Shown in pieces: positions 1 through 64,000 of a DNA stretch of 64,000 bases. The notes beneath the pieces are model-generated. The model did not search any database, had not been told where the DNA came from, and saw only the letters and a program-made list of their open reading frames with translations. This DNA is from Gammaproteobacteria bacterium (lineage in GTDB: Bacteria; Pseudomonadota; Gammaproteobacteria; Pseudomonadales; Halieaceae). The stretch is taken from positions 310,001 through 374,000 of the forward strand of contig JAUHXH010000002.1 of NCBI GenBank assembly GCA_030427085.1, read 5' to 3'. The first letter of the stretch is position 1, and every line of letters starts with the position of its first letter. Made by a program: the position numbers and the translations under genes.

Positions 1-257
1 GCCAGTCGAGCCGGACTGTCGGCGTCGGCCGCGAGAAACAGGCCATAGGGCGCACCGTGGAGGATCTGGCTATAGAGTGCTCCGGTGGAGGCGGCAGTGA
101 TCCGGGGCGCAACGTGGTGATTGCGTGGATACTGCGTGGCAAGCTCCTCGGCGTCGGGCTTGAAGCTTGCCGCTACGGCAATGTGGAGGGCGTTAGCGTG
201 TGCCACCACCGTCAGCAGTAGACAGGCCAGGGGCAACACTAGCGTGGCCAAAGGCAT
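1..257 (-). CDS. modA: Molybdate ABC transporter periplasmic binding protein, N-terminal part (partial at window edge)
   Basis: Reading the minus strand from an ATG at 257 gives an open frame to the window edge (about 85 residues). It starts with a hydrophobic signal peptide (residues about 1-23, ending AHANA), followed by LHIAVAASFKPDAEELA and then TAASTGALYSQILHGAP and GLFLAADADSP. These match the conserved N-terminal lobe of ModA, where the Ser of AASF and the Ser of STGAL contact molybdate or tungstate. ModA is secreted to the periplasm and delivers the oxyanion to ModB/ModC, which would lie outside the window. It sits 23 bp downstream of comF on the same strand, so the two may be co-transcribed. 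The family call is good; whether modBC follow cannot be seen. Confidence 0.82.
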   Translation of the reverse strand, partial: MPLATLVLPLACLLLTVVAHANALHIAVAASFKPDAEELATQYPRNHHVAPRITAASTGALYSQILHGAPYGLFLAADADSPARL

Positions 258-280
258 TGTAGGGACTTTCACGTTGGCTG

Positions 281-1120
281 TTACTCCGGCCGCGGGCGGC
301 CAGTATGCCGGATAATGGCTGGCGCTGCAGTGCGGTGTGAAGGCGCAGGTGTTCTGGCCAGACACCATAGTTGAATTTCCCTCGCGCCGGCGGCGCGTAG
401 CACCTGGGCCGCGGCGCGCGCTGTTGCACCGGTGGTCATCACGTCATCCACCAGCGCGACCGACAGGCCCGAAACCGGGGTCTGTCCCGCTTTTATTGAG
501 TGGGCCTGGTGGCGATCCCGCGCTCGTGCATCCAGGGCTGCCTGCTGGCGCGTGTAGAAGGCGCGGCGCAACGCGTTATTTGCCACCGGGATGTTGAACG
601 GTGACGTGGTGGCGATGGCCTGGGCCAGTAGTTGAGCCTGGTTGAAACCGCGCCACAGCAGGCGGGACCAGTGCATGGGTACGGGCACCAGTAAATTCGG
701 TGGATCATCTATCGCAGCGGCACGCTGCCACAAATCAGCGAACAGCGGTGTTAACTGCCGTTCGCGACCGTACTTCCAGCGGTGGATCAGTTGCGCCAGC
801 AGGTCGGAATACACCCAGGGCACGATAGCTGAGTCCCAGGGTGGCGGCTGGCGCAGACAGCGTCCGCAGCGCTCGCCAGTTACCTGGGGTAGAGCGCAGC
901 GTGGGCAGGCGGCGGTATTGCGTTGCAGATCCCGGGTGCAACCCTTACAGAGCGGCACGGCCCGTTGGCTGGGGAGTTGGCACAGGGCGCAGCGCAATGG
1001 GAACAGCGTGTGTAGCAGGCCTGGGGTGACGTTGTTAACCTTTGCTTCTCTCTCAGGTTGACTGTGGTCGTGTCCGGGGTATGATTCGTTCTTTCCGACG
1101 TGTTCTTCTGGTAGCCCCAT
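281..1120 (-). CDS. comF: ComF/GntX family phosphoribosyltransferase-like protein
   Basis: An N-terminal zinc finger of paired cysteines (CALC, CKGC, CPRC, CGRC) is followed by a phosphoribosyltransferase fold with the PRPP-binding loop [13 protein letters not shown], where the acidic pair and TTGAT are intact. This is the ComF/GntX architecture. Family members are tied to DNA uptake or use of extracellular DNA; the reaction is unresolved. The ORF is 279 aa, longer than usual (about 230-250), because the only ATG is at 1120. That ATG shares the palindrome CATG with the bioB start on the other strand. Conserved sequence begins only near 1025, so the first 30 residues may not be real, but no ATG, GTG or well-placed TTG was found there. 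Convergence with the biotin promoter is therefore uncertain. Confidence 0.85.
1032..1085 (+). promoter_or_regulatory. Biotin operon promoter with BirA operator
   Basis: TTGTTAACC (1032-1040), 15 bp, then GGTTGACTG (1056-1064) matches the known BirA operator TTGTAAACC-N14/15-GGTTTACAA with three mismatches. The right half-site contains the -35 box TTGACT (1058-1063), followed after 16 bp by the -10 box TATGAT (1080-1085). The predicted transcript starts near 1092, about 27 bp before bioB. Biotinoyl-AMP-loaded BirA bound here would block RNA polymerase. The site lies inside the extended 5' end of the comF ORF on the other strand. Confidence 0.8.
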
Positions 1121-2180
1121 GACAGTATCCAGCCCAACAGCAGTGATTCAGCCCGCCGCCCCCAGTCAGTCTGACATTCGCCATGACTGGAGCCGCAGCG
1201 AGGTGGAGGCGCTATTCGCGCTGCCATTCAACGATCTGATGTTTCGCGCCCACAGTTTGCACCGGCAGTATTTTGACCCCAATGAAGTGCAGGTGAGCAC
1301 ACTGCTTTCCATCAAAACCGGCGCGTGCCCGGAAGATTGCGCCTATTGCCCCCAGAGCACTCGCTACGAAACCGGCCTGGAGCCGGAAAAGCTGATGGAA
1401 GTGGAGAAGGTGCTGCAACAGGCGGCTGCGGCAAAAAGCAGCGGCGCGTCGCGCTTCTGCATGGGCGCTGCGTGGCGCTCCCCCAAGGACCGCGATCTGC
1501 CCTACATTGTGGCCATGGTGAAAGGCGTACGGGACATGGGCCTGGAAACCTGCATGACTATCGGCATGCTGAGCGAGTCCCAGGCCCAAACCCTGGCGGA
1601 AGCGGGTCTGGACTACTACAACCACAACCTGGATACCTCGCCGGAATACTACGGCGACATCATCACCACGCGCACCTATCAGGACCGCCTTGAAACCCTG
1701 TCTCACGTGCGTGATGCCGGCATGAAAATCTGCAGTGGCGGTATCGTCGGAATGGGCGAAACGGCCAGTGACCGCGCGGGTTTGCTCCAGCAGTTGGCCA
1801 ACTTGCCGGTGCATCCGGAAAGTGTGCCCATCAACATGCTGGTGCGCGTGGAAGGTACCCCGCTGGCCCACGAGGCCGACATGGACCCCTTTGATTTCAT
1901 CCGCACCATCGCCGTGGCGCGCATCCTGATGCCGGCATCCCACGTGCGCCTGTCGGCTGGCCGCGAAGAGATGAACGATGAGATGCACGCACTGGCCTAC
2001 TTTGCGGGCGCCAACTCGATCTTCTACGGCGAGAAGCTCCTGACCACCGACAATCCGGAAGCGAATTCTGATATGGAACTGTTTGGTCGTCTGGGTATTC
2101 GCCCCGAGCAGCACTGTGTGGAGCGCGCCCCCGAAAACCCTTCGCCGCAGTTCTACGACGCCGCGGCCGCCAGCCACTGA
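1119..2180 (+). CDS. bioB: Biotin synthase (radical SAM)
   Basis: Inserts sulfur into dethiobiotin, the last step of biotin synthesis, in the cytoplasm. The radical SAM cluster motif is CPEDCAYC, with cysteines at residues 70, 74 and 77, preceded by the very conserved [10 protein letters not shown]. Further BioB landmarks are [25 protein letters not shown] and RLSAGREEM, which includes the arginine that ligates the [2Fe-2S] cluster. Length 353 aa is normal for the family. No strong ribosome binding site precedes the ATG at 1119, but the N-terminus aligns with BioB proteins. First gene of the operon bioB-bioF-bioHC-bioD; bioA is not in the window. It consumes SAM and releases 5'-deoxyadenosine. 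Confidence 0.97.
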
Positions 2181-2211
2181 TCGTCGGAACCCGAAGGGGT
2201 GCCCACTCCCC

Positions 2212-3399
2212 GTGACCGGTTTTTCCTCCCGACTGCGCGAGCGCCTGCAACAGCGCCGCGATAACCACCTTTATCGCCAGCGTCTGGACCTGGGCAGCGC
2301 TCAGGGGCCGGAGGTTACGGTGATGGGACGGCGGTTGCTGAATTTCTGCAGCAACGACTATCTGGGTCTGGCCGCGCATCCGGCGCTATCGGAAGCCTTG
2401 TCTACCGCCGCTAGGCGCTATGGCGTGGGCAGCGGCGCCTCACATCTGGTTTGCGGTCACAGCGAATTGCACGACGAACTGGAGCGCCGACTCGCCAGTC
2501 TCACCGGGCGCCCCCGTGCCTTGCTGTTCAGCAGCGGTTATGCAGCCAATTTGGGCGTGCTGACCACCTTGCTGGAACGGGGTGACGAGGTGATTCAGGA
2601 TCGACTGAATCATGCTTCCTTGCTGGACGGCGGGATGTTCAGTGGTGCCCGGCTGCGGCGTTTCACCCACAATGATCCTGCGGCCCTGGCCGAGCGTCTG
2701 GCCACTGCTACCTCAACCGGGGAGCGTTTGGTTGTGGTAGATGGCGTGTTCAGCATGGATGGCGATCGCGCACCGCTGGGGGAGTACGCTGCCCTCTGCA
2801 GGGAACACGGCGCGTGGATGATGGTGGATGATGCCCACGGGCTGGGGGTGACTGGCCCCGGCGGTGCGGGTAGCGTAGCGGCGGCAGGATTGGATGTGGA
2901 TGACGTGCCGGTCCTGATGGCGACCCTGGGCAAGGCGCTTGGCACCAGTGGCGCTTTCGTCGCCGGGACGGAGGACTTGATCGAGGCCCTCATTCAGGGC
3001 GCGCGCAATTACATCTACACCACGGCAACACCGCCGGCGTTGGCGGCTGCTACCCTGGCGGCGCTGGATTTGCTCGACACCGAGTCCTGGCGCCACGATC
3101 ACCTGCAGGCACTCATTGCACGCTTTGTGACCGGTGCCCTCGCGCATGACCTGCCGTTGATGCCCTCCGATACCGCCATCCAGCCGCTGTTGGTTGGGGG
3201 TGCAGACCGCGCGCTCGCATTGAGTAAAACCTTGCAGGACAAGGGCTTCCTGGTGGGTGCCATTCGCCCGCCTACCGTACCGGCCGGAACCGCACGCCTG
3301 CGCATTACGCTGACCGCCGCCCACACTGAGGCACAAATTGATGCTCTGGTAGAGGCACTTGCCAAGGCCTGGGCTGAACAGGAGGCGACGGGTGTTTAA
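2212..3399 (+). CDS. bioF: 8-amino-7-oxononanoate synthase
   Basis: PLP enzyme of the alpha-oxoamine synthase family; condenses pimeloyl-thioester with alanine. Features from the chosen [13 protein letters not shown] near residue 44, [11 protein letters not shown] near 73, NHAS at 133, DDAHG at 206-210 and the PLP lysine in [12 protein letters not shown] at residue 241. GTG at 2212 gives 395 aa, matching the usual length; it has an AAGGGG about 13 bp upstream and starts 31 bp after the bioB stop. The open frame continues upstream into bioB, but that part is not conserved. The stop overlaps the start of bioHC by 8 bp, implying translational coupling. Confidence 0.96.
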
Positions 3400-5062
3400 G
3401 GAACGCATCCCCGCCCTGATGGATACCGATCTCGAGTTGGTGTTGGTGGCGGGGTGGGCCATGCCCTTGTCCATCTGGCGTCCGCTGGTAGCGGAGTTGC
3501 GCAAGGTGGCCAACCTCACGCTGGTGGAGTTGCCGGGGCTGCGGGCAGCTCAGCATGGCGACTCGCCGCACGACGATGCCGAGCACCTGCTCGACAACTG
3601 GTTATCAAGGTTGCTGGCAGTTTCACCGGCGGCACCGGCGGTATACGTTGGGTGGTCGTTGGGTGGCATGCTGAGTACCGCGCTGCTGCAGCGCGCGCCC
3701 GAGCGCGTGCGCGGTCTGGTGACTCTGGCCTCAAACCCCAGCTTTTGCCAGCGAGAAGACTGGCCCTGTGCCCTCCCGGGGGACACCCTCGCTGCCTTCC
3801 AGCAGGCGCTGAAAGATGATGTGGCCACAACCCTGCAGCGTTTCGACGCACTGGCAGCCCGGCACGGTGAGCGCGGCGCATTGCGGCAACTCCGCCAGTT
3901 GCGCCAGCAAGCGCCGGCCTGCGATGCCATGGGGTTGGGTGAAGGTCTGGCGCTGCTGGCGCATCTGGACCAGCGCGAACTGTTGGCCAGCAGCGAACTT
4001 CCTCGCGTGCACGTTTTTGGCGAGCGTGATGCGCTGGTACCTGCGGCGGCGATGGATGCAGTGGCGCTGCATTGCGATCCGGCTTCAGGGCAGGCAGTGC
4101 AGCAAGTGCCCGAGGCATCACATCTGCTACCAATCGAACACCCCAGCGCTGTGCTCAGAATCCTGACCGACTTCTGTCGCGCTTTACCCGATTCCTCACC
4201 CATCCCTCGTCCCGCACCCACTATCACCAGCGTGGACAAGACCGACGTAGCCCGTTCTTTCAGTAAAGCGGCGGCGCAATACGATTCCGTGGCAGCTCTG
4301 CAACGTGCGGTGGGGGAGCAGTTGTTGATCCATGTGCCGGGGGTGTCGGAGGGCGTGCTGTTGGACCTCGGCTGCGGCACTGGCTATTTCAGGCCCCATC
4401 TAACGGCGCGGTGCCCCGGCATGCACTACCTGGGTCTGGATATTGCCGAGGGCATGGTCGGCCACGCCCGGTCCCTCGCCGTCACTTCGAGCGCGGCACG
4501 AGTTGCCGGGGGGGAATCGTCGCTGGTGATGAACGCCCCGCCCACCCTGTGGAGTGTGGGAGATGCCGAGGACCTGCCGCTGGCGAGCAATTCTGTGGCG
4601 CTGGCATTCAGCAGTCTGGCCATTCAGTGGTGCGCCTATCCCGAGCGCCTGTTCAGCGAGCTGGAACGAGTGCTGAGACCGCGCGGTGTGTGCGTGTTCG
4701 CGACGCTGGGGCCAGAGACATTGTGCGAACTGCGCGCTGCCTGGGCGGCGGTGGATGGCAGCCAGCACGTAAACACCTTCCTGCCCGCCGCCCGGCTCAA
4801 TGTGGCGGCAGAGCAATGCCAGGACTTGAACCTGAAACTGGAAGAAACCACCTTCACCATGCGCTATCAGCGCGTGCGAGAACTCATCGACGAACTGAAA
4901 ACCCTGGGCGCGCACAACATGAACCGCGGGCGTAGCCAGGGTTTGACCGGGCGCCGCCGCCTGCAGGGCATGCTCGACGCTTACGAACAGTATCGCTGCG
5001 AGCAAGGCACGCTCCCGGCCACCTATCAGGTGTACTACGGAATAGTGAAGAAAAATGGCTAG
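3392..5062 (+). CDS. bioHC: Fused pimeloyl-ACP methyl ester esterase (BioH) and malonyl-ACP O-methyltransferase (BioC)
   Basis: One 556-residue protein carries both enzymes that open and close pimelate synthesis. Residues about 11-265 are an alpha/beta hydrolase with nucleophile GWSLGG (Ser89), acid GERDALVP (Asp213) and base SHLLP (His244), as in BioH. Residues about 280-556 are a SAM methyltransferase with LLDLGCGTG (323-331), the [10 protein letters not shown] stretch and [10 protein letters not shown], typical of BioC. BioC methylates malonyl-ACP so that fatty-acid enzymes elongate it; BioH then removes the methyl group. The same fusion is known from Saccharophagus and Teredinibacter. GTG 3392 is preferred over ATG 3419 because GGAGG lies at 3381-3385. 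It overlaps bioF and bioD by 8 bp each. Confidence 0.94.
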
Positions 5063-5717
5063 TTACTTTGTTACCGGTACCGACACCGAAGTCGGCAAAA
5101 CCGCCGTGGCCTGTGCGCTGTTGCACCGTGCGGCGCAGGAAGGGATGCGCACCGCGGCGGTAAAACCGGTGGCGGCAGGGTGTGACGAGCAGGGCCAGAA
5201 CGAGGACGCGCTGGCCTTGATGGCCGCGATGACCGAGTCGATGCCCTACCAACAGGTCAATCCTGTTGCGCTGGCGCCCGCTATTGCGCCGCACATTGCC
5301 GCCCAACAGGCCGGCCGACGTTTGCAGGCGAGCCGGTTGGCTGGTTTCTGCCGCGGAGTGATGAGCGGCCCGGCCGACTTCGTGCTGATCGAAGGTGCCG
5401 GTGGTTGGCGGGTACCACTCGGGCCCCGCGAAACCTTCGCCGACATCGCCCGCGAGTTGCAGGTAGGGGTGATTCTGGTGGTGGCCATGCGCCTGGGATG
5501 CATTAATCACGCCCTGCTCACTGCCGAAGCCATCCGCCGTGATGGGCTGCCGCTGGTGGGCTGGGTGGCCAATTCCCCCGGTAGCACCATGAGTTGTTAC
5601 GAAGAAAACCTGACCACACTCCGTGAGTCGCTGGGCGCGCCCTTGCTGGGTGAAATACCCTTCCTGACCCCCTGGGACCCCAAAATCGCGGCCGACCGAC
5701 TAAAACTGCCGGCCTGA
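5055..5717 (+). CDS. bioD: Dethiobiotin synthetase
   Basis: ATP-dependent carboxylase that closes the ureido ring of dethiobiotin. The P-loop GTDTEVGKT is at residues 8-16; KPVAAGC and the metal- and nucleotide-binding EGAGGWRVPL also match BioD. Length 220 aa is usual. It overlaps bioHC by 8 bp and is the last gene of the operon. Downstream, a short hairpin CCGCG-TTAAAG-CGCGG (about 5745-5760) lacks a T-tract, so a terminator is not clear. Confidence 0.96.
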   Translation: MASYFVTGTDTEVGKTAVACALLHRAAQEGMRTAAVKPVAAGCDEQGQNEDALALMAAMTESMPYQQVNPVALAPAIAPHIAAQQAGRRLQASRLAGFCRGVMSGPADFVLIEGAGGWRVPLGPRETFADIARELQVGVILVVAMRLGCINHALLTAEAIRRDGLPLVGWVANSPGSTMSCYEENLTTLRESLGAPLLGEIPFLTPWDPKIAADRLKLPA

Positions 5718-6025
5718 TTGCAGTCTCGATACCCCTTGTGGTCCCCGCGTTAAAGCGCGGCATCGCAGGGGCTCACCCAAGATAAACCCACTATTTTCAA
5801 TATTAATAATGGAAGTAAGTGCTCACTTAAAGCAGCTTATCCATTCTCGCCTATACTCAAACGAGCGATCCACCAGGGTCGTTTATTCCTCATTTGAAGT
5901 TGACAGTGCACACAATATCGGCAAAATGTGTGCAGCGAACACATGGGCGCGGTCCCGCGCTGTCGTTTCAGAAACAGAATTCAGAAGTAGTTATCAGCAA
6001 TAGCTATTGAGATAGAGGTATCACC
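5718..6025. promoter_or_regulatory. Intergenic region with palindrome and possible promoters for the acyl-CoA dehydrogenase
   Basis: No gene is seen in these 308 bp. An AT-rich stretch (about 5790-5810) is followed by the perfect palindromic arms TAAGTG-CT-CACTTA at 5816-5829, the size and symmetry of a TetR-type operator. A TTGACA hexamer stands at 5900-5905, but the sequence 17 bp further on (AAAATG) is a poor -10 box. The gene start at 6026 has a GAGG ribosome binding site. Control of beta-oxidation genes by a TetR- or FadR-like repressor would fit, but no such regulator is in the window. Confidence 0.4.
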
Positions 6026-7819
6026 ATGCCGGAATACAAAGCCCCCCTGCGGGATATTCGTTTTGTTATGCACGAAGTGCTGGAGTCGGAAAAGCTCTAC
6101 CAGACGCTGCCCGGCTACGAGGAAGCCACCGCCGAACTGATGGACGCCATCGTCGACGAGGGCGCCAAGTTCTGTGAAAACGTCCTCGCGCCCCTGAACC
6201 AGGTCGGCGACGAACAGGGCTGTAAGTGGAGCGAAGAGGGGGTGAAAACCCCGGACGGCTTCGCCGATGCCTATAAACAGTACGTGGAAAACGGCTGGCC
6301 CGCGCTGTCTGCCGAGCCCGACGACGGCGGCCAGGGCATGCCCAACCTGTTGGGCATGGTGATGAGCGAAATGATGGGCTCTTCCAACTGGTCCTGGGGT
6401 ATGTATCCCGGCCTGTCCCACGGCGCCATCAAAACCATCGAAGCCCACGGCACCCCTGAACAGAAAGAGGCTTACCTGACCAAACTGGTTGCGGGTGAGT
6501 GGACCGGCACCATGTGCCTGACCGAAGCCCACTGCGGTACCGACCTTGGTCTGCTGCGCAGCAAAGCCGAACCTCAGGCAGATGGCAGCTACGCTATCAC
6601 CGGCACCAAAATCTTCATCTCAGCGGGTGAGCACGACATGGCGGACAACATCGTCCACATCGTACTCGCGCGCCTGCCCGATGCCCCGGAAGGCACCAAA
6701 GGTATTTCCCTGTTCATCGTGCCGAAGTTCCTGCCTACCGCCGATGGCGGTGTGGGTGAGCGCAATGGCGTGACCTGCGGCTCCATTGAAAAGAAAATGG
6801 GCATCAAGGCCTCTGCCACCTGCGTGATGAACTTCGACAACGCCAAAGGCTTCCTGATTGGTCCTGCCAACAAGGGACTGGCGTGCATGTTCACCTTCAT
6901 GAACACCGCCCGTCTGGGTACCGCGGTACAGGGCTTGGCCCACGCCGAGCAGTCCTACCAGGGCGCTCTGGCCTACGCCCGCGAACGCCTTGCCATGCGC
7001 AGTGTCAGCGGCCCGAAAAACCCCGACGGCCCGGCTGACCCGATCATCGTGCACCCGGACGTGCGCCGTATGCTGCTGACCCAGAAGGCTTTTGCCGAGG
7101 GTGGTCGCGCCTTCATTTACTACCTGACACAATTGGGCGATGTGGTCCAGAACGGCGATGAGGAAGCAGCCAAGCAGGCGGATGACCTGATGGCCCTGCT
7201 GACCCCGATCGCCAAGGCCTTCCTGACCGAAGTAGGTTACGAGGCTGCCAACCACGGTGTGCAGGTATTCGGTGGCCACGGCTACATCAGCGAGTGGGGC
7301 ATGGAGCAGATCGTACGCGACTGCCGCATCTCCATGCTGTACGAAGGCACCACCGGCGTACAGGCCATCGACCTGATCGGCCGTAAGGTGCTGGGCAGTG
7401 GTGGCAAACTGCTGATGAACTTCACCGCCATCGTTGATGAGTTCTGCAAAGCCAACACCGATGACGCGATGAAGCCTTTCATCGATGCGCTGGCGGGCTA
7501 CAACAAGGAATGGCTGGAACTCACCATGAAGATCGGTGAAAAAGCCATGCAGAATCCGGAAGAAGCCGCTGCAGCTTCCGTGGATTACCTGATGTACTCC
7601 GGCTACGTGACCCTGGCCTACTTCTGGGCCCGCATGGCCGTAGTGGCGCAGGCAAAAGTGGCGGCTGGTGAAGGCGATGCGTCTTTCTACGAAGCCAAGC
7701 TCATGACTGCGCGCTTCTACTTCGACCGCCTGCTGCCTCGCGCTGCGATGCACAAAGAGTGCCTGCTCTCAGGTGCCGACAACCTGCTGGACATGCCCGA
7801 GGCCCTGTTCGCCTTCTAA
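6026..7819 (+). CDS. Acyl-CoA dehydrogenase with C-terminal AcdC/DmdC-type domain
   Basis: 597 aa, the long acyl-CoA dehydrogenase type (usual short type about 380 aa). N-terminal domain from about residue 40, FAD-binding middle domain with MCLTEAHCGTDLGLLRSKA, and C-terminal helical domain with VQVFGGHGYISEWGMEQIVRDCRISMLYEGTTGVQAIDL, which contains the catalytic-base region. An extra C-terminal segment from about 470 is typical of the DmdC/FadE-like group. These flavoenzymes introduce a 2,3-double bond into acyl-CoA; DmdC relatives act on 3-methylmercaptopropionyl-CoA, others on medium or long chains, so the substrate is open. Monocistronic by context, with its own upstream region. Confidence 0.92.
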   Translation: MPEYKAPLRDIRFVMHEVLESEKLYQTLPGYEEATAELMDAIVDEGAKFCENVLAPLNQVGDEQGCKWSEEGVKTPDGFADAYKQYVENGWPALSAEPDDGGQGMPNLLGMVMSEMMGSSNWSWGMYPGLSHGAIKTIEAHGTPEQKEAYLTKLVAGEWTGTMCLTEAHCGTDLGLLRSKAEPQADGSYAITGTKIFISAGEHDMADNIVHIVLARLPDAPEGTKGISLFIVPKFLPTADGGVGERNGVTCGSIEKKMGIKASATCVMNFDNAKGFLIGPANKGLACMFTFMNTARLGTAVQGLAHAEQSYQGALAYARERLAMRSVSGPKNPDGPADPIIVHPDVRRMLLTQKAFAEGGRAFIYYLTQLGDVVQNGDEEAAKQADDLMALLTPIAKAFLTEVGYEAANHGVQVFGGHGYISEWGMEQIVRDCRISMLYEGTTGVQAIDLIGRKVLGSGGKLLMNFTAIVDEFCKANTDDAMKPFIDALAGYNKEWLELTMKIGEKAMQNPEEAAAASVDYLMYSGYVTLAYFWARMAVVAQAKVAAGEGDASFYEAKLMTARFYFDRLLPRAAMHKECLLSGADNLLDMPEALFAF

Positions 7820-7884
7820 AGGCGGCTGCCCCGGCGTGACATTTCACCGGGTCAGGGGGACAATAGCGCCCCCTTGCCCGGTAA

Positions 7885-8109
7885 ATGAACAGCAGCGTGA
7901 ACGACCAGCAATCAGAATCCCCAGAAGATACCCCCGACCGCCTCTACCCGGAGGATCAGGCGCGGGTGGACGCCTTCCTCAAGCGCGGTGTTAATTCGGT
8001 GGAGCGCAAACCCTTCCGTCCAATGCTGCTATTGGGTGTGCTGGTGGTGATAGTGACCGCCCTGAGCGTACTCAGCCTGTTCCTGGCCGACTGGGCGGGC
8101 GTATATTGA
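7885..8109 (+). CDS. DUF3094 family small membrane protein
   Basis: 74 aa. The pattern RLYPEDQARVDAFLKRGVNSVERKPFRPMLLL, followed by one transmembrane helix (about residues 46-70), is the DUF3094 signature seen in Pseudomonas and relatives. Function unknown; a single-pass inner-membrane protein with a soluble N-terminus is likely. The gene ends inside the promoter of tRNA-Pro. The start has no clear ribosome binding site. Confidence 0.75.
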   Translation: MNSSVNDQQSESPEDTPDRLYPEDQARVDAFLKRGVNSVERKPFRPMLLLGVLVVIVTALSVLSLFLADWAGVY

Positions 8110-8140
8110 TTCTGTCCGGTGCTCTGGTATAGTGCGCCCC
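8106..8140 (+). promoter_or_regulatory. tRNA-Pro promoter with GC-rich discriminator
   Basis: TTGATT (8106-8111), 16 bp, TATAGT (8128-8133), then GCGCCCC. A GC-rich stretch between the -10 box and the start site is the known mark of stringently controlled stable RNA promoters. The -35 box overlaps the stop codon of the DUF3094 gene. The tRNA begins 17 bp after the -10 box. Confidence 0.65.
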
Positions 8141-8150
8141 TCAAATTTTT

Positions 8151-8227
8151 CGGTGTGTAGCGCAGCCTGGTAGCGCACTTCCTTCGGGAGGAAGGGGTCG
8201 GAGGTTCGAATCCTCTCACACCGACCA
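8151..8227 (+). tRNA. tRNA-Pro (anticodon CGG)
   Basis: 77 nt including encoded CCA. Acceptor arms CGGTGTG and CACACCG pair fully; anticodon arm CTTCC-TTCGGGA-GGAAG places CGG at the anticodon (codon CCG). The T arm GGAGG-TTCGAAT-CCTCT is normal, with one G-U pair. It is the landing site of the integrase-bearing element that follows. Confidence 0.95.
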
Positions 8228-8263
8228 TATACCCATCCAGCAACATCCAAAAACGTCTTGAAA

Positions 8264-8286
8264 GCCCCGTACTCCGGGGCTTTTTT
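8264..8286 (+). terminator. Rho-independent terminator after tRNA-Pro
   Basis: Perfect 6-bp stem GCCCCG/CGGGGC (8264-8269 and 8275-8280) with loop TACTC, followed directly by six Ts. It lies 37 bp after the tRNA and before the integrase gene, so it separates host and element transcription. Confidence 0.85.
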
Positions 8287-8325
8287 GTTTATACTGTGTC
8301 TTAGGCCGTCCAGCGGTGTCCAGTC

Positions 8326-8393
8326 AAGTACCCCCATATTAGGGGGTACTTTTGGGGGTATTTCGAGTACCCCCAGATGAGATACCCCCAAAT
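8326..8393. repeat. Left-end integrase arm-type repeats
   Basis: Five copies of GGGGGTA(C)T in 68 bp: AAGTACCCCCAT at 8326-8337 (inverted), GGGGGTACTT at 8342-8351, GGGGGTATTT at 8354-8363, GAGTACCCCCAG from 8365 (inverted) and GATACCCCCAAA from 8381 (inverted). The same core recurs at the other end of the element. They end 18 bp before the integrase start, so they could also act in integrase autoregulation. Confidence 0.7.
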
Positions 8394-8410
8394 CGACACA
8401 GGTGCCCCCT

Positions 8411-9640
8411 ATGAAACTGAAAGCCGAGCAGGTTAAGCAGGCCAAGCCCAGAGAGAAGGCATACAAGCTGGCTGACGGGCAGGGATTGCACCTGCTGGTG
8501 AAGCCCAACGGGGGGAGGTATTGGCGCTATAAGTACCGCTATGGCGGCAAGGAAAAGACGCTGGCGCTGGGGGTGTATCCAGACGTATCCCTAAAGGATG
8601 CCCGGAGCGCCCACCAGGATGCCCGTGACAAGCTGGCCCAAGGCATCGATCCGGGGGCGGTGCGCAAGGTAGAGAAGGTAACCCGGCACCTGTCGGAGGC
8701 CGAAAGTTTCGAGGCCGTGGCGCGGGAGTGGTTCGAGCAGATAATGCCGGATAAGTCAGAGAGCTACCGAGCACGTACTGGCCGCATTCTCGAAAAGGAT
8801 CTGTACCCCCATTTGGGCAATCGCCCTATATCAGACGTTCAGCCCCCGGAGCTATTGGCGACCCTGCGCCGTATCGAGTCCAGAGGGGCTAACGATATTG
8901 CCCACCGTGCCAAACAAACGGCAGGGCAGGTATTCCGCTATGCAGTGGTAACAGGCCGTGCACAACGCGACCCCAGTGCCGACCTGAGAGGCGCATTGAA
9001 ACCGCGCCGCAAGAAACACCATGCCGCTATTACCGATCCCGCCGAACTGGGCAGACTCCTAGTGGCTATGGATGGATTTGAGGGCACTCCCGTAACAAAG
9101 ACTGCCTTGATGGTGTCGCCTTATTTGTTCCAGCGCCCCGGCGAAGTGCGGGAAATGGAATGGGCAGAATTGGACTTGGACAATGGGCGCTGGGAGATTC
9201 CCGCCGACAAGATGAAAATGCGCCAGTCCCATGTGGTGCCGCTTTGTAGTCAGGTGGTGGACCTTATACGGGAAATTGAGCCGCTAACCCGGCACCGTAG
9301 CCGCTATGTATTCCCCAGTGCCAGGGGTGCCAGTCGCTGCATTTCAGAAAACACGGTGAGGGTCGCTCTACGCACGATTGGCTATACCAACGAGCAAATG
9401 ACGCCCCATGGCTTCCGTGCTACTGCGCGCACCCTGTTGGATGAAGTACTGGGCTATCGCGTTGACTGGATCGAACACCAATTGGCCCATGCAGTGAAAG
9501 ACCCCAACGGCAGGGCGTACAACCGTACAGCACACCTAGAGGGGCGAGCCGAAATGATGCAGGGTTGGGCTGACTATCTGGACAACCTGAAAGCGCAGGC
9601 ACTGGCTGGGAATGTGGTGACTGCTAAATTTGGGCAATAA
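8411..9640 (+). CDS. int: P4-type tyrosine site-specific integrase
   Basis: 409 aa from ATG 8411 (an upstream in-frame GTG at 8402 is less likely). N-terminal DUF4102-type arm-binding domain (KLADGQGLHLLVKPNGGRYWRYKYRY and LGVYPDVSLKDAR), SAM-like core-binding domain, and C-terminal catalytic domain with the first arginine in FQRPGEVREMEW, HGFRATART (His and Arg), HQLAH and the nucleophile Tyr in RAYNRT. All expected residues are present. P4-type integrases insert into tRNA 3' ends, which fits tRNA-Pro next door. It would catalyse integration and, with AlpA as likely excisionase, excision. Confidence 0.95.
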   Translation: MKLKAEQVKQAKPREKAYKLADGQGLHLLVKPNGGRYWRYKYRYGGKEKTLALGVYPDVSLKDARSAHQDARDKLAQGIDPGAVRKVEKVTRHLSEAESFEAVAREWFEQIMPDKSESYRARTGRILEKDLYPHLGNRPISDVQPPELLATLRRIESRGANDIAHRAKQTAGQVFRYAVVTGRAQRDPSADLRGALKPRRKKHHAAITDPAELGRLLVAMDGFEGTPVTKTALMVSPYLFQRPGEVREMEWAELDLDNGRWEIPADKMKMRQSHVVPLCSQVVDLIREIEPLTRHRSRYVFPSARGASRCISENTVRVALRTIGYTNEQMTPHGFRATARTLLDEVLGYRVDWIEHQLAHAVKDPNGRAYNRTAHLEGRAEMMQGWADYLDNLKAQALAGNVVTAKFGQ

Positions 9641-9734
9641 CGTACAATAAAATTGCAGCGCCTAGGATGGCCCCCGAAAAGCCGTTCCCTTGACGGCCTG
9701 GTGCTGCGACTTCTCAAGGGCTGCACGGGAGGGG

Positions 9735-10598
9735 GTGCGCTTGGTTGAAAAAATCGACCTATTCGACTTGGGCAGCATTTGGTCGGACCTCCCCTGCGAT
9801 GAAGATGAAATAGACGCCTTCAGTGTTTGGTACACCTCGCTCAAGCGGAAGCATGGCTTCTCCGCGATTCGAAACGACTTAGACGATATGGCGAGGAAGG
9901 CAGCGGATATTGGTGAGGGGGCACTATTGATACGCCAGGTGTTGGCTTCGTGTTGGAGAGCTTACCAATTCAATAGTAACGGAGATTCCATGAAGCTCCG
10001 GCGCGACGAGTATCGCCAAGCGGATGAACTGCGTGAGGAAATTTCCAAGCTTACTGAGTCTCTTTCCGCAAAGATGAGCGAGCTGCGCCCCGACCATCCG
10101 CTAACGCTTAACATTGGGTGGGCAAGTCAGTACGCGCAAGAGCAGGGTTTGCGATTAGAAACTCCGCCCGGGTCAATGCCTAGCTTTACGGAGCGCTGGC
10201 AAGCCGCTATCCGTTCATTGGCTGACGGTATGCGACATCCCACAGCGGGACACAGGTGTGGGCCTTTCTATCACCGGACACATGTAGGCTGCCTGGATTA
10301 CGGTCGGCCCATAGAAGCTGGGAACCTACCTACGGCCAGTACAATTTTACTTTATGACTTGGTATTTACCTTCCGCAATTTCACCGCGAATGGCTCTGCG
10401 TTTAGATTGAAGGCCGCAATGCCGTCAAACGGGAAGCCGAACTACGCGCTAGCTGTAGCGATAGTTGGGAAGGTGCTTGGAGAAAACATTTCCGTAGATA
10501 ATGCGAAAAGCATGCTGGGGAAACTGGTGCGGAATAATCCCGGCATTAGACGCGGTGATTGGGAATACCAAAAGGGGGAGCTACCTACTACAAATTGA
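9735..10598 (+). CDS. Hypothetical protein of the integrative element
   Basis: No family recognised. About 287 aa, soluble, with a coiled-coil-prone stretch (DELREEISKLTESLSAKMSEL) near residue 110 and a C-terminal part rich in hydrophobic helices. Start uncertain: GTG 9735 or TTG 9741, the latter 6-8 bp after a GGGAGGGG run; the frame is open to TTG 9690. It lies between integrase and alpA on the same strand, with 94 bp upstream in which nothing else was seen. It may be cargo of the element; no toxin, nuclease or transmembrane motif was noticed. Confidence 0.6.
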   Translation: MRLVEKIDLFDLGSIWSDLPCDEDEIDAFSVWYTSLKRKHGFSAIRNDLDDMARKAADIGEGALLIRQVLASCWRAYQFNSNGDSMKLRRDEYRQADELREEISKLTESLSAKMSELRPDHPLTLNIGWASQYAQEQGLRLETPPGSMPSFTERWQAAIRSLADGMRHPTAGHRCGPFYHRTHVGCLDYGRPIEAGNLPTASTILLYDLVFTFRNFTANGSAFRLKAAMPSNGKPNYALAVAIVGKVLGENISVDNAKSMLGKLVRNNPGIRRGDWEYQKGELPTTN

Positions 10599-10670
10599 TT
10601 GTCGAAAGTTTCCCTAATCTTTTGAAATGCTTTGCCGTGAGTCCACTGACAACCACTCAGGTACGAACAC

Positions 10671-10877
10671 ATGGCAGATCGACCAAGCAAGTCCTACAAA
10701 CTATTAAAACTGCCGGAGGTGATCACACGCACTGGCAAATCTGGCAGCGGCATCTACGCCGACCCCACCTTTCCCAAGCCTGTAAAGATCGGTCCTCGCG
10801 CTTCAGCGTGGGTTGAGTCAGAGGTGGAGGAATGGATCAAAGCGCGCATTGCACAGCGCGAACAATCCGTAGCGTAG
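10671..10877 (+). CDS. alpA: AlpA family DNA-binding protein
   Basis: 68 aa with the AlpA/MerR-like fold: KLPEVITRTGKSGSGIYADP (helix-turn-helix), then FPKPVKIGPRASAWVESEVEEWIKARI. These residues are the family signature. AlpA-type proteins act as excisionases or transcription activators of P4-like integrases. It is preceded by 72 bp after the hypothetical gene and followed by a HTH-type gene after 10 bp. Confidence 0.9.
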   Translation: MADRPSKSYKLLKLPEVITRTGKSGSGIYADPTFPKPVKIGPRASAWVESEVEEWIKARIAQREQSVA

Positions 10878-10887
10878 GGGGTGAGTC

Positions 10888-11193
10888 ATGCCAAAGAAAA
10901 AGGCCACCCCGAAAGGCAGCCCAAAGCAATCACAGCACAATTCTAACTCTACCCACCACCAGCGCCAACGCCTGCTAGACGGATTGCGTCATGCCGGGCC
11001 AAGTGGACTGAGTACCATCGAACTACGCGAACAGCACGACATTATGATGCCTGCTGCACGGGTGCATGAGCTGCGCCACCGGCAGGGCCTCAATATTCAC
11101 ACGGTGTGGGATCGCGAATGCAACGCGCAAGGCAATGAGCACCCCTGTGGGCGCTATATCCTGTTTCCTGGTAAATGGGAGGGCGCAGCATGA
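10888..11193 (+). CDS. Small winged-helix-type protein of the element
   Basis: 101 aa. Basic N-terminal tail (KKKATPKGSPK), then HHQRQRLLDGLRHAGPSGLSTIELREQHDIMMPAARVHELRHRQGLNIHTVWD, which reads as a winged helix-turn-helix; the C-terminus ends GRYILFPGKW. Similar small proteins are common in P4-like and plasmid-like elements and are thought to bind DNA. Its stop overlaps the ATG of the next small ORF (ATGA at 11190-11193), so the genes from here to 11964 form one coupled unit. Confidence 0.65.
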   Translation: MPKKKATPKGSPKQSQHNSNSTHHQRQRLLDGLRHAGPSGLSTIELREQHDIMMPAARVHELRHRQGLNIHTVWDRECNAQGNEHPCGRYILFPGKWEGAA

Positions 11194-11267
11194 AAACGCC
11201 CCGAGAGCACCTGGACGGCAATGCCATGGGTAACGTCCTGGCGCGCAAGCGAGGGGGTGACCGGTGA
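11190..11267 (+). CDS. Very small ORF in the element operon
   Basis: 25 codons starting in an ATGA overlap with the previous stop and ending in a GTGA overlap with the next start. The peptide is basic at its end (LARKRGGDR). Its double overlap and the upstream GGGAGGGC support translation; no function can be named. Confidence 0.4.
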   Translation: MKTPREHLDGNAMGNVLARKRGGDR

Positions 11268-11437
11268 ATCGTTACCGCTTCGAAGTGCACGAGGAAATCA
11301 TCACCCCCGTTGAAGTGATGGCTGAGAGCGAGCAGGAAGCTCGGGAGCGAGTTTCGCAAAAGGATAGTGAGGTAACCGCTTTCGACGCTATTCGCGGCGC
11401 TATGCGGATTGTGCTGCGCGCTGTGGTGTCGGAGTAG
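11264..11437 (+). CDS. Small hypothetical protein of the element
   Basis: 57 aa from GTG 11264 (GAGGGGG about 6 bp upstream). The peptide reads NRYRFEVHEEIITPVEVMAE and then a helix-forming AESEQEARERVSQ; this resembles small host-interaction or DUF-type proteins of phage-like elements but was not assigned. It overlaps the preceding stop by 4 bp and the next gene's GTG by 1 bp. Confidence 0.5.
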   Translation: MNRYRFEVHEEIITPVEVMAESEQEARERVSQKDSEVTAFDAIRGAMRIVLRAVVSE

Positions 11438-11964
11438 TGGGCCGCAGTAACGGTAAGTCTCGCGGGAATGGCAATAGTTACGGGGCGCTTCCAAGGATCA
11501 TTTGGCAGCACCCTGACTACTGCGGGTTGTCCGGCACTGCCGCAAAATTACTGATGGACCTGGCCTGCCAATACAACGGCAGGAACAACGGTGATCTGAC
11601 ACTAGCGCACACGGTATTGAAGCCGAGGGGGTGGGGATCGAAAAAGACCATCACTAGGGCCACCAGAGAGCTACTGGATGCCCAGCTAATAATTCGTACC
11701 AGAGAGGGGCGCTTCACTAATCCCGGCGGCAGGTGCGCTCTATATGCTCTTGCATGGAAACCGATTGATGACTGCGCGGGGAAAGAATTGACTGTAAAGG
11801 CCACCAGTACACCCCCGAGAAAATTCAGTCTCGAAGCTATCAAAACACCCGGTCCACAACATGGACTAGGCTCGGCCCACAAACGGGACCGACAGCGGGT
11901 GCGAGATGAGGCTGGGCGCTTCTCATCGGTCCACAATCGGGACCGATACATGGATACCGCTTAG
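11437..11964 (+). CDS. Winged-helix replication-initiator-like protein
   Basis: 175 aa from GTG 11437. GALPRIIWQHPDYCGLSGTAAKLLMDLACQY, then LTLAHTVLKPRGWGSKKTITRATRELLDAQLII form a winged helix with recognition helix around TITRATRELLDAQ. This pattern is seen in short plasmid and phage replication or regulatory proteins. The 3' end codes for a low-complexity tail because it contains four palindromic repeats (11851-11979) that run across the stop codon. The tail is probably shaped by DNA function rather than protein function. Whether it starts replication is an inference. Confidence 0.6.
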   Translation: MGRSNGKSRGNGNSYGALPRIIWQHPDYCGLSGTAAKLLMDLACQYNGRNNGDLTLAHTVLKPRGWGSKKTITRATRELLDAQLIIRTREGRFTNPGGRCALYALAWKPIDDCAGKELTVKATSTPPRKFSLEAIKTPGPQHGLGSAHKRDRQRVRDEAGRFSSVHNRDRYMDTA

Positions 11965-11979
11965 TCCACAACGTGGACC
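11851..11979. repeat. Four 17-bp iteron-like palindromic repeats
   Basis: Copies at 11851-11867, 11874-11890, 11928-11944 and 11963-11979 fit RGYCCACAANNNGGACY. The outer arms GGTCC/GGACC are inverted repeats, so each copy is a dyad. Starts are 23, 54 and 35 bp apart. Three copies lie inside the 3' end of the replication-type gene and the fourth overlaps its stop region. They could be binding sites for that protein. Confidence 0.75.
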
Positions 11980-12048
11980 CCTTTATATATTTACCATGGG
12001 GTTTCTCTGTTCTAATGGTGTTTCCATAGGGCGAGCGGGTGCGAAAAC

Positions 12049-12196
12049 CAGGAGATAACTTATCTGTCGACCCCCTCTAAAGGTACTCCGGCTGGACAGT
12101 GACAGTACGGGTGGCGGGCAGCGCGCAACTTTCCTATTTGCGAGCGATTCCACTGGGGTGGGTTGTTGTAGTTGTTATTGGCCGAGTTATCTCCTG
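12049..12196. repeat. 12-bp inverted repeat pair, 124 bp apart
   Basis: CAGGAGATAACT (12049-12060) and AGTTATCTCCTG (12185-12196) are exact reverse complements. They bracket a gene-free stretch right after the iteron-like repeats, which would suit an origin or a regulatory loop. By chance such a pair is possible in 1 kb, so this is tentative. Confidence 0.5.
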
Positions 12197-12427
12197 AGCA
12201 CGTTCAGATGGATTGGGTAATGTGGGCTGGGAAATGCTTCAAAATATGCCCAGCTCTGAGCGGCTTGTGAATAAACATCCCTAACCCTCAGCGGGTCCTT
12301 CCAGGTGATTGCATTGCGGGGGTCAGTGCATCGCGCTGTTTCGCTATAAACCGGGTGGGGGGTAGGTCCACCACAACGCACTTCCCTTAGATTACCTCTA
12401 GCCCAGAGCTGGCGAGGGTTTCAACGA

Positions 12428-12595
12428 ATGTGGCGCGGCGTTTTGTTATACATCGGCGGCCACTTGAGTGCGATGGCATTACAGGCCGGATTGACAACTA
12501 ACAACAACCAGCGAGTCGGGGACTGGGATTTTCTATGGGTTGGGGAGGGGGTGGTCAAAAATCTGGGGGCTGTAGTCGCTATACCGCGCCGGTAA
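12428..12595 (+). CDS. Possible small ORF, unknown
   Basis: 55 codons from ATG 12428 with a GCGAGGG about 10 bp upstream; begins MWRGVLLYIGGHLSAMALQAGL, a weakly hydrophobic stretch. Nothing else supports it. It is listed because it is the only plus-strand ORF with a usable start in the gene-poor end of the element. Confidence 0.2.
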   Translation: MWRGVLLYIGGHLSAMALQAGLTTNNNQRVGDWDFLWVGEGVVKNLGAVVAIPRR

Positions 12596-12890
12596 ACACA
12601 TCTCTGTTACCGCAAAATTCGCTTCAGGGAGGGGGTTCTCAATATCTGGAGTAGCCGCCCTCGATACCGCGATTGTGCTGGGCGTTGCCTGGTGATGCTT
12701 CGGAGTATAGACGGCGGGGCCTGACGTCCTCCCGAGTTGCTGCTATCCTGACCGACACACCGCACGGCGTTTCGGACGTTCGGCCACCGGGGCTTCGGCA
12801 TTGGGCAGTGCGGTTCTCTCTTCCCAGATTGATTTTGCACTGAGAAATATAACTAAACATAACCTCCCAGATTGCTCGCCTCGCATGAAA

Positions 12891-12936
12891 TTGAGGGGGT
12901 AGAACAAAAGTTGGGGGTACTTATGGGGGTACTTTG
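12891..12936. repeat. Right-end integrase arm-type repeats
   Basis: TTGAGGGGGTAG (from 12891), TTGGGGGTACTT (12911-12922) and ATGGGGGTACTTTG (12923-12936) repeat the core found at the left end. All three are in the same orientation. They are followed by TTCGAAT (12941-12947), the only fragment shared with the tRNA T-loop. Confidence 0.7.
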
Positions 12937-13123
12937 CTGTTTCGAATGACCAATAAACCATGTATTACAGTGGTTTAGGTATTCTTTTCGGGCGCTCTCA
13001 CAGCCAATTTCTTACGGTTCTGTGCCAACCTCCCCACACCTTCAGCACAGCGCCCTGGCAGCACAACATCTCCGTGGTAGACTCACAAGCACCCTGATCA
13101 ACGATCGGAAGTTGTCTAACCCC

Positions 13124-14227
13124 ATGCTAGTCAACGCCTCACCCAGCACGACCATCGGCTATCAGGCCGAATCCCACAGTGTCGTGATCATCGATCAGAC
13201 ACAGCTTCCGCACGCATTTATTAGCGTTGAACTGAGTACGCTGGATGGCTTCTGCCATGCCATCAGCAGTATGCAGGTTCGCGGTGCGCCATTGATTGGC
13301 GTTACTGCCGCCTACGGGTTTGCCTTCGCACTCATGGACGGCGCCAGTGATACGCAGGTCGATGATGCCTATCACGCACTGCTGTCCACGCGGCCTACTG
13401 CCGTTAATCTGCGCTGGGCGTTGGATAGAATCCGGGCGTTGGTTACTCCTCTGGATCCGGGCAAGCGAGGCGAGGCGGCGTTGGCGGAGGCGCACGCGAT
13501 CCGACAGCAGGATATCGAGATCTGCGAGGAAATTGGCCGTAACGGTGAGCGTGTAATCCGTGACTATGCGCAACACAAGCGCCCGGGCGAGCCGATCAAT
13601 ATTCTGACGCACTGCAATGCCGGCTGGCTCGCCACGGTGGACTGGGGTACGGCACTGGCACCTATATATAAGGCGCATCTGGCCGGAATTCCTGTTCATG
13701 TGTGGGTTGACGAAACCCGCCCGCGCAATCAGGGCGCCAGCCTTACTGCCTGGGAACTGCGCCACCAGGGTGTGCCGCATACGGTGGTGGCGGACAACTG
13801 CGCCGGGCACCTTATGCAAACCGGCCAGGTGGATATGTGCATTGTGGGTAGCGACCGCACCACGAGCACGGGCGATGTGTGCAACAAGATTGGAACGTAT
13901 TCCAAGGCGCTGGCGGCGGCTGACAACGGTGTGGACTTCTTCGTGGCGCTCCCCGAGTCGACCATAGACTGGCAGCTGACCGACGGGGTAAAGCAGATTC
14001 CCATCGAGCAGCGAGATGGCCGCGAGCTCACCCACATTGTGGGGCTTAACAGCGAGGGTGATCGTCAGGAGGTCGAACTCATCAGCGGATCGGCCGTCGC
14101 CAACTATGCCTTTGATGTAACGCCGGCCAAACTGGTGCGCGCCTTGATCACGGAGCACGGGGTTCACACCCCCGCTCAACTCGCGGACCTGAAGCGGGAT
14201 CTGGATGATAAAAGCCGTGTGGCCTGA
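13124..14227 (+). CDS. mtnA: S-methyl-5-thioribose-1-phosphate isomerase
   Basis: Converts 5-methylthioribose-1-P (and 5-deoxyribose-1-P) to the ribulose-1-P. From ATG 13124 the protein is 367 aa (family about 350), with RGAPLIG near 53, the catalytic Cys164 in THCNAG, Asp244 in GSDRTTSTGD and GDVCNKIGTY. The longer open frame back to 13022 is not conserved. It is followed with a 23-bp overlap by a FucA-like aldolase. It heads the operon mtnA-ald2-GT-GT; enzymes that make its substrate (MtnK or MtnP) are not in the window. Confidence 0.93.
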   Translation: MLVNASPSTTIGYQAESHSVVIIDQTQLPHAFISVELSTLDGFCHAISSMQVRGAPLIGVTAAYGFAFALMDGASDTQVDDAYHALLSTRPTAVNLRWALDRIRALVTPLDPGKRGEAALAEAHAIRQQDIEICEEIGRNGERVIRDYAQHKRPGEPINILTHCNAGWLATVDWGTALAPIYKAHLAGIPVHVWVDETRPRNQGASLTAWELRHQGVPHTVVADNCAGHLMQTGQVDMCIVGSDRTTSTGDVCNKIGTYSKALAAADNGVDFFVALPESTIDWQLTDGVKQIPIEQRDGRELTHIVGLNSEGDRQEVELISGSAVANYAFDVTPAKLVRALITEHGVHTPAQLADLKRDLDDKSRVA

Positions 14228-14870
14228 ATCAGAAACGCGCCTGCGCGAGCAACTGGTGCAGTACGCACAGTGCCTCGAATCCAGTGGGCTTTCGGTGGGA
14301 AAGTCCGGAAACCTGAGTGCCCGCTGCGGCAACGATATCCTCATCACGCCTTCTGCCATTGCCTATGAGGCGCTGGAACCCGAAAAAATTGTCGCGGTGG
14401 ACCTGCAGGGAAATTGCAGGGACGACGATGGGGGCGTGCCGTCCAGTGAGTGGCGTTTTCATTGCGACATTTACCGGGACCGCCCGGACGCCGCTGCTAT
14501 CGTTCATGCCCACTCGCCCGCATGTACCGCCCTGGCCTGTACCGGTCGTGCGATTCCTGCGTTCCACTACATGGTTGCCGTGGCGGGTGGCACAACGATC
14601 CCCATCGCCGACTACGCCTTGTTCGGCACTGAACAGCTCTCGCTAAATATTCAGCAAAGTTTGGGAAAGCTCAACGCCTGCCTGCTGGCGAATCACGGCA
14701 TGCTCGCGCTGGGAGGAACGGTAGCCCAGGCCTTCAATCTGGCGAAAGAAGTGGAATCCATCGCCCATCAGTATTGCCTCGCCCTTTCTCTGGGGGAGGT
14801 ACAGTTGTTGAGCGACGAGGATATGGCGGACGTGCTGGCGAAGTTTCAGACTTATGGGCAGCGAGTGTGA
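14205..14870 (+). CDS. Class II aldolase, FucA-like (5-methylthioribulose-1-P / 5-deoxyribulose-1-P aldolase)
   Basis: 221 aa. Zinc ligands His101 and His103 (HAHSPA) and His164 (ANHGM) and the base Glu82 (SSEWRFH) fall exactly nine residues after those of E. coli FucA. IPAFHYMVAVAGG, YALFGT and KFQTYG are also FucA-like. MtnB dehydratases belong to the same fold but lack this pattern. Beside mtnA this predicts the Ald2 reaction of the DHAP shunt: cleavage to dihydroxyacetone phosphate and (methylthio)acetaldehyde or acetaldehyde. A true L-fuculose-1-P aldolase is the alternative, but no fucose genes are nearby. Confidence 0.82.
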   Translation: MIKAVWPESETRLREQLVQYAQCLESSGLSVGKSGNLSARCGNDILITPSAIAYEALEPEKIVAVDLQGNCRDDDGGVPSSEWRFHCDIYRDRPDAAAIVHAHSPACTALACTGRAIPAFHYMVAVAGGTTIPIADYALFGTEQLSLNIQQSLGKLNACLLANHGMLALGGTVAQAFNLAKEVESIAHQYCLALSLGEVQLLSDEDMADVLAKFQTYGQRV

Positions 14871-14877
14871 TGCCGCC

Positions 14878-15894
14878 ATGACCGCCGCGGCCGCATCGCC
14901 CCTGTTGAGTGTAGTGATCGTCTCCTACAATTGCCGAGACTTGCTTGAGCAGTGCCTGAACTCTATCTACGAGCGGAAGACGGACCTCAGCTTCGAGGTC
15001 ATTGTGGTCGACAATGCATCTGCGGATGGTGTTACGGACTTTCTGGCGCAATCGTTTCCACGGGTCACCTGCATTGCGAATCGGGACAACGAAGGCTTTT
15101 CGCGCGCCAACAATCGCGGTTTCGCAGCCGCGCGCGGGCAATACCTGATGGTGTTGAATCCTGACACGGCGCTGCCTACCGACCACATCATGGATCAGTT
15201 TGTAGCGCATTTGCAGCAGAACCCTGCCGTGGGCGCGGTCGGGCCGGAGTTAACCGATCCACACGGCAACAAGCAGGTTGGGGCCGGCTATGCCCCGTCG
15301 CCCTGGAGTTTCGCGGCGTTTTGCTGGTTTCTGTCCAAACTGAGTAACAATAGAATTCGGGGTTTGAGCTTGCTGCCGGTGAAGGATGCCGCCGTCAGTG
15401 AAGTCGCCGTGGACTGGTTGTGTGCTGCATGCATGGTGGTACGGCGTGAAGTGCTCGACACCATGGGCGGATTCGACGAGCGTTATTTCCTCTACGGTGA
15501 GGACATCGAGTGGGGGTGCCGGATGTCGGACCATGGCTGGCTATTGCACCACTTGCCCGGCGTGCGCGTGCATCATCTGGAGCGCGGCACGCAAGAGGCT
15601 GAGGGAGACATTTCCAGTGCCTGGCTCGACGGTATGGCGCGTATCTACTTCGAGCGGGACAGTTCTCGTTCCTGGCTGTTGTTTAAAAGCCTGTTTGTAA
15701 GCGGTTTGGCCATGCGCTGGTGTGGGTATCGCTTGCTCTCGCTCGTCACGAATAAGCCGTGGCACCACCAGCGGCGCAGGGAGATGGTGGCCTGGTTTCG
15801 CCATGCGCTGGCGATGTCGCGTGAAAGCGTGAGCAAGGCCGCCACGCAGCGAGTCGGCTCGCACACTGACACGATGAAGGCTGATTGCCAGTGA
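14878..15894 (+). CDS. Family 2 glycosyltransferase (rhamnosyltransferase-like)
   Basis: 338 aa from ATG 14878 (ATG 14854 is also open but overlaps the aldolase). GT-A fold: LSVVIVSYNCRDLLEQCLNS, VVDNASADG, NEGFSRANNRG, the metal-binding DxD equivalent LNPDTAL, and a WLCAACMVVRREVLDTMGGFDERYFLYGEDIEWGCR block typical of WbbL-like transferases. Probably cytoplasmic face of the inner membrane, adding a sugar to a lipid-linked oligosaccharide. It follows the aldolase by 7 bp and overlaps the next glycosyltransferase by 4 bp. Confidence 0.9.
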   Translation: MTAAAASPLLSVVIVSYNCRDLLEQCLNSIYERKTDLSFEVIVVDNASADGVTDFLAQSFPRVTCIANRDNEGFSRANNRGFAAARGQYLMVLNPDTALPTDHIMDQFVAHLQQNPAVGAVGPELTDPHGNKQVGAGYAPSPWSFAAFCWFLSKLSNNRIRGLSLLPVKDAAVSEVAVDWLCAACMVVRREVLDTMGGFDERYFLYGEDIEWGCRMSDHGWLLHHLPGVRVHHLERGTQEAEGDISSAWLDGMARIYFERDSSRSWLLFKSLFVSGLAMRWCGYRLLSLVTNKPWHHQRRREMVAWFRHALAMSRESVSKAATQRVGSHTDTMKADCQ

Positions 15895-17120
15895 AGGTAC
15901 TGTTGGGGCACAAGTTCTTTTATCCGGTGGGTGGCACGGAAGTGTACTTCAGCAACCTCACCAATATTCTTCACGCGCACGGTCATGAAACGGTTCCCTT
16001 CGCTGTGGAGGACGAGCGCAATCTGCCCACTGAGTATGCGGACTACTTCCTGAAACCCCTGGATTTCAGCGGCGCATCGGCGATGTACAAGGTGGCTCAT
16101 CTGCCCCGCATTGTGTCGAGAACGCTGTATTCCTTTGAGGCGCGGCGTAAAGTGCGAGCTCTGGTAGAGGCGGTGAAGCCTGACATCGCCCACCTGCAGG
16201 TAATCGAAAATCACATGTCACCGTCGATCATCGACGAACTGAAAAAACGCGGCCTGCCGATCGTGCAGAGTGTGAATACGCACAAGCATGTGTGTGCGTC
16301 ATCGCGCCTTTACCTGCAGGATCGCCACGAGATCTGCACACGTTGCCACGGCGGACATCATTACCACGCGCTGAAGCAGCGCTGTGTCAAAGGCTCGTTG
16401 CTTGCCAGTACGCTAGCCACCATGGAAATGTATCTTCACGAAGACCTGTTGCGTACTTACCACAAGGTGGATCGCTTCATCGTGCCCAATCGCTTTATCG
16501 AGGGGAAGATGCGTGAGGCAGGTTATCCCGCTGAAAAACTCGTGCGGCTGCGCAATCCGTTCGACCTGTCGGCGACGCAGGCTACCTACGACAGCGAAAA
16601 CTTCATTCTGTACTTCGGCCGAATAGAGCCGGAGAAGGGCGTTATCGATCTGGTCAGGGCCATGCAGCATCTGCCCGATACCCGCCTGGTCGTTGTGGGA
16701 GAGGGTGGTTCCATGGCGCAATGCATGGACCTCGCTATTCGGCAGGGCTTAAAAAATGTGGAGTTCACCGGGCCGAAGTGGGGCGATGAACTGGCGCCTT
16801 ACCTGGCGCGCTGCCGTGTGGTGGCGGTGCCGTCGACCTGGCACGATCCTTCACCGTATGTGGTTTATCAGGCATTGGCGGCGGGCAAGCCCGTCGTAAC
16901 AACGCAGTTGGGCGGTTTACCGGATCTGGTGACAGAGGAAACAGGCAGGCTGGCGGTGGCGGGCGACGCCGAGGATCTGGCGCGCTGTCTGGGTGAAATT
17001 GTCCGCGATCCCGCGCTGGCAGAAGCCATGGGCCGGCAGGCGCGACAATGGGCGGAGGCGCACTTTTCGCCGGCGAAATACTACGAGGACTTAATGGCGG
17101 TGTATGCCGGGATACACTGA
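15891..17120 (+). CDS. Family 4 glycosyltransferase
   Basis: About 409 aa, starting at GTG 15891 in a GTGA overlap with the previous stop. GT-B fold: N-terminal GGTEVYFSNLTNIL; C-terminal LYFGRIEPEKGVIDLVRAM, VVVGEGG, and the donor-binding stretch WHDPSPYVVYQALAAGKPVVTTQLGGLPDLV (the E-x7-E motif is partly changed). A cysteine-rich insert (CASSRLYL, CTRCHGGHHYH, CVKG) around residue 140 is seen in some family-4 enzymes of polysaccharide loci and could bind a metal. Its end lies 5 bp from the convergent methyltransferase gene. Confidence 0.9.
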   Translation: MKVLLGHKFFYPVGGTEVYFSNLTNILHAHGHETVPFAVEDERNLPTEYADYFLKPLDFSGASAMYKVAHLPRIVSRTLYSFEARRKVRALVEAVKPDIAHLQVIENHMSPSIIDELKKRGLPIVQSVNTHKHVCASSRLYLQDRHEICTRCHGGHHYHALKQRCVKGSLLASTLATMEMYLHEDLLRTYHKVDRFIVPNRFIEGKMREAGYPAEKLVRLRNPFDLSATQATYDSENFILYFGRIEPEKGVIDLVRAMQHLPDTRLVVVGEGGSMAQCMDLAIRQGLKNVEFTGPKWGDELAPYLARCRVVAVPSTWHDPSPYVVYQALAAGKPVVTTQLGGLPDLVTEETGRLAVAGDAEDLARCLGEIVRDPALAEAMGRQARQWAEAHFSPAKYYEDLMAVYAGIH

Positions 17121-17125
17121 CTGAT

Positions 17126-18352
17126 TCAGAGAATTTCCGGCATGGGGACCGGGCAGATAAATTTACCCTGAAATCCCCACTCCTCTCTAAACTGCTTCAC
17201 AATTTCGGTTTGCAAATTCCAGGCGCCGAGCAGTATGTAGTCGGGGTTCAGTGCCACCAGATCCTCCGGTGACACCACGGGTATGCGCACCCCCGGGCAC
17301 AACAGGCCCTGCTTGCGTGGGTTGGCGTCGCCGAAGGCGCTCACCAGTTTGGTGTCTATGTAGCAGTAGTTCAGCATGGTCATGCATTTGGCCGCTGCAC
17401 CATAGCCGACAACCACCTTGCCTTCGTCCGCCAGTTGCTCCAGAAGTTCGCGCAGCGCATCGCGTTGCCGGTGCACCGCGCGGCGAAATCCAGCCCAGCC
17501 TTCCGGTTCGTTGAGTTGGATAAAGTTCTCAAAGGCGCGCATCTCCAGGCCAGCTTCGGGGGCTGGGTCACCCTCGTGTGCTGCCTCCAGCAATACGGAG
17601 CCGCCGTTCATCGGCGCAAACTCCACATCCACAATCTTCAGGTTGAATTGCTCAAGCAAGTTGGCAAGGGACTGCACTGTGGGGTAGGACACGTGTTCAT
17701 GGAAAATCTGGTCGTACTGCACTTCCTCGCGCATCAGATAAGCGTAGGGGTGCTCGATTACAAAGCGGCCGCCTTCAGCAAGTAGCAGGGCGGCGCCCGC
17801 AATCAGATCCCGCAGTTCGCTGGAGTGGCCCAGAACATTGCGCGCCACTATGACATTGGCTTCTCCGTGTTTCGATACGATGTCGCGTGCGATGTCACTG
17901 CCGAAAAAACCGCGAATGCTGGTCAGGCCTGCGGCATCGGCATCCAGCGCCACATTGGACGGGTCAACGCCGAGAATGCGAAAGCCTGCGTCGCGGTAAT
18001 GACGAAGGAAGAAGCCATCGTTGCTCGCAATCTCCACCAGAACGTTGCCTTTCGTTTCCAGGTAGCGATCCGACAGTCGTTGTGCCAACCACGGTGCATG
18101 TTGCGCCGCGGCCTGAGAGGTGCCGGTCACCCACAGGTAGTTGCTGAACAGGCGTTCGCGATCAACCAGTGACTCCAATTGAATCAGGCAGCAATCGCGG
18201 CACATCACCAGCGCAAGCGGTGCGCGAAAGGCATCGCCCACCTCATCTCCGGGAGCAACGAAGTCATTGGCCAGCGGTACGGAGCCCATATCCAGCACGG
18301 TAGCCCGATTGCGGCTACCGCAGCAGCGGCAGGAAAAAGCATCATCTGTCAT
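17126..18352 (-). CDS. NDP-hexose C-methyltransferase (TylC3/NovU type)
   Basis: 408 aa with the three-part build of sugar C-methyltransferases: an N-terminal zinc domain (CRCCG, then CRDCC, with PLANDF between), a SAM-binding Rossmann core (VLVEIASNDGFFLRHY, GVDPS), and a C-terminal domain with GYGAAAKCMTMLNYC. FHEHVSYPT corresponds to the catalytic His-Glu-His region of TcaB9. These enzymes put a methyl branch on a keto-deoxysugar nucleotide, most often at C3. It lies 17 bp after rfbG in the same minus-strand operon, pointing to a CDP-keto-deoxyglucose substrate. Confidence 0.88.
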   Translation of the reverse strand: MTDDAFSCRCCGSRNRATVLDMGSVPLANDFVAPGDEVGDAFRAPLALVMCRDCCLIQLESLVDRERLFSNYLWVTGTSQAAAQHAPWLAQRLSDRYLETKGNVLVEIASNDGFFLRHYRDAGFRILGVDPSNVALDADAAGLTSIRGFFGSDIARDIVSKHGEANVIVARNVLGHSSELRDLIAGAALLLAEGGRFVIEHPYAYLMREEVQYDQIFHEHVSYPTVQSLANLLEQFNLKIVDVEFAPMNGGSVLLEAAHEGDPAPEAGLEMRAFENFIQLNEPEGWAGFRRAVHRQRDALRELLEQLADEGKVVVGYGAAAKCMTMLNYCYIDTKLVSAFGDANPRKQGLLCPGVRIPVVSPEDLVALNPDYILLGAWNLQTEIVKQFREEWGFQGKFICPVPMPEIL

Positions 18353-18369
18353 TGCGCGTGCCTACTCCG

Positions 18370-19488
18370 TTACTTAATCCAGGGAAGCCCTTGCTCACGG
18401 GCGTGTTCGGTATAGCGTGTGATCTGCTCGCTGGTGAAGGCGAACATATCCGCGCCCTCGTTGTTGTAAAAATGCCGATACCAGGCGGCGGTTTCGGCCA
18501 GGGTATCGTCCAGCAGCCAGTTGGCATGCCAATTGAGGTGGGCCTGGGCCTTGTTGCAGTCGAGTGCGAGTAACATGGCTTCATTTACTTTGTGGGTTTG
18601 ATCTTCTTCCACCGTAGTATCCTGTGCGCCCCAGGCGTCCAGAAACTTCCTCACTACCACGCTGACCGGTGCTGCCACGCGATCCGCTGGGCCGAAATTC
18701 CAGCCGCCCACCAATTTCTCGGCTTCGCTCTCCAGTCGCGAGCCCAGCCACAGATAGCCACTAAGTGGCTCGAGTACGTGTTGCCAGGGTCGTGTGGCGG
18801 AGGGCGAACGCAGGTAAACGGACTGTCCCTCGGCAATTGAGCGGGCCAGGTCGGGAATGAGCCTGGCTTCGGCCCAGTCGCCACCGCCCACCACATTGCC
18901 CGCCCGTGTGGAGGCGATAGGCAAATAGGTGTCGCGGCCAGTGGCGTTTTGAAAGCCACGGGATTGGTAGGCCTGTATCACCAGTTCAGCACCTGCCTTG
19001 CTGGCGCTGTAGGGTTCTTCACCGCCGAGAGTGTCGGTTTCACGGTAGGGCCACTCCCAGCCTACATTCAGATAGCACTTGTCGCTGGTGATGGCGACCA
19101 CCGCCTGCACGCTGGGGGCTCGCAACGCGGCGTCCAGCACATTGGTGGTACCCATGATGTTCACCTCGAACGTCTCACGAGGCAGGCGGATGGAGCGCGG
19201 CACCAGAGACTGCGCCGCCAGATGGAAGATGATGTGCGGCCGGTGCTTGTCGATGGCAGCCTGCAGTTGTGCTACGTCCAGCACATCGGCGTGGATGTGT
19301 TCGATATGCTCGGCGACACGACTCACCTGGAAATTGGACAGCTCCGTGGGCGGGTCCAGGGCGTAACCAACAACGCGGGCGCCCAAATGTGTCAGCCAGA
19401 TTGACAGCCAACTCCCTTTGAAACCCGTATGGCCTGTAACCAGTACCGTTTTACCGCGGTAATAGTCCGAAAACGCCTGTGCCATCAA
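18370..19488 (-). CDS. rfbG: CDP-glucose 4,6-dehydratase
   Basis: 372 aa SDR enzyme. The nucleotide motif TGHTGFKGSWLS is the form specific to CDP-glucose 4,6-dehydratases; YSASKAGAE gives the catalytic Tyr and Lys, and TSDKCY and RAGNVVGGGDW are typical. It makes CDP-4-keto-6-deoxyglucose from CDP-glucose, supplied by the RfbF-like enzyme at 22882. It overlaps the upstream SDR gene by 4 bp. Confidence 0.93.
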   Translation of the reverse strand: MMAQAFSDYYRGKTVLVTGHTGFKGSWLSIWLTHLGARVVGYALDPPTELSNFQVSRVAEHIEHIHADVLDVAQLQAAIDKHRPHIIFHLAAQSLVPRSIRLPRETFEVNIMGTTNVLDAALRAPSVQAVVAITSDKCYLNVGWEWPYRETDTLGGEEPYSASKAGAELVIQAYQSRGFQNATGRDTYLPIASTRAGNVVGGGDWAEARLIPDLARSIAEGQSVYLRSPSATRPWQHVLEPLSGYLWLGSRLESEAEKLVGGWNFGPADRVAAPVSVVVRKFLDAWGAQDTTVEEDQTHKVNEAMLLALDCNKAQAHLNWHANWLLDDTLAETAAWYRHFYNNEGADMFAFTSEQITRYTEHAREQGLPWIK

Positions 19489-20483
19489 TTAAGCCCCCGG
19501 CTGACGGTGGATTCATGTTGGTACCAAGCAAGCGTCCTTGCAAGGCCCTCGGTGAGGCTGGTGGTCGCCTGCCAACCCAGTACGTCTCGCGCCCGCGAGG
19601 GATCGTAGTAACAGGCGCTCGTTGGCGCATTAACCGCGGGTGGGACGATGAGTTGCAAATCCCCATTGCCACTTTCACGCAGCAGCGCCTCCACAATCCA
19701 TCTGGCCTGTGCACTGCGACCACTACTGAGATTGAAAAGGCGTGCAGGAAGTGTGCCGGCCAGCAGTTTCTCTGCCAGGCCAGCTAAAGCCGTCACGATG
19801 TCATCAATATAGACGAAGTCATGCCAGCTCGTGCCATCCGACCGCAAAACGGGATTCTCTCCGGCCGCGATGGCGGTGGCAGCACCGGGAACGAGTCGGC
19901 TCGGGTGCCGGTCGCCGGGTCCGTAGACATTGCTCAGGCGCGCGATCCCGATGTTACTGTGGTTTTCCGGTTGGGACAGTAGCAGCTCCTCGCACGCTTT
20001 CTTTGAGTGCCCGTAATCACTGGCAGGGTGACAGGGTGATGCCTCATCAAAAGTCTCCCCCTGTGCTGCCGGGCCATACACGGCCACCGACGAGCAAAAC
20101 ACCAGCGCGCAATTCTCTTTTTTCGACTGGGCATTATCCGTAAGTGCTGCGAGCAGGTTTCGGGTGCCCGCTACGTTGGCGGCCGGCTGCGATTGTCCTG
20201 CCGCGTCCACAATGGCATCCGCCGCCAGGTGAAAGACCACGGTTGGCCTGACTGTATTGACCAGGGCCTGCACGGCCTTACGGTCGAGTAAATCCAGGTT
20301 TACAAGTTGCGGGTGAGACGAGGATCTTGTCGGCGTAGTACTGACATGGCGCGCTATACCGGTGACCTGCGCACCAAGAGTGTGCAAGTGCGGCACAAGG
20401 TGCTGCCCAATAAAGCCGGTACAACCCGTGACCAGCACCGGCGTTCCCTGCCAGTCAACGGTGTGCTCAGTGAGTGGTGGCAA
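19485..20483 (-). CDS. NAD-dependent epimerase/dehydratase (extended SDR)
   Basis: 332 aa. Rossmann motif VTGCTGFIGQHL, FCSSVAVYG and catalytic YGHSKK, RLSNVYGPGDRHPSR and a C-terminal sugar-binding part: GalE/RfbB-like SDR. Placed in the operon GT2-SDR-rfbG-C-methyltransferase, it is probably the epimerase or 4-reductase that finishes the CDP-deoxysugar. The exact reaction cannot be read from sequence. It overlaps the upstream glycosyltransferase by 17 bp. Confidence 0.85.
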   Translation of the reverse strand: MPPLTEHTVDWQGTPVLVTGCTGFIGQHLVPHLHTLGAQVTGIARHVSTTPTRSSSHPQLVNLDLLDRKAVQALVNTVRPTVVFHLAADAIVDAAGQSQPAANVAGTRNLLAALTDNAQSKKENCALVFCSSVAVYGPAAQGETFDEASPCHPASDYGHSKKACEELLLSQPENHSNIGIARLSNVYGPGDRHPSRLVPGAATAIAAGENPVLRSDGTSWHDFVYIDDIVTALAGLAEKLLAGTLPARLFNLSSGRSAQARWIVEALLRESGNGDLQLIVPPAVNAPTSACYYDPSRARDVLGWQATTSLTEGLARTLAWYQHESTVSRGLN

Positions 20484-21450
20484 GAGGCGTCACCCGCTTC
20501 CCCCACAGGGGGCGGATCAGGAAGGGGCAGATCCCGGCAAACACGGCGTAAGCCCACATCCGTGCACTTTTGGGGTCGCTCTGTATCGCCCGTGCCAGCG
20601 CGCGGTAACCTGCACTGAAGCGGAACTGGGAAAAATGAATGTAGGCCAACCGCCGATAGGCAAATGACAGGAGCCAGCTGCGAGTTTGCTCCGCCCGGCC
20701 CTCAAAGTGTCGGGGTTCCAGCATTTCCCGGTAGCCGTCGATGAACGCTTCGTTGTATTCCCAGTCGCACTGGTCCCGCGCCTGGCTGTCGTGAAAGCGA
20801 TAGCCAGCCAGTGTGCGTGGATCCCACCAACCCTTGCGGCCCCGCTCGGCCTGGCGGAGGAAAACGTTGAAGTCGCAGGGGTAGGTACTGGCAGAGTCCT
20901 GCAGGCCACACTCGCGGAGGCTGCGGGTACGAAACACAGAGCCGGAGATGCTGAAGATCCCGCGGCGCAGCACCCGTACCAGCATGTCGGGCACCGGGCC
21001 CTCACTCAATTGGTCGCGCTCGAGACTTTCACGATAGCGGTTACTTTCCTCATCCAGGACAGCACCCTCGGCGTCGAAGGCGTACTGGTCGCTGCAATAA
21101 AAGTCGATGTCCGGATGCTGATCGAGAACCTGAACGGCACAGCGGAGGAGGTCGGGCTCCATGCGATCATCGTCGTGCAGGAAAACGATGAATTCCTCCC
21201 GGCATTGGGACAGGAAAAAGTCCATCTGGCCCTTTTCCCCTCGATTCACGGTTTGCGATACAAACTCGAAGCGCGGGTCGTCCAGGGTTTCGACGTAGGC
21301 GCTAACCTCATCCGCAATGGTGCCGGGGGAGCAGTTGTCGCTTACCACAACGCGGATGTCTTGCTCGGTTTGCTGCTGCACACTCTGTATCGCCTCGCGA
21401 ACGAACTGCGGGCGGTTCCAGGTGGGTATCCCTACCAGTATCCGTGCCAT
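20467..21450 (-). CDS. Family 2 glycosyltransferase
   Basis: 327 aa GT-A enzyme: ILVGIPTWNRPQFVREAIQSV, VVSDNCSPG, and FIVFLHDDDRMEPD with a DDD metal-binding motif. A C-terminal hydrophobic patch (about 290-315) may attach it to the membrane. First gene of the minus operon that makes and transfers the CDP-deoxysugar; its promoter must lie in the 101 bp shared with the divergent flippase gene, where no clear boxes were identified. Confidence 0.88.
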   Translation of the reverse strand: MARILVGIPTWNRPQFVREAIQSVQQQTEQDIRVVVSDNCSPGTIADEVSAYVETLDDPRFEFVSQTVNRGEKGQMDFFLSQCREEFIVFLHDDDRMEPDLLRCAVQVLDQHPDIDFYCSDQYAFDAEGAVLDEESNRYRESLERDQLSEGPVPDMLVRVLRRGIFSISGSVFRTRSLRECGLQDSASTYPCDFNVFLRQAERGRKGWWDPRTLAGYRFHDSQARDQCDWEYNEAFIDGYREMLEPRHFEGRAEQTRSWLLSFAYRRLAYIHFSQFRFSAGYRALARAIQSDPKSARMWAYAVFAGICPFLIRPLWGKRVTPLATTH

Positions 21451-21551
21451 GACATTCCTGTACTTCGCCGGGATGTTCCCCGGCGCCTGTGAGAGTGGCC
21501 CAAGCTGGGATAAAGTATCACATCACGCTTTCTGGCCGGAATCACCCTTAT

Positions 21552-22802
21552 ATGAAGTCTTCCCGTGCCTACCTGGTCAATCTGCTCGTGCAGGGTGGCA
21601 GTCGCGCGATTGCCATGTTCTGCGGGCTCGCCAGTTATATCCTCGTGGCGCGCGTACTGGGTGCCGAGCCCCTGGGTCAGTATGCCTTTGTGATCGCCAC
21701 CGTCATGATCGCCGGCGGAATTGCCGAGTTCGGCACCACTGCAGTCCTGGCGCGGGACCTACCGGGGTTTCGTGCTGGCGAGTTGGACAGTGCCAGAACT
21801 TACTTCGGCAACTACCTGTTTTTACGGCTCCTGTTTGTTGTGCTGGTCATGTTGGTGGTGGCGGCTATCTCCCTTTTTCTGCCGCCGGATCTGCGCAAGC
21901 TGCTGCTCATCGCTCTGTGGGCCGTGCCCTTTTTAGGTGCGCGGTCGCTGGAATCCGTCTACCAGATCTATGAAAAACCGATCTACACGGTGTACAGCGG
22001 GATATGCCTGGGCGTACTGCAGCTGCTGGCGGCTGTTGTGGTGTTGTTGGTATTGCAGGCTGGCCTTGAGCTCTACCTGCTCAGTTACGTGGTGGTGCAG
22101 GGAGTGTATTTTCTTGTGTCAGTCCTGCTGGCCTGCCAACTGCTACCACCGCGATTTCAGCTTCGCCGCCAATTACTGCTGACGATTGCGGTGGCTTCAC
22201 TGCCCATGGGTATCTGGAGTGTGTGCCAGCTCATTGGCTACCGTATTGATGTTTACGCTCTGACCTACTTTCAGGGCAACGCGGTAACCGGCCTGTACAA
22301 CGCAGCCTATCGCCTGCTGGACGTTGCCACCGCCATCGCAATCACCGTGTCGGTGCCCCTCGTTCCCTATCTCACGAATCGATATCGAGAAGATGCGGCT
22401 TCTACTCGTGCGCTTTGCGTGCGGCTGTTACAAATAGCGCCTGTCCCGCTGCTGTTAGTACCGTTGTTGATGCCTCTGGTGTCGCAGCCTGTCATGCGGC
22501 TGCTTTATGGCGAGGCGTACGTGGCTGGCGCAGTGCTATTGGAGGTGTTTGCCTGGGCTTTGATGGTGATCGTGATGAATTACCTCAGCATGGCGATCAA
22601 CCTGGCAGCTGGCAATGTTACGCATAGCTGGTGGAATGGCGTATTGTTTATCGGCGTTAGTCTCGCGCTGAATCTGCTACTGGTGCCCACACAGGGCGCT
22701 CGCGGTGCGGCGGTTGCGGTACTGGTCAGCAGCTCGGGTATGTTGTTTGTCTCTTTGTGTTACAACTATTTCAATTTGCGGCAGCGACCCGGGCCCATTT
22801 GA
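21552..22802 (+). CDS. Polysaccharide flippase (Wzx-type, MOP family)
   Basis: 416 aa from ATG 21552; multiple hydrophobic helices (about 12) along the length. Starts SSRAYLVNLLVQGGSRAIAMFCGLASYILVARVLG and continues AEPLGQYAFVIATV, the typical Wzx N-terminal signature. It would flip the lipid-linked repeat unit to the periplasm. Family members are too divergent to tell O-antigen from exopolysaccharide substrates. Followed after 79 bp by the RfbF-like gene. Confidence 0.88.
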   Translation: MKSSRAYLVNLLVQGGSRAIAMFCGLASYILVARVLGAEPLGQYAFVIATVMIAGGIAEFGTTAVLARDLPGFRAGELDSARTYFGNYLFLRLLFVVLVMLVVAAISLFLPPDLRKLLLIALWAVPFLGARSLESVYQIYEKPIYTVYSGICLGVLQLLAAVVVLLVLQAGLELYLLSYVVVQGVYFLVSVLLACQLLPPRFQLRRQLLLTIAVASLPMGIWSVCQLIGYRIDVYALTYFQGNAVTGLYNAAYRLLDVATAIAITVSVPLVPYLTNRYREDAASTRALCVRLLQIAPVPLLLVPLLMPLVSQPVMRLLYGEAYVAGAVLLEVFAWALMVIVMNYLSMAINLAAGNVTHSWWNGVLFIGVSLALNLLLVPTQGARGAAVAVLVSSSGMLFVSLCYNYFNLRQRPGPI

Positions 22803-22881
22803 GCTTGTCGCGCCGTAGCGGATACACTGAATGGCAGGGGTATTCACACCATCAACGTCCAGGGATGAGGAGTAGCGTTAC

Positions 22882-23580
22882 ATGCAGGTAGTGATTCTAT
22901 GCGGCGGGCAGGGCACGCGGGCCTATCCACACACCCAGAGCATTCCCAAGCCGATGCTGCCCATCGCTGGCAAACCGATAGTGATGCACGTCATGCAGGT
23001 TTTTGCGGATCAGGGCTACACCGATTTCGTGCTGGCGCTGGGCTATCGCAAGGAAGTGATAGAGGATTACTTCGATCGCAAGGCTCTGGACTGGAATGTC
23101 GAGTTGGTGGACACGGGAGCGGATACGCTGACCGGTGGCCGGGTATTCCGTTGCCGGGAAATGCTTGGTGAGCGCTTCATCGTTACCTATGCCGACGGGT
23201 TGGCGGCAGTGCCGCTGGCGGAACTGCAGGCATTTCACGAGGGCCACGATGGACTCGCCACGCTGACGAGCGTGCCGATGCCCTGCCAGTACGGCACACT
23301 CAATCTCGATCCAGCTGGTCGCATCGAATCCTTTCAGGAGAAGCCGATCCTTCGGGACCACTGGATCAATGCCGGCTATGCCATGTTCGACCACGCGGTT
23401 TTCGACCACTGGGAAGGTGAAAATCTTGAAACCGAAGTCTATCCCGCGCTGGTGAAGCAAAATCTGCTCTACAGCTTCCAGTACCCCGGACTGTTCAAGT
23501 CCATGGACAGCTACAAGGACCAGCAGGAGTTCGAACAACTCGCCAGCGAGGGCAAAACCTTCTGGCAAACCTTGGGATGA
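22882..23580 (+). CDS. rfbF: Glucose-1-phosphate cytidylyltransferase-like nucleotidyltransferase
   Basis: 232 aa, shorter than typical RfbF (about 257). The NTP signature GGQGTRAYPHTQSIPKPMLP, VELVDTGADTLTGGR and SFQEKP are RfbF-like; the DTG-TGGR stretch is the best specific mark. It would form CDP-glucose for RfbG. The related groups that make UDP- or GDP-sugars are the alternative. It has GATGAGGAGTAGC upstream as ribosome binding site and is followed by the gene-free promoter region of the PEP-CTERM gene. Confidence 0.82.
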   Translation: MQVVILCGGQGTRAYPHTQSIPKPMLPIAGKPIVMHVMQVFADQGYTDFVLALGYRKEVIEDYFDRKALDWNVELVDTGADTLTGGRVFRCREMLGERFIVTYADGLAAVPLAELQAFHEGHDGLATLTSVPMPCQYGTLNLDPAGRIESFQEKPILRDHWINAGYAMFDHAVFDHWEGENLETEVYPALVKQNLLYSFQYPGLFKSMDSYKDQQEFEQLASEGKTFWQTLG

Positions 23581-23719
23581 CTCCGCTATTGGTGATTTAG
23601 CTGGGTCCTGTCGTGATCCGGTAGTCACCGGATGGCTGCCAGGATGGTTGCTGGCTGGTTGTCAGAATTTCTTACACTTCACCGTTTTCTACCGCCACCG
23701 GATTTGGCTCAAAAATGTT

Positions 23720-23742
23720 AACTGGTTGAAAAGTAACCAGTT
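23720..23742. promoter_or_regulatory. Inverted repeat upstream of the sigma-54 promoter (possible activator site)
   Basis: AACTGGTT, 7 bp, AACCAGTT: perfect 8-bp arms. It lies 10 bp upstream of the sigma-54 promoter that drives the PEP-CTERM gene. The rest of 23581-23890 is gene-free. In Zoogloea the PrsK/PrsR pair is reported to act on sigma-54 PEP-CTERM promoters; PrsR binding here is an inference. Confidence 0.5.
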
Positions 23743-23751
23743 TGGGTAGAG

Positions 23752-23768
23752 TGGCGCGGTAGTTGCTT
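23752..23768 (+). promoter_or_regulatory. Sigma-54 (RpoN) promoter of the PEP-CTERM gene
   Basis: TGGCGCGGTAGTTGCTT: GG at 23753-23754 and GC at 23765-23766 are exactly 10 bp apart, matching TGGCAC-N5-TTGC. The predicted start is near 23778, leaving an untranslated leader of about 112 bases. Confidence 0.72.
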
Positions 23769-23890
23769 TTCCTAGTTGGTACCTCTGTATTTACGCGTAA
23801 GTGTCAGCTCTGTGCACTTGCGGGTCTGGATTTCGTACAACCAACGATGAGAGTTCCCGGCTCCAGGGTCAGGGAATTCGAGGAATTGTT

Positions 23891-24523
23891 ATGGACTTCA
23901 AGAAATGCATCGGCGCCCTGCTTCTTGGCGGATTGCTGTTGTCGTCACGCACCTTTGCTATTCCTTTTCCCAGCCCGGACCCAGCAGTTTTTGGCCCCGA
24001 TCTGGACGGTGACGGCTACTTCTCACAGGATGTTAACCAGATGGTTTTCATTGAGGCCCTCGATATCGCCGACTTCGAGTTCGGCTTCTTTTTCGAAGGC
24101 TCGCCGACCATGCTGAACCCCATTTTCGACTCGGGCGACTCAGGAACCGATCCGATTGCTCTGATCGATTTTGCTGGCGGCTTTGTCTATGACATCGATG
24201 ATGATGAAATTCAAAGCCTGTTCACCCCCAGTCTGGCTGACTTTGGCTATTACATCTCATTTGGTGGTGGCCCAGCCATTTTCTCGGACCCCTTACTCAA
24301 TGGGGGGTTAGATGTTTTCGCTGCCTTCCCACTGCTGGATCCGAGTGTACCTCCGGGCACGATTACACCGACCTTTATCGATCCGGCCACCGGTGACCTC
24401 GTTTACCTGGGTGTAGCCGTTGCCGTAGCGGAAGTCGATGAGCCAACCACTTGGTTGATGTTATCCCTGGGGGCACTGCTGTTGGCGGGCGTCCGTCGCC
24501 GCCACCTGCAGGCCGCTCACTAA
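23891..24523 (+). CDS. PEP-CTERM sorting domain-type secreted protein (variant motif)
   Basis: 210 aa. Signal peptide MDFKKCIGALLLGGLLLSS ending at about residue 23, an acidic Gly/Asp-rich mature part with no known domain, and a C-terminal tripartite tail: DEPTTW, a hydrophobic helix (LMLSLGALLLAGV) and RRRHLQAAH. DEP in place of PEP is a variant of the exosortase recognition motif. Such proteins are cut by exosortase and exported with the polysaccharide made by linked clusters; no exosortase (EpsH) gene is in the window. Start at ATG 23891 behind GAGGAAT. No repeats or cysteines in the mature part suggest an anchoring role. Confidence 0.75.
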   Translation: MDFKKCIGALLLGGLLLSSRTFAIPFPSPDPAVFGPDLDGDGYFSQDVNQMVFIEALDIADFEFGFFFEGSPTMLNPIFDSGDSGTDPIALIDFAGGFVYDIDDDEIQSLFTPSLADFGYYISFGGGPAIFSDPLLNGGLDVFAAFPLLDPSVPPGTITPTFIDPATGDLVYLGVAVAVAEVDEPTTWLMLSLGALLLAGVRRRHLQAAH

Positions 24524-24696
24524 GGGAGCTTTTTGGCGTGGGGTGCCGTCTGGGTACGCCACGCTCTGACAGTTTAAGGAACCCAAACCGGGAGATGGGT
24601 TATTTGCGGCCGACGCCCTCGGCAGGTCCAGTGCAACTCGCTGGACGCGAGCAGAGGCGTGGGCCGAGTGCTATGTAATAGAGGAGTACCGTCTGT

Positions 24697-25419
24697 ATGC
24701 GTTTCGGAAAAGGATCTTCTGTTCCACCCATGCCCCGGGCCAAACGGGTCTTTGACCTGACTTTCACCCTACTGACTATGCCGCTGTGGTTGCCGCTGCT
24801 GATTGTGGCGCTACTGCTGGTCCTTGTGTTCACAGGACGCCCGCTGTTGTACATCTCTCAGCGGCGCGTGTACCGCGATCAGTCAGCGCGTATCGGTAAA
24901 GTGCGGGTGATGGTGCGAAATGCCCATCTGATTGCCAATCGCGAAACTGTCCCAATCACATCCCAACGCTTTTTGAATCTGCCACTCGATTCTCCAATCT
25001 ATACCGGCGTTGGCCGGTTGATCGAGCGTTTTGACCTGACGGAACTGCCACAGTTCTTCAGCGTGTTGTCTGGTAAGTTGTCGGTGATCGGCAGCCGCCC
25101 CTTGCCTGAGGACGTGATTGCATCGTTGAAAGAGGAGTTCCCACGCGCTGAGGAGCGTTTTCTCTCACGCTGTGGGCTGACTGGACCGGTGCAGCTGGTC
25201 GGTCGCCAGAATATATCTGACCGGGACCGGTTGGAGCTGGAGATTGGCTATGCAACGCTCTGCGTCAATCGCTACTCAATGCGCATGGATATCATGCTGG
25301 CGCTTTATACTGCGCTCATTCTGGCTCGAATTCATCCGCCGCTAACGCTGGCTGAAATCCATGCCCTGATGAACCGCTGGGCCAGCGAGCCGATGCATCT
25401 GGCAAAGGTGACTCATTGA
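24697..25419 (+). CDS. Sugar transferase, phosphoglycosyl transferase-like (WcaJ/PglC fold)
   Basis: 240 aa. PRAKRVFDLTFTLLTMPLWLPLLIVALLLVLVF is the membrane-inserted helix, then a cytoplasmic domain with FDLTELPQFFSVLSGKLSVIGSRPLPEDV. The fold transfers a phosphosugar to undecaprenyl phosphate and starts the repeat unit. The usual SLDELPQ core, which holds the catalytic Asp-Glu pair, reads DLTELPQ: Glu is kept but the Asp is replaced by Thr. The protein may use a changed mechanism or be inactive. ATG 24730 (MPRAKRV) is an alternative start. The 173 bp before it hold no gene. Confidence 0.82.
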   Translation: MRFGKGSSVPPMPRAKRVFDLTFTLLTMPLWLPLLIVALLLVLVFTGRPLLYISQRRVYRDQSARIGKVRVMVRNAHLIANRETVPITSQRFLNLPLDSPIYTGVGRLIERFDLTELPQFFSVLSGKLSVIGSRPLPEDVIASLKEEFPRAEERFLSRCGLTGPVQLVGRQNISDRDRLELEIGYATLCVNRYSMRMDIMLALYTALILARIHPPLTLAEIHALMNRWASEPMHLAKVTH

Positions 25420-25420
25420 A

Positions 25421-26527
25421 TTAGTCTGCGCGGCGTGCTCCCTGGAGCACGTCCGTTATCAGGGCGAGCAAGGCATCCCCGGCGTGTGATTTCCTGCGGT
25501 GAGGTTCCACTGCCGTGGACCAGTCCAGGGCAGCTTGCAGATCGCAGGTGGCCAGTACGTCATCGTCGAGTTCGAAACCGCTTCCATTTTCCTGTAGTGC
25601 CTGCGCCAGTACGGAATGCTCACAAAAATCGCGCCGATCAGGGTAAGCAACAGGCGTGCCCTGGTAAAGGCACTCAGTGACCAGGCCGTACCCCAGTTTT
25701 CCCAGCACGAGATCACTGGCGGCTGTTAAAGATGTGTAGTCGACGTTGTCAGCTTCCAAGATACACCGAAAATTCCTCGGCGCCCCGGACAGCGGGTACA
25801 GTCCAACAAATTGCCAGTCCGTGTAGGCCGCCAATTGCTGCCAGGGGACGTGGGGCATACCGTAGCGGCCGGTGTAGATCAGGCACCAGTACTTATTTGG
25901 GTTGAGGCTGAGTGCGCGGGCGAGTTCAGCCCGCGTTTGCAGTACGTCTTCACGGCACAGCATGCCGACATCAACGGTGGGCATGAGCTGCGCACCCGAT
26001 ACGGCCGGTGATAGTCGTGCATAGCGGGTCGCGCTGCCGTAGTCTCTCGCCAACCAGTGCAGCACTTTATCGAATTCAGGTGCTCGTGGGAGGTATCCGC
26101 GGTAGATGTCGTGCCAGGTGAAGTTCGAAATGGCGAGTGAGGGCAGCCCCAGTTGTTCAGCAGCGGCCAAAGGTAATGCGGCGATGTCGCTGACCACCAG
26201 TTGCGTTCCGTCACGGGTGAATTGTTGTGCCAGGCGCTGCAAAATTGCGTCCCTATCCTGTTCCAGCTGTATACACGCCGCGTAGGTCGCACTCAGGTCG
26301 ACGCTGAGCGCATCGTGTTGGACGCAGCCGCAATCGGTCTGCAGGTGGATGTGCGTGAAAGGCCGGGTCAGGGTTTGCCGGTAAAACACCGCCTCAACCG
26401 TTGAATAGACGGTGATCGCCGTGGCGCTTGGCAGTGCATTGATTAGCTGGCAGCTGCGTACGGCGTGCCCGTGCCCGTGCCCGGAAATGAAATAGGCAAT
26501 GTGGCTGGGTGCTGCGGAGATGGTCAG
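25421..26527 (-). CDS. GT-B glycosyltransferase of MurG-like type
   Basis: About 368 aa. HIAYFISGHGHGHAVRSCQLINAL is the N-terminal nucleotide-sugar-enzyme glycine-rich pattern; a C-terminal ASDLVLGKLGYGLVTECLYQGTPVAYPDRRDFCEHSVLAQALQ is the donor-binding loop of the GT1/GT28 group. No ATG or GTG starts the conserved region: the likely start is CTG 26527, overlapping the upstream stop (CTGA), with GAGGA just before it. The longer frame to 26617 lies inside the lipoprotein gene and is not conserved. It follows the lipoprotein gene as an operon partner. Confidence 0.72.
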   Translation of the reverse strand: MTISAAPSHIAYFISGHGHGHAVRSCQLINALPSATAITVYSTVEAVFYRQTLTRPFTHIHLQTDCGCVQHDALSVDLSATYAACIQLEQDRDAILQRLAQQFTRDGTQLVVSDIAALPLAAAEQLGLPSLAISNFTWHDIYRGYLPRAPEFDKVLHWLARDYGSATRYARLSPAVSGAQLMPTVDVGMLCREDVLQTRAELARALSLNPNKYWCLIYTGRYGMPHVPWQQLAAYTDWQFVGLYPLSGAPRNFRCILEADNVDYTSLTAASDLVLGKLGYGLVTECLYQGTPVAYPDRRDFCEHSVLAQALQENGSGFELDDDVLATCDLQAALDWSTAVEPHRRKSHAGDALLALITDVLQGARRAD

Positions 26528-28101
26528 TGTTCCTCTACATAACCAATGTTGAGGTCCAGTTCGCCGTCGTCCCGGCGGGTCATGTACACAAAGAACAATT
26601 GTGCGCGCCCCTCCCATATGGCGTAAGTGGCGTCACCAACAGCATGCATGACGTTTTTCTCGGAGCCCTTGAGTGTTGGGTCGACGGCGATCTCGATACG
26701 CTCTGGCCCCCAGGCGGTTTTGTTGGCGAGGTCCGCCCATCCACTGCCGTTGAAGTCCCGGGAGGCCAGTTCATAGCGGCGTGTGACGGTCAGTGACTTG
26801 CCGTCAAAGAAGGGTTGGATTTCGGTGACACCGCGTTCGGCGAACACGGGAATTTTCCGCACCGGACCCCAGGGCCCGGCCGGAAAACTGCCAACGGGGT
26901 CGAGCACTCGGTAAAAAATGTCTTCTTCCTGATGCTCGCTATCCCACAATACAAGCTCAAACTTGCCGGTGGTTGGATTGCGCACCGCATGGGGGTTGTC
27001 CTGACGCTTGGGCATGGTTTGGCCAAAGATCAGGCGAAGATTGTGATCGTTGTTCTTGAGTCGCCGTGCCGTGGTGTCCCAGGTGGCCAGCTCATTGGGC
27101 TCGTCCAGATTGATCAATGCCGTGAACAAGTCGGGGTAATCGTCCTCTTTATCCGTGTTCCATGCGGCGGGATCGATCAGCCCCATGAAAGCCCGTGCGC
27201 TTCCGTCTCCCCGTGGGTGAGCTTCGAAACCGGACGGCGCCACACAACCGCTAACGTGACCAACACCAATGGCAAAAGGCTCATCGAAACTACCATCGGG
27301 CTGGCGCCTGAAGCCATAGGTAATCATCGGAGGGGTGTATACCTCATAGCGCTGAAACAGTTCTTTGGTGTAAAGACCGCCAACTTCCAGGCAATTCCAG
27401 TCAAGATCGCCACTGCGTGAAATCCGTCCACCGGTGAAGCGGGACTTGAACTGGGGGCGAACGGCATCGTCTACGCGCCCGCGCAATTGTTTGCAGTTGG
27501 CATTTTTTGCGTGCGTGTTTTCCAGCACGCAACTTGGGGAAATGGGCAGCACCATGGTGAACAGGTACTCACCGTCGGGCGTGATGAACGGGCTGTCTTC
27601 CCAGCCCAGGGTGTTTACTGCACCCTTTACCGCGCGAGCCTGCCCCCATCTTGGATTGACGGCGTGAAACACCAGAGCGGTTTCTGTTACCTCGTGCGTC
27701 TGGCCATCTTCACTGACTGCGGCGCTCACGCGGTATTCGCCGGTGCGTGCGGCGTCCAGCCCAATGTTAGTGCTCCAGATGCCGCTACCGTGCTGGAAAA
27801 CCGTACCGAGCGTACCGCGCTCGGAGGTGAAGTCGATCGTGGCGTCCTGGTCACCGCGGCAGTTGCTGCTGTCGCCATTGGTTTTTCTTGCGGCCAGCGT
27901 GAAGGACTGATCCGCATTGCGGCGCATCTTTAATGATAACAACGGACATTCATCCGTCTCGGAAAACAGCGCCATCGCCTCGGGGTCGGTCAATGGTGAG
28001 ACACTTACAGGTGCGGAATGGCTGGTGTCTGAGACGGCTTCCCCATTGCAGGCCGAGATCGCGAGGCTCAAAGCGGTGAAGCAGATTTTCTTTCGACTCA
28101 T
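26524..28101 (-). CDS. Large secreted lipoprotein of unknown function
   Basis: 525 aa. Signal peptide with lipobox ISAC (Cys18), then Ser-rich linker and about 480 mature residues with many aromatic and Asp/Gly motifs: GWEDSPFITPDGEYLF, WDTTARRLKNNDHNL, VLWDSEHQEEDIFYRV and PWGPVRKIPVF recur in a way that suggests a beta-propeller (WD-type glycoside-related fold), but no family was recognised. Several cysteines (SCVLE, NCKQL, NCLEV, GCVAP) may form disulfides. It may be displayed at the outer membrane and trim or bind the polysaccharide. It is followed by a glycosyltransferase with a 4-bp overlap and diverges from the wza operon. Confidence 0.6.
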   Translation of the reverse strand: MSRKKICFTALSLAISACNGEAVSDTSHSAPVSVSPLTDPEAMALFSETDECPLLSLKMRRNADQSFTLAARKTNGDSSNCRGDQDATIDFTSERGTLGTVFQHGSGIWSTNIGLDAARTGEYRVSAAVSEDGQTHEVTETALVFHAVNPRWGQARAVKGAVNTLGWEDSPFITPDGEYLFTMVLPISPSCVLENTHAKNANCKQLRGRVDDAVRPQFKSRFTGGRISRSGDLDWNCLEVGGLYTKELFQRYEVYTPPMITYGFRRQPDGSFDEPFAIGVGHVSGCVAPSGFEAHPRGDGSARAFMGLIDPAAWNTDKEDDYPDLFTALINLDEPNELATWDTTARRLKNNDHNLRLIFGQTMPKRQDNPHAVRNPTTGKFELVLWDSEHQEEDIFYRVLDPVGSFPAGPWGPVRKIPVFAERGVTEIQPFFDGKSLTVTRRYELASRDFNGSGWADLANKTAWGPERIEIAVDPTLKGSEKNVMHAVGDATYAIWEGRAQLFFVYMTRRDDGELDLNIGYVEEH

Positions 28102-28291
28102 CTAGCACACTCTCTGTCGGCTGCCGGTTGGTGTGCCACGATTATGTGGCGGGTGGCTGACGCTGACAATCCGACCAGAATGGGAACTTGCCAACATCTT
28201 GGGCGATTGCCCCTGTTGTACGTTCAAAATACAGTCTATATTCTAGTCAAATACCGAAAACCACACACGTGGGCGGGGACAGTCGATTCTA

Positions 28292-28309
28292 CCGCGGCAT
28301 ATGCTGCGG
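28292..28309. promoter_or_regulatory. 18-bp near-palindrome in the wza upstream region
   Basis: CCGCGGCATATGCTGCGG is palindromic except for one symmetric mismatch pair. It lies in the 282 bp between the divergent lipoprotein gene (start 28101) and wza (start 28384). A loose promoter TTGTAC (28216-28221) and TATATT (28237-28242) has a spacer of only 15 bp. A regulator site serving both directions is possible. Confidence 0.4.
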
Positions 28310-28383
28310 TCTCCCGGTTGGCGCGGCTAATTTTTGCTGAGCGTCACCAACGGCTCTTCGTCTCATTACGGGGTCCGGAGCAC

Positions 28384-29496
28384 GTGCCGTTGACGGATAC
28401 CAAAGTTTTCCTCTCAGCAGTCGGCGTCAGGTCGCGTGCTTGCTATTGCCTGCTTTTTGTCTCGCTGAGCCTGGTACTGTCTGCCTGTGCCGGTCCAGGT
28501 GGGTCGGATCGCGCGGTGGGTGAAAAGGCGACTTACACCCGTGATCTCAGCGATGAAGAACAAGCCCGCGCCCGCGCCATGATCGGTTCCCGCTTTGCCC
28601 AGGGGCTCTCCGAGTACCGCCTCAACAGCGGCGACATCATCGAAATGCTCTTTCTGTTCGAAGCCGGCGTTGAGGTAGAGGAGTACAAGATCCACGCGGG
28701 TGACGTGCTCGGGCTGGAGTTTTTCTACCACCCGGAGCTGTCGCGCGAGGTGCTGGTTCGCCCGGATGGTCGTATCACGCTGCCCCAGCAGGGTGAAGTG
28801 ATCGCCGCTGGCCTTACCCCCATGGAGCTGACCGCGACGCTGGTGGAGCGCTACCAGGCAGTATTTCGCGATCCGCAGATTACGGTCTCCGTGATTGAAT
28901 TGACATCTCGTAGCAAAGAGCTGGAGTCCACACTGGAAGGCTTTAGCCTCGATGGCGGCCGTTCCAGAAAATTCCAGGTGGCACCTGATGGCCGCATCTA
29001 TCCGCCATTTGTGGCACCAGTGGCCGCCGCCGGCCGCACGGTGGAAGAAGTTCACGTGGACCTTAACGCCGCCTACCAGAAACGCTTCAGCAATCTGGAG
29101 GTTTCCCTGCAATTGACCGAGCTCACCGGTAATCGTGTGTTCGTATTTGGCGAGGTGAAGGCGCCGGGGGCATATAACCTTCAGGGGCCGCAATCTGTAC
29201 TACAAGCGGTGGCTATGGCCGGCGGTTGGTTACCTACGGCAGCCCAACACAATGTGCGTGTGGTTTACTGGGATGAAAACCAACAGGCGCGCGTGCGCTC
29301 GGTGGATGTAGAAAACGTGGCGCAGCACGGACTGGTATCCCAGGAGTTGCTGTTAACCGCCAATAGCACGGTCTACGTGCCGCCCAGCGCGATCACTGAG
29401 GCCAACCGATTTGTGGACCAGTACATCCGGCAGTTATTCCTGTTTAACGGCACCAGCCTGAGCGTTACCTATGAACAGAACTTCCCGGGTAACTAG
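28384..29496 (+). CDS. Outer-membrane polysaccharide export protein (Wza type)
   Basis: 370 aa from GTG 28384 (TTG 28390 also has a suitable CCGGAG). Lipobox LSAC (Cys35) marks an outer-membrane lipoprotein. Poly_export domain with YKIHAGDVLGLEFFYHPELSREVLVRPDGRITLPQQGEVIAAGLT, then a second domain and a SLBB-type repeat (VFVFGEVKAPGAYNLQGP...MAGGW). An extra segment from about residue 75 precedes the export domain. It forms the channel for the polymer. It overlaps the kinase-like gene by 26 bp and begins the operon wza, kinase-like, wzc-like, wzy-like. Confidence 0.88.
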   Translation: MPLTDTKVFLSAVGVRSRACYCLLFVSLSLVLSACAGPGGSDRAVGEKATYTRDLSDEEQARARAMIGSRFAQGLSEYRLNSGDIIEMLFLFEAGVEVEEYKIHAGDVLGLEFFYHPELSREVLVRPDGRITLPQQGEVIAAGLTPMELTATLVERYQAVFRDPQITVSVIELTSRSKELESTLEGFSLDGGRSRKFQVAPDGRIYPPFVAPVAAAGRTVEEVHVDLNAAYQKRFSNLEVSLQLTELTGNRVFVFGEVKAPGAYNLQGPQSVLQAVAMAGGWLPTAAQHNVRVVYWDENQQARVRSVDVENVAQHGLVSQELLLTANSTVYVPPSAITEANRFVDQYIRQLFLFNGTSLSVTYEQNFPGN

Positions 29497-30181
29497 CGTG
29501 TTTGGCCGAATTCGGCAGCTACTGGCGGACCTGCTCGGTTTGTTCGCGATGCCCGAGCCGCCAAAGTATTTTCTGACCGGCAGGCAGGAGTATTCTCTGC
29601 GCCTGGCTATCGAGCAACAATTGGGGCCTGACCCCTTTTTGTTGGGATGTTTTAGTTGTGTGGACGGCGCCGGTGCTTCTACTGTCTCAAAGGAAATTGC
29701 TCACTTGCTTGGGGCGAGCCGATCGGGAGATGTGGCACTCCTGTCGCCGGTGTGGTCCGACATGAGCGAAGGCACTGCTGTAGATCGACGGCAGTGCGTG
29801 CAGGATTTCCTGCGCGGCGATGCCAGTCTGGAGGAGATTGCGTATCCCAGTGAAGATCGCGCCTTTTTCCAGATCGATGACCGCGGGCGCGGATCTATGG
29901 ATGTGCACACCGCCTCGCGTCTCGAGGCCCTTGCCGGCGAACTAAGGGAGCGTTTCGCGGCTGTGGTGATAGATCTTCCACCGATGGAGCCACACCCCGA
30001 TACACTGCTTTATTCGCGCTATACCGACGGCATGATCATGGTGCTGGAATCCGAGGTGGATCGGTGGGAGTCGGCGCAATCTGCCAAGCAGGCCGTTGAA
30101 TCATCCGGCGGCAAGCTCATCGGGGCAGTGATCAACAAGCGCCGACAGTACGTTCCGCAATGGCTGTACCGCGTCCTGTGA
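29471..30181 (+). CDS. CpsD/CapB-type kinase-like protein with lost Walker A lysine
   Basis: 236 aa of the cytoplasmic BY-kinase family that pairs with polysaccharide co-polymerases. CFSCVDGAGASTVSKEIAHLL is the Walker A position, but the P-loop lysine of GEGKST is Ala69 (GAGAST); VALLSP and VVIDLPPMEP (Walker A' and B regions) are retained in reduced form, and the C-terminal tyrosine cluster is nearly absent (YVPQWLYRVL). ATP hydrolysis is probably lost, so this may be a structural or regulatory partner. It overlaps the co-polymerase by 22 bp. Confidence 0.78.
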   Translation: MNRTSRVTSVFGRIRQLLADLLGLFAMPEPPKYFLTGRQEYSLRLAIEQQLGPDPFLLGCFSCVDGAGASTVSKEIAHLLGASRSGDVALLSPVWSDMSEGTAVDRRQCVQDFLRGDASLEEIAYPSEDRAFFQIDDRGRGSMDVHTASRLEALAGELRERFAAVVIDLPPMEPHPDTLLYSRYTDGMIMVLESEVDRWESAQSAKQAVESSGGKLIGAVINKRRQYVPQWLYRVL

Positions 30182-31698
30182 GTTCGTCAGTTGACAGCGA
30201 AGCACTCGACTTTGGGCAGCGCAGCGATGTGTCGCTACGCGACATGGCGCGAGTCCTATTCAAATTCAAGAACAAGATTCTTCTGGTGGTGGGTGTCGCA
30301 CTGCTCGCCGCGCTGGGTTATCTGTTGTATGTAGACTCCGTATTCGAGGCCGAGGTAAAGATTCTGGTACTGCTGGGGCCGGAGAAGTTTGCCGCCATGG
30401 AGGCCCTGCACGAAGATGACTTCAGCGTGGTGTTCCAGGAGCGCGGAGAAAACATCGCCAATGAAATGGAAATCATCCGCGACAAGGCCATTGATCTGCG
30501 GGTGCTGGAGCGCTTCAAACAGGCCCAGGCACTGGCGGAAGCACAGGAAGCAAGCTTCCTGAAGCGCGCGCTGCGGGAAGTTCGCGAGGTGGTGCGGGAT
30601 GTGAAAGAAGTGATCAAGTGGCCGCTGTATCAGATAGGTTTATCGCACCGGCTGACTGACGACGAACTCATGCTGTTGGAGCTGCAGTCTGCTCTGCATG
30701 TGGAATTTCTGGAGATCACCGACATTATTCGGGCCACCTTCCGCCACAGTGATCCCGAGGTTGCCGCCTTTATCCTGAATGCTTATGTGGAAGAGTATCT
30801 CACTCATCGCATGCAGGTACTGGGCAATACGCAGTCGCAGGGCTTCTATGAAGAACAGATCGAGCGTTCGGCCGCTGATCTGTCAGATATTGAGGAGCGA
30901 CTCGAGCAATTTCGCAATGAGGGTGCCATCAGTTCTCTGCCCGTGCAGAGAGACCTGATTCTCCATGAAATTACCCGCGTACAATCGGACTTCAATGCCA
31001 ACCAGCGTGAGTTGAAGCAACTCCAGATCGCGCAGGGCATTATCAATGAGGTGTGGCAGGCGGGTGGTCAGTGGATCGAAACGCCGGATCTGAAGCTTTC
31101 GCTGCCGGACTACAGCTCGCTCGATCAGCACTACATGGAACTATTTGCACAACGCAGTGAATTGCTCGACACCTTCACCGAGTCGTCGCGCGAAGTGCGC
31201 AGCCTGGACCAACAAATTGCCCACTTGCGGGATGAAAAGGCGCGTAACCTGCTTGCTGCCCTGCAAACGCGCAAAACCCTCATAGAGCAGACCCTGGCCC
31301 TCTTCGACGAAGAGTTGAAGGTCCAGCGCGCCCAGTTGCAGGAACTCGATTCTCGCGAGCGTCGTCTCAATGCGCTGGAACGGGAACGTAATCTGGTGGA
31401 AACGTCCTACCTGACCTATGCGCGAAAAGCGGAAGAACTGCGCATATCACGCGACCTTACGCAGCGGCAGTTTACCAGCGTGCGAGTCATCAGCCCGGCA
31501 GTGGCCCCGGCCTTACCTGCCAGCCCCAATAAAAAGTTGATCGTGATTCTGGCCGCGTTCCTCGGCGTTTTCCTTGGCCTGGCGTATGCCGCCATCGCGC
31601 AGTTCTTCAGTCACACCTTTGAGCGGGAGGCCGATGTGGAGCGAGTGCTCGGTATCCCGCTGCTGGCCACGTTTGCCTTTACCGATCGGTCTGATTAG
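30160..31698 (+). CDS. Polysaccharide co-polymerase (Wzc/GumC/Wzz-like)
   Basis: 512 aa. Two transmembrane helices at about 45-65 and 450-470 flank a long periplasmic coiled-coil domain (heavy in Glu, Gln, Leu). The end has PALPASPNKKLIVILAAFLGVFLGL, the proline-rich motif of this class. No kinase domain is fused, so it needs the separate partner at 29471. It controls chain length in the Wzx/Wzy route. ATG 30160 is in a good overlap. Confidence 0.87.
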   Translation: MAVPRPVSSSVDSEALDFGQRSDVSLRDMARVLFKFKNKILLVVGVALLAALGYLLYVDSVFEAEVKILVLLGPEKFAAMEALHEDDFSVVFQERGENIANEMEIIRDKAIDLRVLERFKQAQALAEAQEASFLKRALREVREVVRDVKEVIKWPLYQIGLSHRLTDDELMLLELQSALHVEFLEITDIIRATFRHSDPEVAAFILNAYVEEYLTHRMQVLGNTQSQGFYEEQIERSAADLSDIEERLEQFRNEGAISSLPVQRDLILHEITRVQSDFNANQRELKQLQIAQGIINEVWQAGGQWIETPDLKLSLPDYSSLDQHYMELFAQRSELLDTFTESSREVRSLDQQIAHLRDEKARNLLAALQTRKTLIEQTLALFDEELKVQRAQLQELDSRERRLNALERERNLVETSYLTYARKAEELRISRDLTQRQFTSVRVISPAVAPALPASPNKKLIVILAAFLGVFLGLAYAAIAQFFSHTFEREADVERVLGIPLLATFAFTDRSD

Positions 31699-31714
31699 CC
31701 CGGCGTGGCATCAC

Positions 31715-33316
31715 ATGCATCGAGCCGACGCACTACCTGAATCACCGCCCGCTTACGGGGGCGTGGCGGCGCTCTTGCCCTACCTGCTACCTGTTGCTCT
31801 GGGCTTGTTCTCTGCTGCACTGGCCATAGTGGCGGGGCGGCTGGAACTGAAATTTGTGGCGGGCCTTGTCGTGGTCGTGCCGTTTGGTCTGGCGCTATTA
31901 TTGCTGCGGACTGAAGAGCGTTTAACGGCTGTGTTTGTCGCGTTGCTGGCGCTCACCCTCTGTATGAATCTGGATGTTACATTCATGTGGCGTCGCCACG
32001 TGGGTTCCTCCGCCGGCGTGCAAATCAGTGCGGGCCTGTTGTGTGCGCTCGCGCTGTGGACAATCTGGTTGATTCCCTACCTTCGTCGGGTGCGTCCGGT
32101 ACTGATGCGACTCAACGTGCTGCAGGTGAGTACAGTGCTGCTCTATATGCTGGCGGGTGTCATGTCACTGGTGAACGCGGTGTTTCCTGGGCTGGTTGCA
32201 TTGGAGTTACTCCGGCTGAGCATGTTGTTACTCATCATGCTGGCCGTGATGAACCTCGCGGATATCCGCTATCTCAAGGTGTTTGTGTTCTTCCTTTCGG
32301 TGGGTGTGGTGTTACAGGGTGCTCTGGCGGGAGGGCAGCACTTGACGGGCAGCTCGCTAGGCCTGGAGGTGTTCGGCGCTGCAGCACAGATCTCACAAGA
32401 CATCGGTTACTCGTTTATCCGGCCTACCGGTACCGGTGGCCATCCGAACATCCTGGCGTATTTTCTGGAGCTGTCGATTCCGCTAACACTGGCGATGGTG
32501 TTTGCACCGCAACCGGCATGGTTGCGATGCTGGTACCTCTTCGCCACGCTTTGTGGGTTGGGGGCCCTGGTGCTGACGCTGTCCCGTGCGGCATGGCTGA
32601 CTGTACCGATTTCATTCGGAATTGTGCTGCTTCTGCTGGCGTCCCGCCTGCTGCTGCAGCTTCGTACCATTGTATTGGTGCTCTTACTGGCCGTTGCGAT
32701 GGTGATTGCGAGCTTTTATATCGCGCCCATCGTGTACAAACGTTTCGTCCACGACGACTACCGTTCCTCGGCCATGCGTATGCCGATGAATCGTGCCGCC
32801 TGGGATGTGATAAAGCAGTACCCGGTGCTCGGCGTGGGGATGAATAATTTCTCTCAGGTTTATCGCGCCTATGATCGCACCACGGAGTCCCGCGTGTTCA
32901 CCGAGAAAATCTATCAAGGTAAACATCGCCTCTACGTGCCCTTCAAGCATGTTGTGCACAACATGTTCCTGATGATCTGGGGCGAGGTGGGAACTCTGGG
33001 ATTGCTCGCGTTTCTATCGATGTTCGCTGCCACTTTTGTCAATGCGTGGCGAGTCTATCAGCGCGGTCCACCCTGGTTGGCCGCAAGTGTGGTGGGTATT
33101 TGTGCGGGATTGTTGGGTCACATGGCACACGGCATGCTCGATCCGGGCTTCCCCCTGATGATGCATATTTCAACGCTGGTGTTCTGCTACATGGGCTTTG
33201 TGGCGGCGGCTGAGTTGATAACGCGTCGTTCTGATCAGTCCATCAGGAAGGCAAGTCGGTCGCCTGTTCCGGCAGGTAGCACTCCACCACGTCCTCTCGT
33301 TGCGCCATCGCCGTAA
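31715..33316 (+). CDS. O-antigen ligase/polymerase family membrane protein (Wzy or WaaL)
   Basis: 533 aa with about 12 hydrophobic helices. Conserved FIRPTGTGGHPNILAYFLELSIPL and HNMFLMIWGEVGTLGLLAFL, with a large loop carrying R and H residues, are the Wzy_C/O-antigen ligase pattern. It polymerises or ligates the repeat units in the periplasm. The start is ATG 31715. The 3' end overlaps the convergent glycosyltransferase by 74 bp; the last 25 residues may be non-functional. Confidence 0.82.
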   Translation: MHRADALPESPPAYGGVAALLPYLLPVALGLFSAALAIVAGRLELKFVAGLVVVVPFGLALLLLRTEERLTAVFVALLALTLCMNLDVTFMWRRHVGSSAGVQISAGLLCALALWTIWLIPYLRRVRPVLMRLNVLQVSTVLLYMLAGVMSLVNAVFPGLVALELLRLSMLLLIMLAVMNLADIRYLKVFVFFLSVGVVLQGALAGGQHLTGSSLGLEVFGAAAQISQDIGYSFIRPTGTGGHPNILAYFLELSIPLTLAMVFAPQPAWLRCWYLFATLCGLGALVLTLSRAAWLTVPISFGIVLLLLASRLLLQLRTIVLVLLLAVAMVIASFYIAPIVYKRFVHDDYRSSAMRMPMNRAAWDVIKQYPVLGVGMNNFSQVYRAYDRTTESRVFTEKIYQGKHRLYVPFKHVVHNMFLMIWGEVGTLGLLAFLSMFAATFVNAWRVYQRGPPWLAASVVGICAGLLGHMAHGMLDPGFPLMMHISTLVFCYMGFVAAAELITRRSDQSIRKASRSPVPAGSTPPRPLVAPSP

Positions 33317-34415
33317 ACAAACGGGCGTAGCCGTCCGCCACTGCTTCCCAGTTGTACTGGCTGGCAGCGCGCAGCGACAACTGCTGCCCCCGGTCGAATG
33401 CGGCGCTCGGGTCGCGCCGAAGCTCAGTGAGTACTGTTGCCAGAGAGCCGGCCTTGGTGTTGAAGAACAGGCCCTGCTCGCCCAGCACTTCCCGGTTGAA
33501 CGCCACGTCGATGGCAATACAGCAACGCCCGGCGTCCATGGCACGCAATAGCGCGGGGTTGGTCCCCCCCACCATATGGCCGTGAAGATAGGCGAAAGCT
33601 TGCTGGTAGAGGCCATTCAGCACGGCTGAATCAAAAATGCCGCCGAGGAAGATCACGTTGTCGTTGGCTTCGGCGTGAAGGGCGTCGGAGTAGGGTGTGG
33701 GGTACCGCGCAGCACCAACGATAACCAGCGGAATATCCGGCGCGGCGCGTTTGTACTCGCGAACAATAACGTCAGTGTTGTTGTCAGCTTCGATTCTTGT
33801 CACCACCAGGAAGTAGGCGCCCGGCGTCAGGCCAAAGTTCTGTGCGGCGTGAGGGGCGGGCGCGTCGCCAACCTCGCTTCCATAGGGAATGAATACCGAG
33901 TGAGACTGGTACTGTTGCAGGTAGTAGTCCTGCATAGCGCGTGCATCGGTCACCAGCGTGGTCGTGAACCACCCGGCCACTCGTTCTGTCCAGCGATAGT
34001 AGCGGCTGGCAAAGCGGCCCCACTTGCGGCGCTTCCAACCCAGTCCATCAGTGTGGAGGGCGTTGGGAATACGCAGGAGCCACAGGGGTAGCAAGAGTGG
34101 TGCGTTGGCGTTGTCCACGACCAATACGGCATCGAATCGACGAAACACCGTATGCAGAACACAGAGCCCGGTAAACAACAGGCTTTCGAAATAGCGATTA
34201 CGCCAGACTGGCAGGTAGACCAGGCGAATGCCGTCGATTTCCGCGGGATGTGTGTCAAAGTAACTTTTGCGGCAGTACACCGTGATGTCGAATTCACCGG
34301 ACTGCATCAGTCGGGTAGCCACTTCCTCAAACAGCGTGCAGTAACCCCCGTAGGTGGCGGGTAAGCCGCGACCGCCGAGAAAGGCTATTCGGAGTTTTTT
34401 CTCTGCCACGCCCAA
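33243..34415 (-). CDS. Family 4 glycosyltransferase with DUF1972 N-terminus
   Basis: 390 aa. KLRIAFLGGRGLPATYGGYCTLFEEVATRL is the DUF1972 signature seen in rhamnosyltransferase-like enzymes (Cps2T/WsaF type); the C-terminal part has FGLTPGAYFLVVTRIEADNNTDVIVREY and a donor-binding GGTNPALLRAMDAGRCCIA. Likely a cytoplasmic transferase of the repeat unit. It lies on the opposite strand to the wza operon and in line with the two radical SAM genes, from which it is 33 bp away. Confidence 0.88.
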   Translation of the reverse strand: MGVAEKKLRIAFLGGRGLPATYGGYCTLFEEVATRLMQSGEFDITVYCRKSYFDTHPAEIDGIRLVYLPVWRNRYFESLLFTGLCVLHTVFRRFDAVLVVDNANAPLLLPLWLLRIPNALHTDGLGWKRRKWGRFASRYYRWTERVAGWFTTTLVTDARAMQDYYLQQYQSHSVFIPYGSEVGDAPAPHAAQNFGLTPGAYFLVVTRIEADNNTDVIVREYKRAAPDIPLVIVGAARYPTPYSDALHAEANDNVIFLGGIFDSAVLNGLYQQAFAYLHGHMVGGTNPALLRAMDAGRCCIAIDVAFNREVLGEQGLFFNTKAGSLATVLTELRRDPSAAFDRGQQLSLRAASQYNWEAVADGYARLFTAMAQREDVVECYLPEQATDLPS

Positions 34416-34448
34416 CCTACCCCTGACCTTGCCGATTGCCCGGTAATA

Positions 34449-35627
34449 TCAGGAGTTTGCCACCCGCCGACCGAGGTTGTCGATCTGGTGATTGTAGTCT
34501 TGGCCGGTTGCGATCAGGGCGGGGGGCAAGGGCGACAGGGAGCGGCCAATGACCGAAGAGCAGGCACTGGAGCCTACGTACTCGCAGAAGTCACACAGTG
34601 TTTCCATGGGCTTGCCCTGGTCGTCGGTCCAGGCTTTGCCACTGCTTTTGGCGCGCATGGCCTGGTAGGCCGGTCGGTTCCAGAACGCTTTCAAGTCGGT
34701 TAGCTCGTCCACGTGGCCCACGTCAAAGCGTTCACTGGAATTGGTGCAGCAGGGTGAAACCTTGCCGTCGGCCTCTACCATCAACTCGGAATAGAGGTAG
34801 TGGCAGCGGTCTTCCCAGATGTGTTGGTAAGGGGAGTAGGCCGGGTTCTCGGGCACGAAGCTGTCGTGATAGATGAAGGCGCGGGATGGGAAGAAGGCTT
34901 CCACACCCAGTTCCCGGCGCATCGCCTTGATCTGGCTGACCTCATGTTCATTATGTCGAAAAACCAGGAAGGCCAACTCCATGCGTGGGGTTTTGCTGCC
35001 CAGGGCGCGTTTTGCCGCCACAATCTCGCGGATATTGCGGATAACGAGATCAAAGTCGGCGTTTCTGCGATAGACCTCCAGGGTCTCCTGGGACAGACCG
35101 TCGATGCTGACGTGGAGATTATCCAGGCCAGACTTCACGATTTTTTCACCCAGCCCTTCTACTTCAATGCTCAGGTTGGAACTGACCGCCGTGTAGATGT
35201 TTGCCTTGTGAGCATGGTTGATAAGTTCAAAAATGTCCTTGTTGAGGAAGGGCTCCCCCCAATTGTGAAAGCGGGCCAGCAGTGTGTGATCGGCCACGAG
35301 GTCGATCAGGCGTCGGGCCTTCTCGGTGTCGAACAGTGATTTTCTACGGTCCAGTTGCCGCGTGCCGGTTACGCAGAAGGGGCAGGCGAGATTGCAGGCG
35401 TTGACGGAGTCGATGTTGACGATATAGGGCAGGGATTCCACGTGGACTGCGCCGGCATCGGACTCCACGTTGGCGTGAACGAAATTCCGCACCTTCGCCC
35501 GCGTCACTACGCGCGAGCCCATGCGATGGCGCATGGCAGCGAGAATAGGGGGTTCACCCACGGACGGATGACGATGCGCGAATTGTAGGGCTTTGCGTTG
35601 CCAGTTCGACCTGTCGAAGGATGCCAT
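34449..35627 (-). CDS. Radical SAM/SPASM protein
   Basis: 392 aa. Radical SAM cluster motif CNLACPFC near residue 76, then the SPASM-type C-terminus with CHYLYSELMVEADGKVSPCCTNSS and CDFCEYVGSSAC ligating extra [4Fe-4S] clusters. Such proteins often mature peptides or modify sugars; the reaction is unknown. The first 60 residues (Gln, Arg-rich) are unusual. Followed by the DUF1972 glycosyltransferase. Confidence 0.85.
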   Translation of the reverse strand: MASFDRSNWQRKALQFAHRHPSVGEPPILAAMRHRMGSRVVTRAKVRNFVHANVESDAGAVHVESLPYIVNIDSVNACNLACPFCVTGTRQLDRRKSLFDTEKARRLIDLVADHTLLARFHNWGEPFLNKDIFELINHAHKANIYTAVSSNLSIEVEGLGEKIVKSGLDNLHVSIDGLSQETLEVYRRNADFDLVIRNIREIVAAKRALGSKTPRMELAFLVFRHNEHEVSQIKAMRRELGVEAFFPSRAFIYHDSFVPENPAYSPYQHIWEDRCHYLYSELMVEADGKVSPCCTNSSERFDVGHVDELTDLKAFWNRPAYQAMRAKSSGKAWTDDQGKPMETLCDFCEYVGSSACSSVIGRSLSPLPPALIATGQDYNHQIDNLGRRVANS

Positions 35628-35671
35628 GGAGTTTCGTATCCGCTGTTAAAGGCTTTTGGGCCAGTCCGTGA

Positions 35672-36748
35672 TCATCTGTCGGTAATCAGTTTGATGCCCA
35701 TCTCTACCTTGTCGGACAGATTTTTCTGAGACAGGCAGGTGAACAGGCAGAGCTTGTCGCAGGCGGTAGTCTGTTGCCGGTTTTTGCGACCGGCTTCGCC
35801 GTACCATATATCTTTCAAGCTGTTTTGTTTGAGGTTGCCAATGGGCTCGTAGAAGAAGCAGGGTTCCACGTCGCCATTGGGCCGAATGAAACAGTCCCGC
35901 ATGCCCACCCGGCAGGGCATCACCTCCGGGGGCGCCGATTCCTCGCGGAAGTGGGCCGGGAACATCATGAGTATTTGTTCGGAGTTCATGATGGGCGCGC
36001 CCTGGCGCTTCATGCTGACCAGTTTTTCCATGACGCTGGTCAGCTCGATATGGTGATGCTCTTCAATCCACAATTCGTCGTAGGTTTCCTGCGTCCAGCG
36101 GTCCATCGGCTGGAAGTTCACTGCGGTCACACCCATACCCCGCGCCCACTCCACCAATTCTGGTAACACACGGAAGTTTGCCGCGTGCACCACAGGTTTG
36201 ATCATGATGGGAAAGTCGATGTTCAGCTCGCGCTGCCATTTTTGCAGGTAGCCAATGCCGGTCGACAAGGTATCGAATAGTCCGGGGTAGCCCCGCACGT
36301 AATCGTGGATCTCCGCATTGGGCGCATCGCAGGAGATATTTACGTTGAATGGCCGGGCCTCGACTGTCCGTCGGGCATTTTTGTCGTTGAGGGCAGAGCC
36401 ATTGGTGGTAACGCCGGCGTGGATGCCTGATTCGTTGCAGAAGGCGAGCAGGTCGAGGAAGCCTTTCTTGATGTAGGGCTCGCCACCGCTAAAACTGATG
36501 GAGTAGGTGCCGACGAAGTCCTTCACGCTGAGTAACGCGCTCTTCCATTCGTCGATACTCATTTCGTCCTGGTACTGCTTCATGCGCCAGTAATCGCAAT
36601 ACCGGCACTTGATGTTGCAGCGCTCGTTGACCAGGCCGTGAAAGGTGATGGGCCGGGTAGCGTCGTATCCGGTTTTCAGATACAGCGACTCGGCCGCAGC
36701 ATTGCGTACATGCTTTACGGCGAGTCCTGACAGTGTAGACAGCTTCAT
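35672..36748 (-). CDS. Radical SAM/SPASM protein
   Basis: 358 aa from ATG 36748 (ATG 36769 possible). Cluster motif CNIKCRYC, GGEPY, and a C-terminal cysteine set (CRVGMRDC, EPCFFYEP, ACDKLCLFTC) of SPASM type. It differs from its neighbour at 34449, so the two are not simple duplicates. A leader peptide was not found near either. The gene lies 44 bp before the second one; upstream is a TATACT box on the minus strand (36827-36832) that could be its -10 element. Confidence 0.87.
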   Translation of the reverse strand: MKLSTLSGLAVKHVRNAAAESLYLKTGYDATRPITFHGLVNERCNIKCRYCDYWRMKQYQDEMSIDEWKSALLSVKDFVGTYSISFSGGEPYIKKGFLDLLAFCNESGIHAGVTTNGSALNDKNARRTVEARPFNVNISCDAPNAEIHDYVRGYPGLFDTLSTGIGYLQKWQRELNIDFPIMIKPVVHAANFRVLPELVEWARGMGVTAVNFQPMDRWTQETYDELWIEEHHHIELTSVMEKLVSMKRQGAPIMNSEQILMMFPAHFREESAPPEVMPCRVGMRDCFIRPNGDVEPCFFYEPIGNLKQNSLKDIWYGEAGRKNRQQTTACDKLCLFTCLSQKNLSDKVEMGIKLITDR

Positions 36749-36859
36749 CTTGCAGTCTGCTCCTGGCACGCCTGGCGCACGGACGGGTGTGGTGCGCGGC
36801 TGCCAGCTTGGGTGCCCCTACAATTCAGTATAGTGCGTTCCTGAGAATTGCACCCCCTT

Positions 36860-36897
36860 CCGCCTAACTCTGTGAAGCAATTCACAGTGTAAGGCGG
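36860..36897. other. 38-base hairpin with GCAA tetraloop between genes
   Basis: Arms CCGCCTAACTCTGTGAA and TTCACAGTGTAAGGCGG pair at 15 of 17 positions around GCAA (plus-strand reading). The plus strand also has TATAGT at 36829-36834 and a T-run (ATTTTTT) at about 36910-36916, so a small transcript of about 80 bases is possible. The rest of 36770-36978 holds no gene. It could also act as a transcript end for the minus-strand rimK-like gene. Confidence 0.45.
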
Positions 36898-36978
36898 CGT
36901 TATGGCGCTATTTTTTCAGTACTTTTACGGAAAAATGTGCGCTGTACCAGTGCGGGGTTGCGGTGCGCCCGCACCTTG

Positions 36979-38157
36979 CTAGTGCTCGAGGTGTTCCACA
37001 TGCGGCTGCCGCCGCCGCTGGGTGCGCGCCGGCACCATGTCGCGCATGGCTTCCAGTTTACCGAAACACAGCAGCTTGTCTTCGGGTTCCAACACCCGGT
37101 CCCGTCGTGGGTTGGGGATCACCTTGCTACCGCGATACAGGGTGAGGACGTTGATGTCCTTTTCGAGCAGCCCGGTTTCCAGAATGGTCTGGCCGATAAA
37201 CTTCGATCCTTCGGGCACGTAGATCTCGCTCACCCCGTAGCCCTTGCTAACGGTGAGGCGCTGGCGCACATCGATCTCAGGAAAGTCCACCTGGGCTGCA
37301 ATGTAGTCGATGACGGCGCCCGCTACATCCAGTTCAGTTGCGGTCTCGATGCCTTCCAGTCCCGGGGACGAGTTTACCTCCATCACCTGCGGTCCGGTGC
37401 GGCTTTCCAGCATATCCACGCCGGCCACCCGCAAGCCCATTATCTGCGTGCAGCGAATGGCGGTTTCCACATAGGCATCATCGAGTTCCACTGGTTCGGC
37501 GATACCGCCGCGGTGAACGTTGCTGCGAAACTCCTGCCCCTGGGCAACTCGGCGCATCGCGGCCACGACCTGATCGCCCACCACAAAGGCGCGGATATCC
37601 CTGCCCTTGCTCTCGGCCACAAACTTCTGGATCAGCACGTTTTGTTTCTGGCTTTGCAGGAGTTCGATAATTGACTCGGCCGCCTTGACCGTGTCGGCCA
37701 GCAGCACGCCTATGCCCTGCGTTCCCTCGATCAATTTGATAATTACCGGTGCGCCACCGACTCGTTCAATCGCCGGCAGTACGTCCTTCTTGTCGCGCAC
37801 AAAAGTGGTGCGAGGTATGCCGATGCCGTGACGACTGAGAATTTGCAGGCTGCGCAATTTATCGCGTGAATTGTTGATGCCGTGGGCCGTGTTGGCACAA
37901 AACACGTCCATTTCCTGAAACTGGCGGACCACAGCGGTACCGTAGTAGGTGATGGAAGCGCCGATGCGAGGCAGCACAGCATCGTAGTGACTGAGTTGCT
38001 TCTGGCGGAAATAGAGGTCGGGTGCGCCGCGTTCCAGGTCGATAGCGAACTTCAGCGTATTGAGTATCTTGACCTCGTGCTCGCGTTGTTCGGCGGCCTC
38101 TTTCAGGCGCCGCGTGCTGTAGGCGTCGGGGCTGCAAGATAGAATCGCGAGTTTCAT
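36979..38157 (-). CDS. RimK-like ATP-grasp ligase fused to RCK_C (TrkA_C) domain
   Basis: 392 aa. Residues 1-290 match RimK (S6 glutamate ligase, about 300 aa): MKLAILSCSPDAYSTRRLKEAAEQREHEV, ATP-grasp loops (GTQGIGVLLAD, QKFVAESKGRDIRAFVVGD) and EVNSSPGLEGIE. Residues about 305-385 add an RCK_C domain (SEIYVPEGSKFIGQTILETGLLEKDINVLTLYRGSKVIPNPRRDRVLEPEDKLL). RCK_C domains bind small ligands in ion channels and transporters. The fused ligase may be controlled by such a ligand; its glutamylation target is unknown. Downstream genes are ion-channel proteins. Confidence 0.85.
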   Translation of the reverse strand: MKLAILSCSPDAYSTRRLKEAAEQREHEVKILNTLKFAIDLERGAPDLYFRQKQLSHYDAVLPRIGASITYYGTAVVRQFQEMDVFCANTAHGINNSRDKLRSLQILSRHGIGIPRTTFVRDKKDVLPAIERVGGAPVIIKLIEGTQGIGVLLADTVKAAESIIELLQSQKQNVLIQKFVAESKGRDIRAFVVGDQVVAAMRRVAQGQEFRSNVHRGGIAEPVELDDAYVETAIRCTQIMGLRVAGVDMLESRTGPQVMEVNSSPGLEGIETATELDVAGAVIDYIAAQVDFPEIDVRQRLTVSKGYGVSEIYVPEGSKFIGQTILETGLLEKDINVLTLYRGSKVIPNPRRDRVLEPEDKLLCFGKLEAMRDMVPARTQRRRQPHVEHLEH

Positions 38158-38191
38158 CGAGTGTTCTCCTTATCAATAATTTCAGATGCGG

Positions 38192-39478
38192 TTACAGCAA
38201 GGACGCCAGCAGCGTCGCTGTACCGAGGAAGGCGAGGAAGCCGGTCACGTCGGTGACAGTGGTCAATATGATTGACGAGGCCGTTGCAGGGTCCTGGCCG
38301 AGGCGCGATAGCACCATGGGTACCAGGGCGCCAGAGATACCCGCCATGACCATGGCAGTGAGCATGGCGATGGCGATTACCAGCGCGAGGCCGGCAGATT
38401 GACTCCACACCCAAACACCCAGGCCGCAGGTGATGGCCAGTGCCGTGCCGTTGATCACACCGATCTGTACTTCCTTGGTGAGCACGGCACGCCACTGCAA
38501 GGTGCTGACTTCCTTGAGCGCAAGGCCGCGCATGGTTACCGCCAGTGCCTGGGAGCCCGCGTTCCCCGATTGCCCGGCAACCACGGGTAGCAAAATCGCC
38601 AGGGCAGTGAATTGCGCGATGGTGGATTCGAACAGGCCCACCACCGACGCTGCGAGAAAGGCCGTGAGTAAATTGATGTGCAGCCACACCAGACGGCGTT
38701 TAACGGCAAACAGCGGCGGCGACAGAGCGCGTTCGTCAGCGCTGGCACCGACCATGCGCTGGATGCCGACGGTGGCAGCTTGTTCCGCGGCCTGGAACAG
38801 GTTGGCATAGCGGATGATGCCCAGCAGCTTGCCGGCCTGGTCCACGACGGGAATGGAGTCCGAACGCGACTCGTCAAACAGGGCCACAAGATCTTCTTCC
38901 GTGGAGTTGAGGTGGGCCACCGCTTCCACGGGGTAGAGCAGCTCTGTCATGGGTGTTTCTGGCTCCGCCAGTGCCATGTCCTGCAGGTCAACGCGGCCTT
39001 CCAGTTCGTCAGTGTCAGAAACCACATACAGGGAACGCACCCGTTGTGCTTTTGATGCACGTAATTCGGCCAGTGCCTCGCCTACGGTCTGCTCGGAGCG
39101 AAAGCGCGCCAGCAGCCGGTCCATGTAGCGGCCGGCGGTGCGCTCGGGAAATTCCAGCAGTTCACGGTACTCGGTGCGGATGCCGCCGGGTAGATCCTCC
39201 AGAGCCGCTTCGCGCTCCTCGGGTGACAGGGCGCGCAATATAAGCAGCGCGGTCCGAATGCTGGTCAGTTGCAGAATGCGGCGGCGCTGTTCGGGTTCGG
39301 CACTGAGGAACAGCGGCTTGAGTTGTCCCGGGCCGGCGTACTCAAGCAGGCGTGTGTAGCCCTCGGCAGAGAGTTGCGTCAAACCGTCGGGTAAATCCGG
39401 GCCGCGCTCTACCACCCGGGCGGCCTCGGCCGGGAATTCCCGTACGTAATATTCGCGGAGTTGGTCGTGTAGTGTCAT
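38192..39478 (-). CDS. mgtE: Magnesium transporter MgtE
   Basis: 428 aa. N-terminal helical MgtE_N domain (1-120), two CBS domains (about 135-245), and a five-helix membrane part with AGQSGNAGSQALAVT and DPATASSIILTTVTDVTGF, which line the Mg2+ pore. Low cytosolic Mg2+ opens the CBS gate. ATG overlaps the stop of the MgtE-like gene before it (4 bp). Confidence 0.93.
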   Translation of the reverse strand: MTLHDQLREYYVREFPAEAARVVERGPDLPDGLTQLSAEGYTRLLEYAGPGQLKPLFLSAEPEQRRRILQLTSIRTALLILRALSPEEREAALEDLPGGIRTEYRELLEFPERTAGRYMDRLLARFRSEQTVGEALAELRASKAQRVRSLYVVSDTDELEGRVDLQDMALAEPETPMTELLYPVEAVAHLNSTEEDLVALFDESRSDSIPVVDQAGKLLGIIRYANLFQAAEQAATVGIQRMVGASADERALSPPLFAVKRRLVWLHINLLTAFLAASVVGLFESTIAQFTALAILLPVVAGQSGNAGSQALAVTMRGLALKEVSTLQWRAVLTKEVQIGVINGTALAITCGLGVWVWSQSAGLALVIAIAMLTAMVMAGISGALVPMVLSRLGQDPATASSIILTTVTDVTGFLAFLGTATLLASLL

Positions 39479-40281
39479 GGCCGGCCGATCAGCGATTCCA
39501 TCATCCGCCCGCAGGTGTTGATATACCCGCTGGCGAGTTCGGAAACCACTTTCTCCAGGCTGAATTCACCGGGCCGCGCTTCGCCGGCGACGCGTTCCAG
39601 CGCCGCCCGGCTGATCACACCGATAACACGCTGTTGCTGATCGACCACCGGTAGCTCCGCGTAGTCGGCCCATTGGCGGGAGCCCAGCGCCGTGGCGGCA
39701 TCGGTGAGGCCGCTCAGGGCTTCGACCGGATCGGCGACCAACCCTACCTCCCGCCCCTTGTTTTTACGCGCATAGGCGGCGCGCAGATTGAGGATGCCCT
39801 TGTAACGTCCGCCGTCATCTACAACCAGTACCGTAGTGGGACTGGTGTCCGCATTGTCGGAGAGACCTTCGCAGAAATCCCGGCACACGGTGTCGTCTGC
39901 CACGCGGATGAAGTCGACGCTGGCCAGGGCAGCGAGCGTGTGCGACGGGAAGTGCAGCATCTGGTAGAGGGCGGCGCGCGATGCCTCCGGCGCGGCTTCG
40001 ATCACCGATTCATAACGAGATTCCTGCAAGTGCGCCACCAGTGCAACCGCGGCGTCGGTTTCAGCCGCGATTAACAGCTCCGCAACCCGTTCCGGGGGTA
40101 GAGTTTCCAACAGCCCCGTCAGTTGCCAACTGGACAAGTGGGTCGACAGGGCGGCAGCGGTGTCGGCCGGCAGCTCGGTAACGAACTCGCGCAGTTCAGG
40201 TAATTCATGGGTCGACATCTGCACCGCCATTTCGCGTGGCCGCGAGCGCGCAAATTCCATGATCAATGGGTCAAGCGTCAT
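39475..40281 (-). CDS. Soluble MgtE N-domain and CBS protein
   Basis: 268 aa from ATG 40281. It has the MgtE_N helical repeats (STHLSSWQLTGLLETLPPERVAELL) and two CBS-type segments (FIRVADDTVCRDFCEGL, LPVVDQQQRVIGVISR), but no membrane helices. It is a stand-alone copy of the cytosolic regulatory part of MgtE, translationally coupled to it. It might form mixed complexes or sense Mg2+ or nucleotides. Confidence 0.75.
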   Translation of the reverse strand: MTLDPLIMEFARSRPREMAVQMSTHELPELREFVTELPADTAAALSTHLSSWQLTGLLETLPPERVAELLIAAETDAAVALVAHLQESRYESVIEAAPEASRAALYQMLHFPSHTLAALASVDFIRVADDTVCRDFCEGLSDNADTSPTTVLVVDDGGRYKGILNLRAAYARKNKGREVGLVADPVEALSGLTDAATALGSRQWADYAELPVVDQQQRVIGVISRAALERVAGEARPGEFSLEKVVSELASGYINTCGRMMESLIGRP

Positions 40282-41053
40282 GTTGCACCACGCTTTCGCC
40301 AGCCTCGCGCAATAACAGCACTTCGGAGGCGGCAAATTGTGAGGTGGGAATGGTAACGATGCCCTGGTCAGCCTCCAGCACCACGGCGGTGCTCAACACT
40401 TCGATGATGCGGCCTTCACTGTCATTGATACGCACCCGGTCGCCGATGCGATAGCGATCCAGTGTGCGCCGCGCCAGCAGGTTTTCCACCAACTGACGAC
40501 TGCCCAGGGCAAAAGCCAGCGACAGGCCGCCGAAGAAGAAGCCCAGCAAAATCACGATCACGTTGGACAGGAAGCTGATGTCCACCGCAGTTTGCGCGAG
40601 GCCGGTGAGGATGGCGGCCAGCAACACCAGCAACTGGGCGAAGCGGGGTACCAGGTGATCGGTGGACAGCCCCATCAGGCCCGCCACGATGCTGCGCACG
40701 ATTACCCCTAACAGGTAACCCGACAGGATGATGAAGGCGCCGAGGATGACCTGTGGAATGTACTCCAGCAGTCGGTTGAGCCAATCCTGCACCACCGAGA
40801 TGCTGAGCGCCTGCAGCGCAAGGAGCAGGAATATCACCAGGGTGCCGTAGTACACGCCGGTGCGCATGGAGCGACGCAGCATGCGCAAATCCACATCCTG
40901 CAGGCGGTCGCGCGCGCGGCGGCGGAAGTAGGCTTCCATGAGGATGAGCCAGTGCTCGGTAAGCCGGGCTAGTACACCGGCGAGCACGAAGCCCGCAATG
41001 GCGATCAGGATCGCCAGGATCTCGGGATACTGATTGAGCAGTTCTGATGTCAT
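40271..41053 (-). CDS. MscS-type mechanosensitive channel protein
   Basis: 260 aa. Hydrophobic helices at about 10-30, 65-85, 100-125 and 135-160, then the MscS-type beta domain GSRQLVENLLARRTLDRYRIGDRVRINDSEGRIIEVL. The pore helix is unusually Leu/Val-rich. It is a small member without the large C-terminal cage. It overlaps the next gene by 11 bp. Confidence 0.8.
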   Translation of the reverse strand: MTSELLNQYPEILAILIAIAGFVLAGVLARLTEHWLILMEAYFRRRARDRLQDVDLRMLRRSMRTGVYYGTLVIFLLLALQALSISVVQDWLNRLLEYIPQVILGAFIILSGYLLGVIVRSIVAGLMGLSTDHLVPRFAQLLVLLAAILTGLAQTAVDISFLSNVIVILLGFFFGGLSLAFALGSRQLVENLLARRTLDRYRIGDRVRINDSEGRIIEVLSTAVVLEADQGIVTIPTSQFAASEVLLLREAGESVVQHDA

Positions 41054-41098
41054 GTCAGGTGATCCGCCTACGCCGTACCCCCAGCGTAGCTGCCCCGA

Positions 41099-41668
41099 TC
41101 AGGGGGCGCCAGTGGTCGGGGTCTGGGTCGCCGATGCAGGGGGGGGAGCCGGGGGTTGGGGTGCCAGTTTCTGTGGAAATTCGCTGTTGCCCCGATCCAG
41201 TTTTATCACGGGTTTTTGCAGTATCAGGCTGTTGGGGTAGGTGATCAGGTTGCCGTCGACAGTGCGGATGAGAACGTGGAACAAGCCGATTTCCTCCACG
41301 GTGCCGGACAGGTCGAAGTCAGCGTCAGTGACTTTGATCTGGTCCCCCACCCGATAGGGGAAGCCGAAGAAAATCACCATGCTGGCGGTGATGTTAGAGA
41401 GAATCGACCACTGTGCGAACAGCGCCACACCGATCACTGCAAAGGCTGACGACAGGAACAGGGACACCTGGCCATAACCCAGGCCGAGGATTAAACACAG
41501 GATGATTACCAGTGCGCCAAACAGCAGAATTCGTGTGGTTTTCTCCAGATATTTGACGCGGACTTCAGCGACGTCCTTACTGCGCCCGATACGGCGGATA
41601 GTCCCCGTCACAGCACGGATCACCAGGAGGTAGGCAACCACACAGCCTGCCAGCAGTAGCCACTTCAT
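41099..41668 (-). CDS. Second MscS-type protein
   Basis: 189 aa. Two transmembrane helices then the MscS pore region FLSSAFAVIGVALFAQWSILSNITASMVIFFGFPYRVGDQIKV, with a Pro/Ala-rich tail (PQPPAPPPASATQT). It starts right after the peroxiredoxin stop, and 45 bp lie between it and the other MscS-type gene. Two such proteins in a row suggest a shared osmotic role or mixed assembly. Confidence 0.82.
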   Translation of the reverse strand: MKWLLLAGCVVAYLLVIRAVTGTIRRIGRSKDVAEVRVKYLEKTTRILLFGALVIILCLILGLGYGQVSLFLSSAFAVIGVALFAQWSILSNITASMVIFFGFPYRVGDQIKVTDADFDLSGTVEEIGLFHVLIRTVDGNLITYPNSLILQKPVIKLDRGNSEFPQKLAPQPPAPPPASATQTPTTGAP

Positions 41669-42199
41669 TCAGGGACCCTCAACACGCTTCGCCACGCCCA
41701 ACTCGCCCAGCGTTGCCGCCATGTCTTCGGCGGCCGTAGCGGGCTTGATGTCGGTGTCGATGCGGGCGATTCGGCCCGCCTTGTCGATGTAGAACGTATG
41801 CCGCTTGGCATATCCCAGCATGTGCAGCACGTCATAAGCCTCCGCTGCAGTTTTGTCCGGGTCGCTCAGCAGGGGGAAATCGGCGCCGGTCTCTTTCGCG
41901 AAACCGGTGTTGTCCTCCAGTGGGTCAACGCTCGCCATGAAATAGGTAACGTCGTAGGCGCGAATCAGGTGGCCCTTCTCGGCCAGTGACTTGCACTCGA
42001 TGGTGCAGCCGCGTGTGTAAGCTTTGGGGAACCACGCCAGCACCACCGCCTGCTTGTCGCGAAAGTCCGACAGGGTATATGTGTTGCCGTCGGAGGCCTG
42101 CAGGGTGAAATCGGGTGCCGGGTCGCCTACCTCCAGTGCGGCAAGTGGTAGCGGCAAGCAGCACATCAGGGTCAGTGCAGTGTTCTTGAGCCAGGACAT
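41669..42199 (-). CDS. Secreted peroxiredoxin, BCP/TlpA-like
   Basis: 176 aa from ATG 42199. Signal peptide ([20 protein letters not shown]), then the thioredoxin-fold [28 protein letters not shown] and peroxidatic Cys in [12 protein letters not shown]; the resolving Cys of the CTIEC motif is also present. Acts in the periplasm on peroxides. Directly followed by the MscS gene. Confidence 0.83.
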
Positions 42200-42283
42200 A
42201 GCGTGTAGCACTCCTCAGGATTGAACGGCCAGTATACGGTTGCAGTGTCGCGCTCGGAAGGCGTCTGCAGCGATAGACATTTG

Positions 42284-42913
42284 TTAATGTGATCCTGCCG
42301 CAGGCGGTACAGACTGTCCTTCGTCGCGCAACTTTCGCCGGATGCGCGACAGCGACACCGCATCGACGCCGAGGTAAGACGCGATGTGAAATTGCGGTAG
42401 TTGGGCCAGTAATTCGGGCTCGTTGTCCTGTAGCCAGCGGTAGCGCTGCTCTGCGCTTAATGTGAGCAGCATGGCCTCGCGCCGTTCATTGCGGATGAAG
42501 GCCTGCCCCAGCAGGTCGATCAGCAATCGGCTGGTGGTCGGGTACAGGGGGGCAACCTCGTGTAATTGGGTGTGGTCAGTGCTGACCAATACACTGGGTT
42601 GCAGGGCTTGTATACTGAATGGTGCGGTGCTGCCGCTGATAGCGGCACTGACGGCTCCCATCGCCTGGCCGCTGCCGTAAAAGGCCTTGTTGCGCTCCTT
42701 GCCATCACTGGTGGTGTAGAACAGGCGCAGCAGGCCAGATTCGATGAGGTACAGGCGGCGAGCAGGGTCACCGGCTCGCAACAGGAAGTCGCCGCTGTCC
42801 AAGTGTACATAGTGCATGTCGGACAGCCACGGCTCCAGAGGGGCAAGGTCGCTCACACCGCGCTCGGCAAGCCAAGTTTGCAGGTAGGCATGAATGGCGG
42901 AGCGTTCGTTCAT
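42284..42913 (-). CDS. Crp/Fnr family transcription regulator
   Basis: 209 aa. N-terminal cyclic-nucleotide-binding fold (LDSGDFLLRAGDPARRLYLIESGLLRLFY) without FNR cysteines or a clear cAMP site; C-terminal helix-turn-helix with LPQFHIASYLGVDAVSLSRIRRKL. The second copy of the nucleotide-binding motif is changed, so the ligand is unknown. It diverges from the aldolase gene by 17 bp, so it may control it and itself. Confidence 0.85.
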   Translation of the reverse strand: MNERSAIHAYLQTWLAERGVSDLAPLEPWLSDMHYVHLDSGDFLLRAGDPARRLYLIESGLLRLFYTTSDGKERNKAFYGSGQAMGAVSAAISGSTAPFSIQALQPSVLVSTDHTQLHEVAPLYPTTSRLLIDLLGQAFIRNERREAMLLTLSAEQRYRWLQDNEPELLAQLPQFHIASYLGVDAVSLSRIRRKLRDEGQSVPPAAGSH

Positions 42914-42930
42914 CTGACAGGAGAAACACC

Positions 42931-43725
42931 ATGAATGAAGCAGTCAACGATATCATAATGAATGCCGATGCCGCCCCGGAGATGATGGGCGACACCGAGC
43001 GCAGCTTCGAGGAAGAGCGCCTGGAGCGCAAGCAAAAACTGGCTGCCGCGCTGCGCGTGTTCGGACGCTTTGGCTTTGACGAGGGGGTGGCGGGCCACTT
43101 CACTGCACGCGACCCGGAGCACACCGACCATTTCTGGGTCAACCCGATGGGCCGCTCCTTCAAGCAAATGCGCGTGTCTGATTTGCTGTTGGTCAATCAC
43201 AAGGGTGAAGTGGTTGAGGGCGATGGTTTGCTCAACGGCGCTGCGTTTACCATCCACGCCCACATCCACAAAGCCCGCCCCGACGTGGTGGCCGCGGCCC
43301 ACACTCACTCCACCTACGGCAAAACCTGGTCGAGCCTGGGGCGTCCGCTGGATCCTATTACGCAGGATGTCTGCGCGTTTTATGACGATCACGTGCTTTT
43401 CGACGACTTTACCGGCGTTGTTCTCGACAATTCGGAAGGCGAACGAATCGCTACCGCGCTGGGGGACAACAAGGCCGCCATTTTGCAAAACCACGGCCTG
43501 TTGACCGTTGGCCAGAGCGTTGATGAAGCGGCCTGGTGGTTTGTCACCATGGAACGCAGCTGCCAGGCACAATTGATGGCCGAGGCTGCCGGTACGCCGA
43601 AGCTGATCAGCCCCGAGATTGCCGCCGAAGCGCGTGAAACCGTGGGCTCCAATATCGCTGGATGGTTCAGCTTCCAGCCCCTCTATCAGGTGATTGTAGC
43701 GGAGCAGCCGGACCTGCTGGATTGA
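42931..43725 (+). CDS. Class II aldolase/adducin family protein
   Basis: 264 aa. Metal ligands in AAAHTHSTYGK and in QNHGLLT fit the fold; RMGRSF-type loop, VNPMGRSFKQMRVSDLLLVNHKGEV and FYDDHVLFDDFTGVVLD match the adducin-like group. Unlike the FucA-like enzyme at 14205, no SSEW motif is present. Many such proteins are enzymes of unknown substrate. Its stop overlaps the TTG start of the next gene. Confidence 0.8.
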   Translation: MNEAVNDIIMNADAAPEMMGDTERSFEEERLERKQKLAAALRVFGRFGFDEGVAGHFTARDPEHTDHFWVNPMGRSFKQMRVSDLLLVNHKGEVVEGDGLLNGAAFTIHAHIHKARPDVVAAAHTHSTYGKTWSSLGRPLDPITQDVCAFYDDHVLFDDFTGVVLDNSEGERIATALGDNKAAILQNHGLLTVGQSVDEAAWWFVTMERSCQAQLMAEAAGTPKLISPEIAAEARETVGSNIAGWFSFQPLYQVIVAEQPDLLD

Positions 43726-44579
43726 GTGAATTCCAACCCGCCGCCGAGCCGGGAGCGACCTGGGACGAGCTGTTCCAGGCCGCGCGTGAGGCGCAGGCCG
43801 ACAGGCTCTACGCCATCGCCTTCACGCCCCGCTCCGGTTCAACCCGGCTGGCGCAGATTCTGGAAAACAGCGGTGTTTTGGGCAACCCGAGGGAGTGGTT
43901 CAACCCCTCCCTGCGCCGCACCCAGGTGATTCGCAGCGCCAGTCACAATCTCCGCGAGTACTACCGATTTATTAAAACCACGCATCGCACCCGCCGGGTG
44001 TTCGGTGTTGAGCTGACTTGGGCACACCTGCGCCAGTTGCAGGCCGCCGGGGAGCCGCAGTTGCTGGCCGATGTCCCGCACTGGTTTTTCCTTCGCCGAC
44101 GCGACTTCCTGGCCCAGTCGGTGTCGCTGGCGAGAGCGCGAGCCAGTGGCCATTACCACTCAATTCAGCAGGGGCACGCGCCCGTCCCCGAATACTCCCC
44201 CCAACTCATTCTGCGCTGCCTGTTGGAAATACAGCAGCAGGAGTTCGCGTTACAAAAGTACTTTAATGCGGCGCAGATAAGCCCGACGGAGCTGTGGTAC
44301 GAAGATCTCAGCGTGTCGGAACCGCTGGCACTGGTACATCAGTTCTGCGACGTGTTGCAGCTCCATCCCAAAGTGGTTGCCAAAGTGGATGCTGAGGCCC
44401 TGGAAAGTCGTCATCGCAAACTGGCGGGTGCACAAAGCAAGGCTTGCGGCGAGCGCTTTGCCGACGAGCACGCCGACGTTCTTGCCTGGTGGCAAACACA
44501 TCGAGGTACACGCGGACGCGGTAAGTTTTTCAAGGCCTTCCCGCAATACCGCAGTTGGTACGAAACCGCAGACGATTAG
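43722..44579 (+). CDS. Stf0-type sulfotransferase
   Basis: 285 aa from TTG 43722, overlapping the preceding stop (TTGA). The PAPS 5'-phosphosulfate loop FTPRSGSTRLAQILENSGVLGNPREWFNPS is the Stf0 signature; VFGVELTWAHLRQL and FLRRRDFLAQSVSLARA give the 3'-phosphate site. Stf0 sulfates trehalose in mycobacteria; this host substrate is unknown. Coupling to an adducin-type aldolase is unusual. Confidence 0.85.
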   Translation: MSEFQPAAEPGATWDELFQAAREAQADRLYAIAFTPRSGSTRLAQILENSGVLGNPREWFNPSLRRTQVIRSASHNLREYYRFIKTTHRTRRVFGVELTWAHLRQLQAAGEPQLLADVPHWFFLRRRDFLAQSVSLARARASGHYHSIQQGHAPVPEYSPQLILRCLLEIQQQEFALQKYFNAAQISPTELWYEDLSVSEPLALVHQFCDVLQLHPKVVAKVDAEALESRHRKLAGAQSKACGERFADEHADVLAWWQTHRGTRGRGKFFKAFPQYRSWYETADD

Positions 44580-44589
44580 ACGCTGCGAG

Positions 44590-45876
44590 TCATCCCCCGA
44601 GACGATCGCGCAGGGAGTAGAACAACATTCCCGCCACCAGCCCCGGCCAGCGTAACAGGGTGCCGCCCGGGAAGCCCGGCGTGGGCACCGACGCCATCAC
44701 ATCGAAGCGTTCCGCAGTACCGGCAACCGCCTCGGCCAGCAGTTTGCCAGCCAGCGTTGCCGTGGGCACGCCATGTCCGGAAAAGCCCTGCGCATAGAAG
44801 CCATGTTTCCCGATGCGCCCAAAATCCGGCATGCGGTTCATGGTAATACCCAGCGTACCGCCCCAGCCGTAGTCGATGCGGGTGTCGGCCAACTCCGGAT
44901 AAATGCGCAACATGTATTTACGCACGAACGATTTGATATCAGTGGGGAAACGGTGGGTGTAGGTTTCACCACCGCCGAATAGCAGGCGATTGTCCGCCGA
45001 CAGTTTCCAGTAGTTGATCACGAACAGCGAATCCGACATGGAGCAGTCGTCCCGGATTAAACGTCGCGCCAGTGCCTCATCGAGCGGTTCAGTGGCCAGC
45101 ATAAAATTGTTGATGGGCATCATGCGCCCGGCAATACCCGGCTCGAGCTTACCCAGATAACCATTGCAGGCCAGCACCAGGTAGCGCGCCTTCACCCGGC
45201 CATCGGGTGTATGCACTTCCACCCCGTCACTGCCGTCGTGATAAGTGGTGACCGGACTGTACTCGTACAGTTGCGCGCCGGCCTCGGCTGCCGCGCGGGC
45301 CAATCCCAGTGCGTAGTTGAGGGGGTGGAGATGGCGGGCGTGGGTGTCGAGCAGGCCGCCGTGAAAACCCTGGCCGCTGGTGTGTTGCGCCAGTTCCTCA
45401 GGTGGAATGTAGCGTAGGGCATGAAAATCGTAGATCGAAGCGAGGTGTTCCACTTCCTCGGCCAACTCCGTGGCGTGGCCGGGTTTGGACGCCACGTGGA
45501 GATTACCCTGTTTGAGATCGCAGTCGATGTGATGGCGTTCGATCAGCTCTTCAACGGTGGTCACGGCCTCCAGGCCGAGTTGCCATAGTTGTTTTGCGTG
45601 TTCGAGGCCGACCATCTTCTCGAGGGTATGTTGATCGGCCCGCTGGCCGGTGCCGACATGACCGCCGTTGCGCCCTGAAGCTCCCCAACCCAGTCGGCGG
45701 GCCTCCAACAGACACACGCTGTAACCCCGCTGGCGCAGGTGAAGCGCCGTGGACAGGCCGGTATAGCCGCCGCCCACAATGCAGACGTCTGCTTCGGCGG
45801 CACCGTGCAGCGACTCACAGGGCGGTGTGTCGGCAGCGGTGGCGGCGTAGTAGGATCCTGTATGGCCGGTTAACAT
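44590..45876 (-). CDS. FAD-dependent amine oxidoreductase (PuuB/OrdL-like)
   Basis: 428 aa DAO-fold protein: ADVCIVGGGYTGLSTALHLRQRGYSVCLLEA (FAD), GWGASGRNGGHVGTG, and YGWGGTLGITMNRMPDFG. Similar to gamma-glutamylputrescine oxidase. It probably deaminates gamma-glutamyl-polyamines, consistent with the divergent glutamine-synthetase-like gene. A hydrophobic end (LLRWPGLVAGMLFYSL) is seen. Ends 10 bp from the sulfotransferase stop. Confidence 0.88.
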   Translation of the reverse strand: MLTGHTGSYYAATAADTPPCESLHGAAEADVCIVGGGYTGLSTALHLRQRGYSVCLLEARRLGWGASGRNGGHVGTGQRADQHTLEKMVGLEHAKQLWQLGLEAVTTVEELIERHHIDCDLKQGNLHVASKPGHATELAEEVEHLASIYDFHALRYIPPEELAQHTSGQGFHGGLLDTHARHLHPLNYALGLARAAAEAGAQLYEYSPVTTYHDGSDGVEVHTPDGRVKARYLVLACNGYLGKLEPGIAGRMMPINNFMLATEPLDEALARRLIRDDCSMSDSLFVINYWKLSADNRLLFGGGETYTHRFPTDIKSFVRKYMLRIYPELADTRIDYGWGGTLGITMNRMPDFGRIGKHGFYAQGFSGHGVPTATLAGKLLAEAVAGTAERFDVMASVPTPGFPGGTLLRWPGLVAGMLFYSLRDRLGG

Positions 45877-45918
45877 CGTTGACGTGCTCCGAAGCAGTTG
45901 GGGGTGCCCTGACGTTCG

Positions 45919-46010
45919 GTTGAATTCTAATTCCCCGGGGACTACTAAGTAGTACTCCCAAAGGGTTAGGTGGCGTGGAATGGCACCGAATTCAGTTGAA
46001 TACTAATTCC
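45919..46010. repeat. Repeated 16-bp motif in the divergent puu-like promoter region
   Basis: GTTGAATTCTAATTCC (45919-45934) and GTTGAATACTAATTCC (45995-46010) differ at one base and start 76 bp apart. Between them is the dyad CTACT-A-AGTAG near 45942-45952. They lie in the 178 bp between the divergent oxidoreductase and ligase genes, where regulator sites for both would be. Which protein binds is unknown. Confidence 0.65.
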
Positions 46011-46054
46011 GGCTCTTGCCATACTCAAACTTTTCCACACAGCGTCAGGCCTGT

Positions 46055-47401
46055 ATGAATCCCGAATACGCTACGATCAAGCAGTGGTTGCACGAACACC
46101 AGATTTCAGAGGTGGAGTGCCTGGTACCCGATATCACCGGTAATGCGCGCGGTAAGTTTGTACCCGCCAACCAGTATCTGGACGGGGGTGAGCCGCGCCT
46201 GCCGGAGAGCATCCTCATCCAGACTGTGACTGGAGAATACTGCGACGACCACTGGGATTTCGTGGAGCCCACCGACGCCGATATGATCCTGCGCCCCGAT
46301 CCATCCAGCCTGCGGGTAGTGCCCTGGGCGCGCGAACCCACCGCGCAGATCATTCACGATTGCTGCAGCATGGACGGCAGTCTTCACCCCCTGGCCACCC
46401 GCAACGTGTTGCGCAATGTGCTGGCGGAATATGAGCGCGAAGGGCTGCGACCAGTGGTGGCACCGGAGGTGGAGTTTTACCTGGTCAAGAAAAACACTGA
46501 CCCGGATCTGGAACTGGGTCCGCCGGTCGGTCGCTCCGGCCGAGCCGAGGCGGCGCGTATGTCCTACAGCATCGACGCGGTGTCCGAGTTCGAGGATTTC
46601 GTGGAGGATATGTACGATTTCGCCGAAGCTCAGCGCCTCAGCGTAGACACCCTGATTCATGAAAATGGCGCCGCCCAGATGGAGATCAACTTCCTCCACG
46701 GTGACGCCATGGATCTGGCGGACCAGGTGTTTGTCTTCAAGCGCACGATTCGCGAACTGGCCCACCGCCACGGCATGTACGCAACCTTTATGAGTAAGCC
46801 GATGCAGCGCGAGCCCGGCAGTGCACTGCATATACACCAGAGCATTGTCAGCGCAGACACCGGCGACAATATCTTCAGCGAGGGCGGCAACGACAATCCG
46901 CGCTTGCTGTCCTACATCGCCGGCTTGCAACGCTACACACCGGAAGTCATCAGTTTTTATGCCCCCAACGTCAATTCCTATCGGCGGCTGGCGCCGGAAC
47001 TGTCGGCGCCGATTAATTTGAACTGGGGCTACGACAACCGCACCACCGCCTTTCGCGTTCCGCACAGCAGTCCCGCTGCGATGCGGGTGGAAAATCGCTT
47101 CCCGGGCGCCGACGTTAACCCCTACCTCGCTTTTGCCGCTACACTGGCCAGCGGTTTGTTGGGGATGCGGCAGGCCCTGCAGCCCAGTGAGCCCCACCAG
47201 GGCACCGCCAATGAGGATGAAGTGGAAGTGGCTCGGAGTCTGGAAGAAGGCTTGCGCAGCCTCGGCACCACGCCGGAGCTGGTAGAGATGTTCGGTGAGC
47301 GCTTCCTCAATGCCTATGCGGCGGTAAAACTGGACGAATTCGAGGAATTCAATCAGGTGATCAGTTCCTGGGAGCGGGAACACCTGCTGCTGCAGGTCTG
47401 A
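46055..47401 (+). CDS. Glutamine-synthetase-family gamma-glutamylpolyamine synthetase
   Basis: 448 aa from ATG 46055 (usual PuuA about 470). N-terminal beta-grasp with VECLVPDITGNARGKFVP; catalytic part with VAPEVEFYLV, NGAAQMEINF, PGSALHIHQSI, NWGYDNRTTAFRVPHSSPAAMRVENRFPGADVNPYLAFAA. It ligates glutamate to an amine such as putrescine. Divergent from the PuuB-like gene; regulators and dehydrogenase of the pathway are absent. The next gene starts 18 bp after its stop. Confidence 0.87.
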   Translation: MNPEYATIKQWLHEHQISEVECLVPDITGNARGKFVPANQYLDGGEPRLPESILIQTVTGEYCDDHWDFVEPTDADMILRPDPSSLRVVPWAREPTAQIIHDCCSMDGSLHPLATRNVLRNVLAEYEREGLRPVVAPEVEFYLVKKNTDPDLELGPPVGRSGRAEAARMSYSIDAVSEFEDFVEDMYDFAEAQRLSVDTLIHENGAAQMEINFLHGDAMDLADQVFVFKRTIRELAHRHGMYATFMSKPMQREPGSALHIHQSIVSADTGDNIFSEGGNDNPRLLSYIAGLQRYTPEVISFYAPNVNSYRRLAPELSAPINLNWGYDNRTTAFRVPHSSPAAMRVENRFPGADVNPYLAFAATLASGLLGMRQALQPSEPHQGTANEDEVEVARSLEEGLRSLGTTPELVEMFGERFLNAYAAVKLDEFEEFNQVISSWEREHLLLQV

Positions 47402-47419
47402 GTGAGTGGAGGTACGTTA

Positions 47420-48277
47420 GTGCACACCAGGTCTCATCGCGGTTTATTCGGCAACCGCAATGCTTACACACTGTTTACACTGGTCAAGTACCTCACCTAT
47501 GCCGCCCTGTGCTTCAACACCTGGCTGTTTTTCCAGGAAGAACTGGGTGCGCTGCAACACACTTTTGCCGACGGGTTCAAACCGCAGCAATTCATCCAGG
47601 TCTTCTCCGCCACTATCGACACTTTCAGCTGGGTGGTGCTGTTACTGCTGTTTGAGCTGGAAACCTGGATCATCCCCGATGAGAAGCTGACCGGCTGGGT
47701 AAAACGCTCGATTCACTGGGTACGGCTGCTCTGCGGTGTGATTATCGTTTACGCCTTCACCGGTTACTGGGCGGAACTGGCACAATTTTTCCGTCTGCAG
47801 GCGCAGCCGGTGAGTGACCTGTGCCAACTGGCGGACCAGGGGCTCTCGGTCATTCTGGATCTTGACGACTACGTGGCGCTGACGGCCAGTAACTGCAGCG
47901 GTTACGGTAGCGAAATATTCCGCATGGAAGGCACGAGGATTGTCGGCGACGCGGCCCACTTTGACTCGGCGCGCTGGCTCGCCTGGACTGACGTGATCAA
48001 TGCCGGCACCTGGATCCTGGTGGTGATTATGCTCGAGGTCGAGGTGCGGCTGCAGCTGCGTGGCGCCCTGTCACAAAGCGTGACCAGTGTGACCCGGGTG
48101 TTGAAGTTCGTGCTCTACGGCACGCTGTTGGTCTGCGCCGCCTACTGGGGCTACGCCGGCGACTTCCTCGACTTCTGGGACGCTTTCCTGTGGCTGTTCG
48201 CGTTTATCTTCATCGAGATGAACGTGTTCGAATGGCAGGCTCAGGCGGCAGATTCGGAGGCGCTGGAGGCCGCCTAA
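47420..48277 (+). CDS. Hypothetical membrane protein
   Basis: 285 aa from GTG 47420, with GGAGG 8 bp before it. Five or so hydrophobic helices (about 22-40, 70-90, 105-125, 190-215, 225-285), with a loop of polar and cysteine-bearing residues (DLCQLADQ, SNCSGYG) between the third and fourth. No family recognised. Convergent 4-bp overlap with the zinc-ribbon gene. Confidence 0.75.
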   Translation: MHTRSHRGLFGNRNAYTLFTLVKYLTYAALCFNTWLFFQEELGALQHTFADGFKPQQFIQVFSATIDTFSWVVLLLLFELETWIIPDEKLTGWVKRSIHWVRLLCGVIIVYAFTGYWAELAQFFRLQAQPVSDLCQLADQGLSVILDLDDYVALTASNCSGYGSEIFRMEGTRIVGDAAHFDSARWLAWTDVINAGTWILVVIMLEVEVRLQLRGALSQSVTSVTRVLKFVLYGTLLVCAAYWGYAGDFLDFWDAFLWLFAFIFIEMNVFEWQAQAADSEALEAA

Positions 48278-48480
48278 ATCGACTCGTCCTCGCCCACATG
48301 GTCGATGCGGGGATAGCTATTCCAGTAGAAAGTCTGCGATGCGTTACAGATCATGCAGCGATGTTCTATGGCGCCCGTCCCCGGGTCCATGTCTCCCACC
48401 TTGGTCATCATGCCCTTGCCGCAGGCATCACACAGGTAGTTGACCTCCACCGGCCGCACCAGTCGTTTGATCTCTGCCAT
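48274..48480 (-). CDS. Small zinc-ribbon protein
   Basis: 68 aa. CDAC and CMIC pairs, with 21 residues between, give a zinc-ribbon; KTYPRIDHVGED-type end is acidic. Similar small proteins are common in marine gammaproteobacteria; function unknown. It lies between the membrane protein and HdfR. Confidence 0.65.
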   Translation of the reverse strand: MAEIKRLVRPVEVNYLCDACGKGMMTKVGDMDPGTGAIEHRCMICNASQTFYWNSYPRIDHVGEDESI

Positions 48481-48615
48481 GGTTACGCATCCTTTGATTC
48501 AGCTTCGTCATGCTAGCGCGAGCAGGAGCGTGGGGAAAGCTCCGGCGGAGCAGACTTTGCGTCGCAGCCGTGCCTTGACTAGCATGAGGGCGAGCACATC
48601 CACAGGTGATCCACC

Positions 48616-49461
48616 TTGGACACAGAACTGCTGAAAACCTTTCTCGAGGTCCGCAATACACGCCACTTTGGCCGTGCCGCGGAGAATCTGCACATTACCC
48701 AGGCGGCAGTGAGCGCGCGTATCCGGCAGTTGGAAGAACTGCTGGGGGTGCGGCTGTTCCTGCGCAAGCGCAACAACCTGCGCCTCAGTCGGGAAGGGGA
48801 GCGTCTGGTGCCCCATGCGGAGACCGTGTTGCTGGCCTGGTGGCGCGGGCGCCAGGCTGTTTCACCCCAGGGGGAGGCCGGTCGGCAGGTTTTTCTGGGC
48901 TTACGGGCCGGGTTGTGGACCCCGCCCCTGCAACAGAAACTGGGTCAGTTGCAGCTGGCGATGCCCGACCTGGCGTTGCGCGTGGACGTGCAGCGCGCCG
49001 ACACAGCCCTGCGCATGCTGCTGGATGGCACGCTCGACGCGGCTCTGTTGGGTGAGGCACCGCGCCTGACGGAGTTGCAGGGTATCGAGTTAGGCGAGCT
49101 CAGTCTGCGCTTGTTCTCCTCGGGCAATACCGGCAGCCTCAAGCGGGCGCTGGAGGAAGACTACGTCTATCTGGATTGGGGGCAGGATTTCGACCGCTTC
49201 CACAGCCTTGAATTTGGCGAGCGCCTGGCACCGGCACTGCGTACCAACCTGCGGGAGCTGGCCCTGGACTATTTGTCGCGGGAGCGAGCCTGTGTGTATC
49301 TGCCGGTCAGCATGAAAGCGGATCTGGCGGACGCCGGTATCGGCGAAGTACGCGGGGCGCCAAAGATGAACCGCCGGATTGAACTGGTGTTCAACAGTGC
49401 GTCGGTGCAGTTGGCGTTGGTGGAGTCGCTGGCGCAACAACTGTCAGGATTGAAGCTGTAG
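48616..49461 (+). CDS. hdfR: LysR-family regulator HdfR
   Basis: 281 aa from TTG 48616. TELLKTFLEVRNTRHFGRAAENLHITQAAVSARIRQLEELLG is nearly that of E. coli HdfR, which represses flhDC; RNNLRLSREGERLVPHAE continues the match. The effector-binding domain is more divergent. No AUG: TTG is needed for the conserved DTELLK start. Confidence 0.87.
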   Translation: MDTELLKTFLEVRNTRHFGRAAENLHITQAAVSARIRQLEELLGVRLFLRKRNNLRLSREGERLVPHAETVLLAWWRGRQAVSPQGEAGRQVFLGLRAGLWTPPLQQKLGQLQLAMPDLALRVDVQRADTALRMLLDGTLDAALLGEAPRLTELQGIELGELSLRLFSSGNTGSLKRALEEDYVYLDWGQDFDRFHSLEFGERLAPALRTNLRELALDYLSRERACVYLPVSMKADLADAGIGEVRGAPKMNRRIELVFNSASVQLALVESLAQQLSGLKL

Positions 49462-49538
49462 ACAGCGCGGTTGGCAGAAATGCCAGGGGGATGGCTGCCC
49501 CCCGACCTTCGCGCCGGTAGGGGCACAGCCGCATCAAA

Positions 49539-49763
49539 TCAGTAGTCGTCGTCGAATTCCAGGTCGTAGTAACCCAGTTCGTCCCGAAGGCGTTTTTGTT
49601 CCAGCCGTTGTTCGGCCCGACGGCGTTTTTCCGCGAGTGAATGGCGAGCGGAGCGCGGCTCCAGCATTTCTTCGAAGTCGTCGTCCATCATATCGCCCAA
49701 AGCTGGCTCAAAAAAATCCGCTACCGAGTCATCCGGTGTTGGTTCTTCCTTACGTTCGCCCAT
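49539..49763 (-). CDS. PA3496-like small acidic-basic protein
   Basis: 74 aa from ATG 49763 (a longer frame to 49805 is possible). Acidic N-terminal half, then ARHSLAEKRRRAEQRLEQKRLRDELGYYDLEFDDDY, which resembles PA3496-type proteins by its RRR-E-KRLR-EL-YDL pattern. Some are described as envelope integrity proteins; the role here is unknown. No signal peptide. Confidence 0.6.
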   Translation of the reverse strand: MGERKEEPTPDDSVADFFEPALGDMMDDDFEEMLEPRSARHSLAEKRRRAEQRLEQKRLRDELGYYDLEFDDDY

Positions 49764-50077
49764 GACACACCTCCCAATGGCTTGCATGAGGTCATTCGGC
49801 GCCAATATCGCGCAGCACCTGGGGCGAGTAAATCAAAAATTTATTTTTTTGACGATAAGTAGATTTTGTCAAAAGTTCACAGCGGGCGGCCCGCCGGCCA
49901 TCCGTGGCCGGCCGTGCCCTGTAGTGGCGAGGCGAAAGCTATCCCGGCTAATTACTGCTACGGGCCGCGTAATACAGTAGAGCAAGAAGCTTGCCAATAC
50001 TGGATACACCAGAAACTACGGGGTTGTGGCGCATTGAGTGCGCCAGAGACGGGCTTATGGGTGTCCGCGGACGTCCG
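49764..50077. other. Gene-free intergenic region with hairpin
   Basis: 314 bp. TTTTGAC (49847-49853) and GTCAAAA (49868-49874) are inverted repeats 14 bp apart in an AT-rich stretch. A perfect hairpin GCCGGCCA-TCCG-TGGCCGGC spans 49893-49912, without a T-tract. It may hold regulatory sites for the minus genes, but no clear promoter or RNA was identified. Confidence 0.4.
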
Positions 50078-50605
50078 CTAACGGCGGGTGGCGGGAATAA
50101 CGGCCAACTGGTCGGCGATGCGCAGGGCTATGGCTTCGGGGGAGCTGTCGCTTGCGTCTATCGTAATGTCCGCATAACGCTCATACAGCGGTACCCGTTC
50201 CCGGAAGATGTCGGCGTAGGTGGTGTTGGGGTTTGAGGCCATGCCTCTGGGCGGCGCCGCCGCTACCCTGGCCTCCAGCGTGGCGCGGTCCACGTTGAGG
50301 TACACCACCGGGCCGGCTGCGCTCAGCCGGGCCATGATGGCCTCGCTGTACACCACGGAGCCCCCTGTCGACAGCACGGTATTGTCGATAGGAATAGCCA
50401 GTAGTACCTCTTCCTCGACCTGCCGCAGGGCCATATGGCCGCGCAGTTCCAGAATTTCCTGCAGGGTCATGCCCTCGCGAGCCTGGATGTCGAGGTCGCT
50501 GTCGTTGAACAGCAGGCCACAGTGTTTGGCTAACAACACGCCTACGGTGCTCTTGCCGGCCCCTGGCATGCCGATCAGGCTGATGGTTTGATGTGGGTAG
50601 TCCAT
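50078..50605 (-). CDS. Shikimate kinase-like P-loop kinase
   Basis: 175 aa from ATG 50605. P-loop GMPGAGKST, NDSDLDIQAREGMTLQEIL and the lid segment FRERVPLYERYAD fit AroK. The shikimate-binding GGG loop reads STGGSVV and the FR of GExxFR is LRQ, so substrate may differ. An orphan: no aroB next to it, as is usual for true AroK. It could be a paralog of aroK. Confidence 0.72.
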   Translation of the reverse strand: MDYPHQTISLIGMPGAGKSTVGVLLAKHCGLLFNDSDLDIQAREGMTLQEILELRGHMALRQVEEEVLLAIPIDNTVLSTGGSVVYSEAIMARLSAAGPVVYLNVDRATLEARVAAAPPRGMASNPNTTYADIFRERVPLYERYADITIDASDSSPEAIALRIADQLAVIPATRR

Positions 50606-50722
50606 ACTGGGTCTCATGGAGCGAAGGAGCCATTATCGTTCTTTAACCCGCGCACTCAAGTGCTATTGCCAGCACCGCGACGGCTGGTTAGAGTGCGCAC
50701 TTTTACCCCGGGAGCGCTCGCC

Positions 50723-51840
50723 ATGACTGAACAAGCCTCACTCGCCACCACCCCACTGGATGGCCTGCACCGTGAACTGGGTGCCAAGATGGTGCCGTTC
50801 GCCGGCTATGCCATGCCGGTGCAGTATCCCGCGGGAATCATCAAGGAACACCTGCATACCCGTGAGGCGGCAGGTCTGTTCGATGTGTCCCACATGGGGC
50901 AACTCATCCTGCGTGGCGAGGGCAGCACCGCCGTGTTGGAATCGCTGGTGCCAGTGGATATCCAGGCCTTACCCGAGAACGGACAAACCTATGCGCTGTT
51001 CACCAACGATCAGGGCGGCGTGCTGGACGACCTGATCATTACCCGTTGGGGGCCGGAGTGTTTCTTCCTGGTGGTGAATGCGGCCTGCAAAGCGCAGGAC
51101 ATCGCCCACCTGCAAAGCGCATTGAACGGCCAGGAACTGAAGGTGCTGGAGGACAAGGCGCTGTTGGCCCTGCAGGGGCCGAAGGCGCGGGAAGTGATGG
51201 CGGCGCTATCACCGGAAGCGGCGGCGCTGACCTTCATGAACGGTGCACGTATCGAAGTGGGCGGAATCAAGGTGTACATCACTTGCTCGGGATACACCGG
51301 CGAAGATGGTTTTGAATTGTCCGTTGATGCCGAGCATGCCGACGCCCTGGCGCGCCGCCTGCTGGCTTTCGAAGATGTGGCACCGGTTGGGCTGGGTGCC
51401 CGTGACAGCCTGCGTCTTGAGGCGGGGCTCTGTCTTTACGGTCACGAACTCTCAACGACCATCGATCCCGTCACCGCTGGCCTCATGTGGTCGATCAGTA
51501 AATCCCGGCGCGCCGATGGCGCCCGGCCGGGCGGCTTTCCCGGTGCCGACGTGATTTTCCAGCGTATGTCGGAAGGCGCCGCGCTCCGCCGCGTTGGGCT
51601 TGCGGTTGAAGGCAAGCGGCCAGTGCGCGAAGGTCAGGCCGTGCTGGACAGTGACGGGCGCCAGGTGGGTGAGGTTTGTTCCGCCGCCTTCGGTGCGAGC
51701 TTCGGCGGCCCCATCGCCATGGCGTTTGTGGAACGCCCGCTCGGAGAGCCGGGCACCGCGTTGTCTGTGGATGTGCGCGGCAAGGCTATTCCGGTGACCG
51801 TGACCCGGATGCCCTTCAGCCCGCAGCGCTACTTCCGCGG

Positions 51841-51844
<4 letters not shown>
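50723..51844 (+). CDS. gcvT: Glycine cleavage T-protein (aminomethyltransferase)
   Basis: 373 aa from ATG 50723 (upstream open frame not conserved). [49 protein letters not shown], and YTGEDGFELSV and DSLRLEAGLCLYGHE are standard; it makes methylene-THF from the aminomethyl group on GcvH. gcvH and gcvP are not next to it, unlike many gammaproteobacteria. No glycine riboswitch was seen in the 117 bp leader. Ends with a 4-bp convergent overlap. Confidence 0.94.
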
Positions 51845-52876
<1,032 letters not shown>

Positions 52877-52884
<8 letters not shown>

Positions 52885-55800
52885 GTGGTTCGGCTCCCTC
52901 GGGCTCACTGCCTTCATCATAGTCGAGCCGCTCCCGCACGGCGCTTACGAGGTCGCGGGCCTGCTCAAAATCAAATTCGCCGATGGCGGATTCCAGCGCG
53001 CGGAACTGTTTGGCGTCGGCGCAGGGGGCGATTACGGCACGGTGTTGATCCAGGAACTCGGCTGCGGCGGTGTCGAAGTGGCTCAGCATGGTATCCAGCG
53101 TGTCGAGGTGGGCGAGGGCCTGTTCGGTATCGATGGCGCTCGTTGGGGCTTCGTCTACTGACACCAGAGGGTCGGAAGGTTCAAGTGTCCGGCCAAGTTG
53201 TACCGCCAGCCTCTCGGTCTGCTTCAGCCACAGTTGGATGGCCGGGTCGGCCCAATTGCCCTGATCCAGTGTTGCCTCGGCGGCAGCGGCGGCGTTCTGC
53301 AGATCGCTGGCGCCGATATTGCCGCTGAGCCCCTTTACGGTATGGGCCAGGCGCGTGGCGCCAGCCAGATCGTCTTGCTCTTTCAGGTCTGTGAACTGCT
53401 GTTCGAGATCGGCGTACTGTTCCGCGAAGCGCCGCAGAAGTTTCTCCAGCAGGCCGGAATTGCCTTGCACGCGGGACAGCGCCTCAGGGAGATCGAGCCC
53501 CGGCACCAGTGGTAGCGTGCTCTCCGCGGTTGCAGATCCAGTGGGTGCGGCGTTGGTCGGTGTGGCCGGCCGTATCCATCGCGCCATAACGGTGAACATG
53601 TGCCGCACGTTGATGGGTTTGGGGATGTGATCATTCATGCCAGCAGCAATGGCTTTTTCACGATCACCCGCCATGGCATTGGCGGTCATCGCCAGGATCG
53701 GCAGGTCGCTGAAACGCTCTGCCTCTCGCAAGCGCCGGGTGGCGGTGTATCCGTCCATTACCGGCATCTGGCAGTCCATGAGTACACCGTCGAAGGTGTC
53801 GTCCTGCAGGATGTCGATGGCCTCGGCCCCGTTTCCTGCCAGCCGTGCGGCAATGCCGTTGTTTTCCAAGAGTTCCAGAATCAGTTCCTGATTCAGTTCA
53901 TTGTCTTCCACCACCAGCACATTGGCGCCGCGCAACTGCGCCAGCGCGTCACTGAACAATTCCTCGCTGTCGTGTTTGCGCTGGCTGAACAGTCCGCCGA
54001 TACCGCGCACGCGGGCAATGGTTTCCAACAGGGTGGAAGGGGTTGCGGGTTTGGTGAGGGCAGCCGCGTAGGCGGCCTCCGGTGCCCGGGCGGTGAGTTC
54101 GTCATGGCCGTGTGCGGTCAGCATGATGATCGACGGTGGAGACTCGCCACTTGCGGCGGCGATCTGTTCGGCGGCGGCAACGCCGTCCATGCCCGGCATC
54201 ATCCAGTCCATGATCACCAGTTGGTAGGGATCTTCGCCCAGGGCCGCGCGATGTTTTGCCAGTGCTTCCTCGGCATTGGCGGCGGTATCGGCGGCGATGC
54301 CAAAACTGGCCAGCATAGCGCCCAGGATTTCACGCGCGTGACGGTTGTCGTCCACGGCCAGGGCGCGCAGGCCCTCGAAGGCTTCCACGGGTTGCCGGGT
54401 TTGCGGTGTCTCGCCCGTGGCCAGTTCGAGCTGGGTGGTGAAGCGAAAGGTGGAGCCTTCCCCAAGCGCACTCTCCACACCAATTTCGCCACCCATCAAT
54501 TCCACCAGCCGTCGGCAGATAGCCAGCCCCAGGCCGGTGCCGCCGTAAGTGCGAGTGGTGGAGGTGTCGGCCTGGGTGAAGGGCTGGAACAGGTGTTCCT
54601 GCTGCTCCGGACTCATGCCAATACCGGTGTCGCTGATAGCGAATTCCAACTCAATCTTCTTGCCCGATTGCTGGCGGGGGCGAATGGCTACCACGATGTC
54701 ACCGCGCTCGGTGAATTTCAGCGCGTTGTTGCCGAGGTTGAGCAGGATCTGCCCCAGTCGCAGTGGATCGCCCACCAGTTGTAGCGGTGTATCAGGGTCG
54801 ATGTCGAACAGTAATTCCAGGCCTTTTTCTTCGGCCTTCAGGCCCATCAGGCTGGCCAGGTTGTCCAGCACTTCATCCAGCCGAAAGTCGATGCGCTCCA
54901 TTTGTAACTTGTCGGCCTCGATTTTGGAGAAATCGAGAATGTCGTTGACGATACCCAGCAGTGATTCGGCGCTGCGGTGAACACGCTCGATGTAGCCCGA
55001 CTGCCGCGCGGTGAGGTCAGTTTGCAGGGCCAGGTAGGACATGCCGATGATGGCGTTCATCGGCGTACGAATTTCGTGCGACATGTTGGCGAGGAAGTCG
55101 CTCTTGGCACGGTTGGCGGATTCTGCCGCTGCTTGCGCGGCACGCAGTTGGCTCAGGGTTTCTTCCCGCTCGGTGAGATCCAGCAACGAGATGCGGATTT
55201 CTTCGATATCGCCATTGCTGGTAACGGGTCGAGCCGAGGCGGAGGTGAGCACTGTGGTGCCATCGCGGCGCAGCATCTCCAGTGGGATGTCGGTACAGGG
55301 TTCACCCCGTTCCAGACGGTCTGCAATGCTGTTGTCGGGCCCCTGGTCGCGACGCAATTGATGCCAGTGCAGGTGTTCAAACTCGGCCCGGCCGTAACCG
55401 GTGAGTTCAGCAAACTCCAGATTGTGCTTCAGGATGCGGCCGGCCGGTGTGATCGACACATACGCCACGGGCGCATTCTCATACAGGTCCCACAGGTGGG
55501 CTTCGCGCCCGCGCAGCTCTCCGGTGCGCTGCTCCACCCGGTGCTCCAGTTGCTCGTTGGACGACTGCAACTGGCGCGTAGCGCGGCGGCTAACGGCGAA
55601 CACGCCCAGCGCCAGCGCCAGGCACAAGGGGACGGTGGTGCCCATCACGCCGAGGATGATGTTGCGGTAGGCGGCGTAACCCGTCAGGGCTTCATCCAGG
55701 TCGATCTCGGAGATGACGCCGAGACCGAGCGCGTTGTTCCAGCTCCAGCTGCCCAGTACTGTGATCCCTCGGTAGTCGGGATAGCCATCGAGATCCTGGC

Positions 55801-56743
55801 CATCGCGGTGCGTCGCGATGGCGGCTGCGGCACGAGTCAGGGTGCCCTGTCCGGGAACTGACACCGATACATTCAGTGGCGGGTGTTGCCCCGCTTCCAG
55901 CAGGCCCTGCTCGAGTAATTGCGCGGAGAAACGTGCGGGCGAAATCATCTGGCCGCGATCATTGACCAGATAGGTTTCGCCGCTGCGTCCGACCTTGCCG
56001 CTCTGCACAAAGGGTGCGAACTCCACCATCGGGTCCATCCGCAGTGCGAGCACCGCGATGGCCTCGCCCTCCAGGTACACTGGCGACAACAAAAAGAGGT
56101 TGGCGTGATAGTCCACGTGACCGTCGATGCTGGCAATGGGTACATCGGATACCAGGCTGGGCACCAGCACGACCTGACCACCAAAGGCACGGTCGACCAA
56201 CTCGGGGTGGGCTTCCTGAATAATATTCACCTGTGCCAGGCTGGCGTTTCGCATGGCGCCGATGTTGACCCGCTCGGGGGAGACAACGAAAAAGCCGGTA
56301 ACCCCCTGGGAGCGATAGTTGTCGGAAATTCGACCCCGCAGTTCGGACAGTTCAGCGCTGGCTTCCAGCGCGTCCGATGTGGGGGGAAGTTCGCGGATTC
56401 GGCGAATGAGCTCGATAATTTCTGAACGGCCCGCCAGTGATTGCACGCGCGACTCCCAACCCTGCAGCCAGGTGACCAGGCCGGCGTTGGTGGAGGCTTT
56501 CATGGCCAGCAGGGAATCACCGGCATCGCGGCGGTGCTGGGACAGCGATTCGCGCAGCGCCACGGTGGTGATGAGGCCAATGATAAATAACACCAGCGCG
56601 AGTGCGCTGATGGCGAGCAGGCGCATGCTGGGTGCCGTGAGCATGTTGCCGCTTTGCCGACGACCCCGCCGCAGTTGCACGAAGATACTGATCAGCAGGC
56701 AGATCAGCAAAATCACCGCGAATGTGACCAGGGGGTTGGTCAT
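52877..56743 (-). CDS. Hybrid sensor histidine kinase with two receiver domains and Hpt
   Basis: 1288 aa. Two transmembrane helices (about 8-25 and 355-380) with a dCache-like periplasmic sensor between; a PAS domain (about 420-530), HisKA with [15 protein letters not shown], HATPase with [27 protein letters not shown]; receiver 1 ([11 protein letters not shown]), receiver 2 ([11 protein letters not shown]) and Hpt with [13 protein letters not shown]. The phosphate route would be His-Asp-His-Asp to the HD-GYP regulator. The sensed ligand is unknown. Confidence 0.93.
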
Positions 56744-56894
56744 TGGGTTCTCCCAGGTGGATACGCAATGCTAGCGCGTTTTGATGGCGTTTGCCTCTCA
56801 AGCCGGCTGTCTGGAACGGAGTGCGCGACACTTGCGGCACAGCGATCGCTGTCGCACCATTACCTGTCTCACAGTCTTAAGCCAAAGGTCTGCT

Positions 56895-58358
56895 ATGAGC
56901 CTCCACTACCAGAGTGCCTTCGCCATTGCCGAAGAAATCCGTACCGGGCAGCTCAGTGCTCGCGACGTGCTGGAATATTTTTTGGGCCGGGTGGAACGCT
57001 TTAACGATCGGCTCAACGCGCTGGTGGCACTCGACGCTGAGGGCGCCCGGCAGCGCGCTGATGAAGCGGATGCTGCACTGAAGCGCGGTGAGGTCTGGGG
57101 GCCGCTCCACGGTTTGCCGATGACCGTCAAGGACGCCTTCTGTACCGACAATCTGCCGACCGTGGGTGGCGATCCCGGCCGCGAAAATCATCGCCCCAAA
57201 AACAATGCGCTGGCGGTGCAGCGGCTGGTAGATGCCGGCGCAATTATCTTTGGCAAAACCAATGTGCCATTCATGAGTGCCGACCTGCAGAGTTACAACG
57301 CAGTCTATGGCACCACCAACAACCCCTGGCACACCGGTCGCACTTGCGGAGGCTCCTCCGGTGGCGCGGCCGCGGCACTGGCCGCCGGGCTGACGCCGCT
57401 GGAGTTGGGCAGCGACATCGGCGGCTCCATCCGCACACCCGCGCATTTCAATGGTGTGTTCGGCCACAAAAGCAGCTTCGGTATCGTGCCATCGCGCGGG
57501 CATTTACCACCGGGTGAAGGTTACCTGACACGCGGTGATCTCGGTGTGATCGGGCCGCTGGCAACCTGCCCTGATGATCTGGAAGCCGCGCTGGACTTGC
57601 TGGTGGCGCCCGACCCCGAGGATGCGCCGGCGTGGCGCATAGAATTGCCGGCGGCGACGGCTACGGAAGTCAGCGGACTGCGGGTAGCGTTGTGGTTGGA
57701 TGATGCGTTCTGCCCGGTGGACGAGGAAGTGCAGAAGGCCATTCGCGCGGCTGCCGATTCCCTGGCCCGCGCTGGCGCCACCGTTGACGAATCGGCGCGG
57801 CCAGACATCGACCTCAAGCGGCATGCAGAGAATTACGGTTTGTTGTTGAATGCTGCCATCGGCTCCGGAATGCCCCAGGCGGTTTTCGATGCCGCAGTGG
57901 CAGCGGTTGCTGCCGCAGAGCCCGACGATACCAGCTATCGCCTGCTACAGCAGCGCGGCATCGCACTGAGCCATCGCCAGTGGCAGCGAGAACATGAACG
58001 ACGCCTGCAATCGCGAGCCAGCTGGCATGCATTCTTTGAAAATTTCGATGTGTTGCTCTGCCCCTGCGCGCCGGTGGCGGCCTTCCCCCACGATCACGAT
58101 CCGGATTTCAATGCTCGCCGTATTCTGGTGAATGGTGAACCGCAACCCTATAGTCACCTCACAGGCTGGGCGGGTTTAAGCCTGAACAGTTACCTGCCGG
58201 CCAGCAGTGCGCCAGTGGGACTGACCCTGGATGGTCTGCCGGTGGGCGTGCAGATAGTGGGGCCCTATCTGGGAGATCGAACCACGCTGGCGGTAGCGCG
58301 CATGTTGCAGGAGCATCACCGCGCCTTTATCCCCCCGCCGGGCTTCGGTGATAGCTAG
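56895..58358 (+). CDS. Amidase (amidase signature family)
   Basis: 487 aa from ATG 56895. Catalytic triad Lys (TVKDAF), Ser (CGGSSGGAAAALAAGL) and Ser (DIGGSIRTPA). It is of general amidase type; a GatA role is unlikely as no gatB or gatC is near. Substrate unknown. It ends 4 bp from the convergent FAH-type gene. Confidence 0.9.
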   Translation: MSLHYQSAFAIAEEIRTGQLSARDVLEYFLGRVERFNDRLNALVALDAEGARQRADEADAALKRGEVWGPLHGLPMTVKDAFCTDNLPTVGGDPGRENHRPKNNALAVQRLVDAGAIIFGKTNVPFMSADLQSYNAVYGTTNNPWHTGRTCGGSSGGAAAALAAGLTPLELGSDIGGSIRTPAHFNGVFGHKSSFGIVPSRGHLPPGEGYLTRGDLGVIGPLATCPDDLEAALDLLVAPDPEDAPAWRIELPAATATEVSGLRVALWLDDAFCPVDEEVQKAIRAAADSLARAGATVDESARPDIDLKRHAENYGLLLNAAIGSGMPQAVFDAAVAAVAAAEPDDTSYRLLQQRGIALSHRQWQREHERRLQSRASWHAFFENFDVLLCPCAPVAAFPHDHDPDFNARRILVNGEPQPYSHLTGWAGLSLNSYLPASSAPVGLTLDGLPVGVQIVGPYLGDRTTLAVARMLQEHHRAFIPPPGFGDS

Positions 58359-58362
58359 GGCT

Positions 58363-58974
58363 TCACACTGCCTGCCAGTTGCCTTCGACCAGCACCCGGC
58401 CCTGGCTGCAAATGCGCCCGGTGAAGTGTTCCCCGGCATGGACCTCGCCAACACCTGCCGGTGTGCCGGTCATGACGATGTCGCCATCTTCCAGGGTCAT
58501 AAAGGACGCCAAGCCCTGAAGAATGTCGGTGGGTTTGTACATCATCAGCGGGATCGAACCGCGCTGGCGGGGCTGCCCGTCTACATCCAGTTCGACTTCC
58601 AGGCTGTCGAGATCTGCCGGCAATGCGACAAAGTCGCTGAACAGGGCTGCACCATCGAAGGCCTTGGCGCGCTCCCAGGGGAGTCCGGCACCTTTCAGTC
58701 GTGACTGCAGGCCGCGCAGGGTGAGATCCAGGCCGAAGCCAACAGCGGCAAATTGCCCGCCCTCGACCATCAACGCAATTTCCCCTTCGTAGTGCAGCGG
58801 CTCGCCGCGCTCGCTGTATAGCGTGTCACCGATGGCGGAATTCGGCTTCAGGAATACCACCATGTCCTCCGGCACTTCGTTACCGAGCTCTTCGATGTGG
58901 GCCACGTAATTGCGTCCAATACAGACGATTTTGGAGGGGGTGACGGACTGGCCACGGCAGTTGACCGAATGCAT
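58363..58974 (-). CDS. Fumarylacetoacetate hydrolase-family protein
   Basis: 203 aa from ATG 58974. SKIVCIGRNYVAHIEELGNEVPEDMVVFLKPNSAI, YEGEIALMVE and DIVMTGTPAGVGEV are the FAH-type metal and substrate residues. Small members (YcgM/FAHD1) act as acylpyruvate hydrolase or oxaloacetate decarboxylase. It lies 17 bp after btuF and may be the last gene of that operon by position only. Confidence 0.88.
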   Translation of the reverse strand: MHSVNCRGQSVTPSKIVCIGRNYVAHIEELGNEVPEDMVVFLKPNSAIGDTLYSERGEPLHYEGEIALMVEGGQFAAVGFGLDLTLRGLQSRLKGAGLPWERAKAFDGAALFSDFVALPADLDSLEVELDVDGQPRQRGSIPLMMYKPTDILQGLASFMTLEDGDIVMTGTPAGVGEVHAGEHFTGRICSQGRVLVEGNWQAV

Positions 58975-58991
58975 GGAGAGACCTCGCAGGT

Positions 58992-59894
58992 TCAGGAAGG
59001 CGGCATTATAGACCCTTCGGCAGCGATACGCTGGCGAGCCTCCTGCAGTTGTGCACAAAGCGTTTCGGCACCCTGCAGGATGCGGGAGGTGGCCCGTTGC
59101 AGGTGGTCCGGGTGAATGAAAAAGAGGTTGTCATAGCGCACAGCGGCAAGCGCTGGATAGCGGCGCCAGTCGTCCACCCAGTCGGGGCGGGCATCGCCCA
59201 TGCCGCTGGCTAAAATGACATCGGGGTCTCGCGACAGGACCGACTCCACGTTAATGCGCGGTGCAATCTGCGCCAGATCGGCGAAGGCGTTGCGCCCGCC
59301 GCAGAGATTCATCACCTCGCTGATCATGTGATCACCGTTCACCGTCAGTAGGGGGTCATTCCAGATTTGGTAAAACACCGACAGGCGCGTGGCGTGGGCG
59401 TAGCGTTTGCCCAGCGTGGCCAGTGCCGTTTCCAATGCCTTTGCGGCAGGCTCGCTGTGGTCGCTGGTGCCGGCCAGAATGCCCAGTCGCCGAATGGCCT
59501 CGGCAATGTCCTGCGGTTTGCGCAGTTCACTGACGAACACCGGAATGCCAAGCTGCTCCAGTCGCGCCAGCTTGCCGCCGGCGTTACCCGAGCCCCAGAC
59601 CACAACCAGGTCGGGACGTAGCGCGGCGATGCTCTCCAGGCTCCAGCTGTTGTGATTCCCCACGCGGGGAATGTTGGTCGCTGCGGGGGGGTAATCGCTG
59701 TGTTCAACGGCACCGACGATTTTGTCACCGGCGCCAGCGCTGAACAGGTTTTCCACCACGTGGGGGGCCAGGGCAACGATCCGCGTGGCGGGCGCGGGAA
59801 CAATGACTTCCCGGCCAATAAAGTCTGTGACGCGCACTTCCGCCTGCGCGCTGTGCACACCCAGAAGCAATAAAACGACCAGGCAGCGGATCAT
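58992..59894 (-). CDS. btuF: Vitamin B12 ABC transporter periplasmic protein
   Basis: 300 aa. Signal peptide (IRCLVVLLLLGVHSAQA), then RIVALAPHVVENLFSAGAGDKIVGAVEHSDYPPAA, SLESIAALRPDLVVVWGSG and SVFYQIWNDPL, matching BtuF. It carries cobalamin from the outer-membrane receptor to BtuCD. Overlaps btuD by 4 bp. The gene order and the cob genes support cobalamin rather than haem. Confidence 0.88.
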   Translation of the reverse strand: MIRCLVVLLLLGVHSAQAEVRVTDFIGREVIVPAPATRIVALAPHVVENLFSAGAGDKIVGAVEHSDYPPAATNIPRVGNHNSWSLESIAALRPDLVVVWGSGNAGGKLARLEQLGIPVFVSELRKPQDIAEAIRRLGILAGTSDHSEPAAKALETALATLGKRYAHATRLSVFYQIWNDPLLTVNGDHMISEVMNLCGGRNAFADLAQIAPRINVESVLSRDPDVILASGMGDARPDWVDDWRRYPALAAVRYDNLFFIHPDHLQRATSRILQGAETLCAQLQEARQRIAAEGSIMPPS

Positions 59895-60676
59895 GCCGGC
59901 AGTACCAGTGGATTACCCCGCGTAGGGTGAAGGCTGACAGTTACCCGGGCGTTGAAGACTTCGGCAAACAGGGCTTCGGTATACACCGCTTCGGGTTTGC
60001 CAATCGTCACCACACAGCCCTGGTTGAGCACCAGAATGCGATCGGCCACAGCACTTAACAGGTTGAGGTCGTGCATCACCAGCGCCAGGCCCAAGCCACG
60101 AGCGGCGAGATCGCGCAGGTTGTCTGCAACCCACTGCTGATGTTGTAAATCCAGCGCCGCAGTGGGTTCATCCAGCAATACCACAGAACCGGGCTCCTCC
60201 GGTGCGGGCCAGGCCTGCGCCAGCACCCGGGCGAGTTGTACCCGTTGCTGTTCGCCGCCCGACAGCGCGGTATAGGGGCGCTGCCGCAGGGCCAGGGCAT
60301 CGGTGGCGGCCAGCGCCTGCTCAACAATCTGCAGGTCGGCCTGTTGGCCGGTGGCGTGGGGCATGCGGCCCAGCAGCACGACCTGTTCGACACTGAAGGG
60401 AAAGCGCAGCGTGGATTGCTGCGGTAGCACAGCCAGACGCAGCGCGCGTTCCCGGTCGGGCCACTGGTCCAGTGGGGTATCGTCCAGCGTTAGTTCGCCG
60501 TCCTGCGGAACAATTTCACCGCTCATTACTTTGAGCAGGCTGGATTTGCCGGCGCCGTTGGGGCCGATGATGCCTACGATCTCCCCGCGCTGCAGGTTCA
60601 GGTCGATGTCCTGCAGTAGCGGTTCACCCCAGGGCGAGGCGCTGATGCCCGACAGATTCATGGCTGGCGCACTCAC
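59891..60676 (-). CDS. btuD: Vitamin B12 ABC transporter ATPase
   Basis: 261 aa from GTG 60676, which has AGGGAG 8 bp upstream and overlaps btuC by 4 bp (GTGA); ATG 60661 is an alternative. Walker A IGPNGAGKSS, Q-loop LPQQST, signature LSGGEQQRVQLAR, Walker B VVLLDEPT and H-loop VMHDLN are all intact. The upstream open frame lies inside btuC. Confidence 0.92.
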   Translation of the reverse strand: MSAPAMNLSGISASPWGEPLLQDIDLNLQRGEIVGIIGPNGAGKSSLLKVMSGEIVPQDGELTLDDTPLDQWPDRERALRLAVLPQQSTLRFPFSVEQVVLLGRMPHATGQQADLQIVEQALAATDALALRQRPYTALSGGEQQRVQLARVLAQAWPAPEEPGSVVLLDEPTAALDLQHQQWVADNLRDLAARGLGLALVMHDLNLLSAVADRILVLNQGCVVTIGKPEAVYTEALFAEVFNARVTVSLHPTRGNPLVLPA

Positions 60677-61707
60677 AATCCGTACTCCCTGCGATGGCGC
60701 AGCAGTGACAGGAAAAAAGGCGCGCCCAGGGCGGCGGTGACAATGCCGACTGGTAACTCTGCCGGCGCCAGCACCAGGCGACCCACGGTATCGGCAATCA
60801 GCAACAGCAGGGCCCCGGCCAATGCTGAGGCGGGGAGTAAATAGCGATGAGCCGGCCCGATGAGCATGCGCACGATGTGGGGAATGACCAGCCCGACAAA
60901 GGCAATGGTGCCCGACAGCGCGACCGAAACGCCAACCCCCAGCGCTACCCAGAACACCAGTTGCCGTTTGCAACCTTGCACGTCTACGCCCAGATGCCGC
61001 GCCTCGGATTCACCGAGCAATAACGCATCCAGTGCTCCTGCTTTGCGTGGCAATGCCAGGCAAAGGCCGACGGCGGTGAGTGCCGCCAGCCAGACGCGTT
61101 GGTAGTCAGCGCCATCCAGTCCGCCCATGCGCCACAGGCTGATACGTCGCAGGTTTTCATTGCTGGTACCCAGCTCCAGCAGGCTGCCAGCGCTGCCCGC
61201 TATAGCGGCGATGGCGATACCGGCTAGTAGCATGGTGGTGACGGAAGTGGCGCCTTCGCGCGTGGCCAGACCATAGACCAACATCACCGCCGTCAGGCCA
61301 CCGAGGAAGGCGCCCAGCGAGGTCAATGTGAGCCCCATGAAGCCGGTCAGCGCTACACCGCCGCTAACGATAGCCAGGCTGGCGCCCAGTGAGGCACCGG
61401 CACTGACGCCAACCAGGGAGGGGTCGGCCAATGGATTGCGGAACAGGCCCTGCATGGCCGCACCGCTGATGCCGAGCATCGCGCCAACCAAGAGTGCCAG
61501 CAGCGCCCGAGGCAGGCGGATTTGGGTAACGATCATCGAGGCTTGTGTATCGGTGTTGGTGCGCAACAAGCTGCCCAGAACTTCCGGCAAGGCGATGGGG
61601 ACAGTGCCACTGGCCACCGCGACCAGCAGCACCAATGGAATAGCCAACAGCAGAGCCAGTAACAGGGCAGGGCCGCCGGGATAAGCCTTTGCACCGGTAG
61701 TGCTCAC
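60673..61707 (-). CDS. btuC: Vitamin B12 ABC transporter permease (FecCD family)
   Basis: 344 aa with about ten hydrophobic helices. [47 protein letters not shown] and [13 protein letters not shown] are FecCD signatures; both cobalamin and haem permeases share them. Overlaps cobQ by 4 bp. Confidence 0.88.
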
Positions 61708-63161
61708 AGCAGCGCATCCAGGTCTAGATTGGCTTCCATGCTGTCAGCCAAGCGCTCTATGTCGGCTTCGCGACGGGCGGCGCGGTCCACGCCTTTGGCC
61801 TTGTGCAGGCCCGCCCAGCGCAACAGGGCTGCGCATGCTTCCGGCGCATCGAACAGGCCGTGCACATAGGTGCCGGCGATTTGATCGTCATCCGAGATCA
61901 GGCCGTCGGGCCCGCCCTGTTCCAGATGGGCCAGGGCGCGAAGGTCGGTGGGCACCTGCGTCTCTCCGCAGTGAATCTCGTAACCCTGCAATTGTGCTGT
62001 GCCGAAGAGGGTGCCCCTGACTTGACGCAGGTGCTTCCCCGGCAGCAAACGTGTGCGGGTAGGGAGCCACCCCAATCCGACGCTGCTACCGGGTTCATCT
62101 TCGATGCCTTCAGGGTCGTCGATATGCTCCCCAAGCATCTGATAGCCGCCACAGATGCCCAGTACTTTGCCGCCGTAGCGTAAATGGCGCGCAATGCCTT
62201 GATCCCAACCCTGCTGGCGTAGAAAGGCGAGATCGCCGCGCACGTTTTTGCTGCCCGGCAGTATGATCAGGTCGGCACCGGGGAGCGGGTCGCCCGGTCC
62301 GACGAAGGTGAGTTGTACCTGGGGGTGATCCTGTAAGGGTTCGAAGTCCGTGTGGTTGGAAATACGGGGCAGCGCGGGTACCACGATGCGCAGGGCATCG
62401 CGCGCTGATTCTTCCGAGGCAGGTGCCGGGCGCAGGGCATCTTCGGCGTCTAGACGCAGGTCCTGCAGATAAGGCAATACACCGAACACGGGCTTGCCGG
62501 TGCGCTGTTCCAACCAGTCGAGGCCCGGTTGCAGCAACGACAGGTCGCCGCGAAAGCGATTGATGATAAAGCCGAGCACTCGGTCCTGCTCGCTGGAAGA
62601 CAGCAGGTCCAGCGTTCCCACCAGGTGGGCGAACACGCCACCGCGGTCGATATCGGCCACCAACACCACTGGACAATCGGCGGGCTCGGCAAAGCCCATG
62701 TTGGCAATGTCGCGGTCACGCAGGTTGATTTCCGCGGGGCTGCCGGCACCTTCCACGATGACACACTGATAGTGTGCTTGCAGCCGCTGGAAGCTGCTCA
62801 TAACGGCATCCAGCGCGTGGGTCTTGTAGTGGTGATAGGTGGTGGCGTCGAGATGGTCTACCGCATGGCCGTGCACGATCACCTGGGCGTGGCAATCGGA
62901 AGAGGGTTTCAGCAGGACCGGGTTCATGTCGGTATGTGGCGCAATGCCTGCCGCCTCTGCCTGCAGCGCCTGGGCACGGCCGATCTCGCCACCGTCTTCG
63001 GTAACGGCGCTGTTCAGTGCCATGTTCTGCGGTTTGAACGGCGCGACAGAAATACCGCGCCGGGCCAGCACGCGGCACAGTCCCGTGACCATCAGGCTCT
63101 TGCCCGCATCGGAAGTGGTGCCCTGTACCATCAGGGCGGGCCGAGGGTCAGTAATCGACAC
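61704..63161 (-). CDS. cobQ: Cobyric acid synthase
   Basis: 485 aa from GTG 63161 (ATG 63194 or 63131 also open). N-terminal P-loop-like [14 protein letters not shown] and [14 protein letters not shown]-terminal class I glutaminase with [10 protein letters not shown] and YVHGLF. It amidates the corrin side chains b, d, e and g. Its presence means the host can use or make cobyrinic acid derivatives, not only take up complete B12. The 14-bp overlap with cobO points to coupled translation. Confidence 0.92.
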
Positions 63162-63759
63162 CCGCCCGGGCCTTGATACCAGCGCGGAAGGCATGTTTTA
63201 CGTCTTTCACTTCCGACACCGTGTCCATGGCTTCCTGCAGGGCGCTGCCACCGCCGCGGCCAGTAACCACAACGGATTGGGATTCCGGTCGGTTAACCAG
63301 CGCCGAGATCACCTCGTCGGCGTCCAGATAGTCGTAGGCCAGCATGTAAGTGAGCTCGTCCAGCACCACCAGATCGTAACTCGGGTCGCTCAACATCGGA
63401 CGGGCAATAGCCCAGGTGCGTTCGGCAGCGGCGATGTCGCCACTGCGATCCTGGGTGTTCCAGGTAAAGCCGGTACCCATCTGGTGAAAGTCTACCTGCG
63501 GGCACTGATCCCGCAGGTAGATTTCTTCACCGGAGAGTTGTTGCCCCTTGATGAACTGCACCACGCCCACCTTGTGGCCGTAGCCCAGGGCACGCATCAC
63601 CATGCCGAAAGCGGAACTGGATTTGCCCTTGCCGTTGCCGGTGAGCAGCACGGCAACGCCGCGCTCCTCGTCCGCGCGCTCAATGTTGGCATCCACTTTG
63701 GCCTTCTGTTTTTGCATGGCCTTGCGGTGCCTTTCCTCCTTGCGCTCGCTGTCGCTCAT
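63148..63759 (-). CDS. cobO: Cob(I)alamin adenosyltransferase
   Basis: 203 aa. The CobA-type P-loop [13 protein letters not shown] near residue 40 and the [22 protein letters not shown] and [11 protein letters not shown] motifs; the N-terminal 30 residues are charged. Adenosylates the corrin cobalt before or during amidation. It starts 15 bp after the receptor gene on the same strand. Confidence 0.93.
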
Positions 63760-63774
63760 GGTCTTCCTTCTGTT

Positions 63775-63999
63775 TTAGAACTCGTAGCGCACGCCGGCGT
63801 AGGCAGCGGCACCCGACGTATTATAGGTGGGCACTTCCTGGTAGTCCTCGTCCAGCGCGTTCTCCACGCGGCCATAGATGGTCAGGCCACCCAGTATGCG
63901 CCAGCTCGCATTCAGATCCAGCACCTGGTAGTCGTCCAGAGAGGTGCCATCTGTGTCTTCCGCGTCGTAGGAGCCGCGCAACGATGCACTCAGAACCAG
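63775..63999 (-). CDS. TonB-dependent receptor, C-terminal end (partial; probable BtuB)
   Basis: About 74 residues to the stop, open to the window edge. ASWRILGGLTIYGRVENALDEDYQEVPTYNTSGAAAYAGVRYEF: last beta strands of a TonB-type barrel with the terminal Phe needed for outer-membrane insertion. Position before cobO suggests the cobalamin receptor BtuB. Any B12 riboswitch would be to the right of the window. Confidence 0.8.
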   Translation of the reverse strand: MVLSASLRGSYDAEDTDGTSLDDYQVLDLNASWRILGGLTIYGRVENALDEDYQEVPTYNTSGAAAYAGVRYEF

Positions 64000-64000
64000 A

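Follow-up and report, generated by a model that had tools for sequence, protein, structure and literature searches.

Why should a glutamate ligase of the RimK family carry a domain known from K+ transport proteins, and why does its gene stand in line with ion-channel genes? Both questions are raised by the gene at 36979–38157 on the minus strand of the window, i.e., the whole stretch of 64,000 nucleotides analyzed here. The preliminary description of this DNA had guessed at a ligand-gated modification enzyme for ion homeostasis. The signals that set RimK activity are still being worked out; in Pseudomonas, this activity is governed by partner proteins as well as by glutamate and c-di-GMP, as stated in the parts of PMC7343187 consulted. 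In a RimK with its own sensor-type domain, signal, ligase rate and acceptor would be measurable in a single protein.

A RimK-type ligase is fused to an RCK_C domain

The gene is an open reading frame of 392 amino acids with an ATG start and AAGGAG, a good ribosome-binding site, just 5′ of it. Pfam assigned residues 1–94 (37876–38157, minus strand, as are all parts of the gene) to the pre-ATP-grasp domain Rimk_N (PF18030, E 5.3e-37, 126.4 bits versus a cut-off of 26.4) and residues 98–286 (37300–37866) to the ATP-grasp ligase domain RimK (PF08443, E 3.5e-60, 203.3 versus 21 bits). Residues 310–373 (37039–37230) matched TrkA_C, i.e., an RCK_C domain (PF02080, E 5.7e-10, 39.4 bits versus a cut-off of 27). 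A highly conserved linker (residues 287–309; 37231–37299) connects the ligase with RCK_C, and an arginine-rich tail (residues 374–392; 36982–37038) follows, as seen in an alignment of 49 sequences. With 265.8 bits the protein exceeded the cut-off of TIGR00768 (143.4) and hence belongs to the RimK alpha-L-glutamate ligase family. On the S6-specific RimK model NF007764, an NCBIfam equivalog, it scored 329.9 bits, i.e., 1.1 under the cut-off of 331.

Predicted alone, the C-terminal part (residues 287–392) adopted an RCK_C fold with a mean pLDDT of 73. Best Foldseek matches of this model were MthK, GsuK and KtrC (E 6e-5), and VIA-align yielded Z scores of 11.8 for GsuK, 11.3 for KtrA and 10.5 for TrkA, with further matches to KtrC and KhtT. 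The sequence profile of the C-terminal region matched MthK, KtrA, KtrC, KhtT and a GntR-type regulator weakly (best E 0.0076). Pfam found no RCK_N match in the fused protein, which has no channel. The full-length AlphaFold2 model was poor (pLDDT 59; built on 49 rows, each with at least 80% identity to the first), and contact between the ligase and RCK_C domains is therefore not seen in it. The fusion first described is thus confirmed: Pfam finds a complete RimK followed by TrkA_C/RCK_C, and the predicted fold of the C-terminal part agrees. A decayed C-terminal domain had been an early concern; the fold is intact in the prediction and the domain is conserved.

The fused gene is the last of a tight minus-strand run in which neighbouring genes overlap or are separated by no more than 45 bp. 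This run begins with a peroxiredoxin gene (AhpC/TSA, PF00578; 41669–42211) and continues with a short MscS-type channel (PF00924; 41099–41668), an MscS-type protein with a TM helix and beta domain (PF05552, PF00924; 40271–41053), an MgtE_N and CBS protein lacking the channel domain (PF03448, PF00571; 39475–40335; listed with a TTG start, although the true one may be further in) and an MgtE Mg2+ channel (PF01769, CBS; 38192–39478). Pfam, the common strand and the tight spacing confirm the described line-up with MgtE, a soluble MgtE and two MscS proteins. A promoter scan found none, terminator-like sites were near chance level, and neither of the two Rfam matches in the window falls at the fused gene. 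The window peroxiredoxin had no BLAST match in the ORFs called in loci L001–L112.

On the 3′ side of the fused gene, after about 210 bp, Pfam identified two radical SAM/SPASM genes (34449–36769), for which no NCBIfam model scored above cut-off among those shown. In BLAST against the same ORFs of L001–L112, the nearer one was detected at no locus but the window's own, and the other one at none, L001 ending short of it. The pair adjoins an exopolysaccharide cluster with Pfam matches for Poly_export (28144), O-antigen ligase (31574) and glycosyltransferase (33243); the gene at 30160 appears Wzz-like, as judged from its sequence only. Elsewhere in the window, 8151–9720 comprises a tRNA-Pro (cgg), a phage-type integrase gene (8402–9640) and an int-alpA RNA (9655–9720), possibly the start of an element integrated at the tRNA. 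A Stf0-type sulphotransferase gene (43662–44579) has its listed start inside the end of a class II aldolase gene (42931–43725), with 64 bp overlap, and 52877–56743 encodes a hybrid sensor kinase of 1288 aa that combines PAS, HisKA and HATPase_c domains with two receiver-domain matches and an Hpt domain.

The fusion defines a patchily distributed family

A contig scan yielded relatives with both domains at 81–93% identity in the best 80 of 306 stretches encoding a relative, the matches spanning query residues 1 to at least 374. Chance or artefact is therefore excluded as the origin of the fusion. Counting the own genome each time, we found it in 16 of 58 genomes of relatives (whole-genome search), in 29 of 390 genomes of the order, spread over 13 families, in at least 4 of 370 genomes of the class and in 2 of 398 genomes of the phylum; with E thresholds of ≤1e-105 for order and phylum and ≤1e-60 for the class, these searches would miss divergent RimK–RCK_C fusions. 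One of the 29 copies (G549) is truncated at residue 213, and the remaining matches in the order have 78–88% identity. The fusion is hence a real family of patchy distribution, mostly in marine bacteria.

In a tree of 77 rows, rooted for drawing only and with a bootstrap that had not settled, the 21 hand-picked fused sequences occupied one branch with support 100/100. The stem of this clade measures 1.75 changes per column, and the ordinary RimK of the window genome is 53% identical to the fused protein. Several RimKs of about 43–47% identity have open frames of 476–546 aa.

The ligase part keeps most poly-glutamate contacts and RCK_C keeps a conserved core

Over 84 sequences, the mean share of the commonest residue fell from 96% in the linker, with 15 of 23 positions invariant, through 92% for ATP-grasp, 88% for Rimk_N and 80% for RCK_C to 69% for the tail. 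Within RCK_C, 16 of 64 positions were invariant in the 84 sequences; in the 49 aligned sequences the invariant residues include N336, R342, P348-N349-P350 and R354 of RCK_C as well as P376, R383, P385 and L390 of the tail. RCK_C domains dimerise in known gating rings. This, together with the conserved arginine and proline cluster of the tail and the unusually conserved linker, would suit an RCK_C that binds no small ligand and only fixes the oligomeric state or tethers the ligase to a partner, e.g., an RCK-bearing transporter or the ribosome, with the arginine-rich tail helping. However, N336, R342, P348-N349-P350 and R354 would also fit a ligand site, which is not decisive; we regard a domain of this ligand-free kind as rather unlikely.

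For the ligase part (residues 1–288), 15 pairs from six hand-picked genomes were 85–94% identical. Standard RimK could be read in four of these genomes; its identity was 66–85% and lay below that of the fused ligase in 6 of 6 pairs. S6 (first 105 residues) had 70–92% identity; 13 of 15 pairs fell below the fused ligase, one matched it and one (G007–G030) exceeded it. Identities at four-fold degenerate sites were 0.22–0.55 for the fusion, 0.32–0.54 for standard RimK and 0.14–0.62 for S6, the latter from small numbers of silent sites. We also considered recent lateral transfer as the source of the high identity, and it is not favoured because the four-fold degenerate sites have diverged about as much as those of the other genes. 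The fused ligase part is thus under strong constraint.

In RimK from P. aeruginosa, seven side chains touch poly-glutamate, as given in section 3.3 of PMC10092738. Six of these contacts, S7, S14, R64, S68, R189 and N262, were kept in all fused sequences that have a residue there (82/82 or 84/84). The seventh, R8, which touches the third glutamate in the P. aeruginosa enzyme, varies: 53 of 82 fused sequences, the window protein among them, have C, 28 have R and one has A. Compared with 52 standard RimKs, the fused sequences have Q208 in place of G, Y229 in place of E, E251 in place of R and K178 in place of E, among other fixed differences. The long stem and these clade-specific residues may point to a changed acceptor. 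Residues K100, K141, R203, R211, H215, R216, D248 and E260 were kept in 84 of 84 fused sequences; K100, K141, D248 and E260 presumably serve ATP and metal binding.

RimB and AstE accompany the fusion where it is the only RimK

The commonest partners of the fused gene were RimB, a retropepsin, and an AstE/AspA-type hydrolase. To relate this to other RimK copies, we sampled 50 genomes from the 80 loci, chosen after viewing the neighbourhoods and with preference for longer contigs, so that the sample was not blind. The fusion was the only RimK in 27 genomes, 15 also had a standard and eight a divergent RimK; fused-only here means no other RimK at E ≤1e-60 in genomes of unstated completeness, and this class may include missed RimKs. 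One fused-only genome (that of locus L050) had two fused copies. RimB was located no more than 3 kb from the fused gene in 23/27 fused-only genomes, 5/15 with a standard and 3/8 with a divergent RimK (fused-only versus the rest, 8/23, p 4e-4). AstE/AspA was within the same distance in 19/27, 2/15 and 3/8, respectively (19/27 versus 5/23, p 8e-4). After collapsing related loci, for which 48 of 50 were usable, the RimB difference persisted at 92% identity (15/19 versus 7/20, p 0.01), 90% (13/17 versus 4/16, p 0.005) and 88% (10/10 versus 3/11, p 0.001). Overall, RimB was within 3 kb in 31 of the 50 sampled genomes and in 11 of the 30 unsampled loci among the best 80 of 306. In 19 loci with flanks of about 1.5 kb, i.e., from 18 other genomes and the own one, with species partly overlapping the 50-genome sample, RimB adjoined the fused gene in 4/7 fused-only cases and in 1/12 with another RimK. 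RimB/AstE linkage hence tracks the absence of another RimK.

The window genome fits this rule: RimB is not adjacent to its fused gene and lies instead with the ordinary RimK on contig C5, in the order MscS-RimB-RimK-AstE. Of 37 genomes with the fusion, all but G363 (36) had a PF05618 gene, which may encode RimB or a secreted relative; this is weak evidence because the family also covers such relatives. In locus L089 (8001–17173), the fused RimK is followed by AstE and a 469-aa RimK. In genome G035 (contig C1, near 192548–193888), PF05618 and RimK matches share one 466-aa frame, i.e., RimB–RimK fusions also exist.

RimB removes poly-glutamate tails and reportedly needs little else of its target, as described in the portions of PMC11957791 consulted. 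The linkage therefore supports poly-glutamate as the product of the fused enzyme and does not name the acceptor. An enzyme that left S6 and glutamylates a different acceptor after duplication would agree with the long stem, the clade-specific residues and the loss of R8 in part of the clade, and also with the coexistence of a standard or divergent RimK in 23 of the 50 sampled genomes; the S6 tails described below are uninformative. On the other hand, most fused-only genomes have RimB and AstE beside the gene, as if it replaced an ordinary RimK, and a RimB that needs only the glutamate tail, as those portions of PMC11957791 have it, leaves the acceptor unsettled. A switch of acceptor is hence a substantial possibility, though not the outcome that we expect.

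Ion-transport genes recur near rim loci generally

The preliminary description had suggested checking co-occurrence of the neighbours in other genomes. Among the best 80 of 306 loci, 55 were at least 15 kb long, and 33 of these 55 contained an MscS, MgtE, CorA or CaCA gene. Only 1 of 20 arbitrary loci did; these control stretches came from genomes of the same order and were few, hand-picked at mostly round coordinates and not random. Near other RimKs, hand-picked from the searches of relatives and of the class with standard and divergent copies taken together (37 of 40 loci being at least 15 kb), such a gene was found in 8/18 loci of one set and 7/19 of another, together 15/37 loci. The excess over arbitrary loci was significant for the fusion (p 1e-5) and for the other RimKs (p 0.005), whereas fused loci did not have ion genes significantly more often than other RimK loci (p 0.09). 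As the loci are related to each other, we collapsed the fused ones (52 of 55 usable) at 95, 92, 90 and 88% identity into 48, 37, 27 and 11 clusters; in 27, 19, 14 and 6 of these, respectively, half or more of the loci had an ion gene. Within 8 kb, ion genes occurred in 20/27 fused-only genomes, 4/15 with a standard RimK, the class of the window genome, and 7/8 with a divergent RimK. From the excess at other RimKs and this split by genome class we conclude that the ion-gene neighbourhood is not special to the fusion; it is a trait of rim loci generally, since the other RimK loci show it too. The ordinary RimK locus of the window genome (L172, L143; contig C5 near 825000) includes an MscS gene, and a CorA gene is nearby.

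By our reading of the loci, ion genes stand around the fused gene in at least ten different ways, for example with MgtE on either the upstream or the downstream side, with CaCA upstream, with CorA downstream or, in Microbulbifer, with MscS downstream. The window order MscS-MscS-solubleMgtE-MgtE-RimK recurred in L035 and L037 only, i.e., in 2 of the best 80 of 306 loci, 25 of the 80 being shorter than 15 kb. In L033, the closest relative among these 80 (93%), none of the sought genes was found within 8 kb. The neighbourhood profiles were built from our own clusters, those for both MscS proteins and the soluble MgtE from single window proteins. Thus recurrence of ion-transport genes in other genomes held up as expected from the early description, while the exact gene order proved rare and the excess is shared with other RimKs.

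These counts bear on two further readings. The ion neighbourhood might be incidental and the protein an ordinary S6 ligase whose additional domain is passive, as would fit the ion genes near other RimKs and the rarity of the exact operon. However, the single hit among 20 arbitrary loci and the invariant quarter of RCK_C positions argue against this reading, and we judge it unlikely. The main product might also be free poly-glutamate for glutamate/K+ osmolyte balance and not a protein tail; MscS, CorA and MgtE neighbours would suit such a role, but other RimK loci have the same kind of neighbours, and we consider it very improbable.

Clues to acceptor and ligand

We inspected S6 tails in 31 genomes including the own one, of which 27 were readable (G020 had no S6 match; G010, G012 and G057 were missed by the motif). 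The last residue of S6 was E in 5/5 fused-only genomes, 3/10 with both enzymes, 4/6 with ordinary RimK only and 4/6 without RimK, i.e., with no clear pattern. Channel proteins had also been named as possible glutamylation targets. Among the transporters tested, the last residue was E or D in 0/17 CorA, 0/13 MgtE, 0/6 CaCA and 2/26 MscS proteins, and the four MgtE/MscS-type proteins of the window end in P, A, P and L. These C-termini are not acidic, which argues against the tested transporters as acceptors of the usual kind, and this candidate found no support.

c-di-AMP is one known RCK_C ligand and had been among those proposed here. A DAC domain search detected no diadenylate cyclase, neither in the own genome nor in 37 further carriers of the fusion, i.e., those from the searches of relatives, class and order minus the truncated G549; the same search found the family in 11 of 14 control genomes. 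Because these 38 genomes have no such cyclase, c-di-AMP is an unlikely ligand of the fused RCK_C. Cations, nucleotides or pure self-association may remain as candidates.

Proposed mechanism

We propose, with somewhat more confidence than doubt, that the fused protein is an active RimK-family poly-glutamate ligase opposed by RimB, to which RCK_C adds control by ligand or self-association. The protein would act as an ATP-dependent alpha-L-glutamate ligase making poly-glutamate, most likely on a protein C-terminus, for which S6 is the default choice, or else in the form of a free chain, and the RimB protease would remove the poly-glutamate tails and so oppose the ligase. RCK_C would be a regulatory, probably dimerising module with a ligand that is probably not c-di-AMP, through which the ligase would respond to the cell's ionic, osmotic or nucleotide state. 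Its ligand-dependent dimer geometry, relayed through the conserved linker, would set the activity. In this way the fused enzyme may let cells adjust glutamate tagging to salt or ion status.

A more specific version would be an ion- or osmolyte-gated poly-glutamylation switch, in which RCK_C reads K+, Mg2+ or nucleotides and sets the share of tailed ribosomes, or of another tailed acceptor, while RimB removes the tails. MgtE, MscS, CorA and CaCA would then recur beside the fused gene because they control the same variable. We think this version unlikely; if true, ion homeostasis would be linked directly to translation, and gating by ions or nucleotides would couple ribosome modification to salt or Mg2+ status.

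Comparison with known systems

All parts of this system are known. In the literature searched, which left most subscription papers and bioRxiv preprints outside its scope, we did not meet a RimK with RCK_C or TrkA_C, and the titles and abstract openings among the matches listed named no RimK–RCK_C fusion. The word mechanosensitive was absent from the bacterial RimK papers among the matches listed, and the terms mechanosensitive, MscS, magnesium, potassium, RCK and osmotic do not occur in PMC11957791. The combination and the RimB linkage rule did not turn up in this literature, and an earlier mention is possible.

Among K+ transport and related proteins, RCK_C of KtrA, TrkA, MthK, GsuK, KhtT and BusR shares fold and Pfam match with the fused domain. 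Unlike the K+ transport RCK proteins, the fused protein is without RCK_N and without a channel, and its RCK_C is attached to an ATP-grasp ligase. The RloABC operon of P. aeruginosa also combines an ATP-grasp protein with a RimB-like protease and is linked to hypo-osmotic tolerance, as reported in the parts of PMC12239564 consulted; in contrast to the fusion, RloA has signal peptides, RloC is 24% identical to RimK and RCK_C is not mentioned in those parts.

Pseudomonas RimABK resembles the fused family in that RimB lies beside the gene in many genomes, and differs in that the fused family has an AstE/AspA-type gene as a frequent partner and RCK_C fused to the enzyme. According to the legend of Figure S1 in PMC10092738, c-di-GMP stimulates the ATPase of Pseudomonas RimK, and the P. 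aeruginosa enzyme responded little to c-di-AMP. The closest known enzymes are RimK S6 alpha-L-glutamate ligases with the solved entries 7qyr, 7qys, 5zct and 4iwx. Residues 1–287 align gap-free with the best solved matches 7qyr and 7qys, probable alpha-L-glutamate ligases, which we infer to be the Pseudomonas RimKs of PMC10092738. Solved RimK chains have 306–320 residues and are too short for an extra RCK_C domain. Compared with RimK, the fused protein thus shares six of the seven poly-glutamate contacts and adds RCK_C, a conserved linker and an arginine-rich tail; it belongs to a long-stem clade of its own, part of which has lost R8, and scores just under the NCBIfam S6-ligase cut-off.
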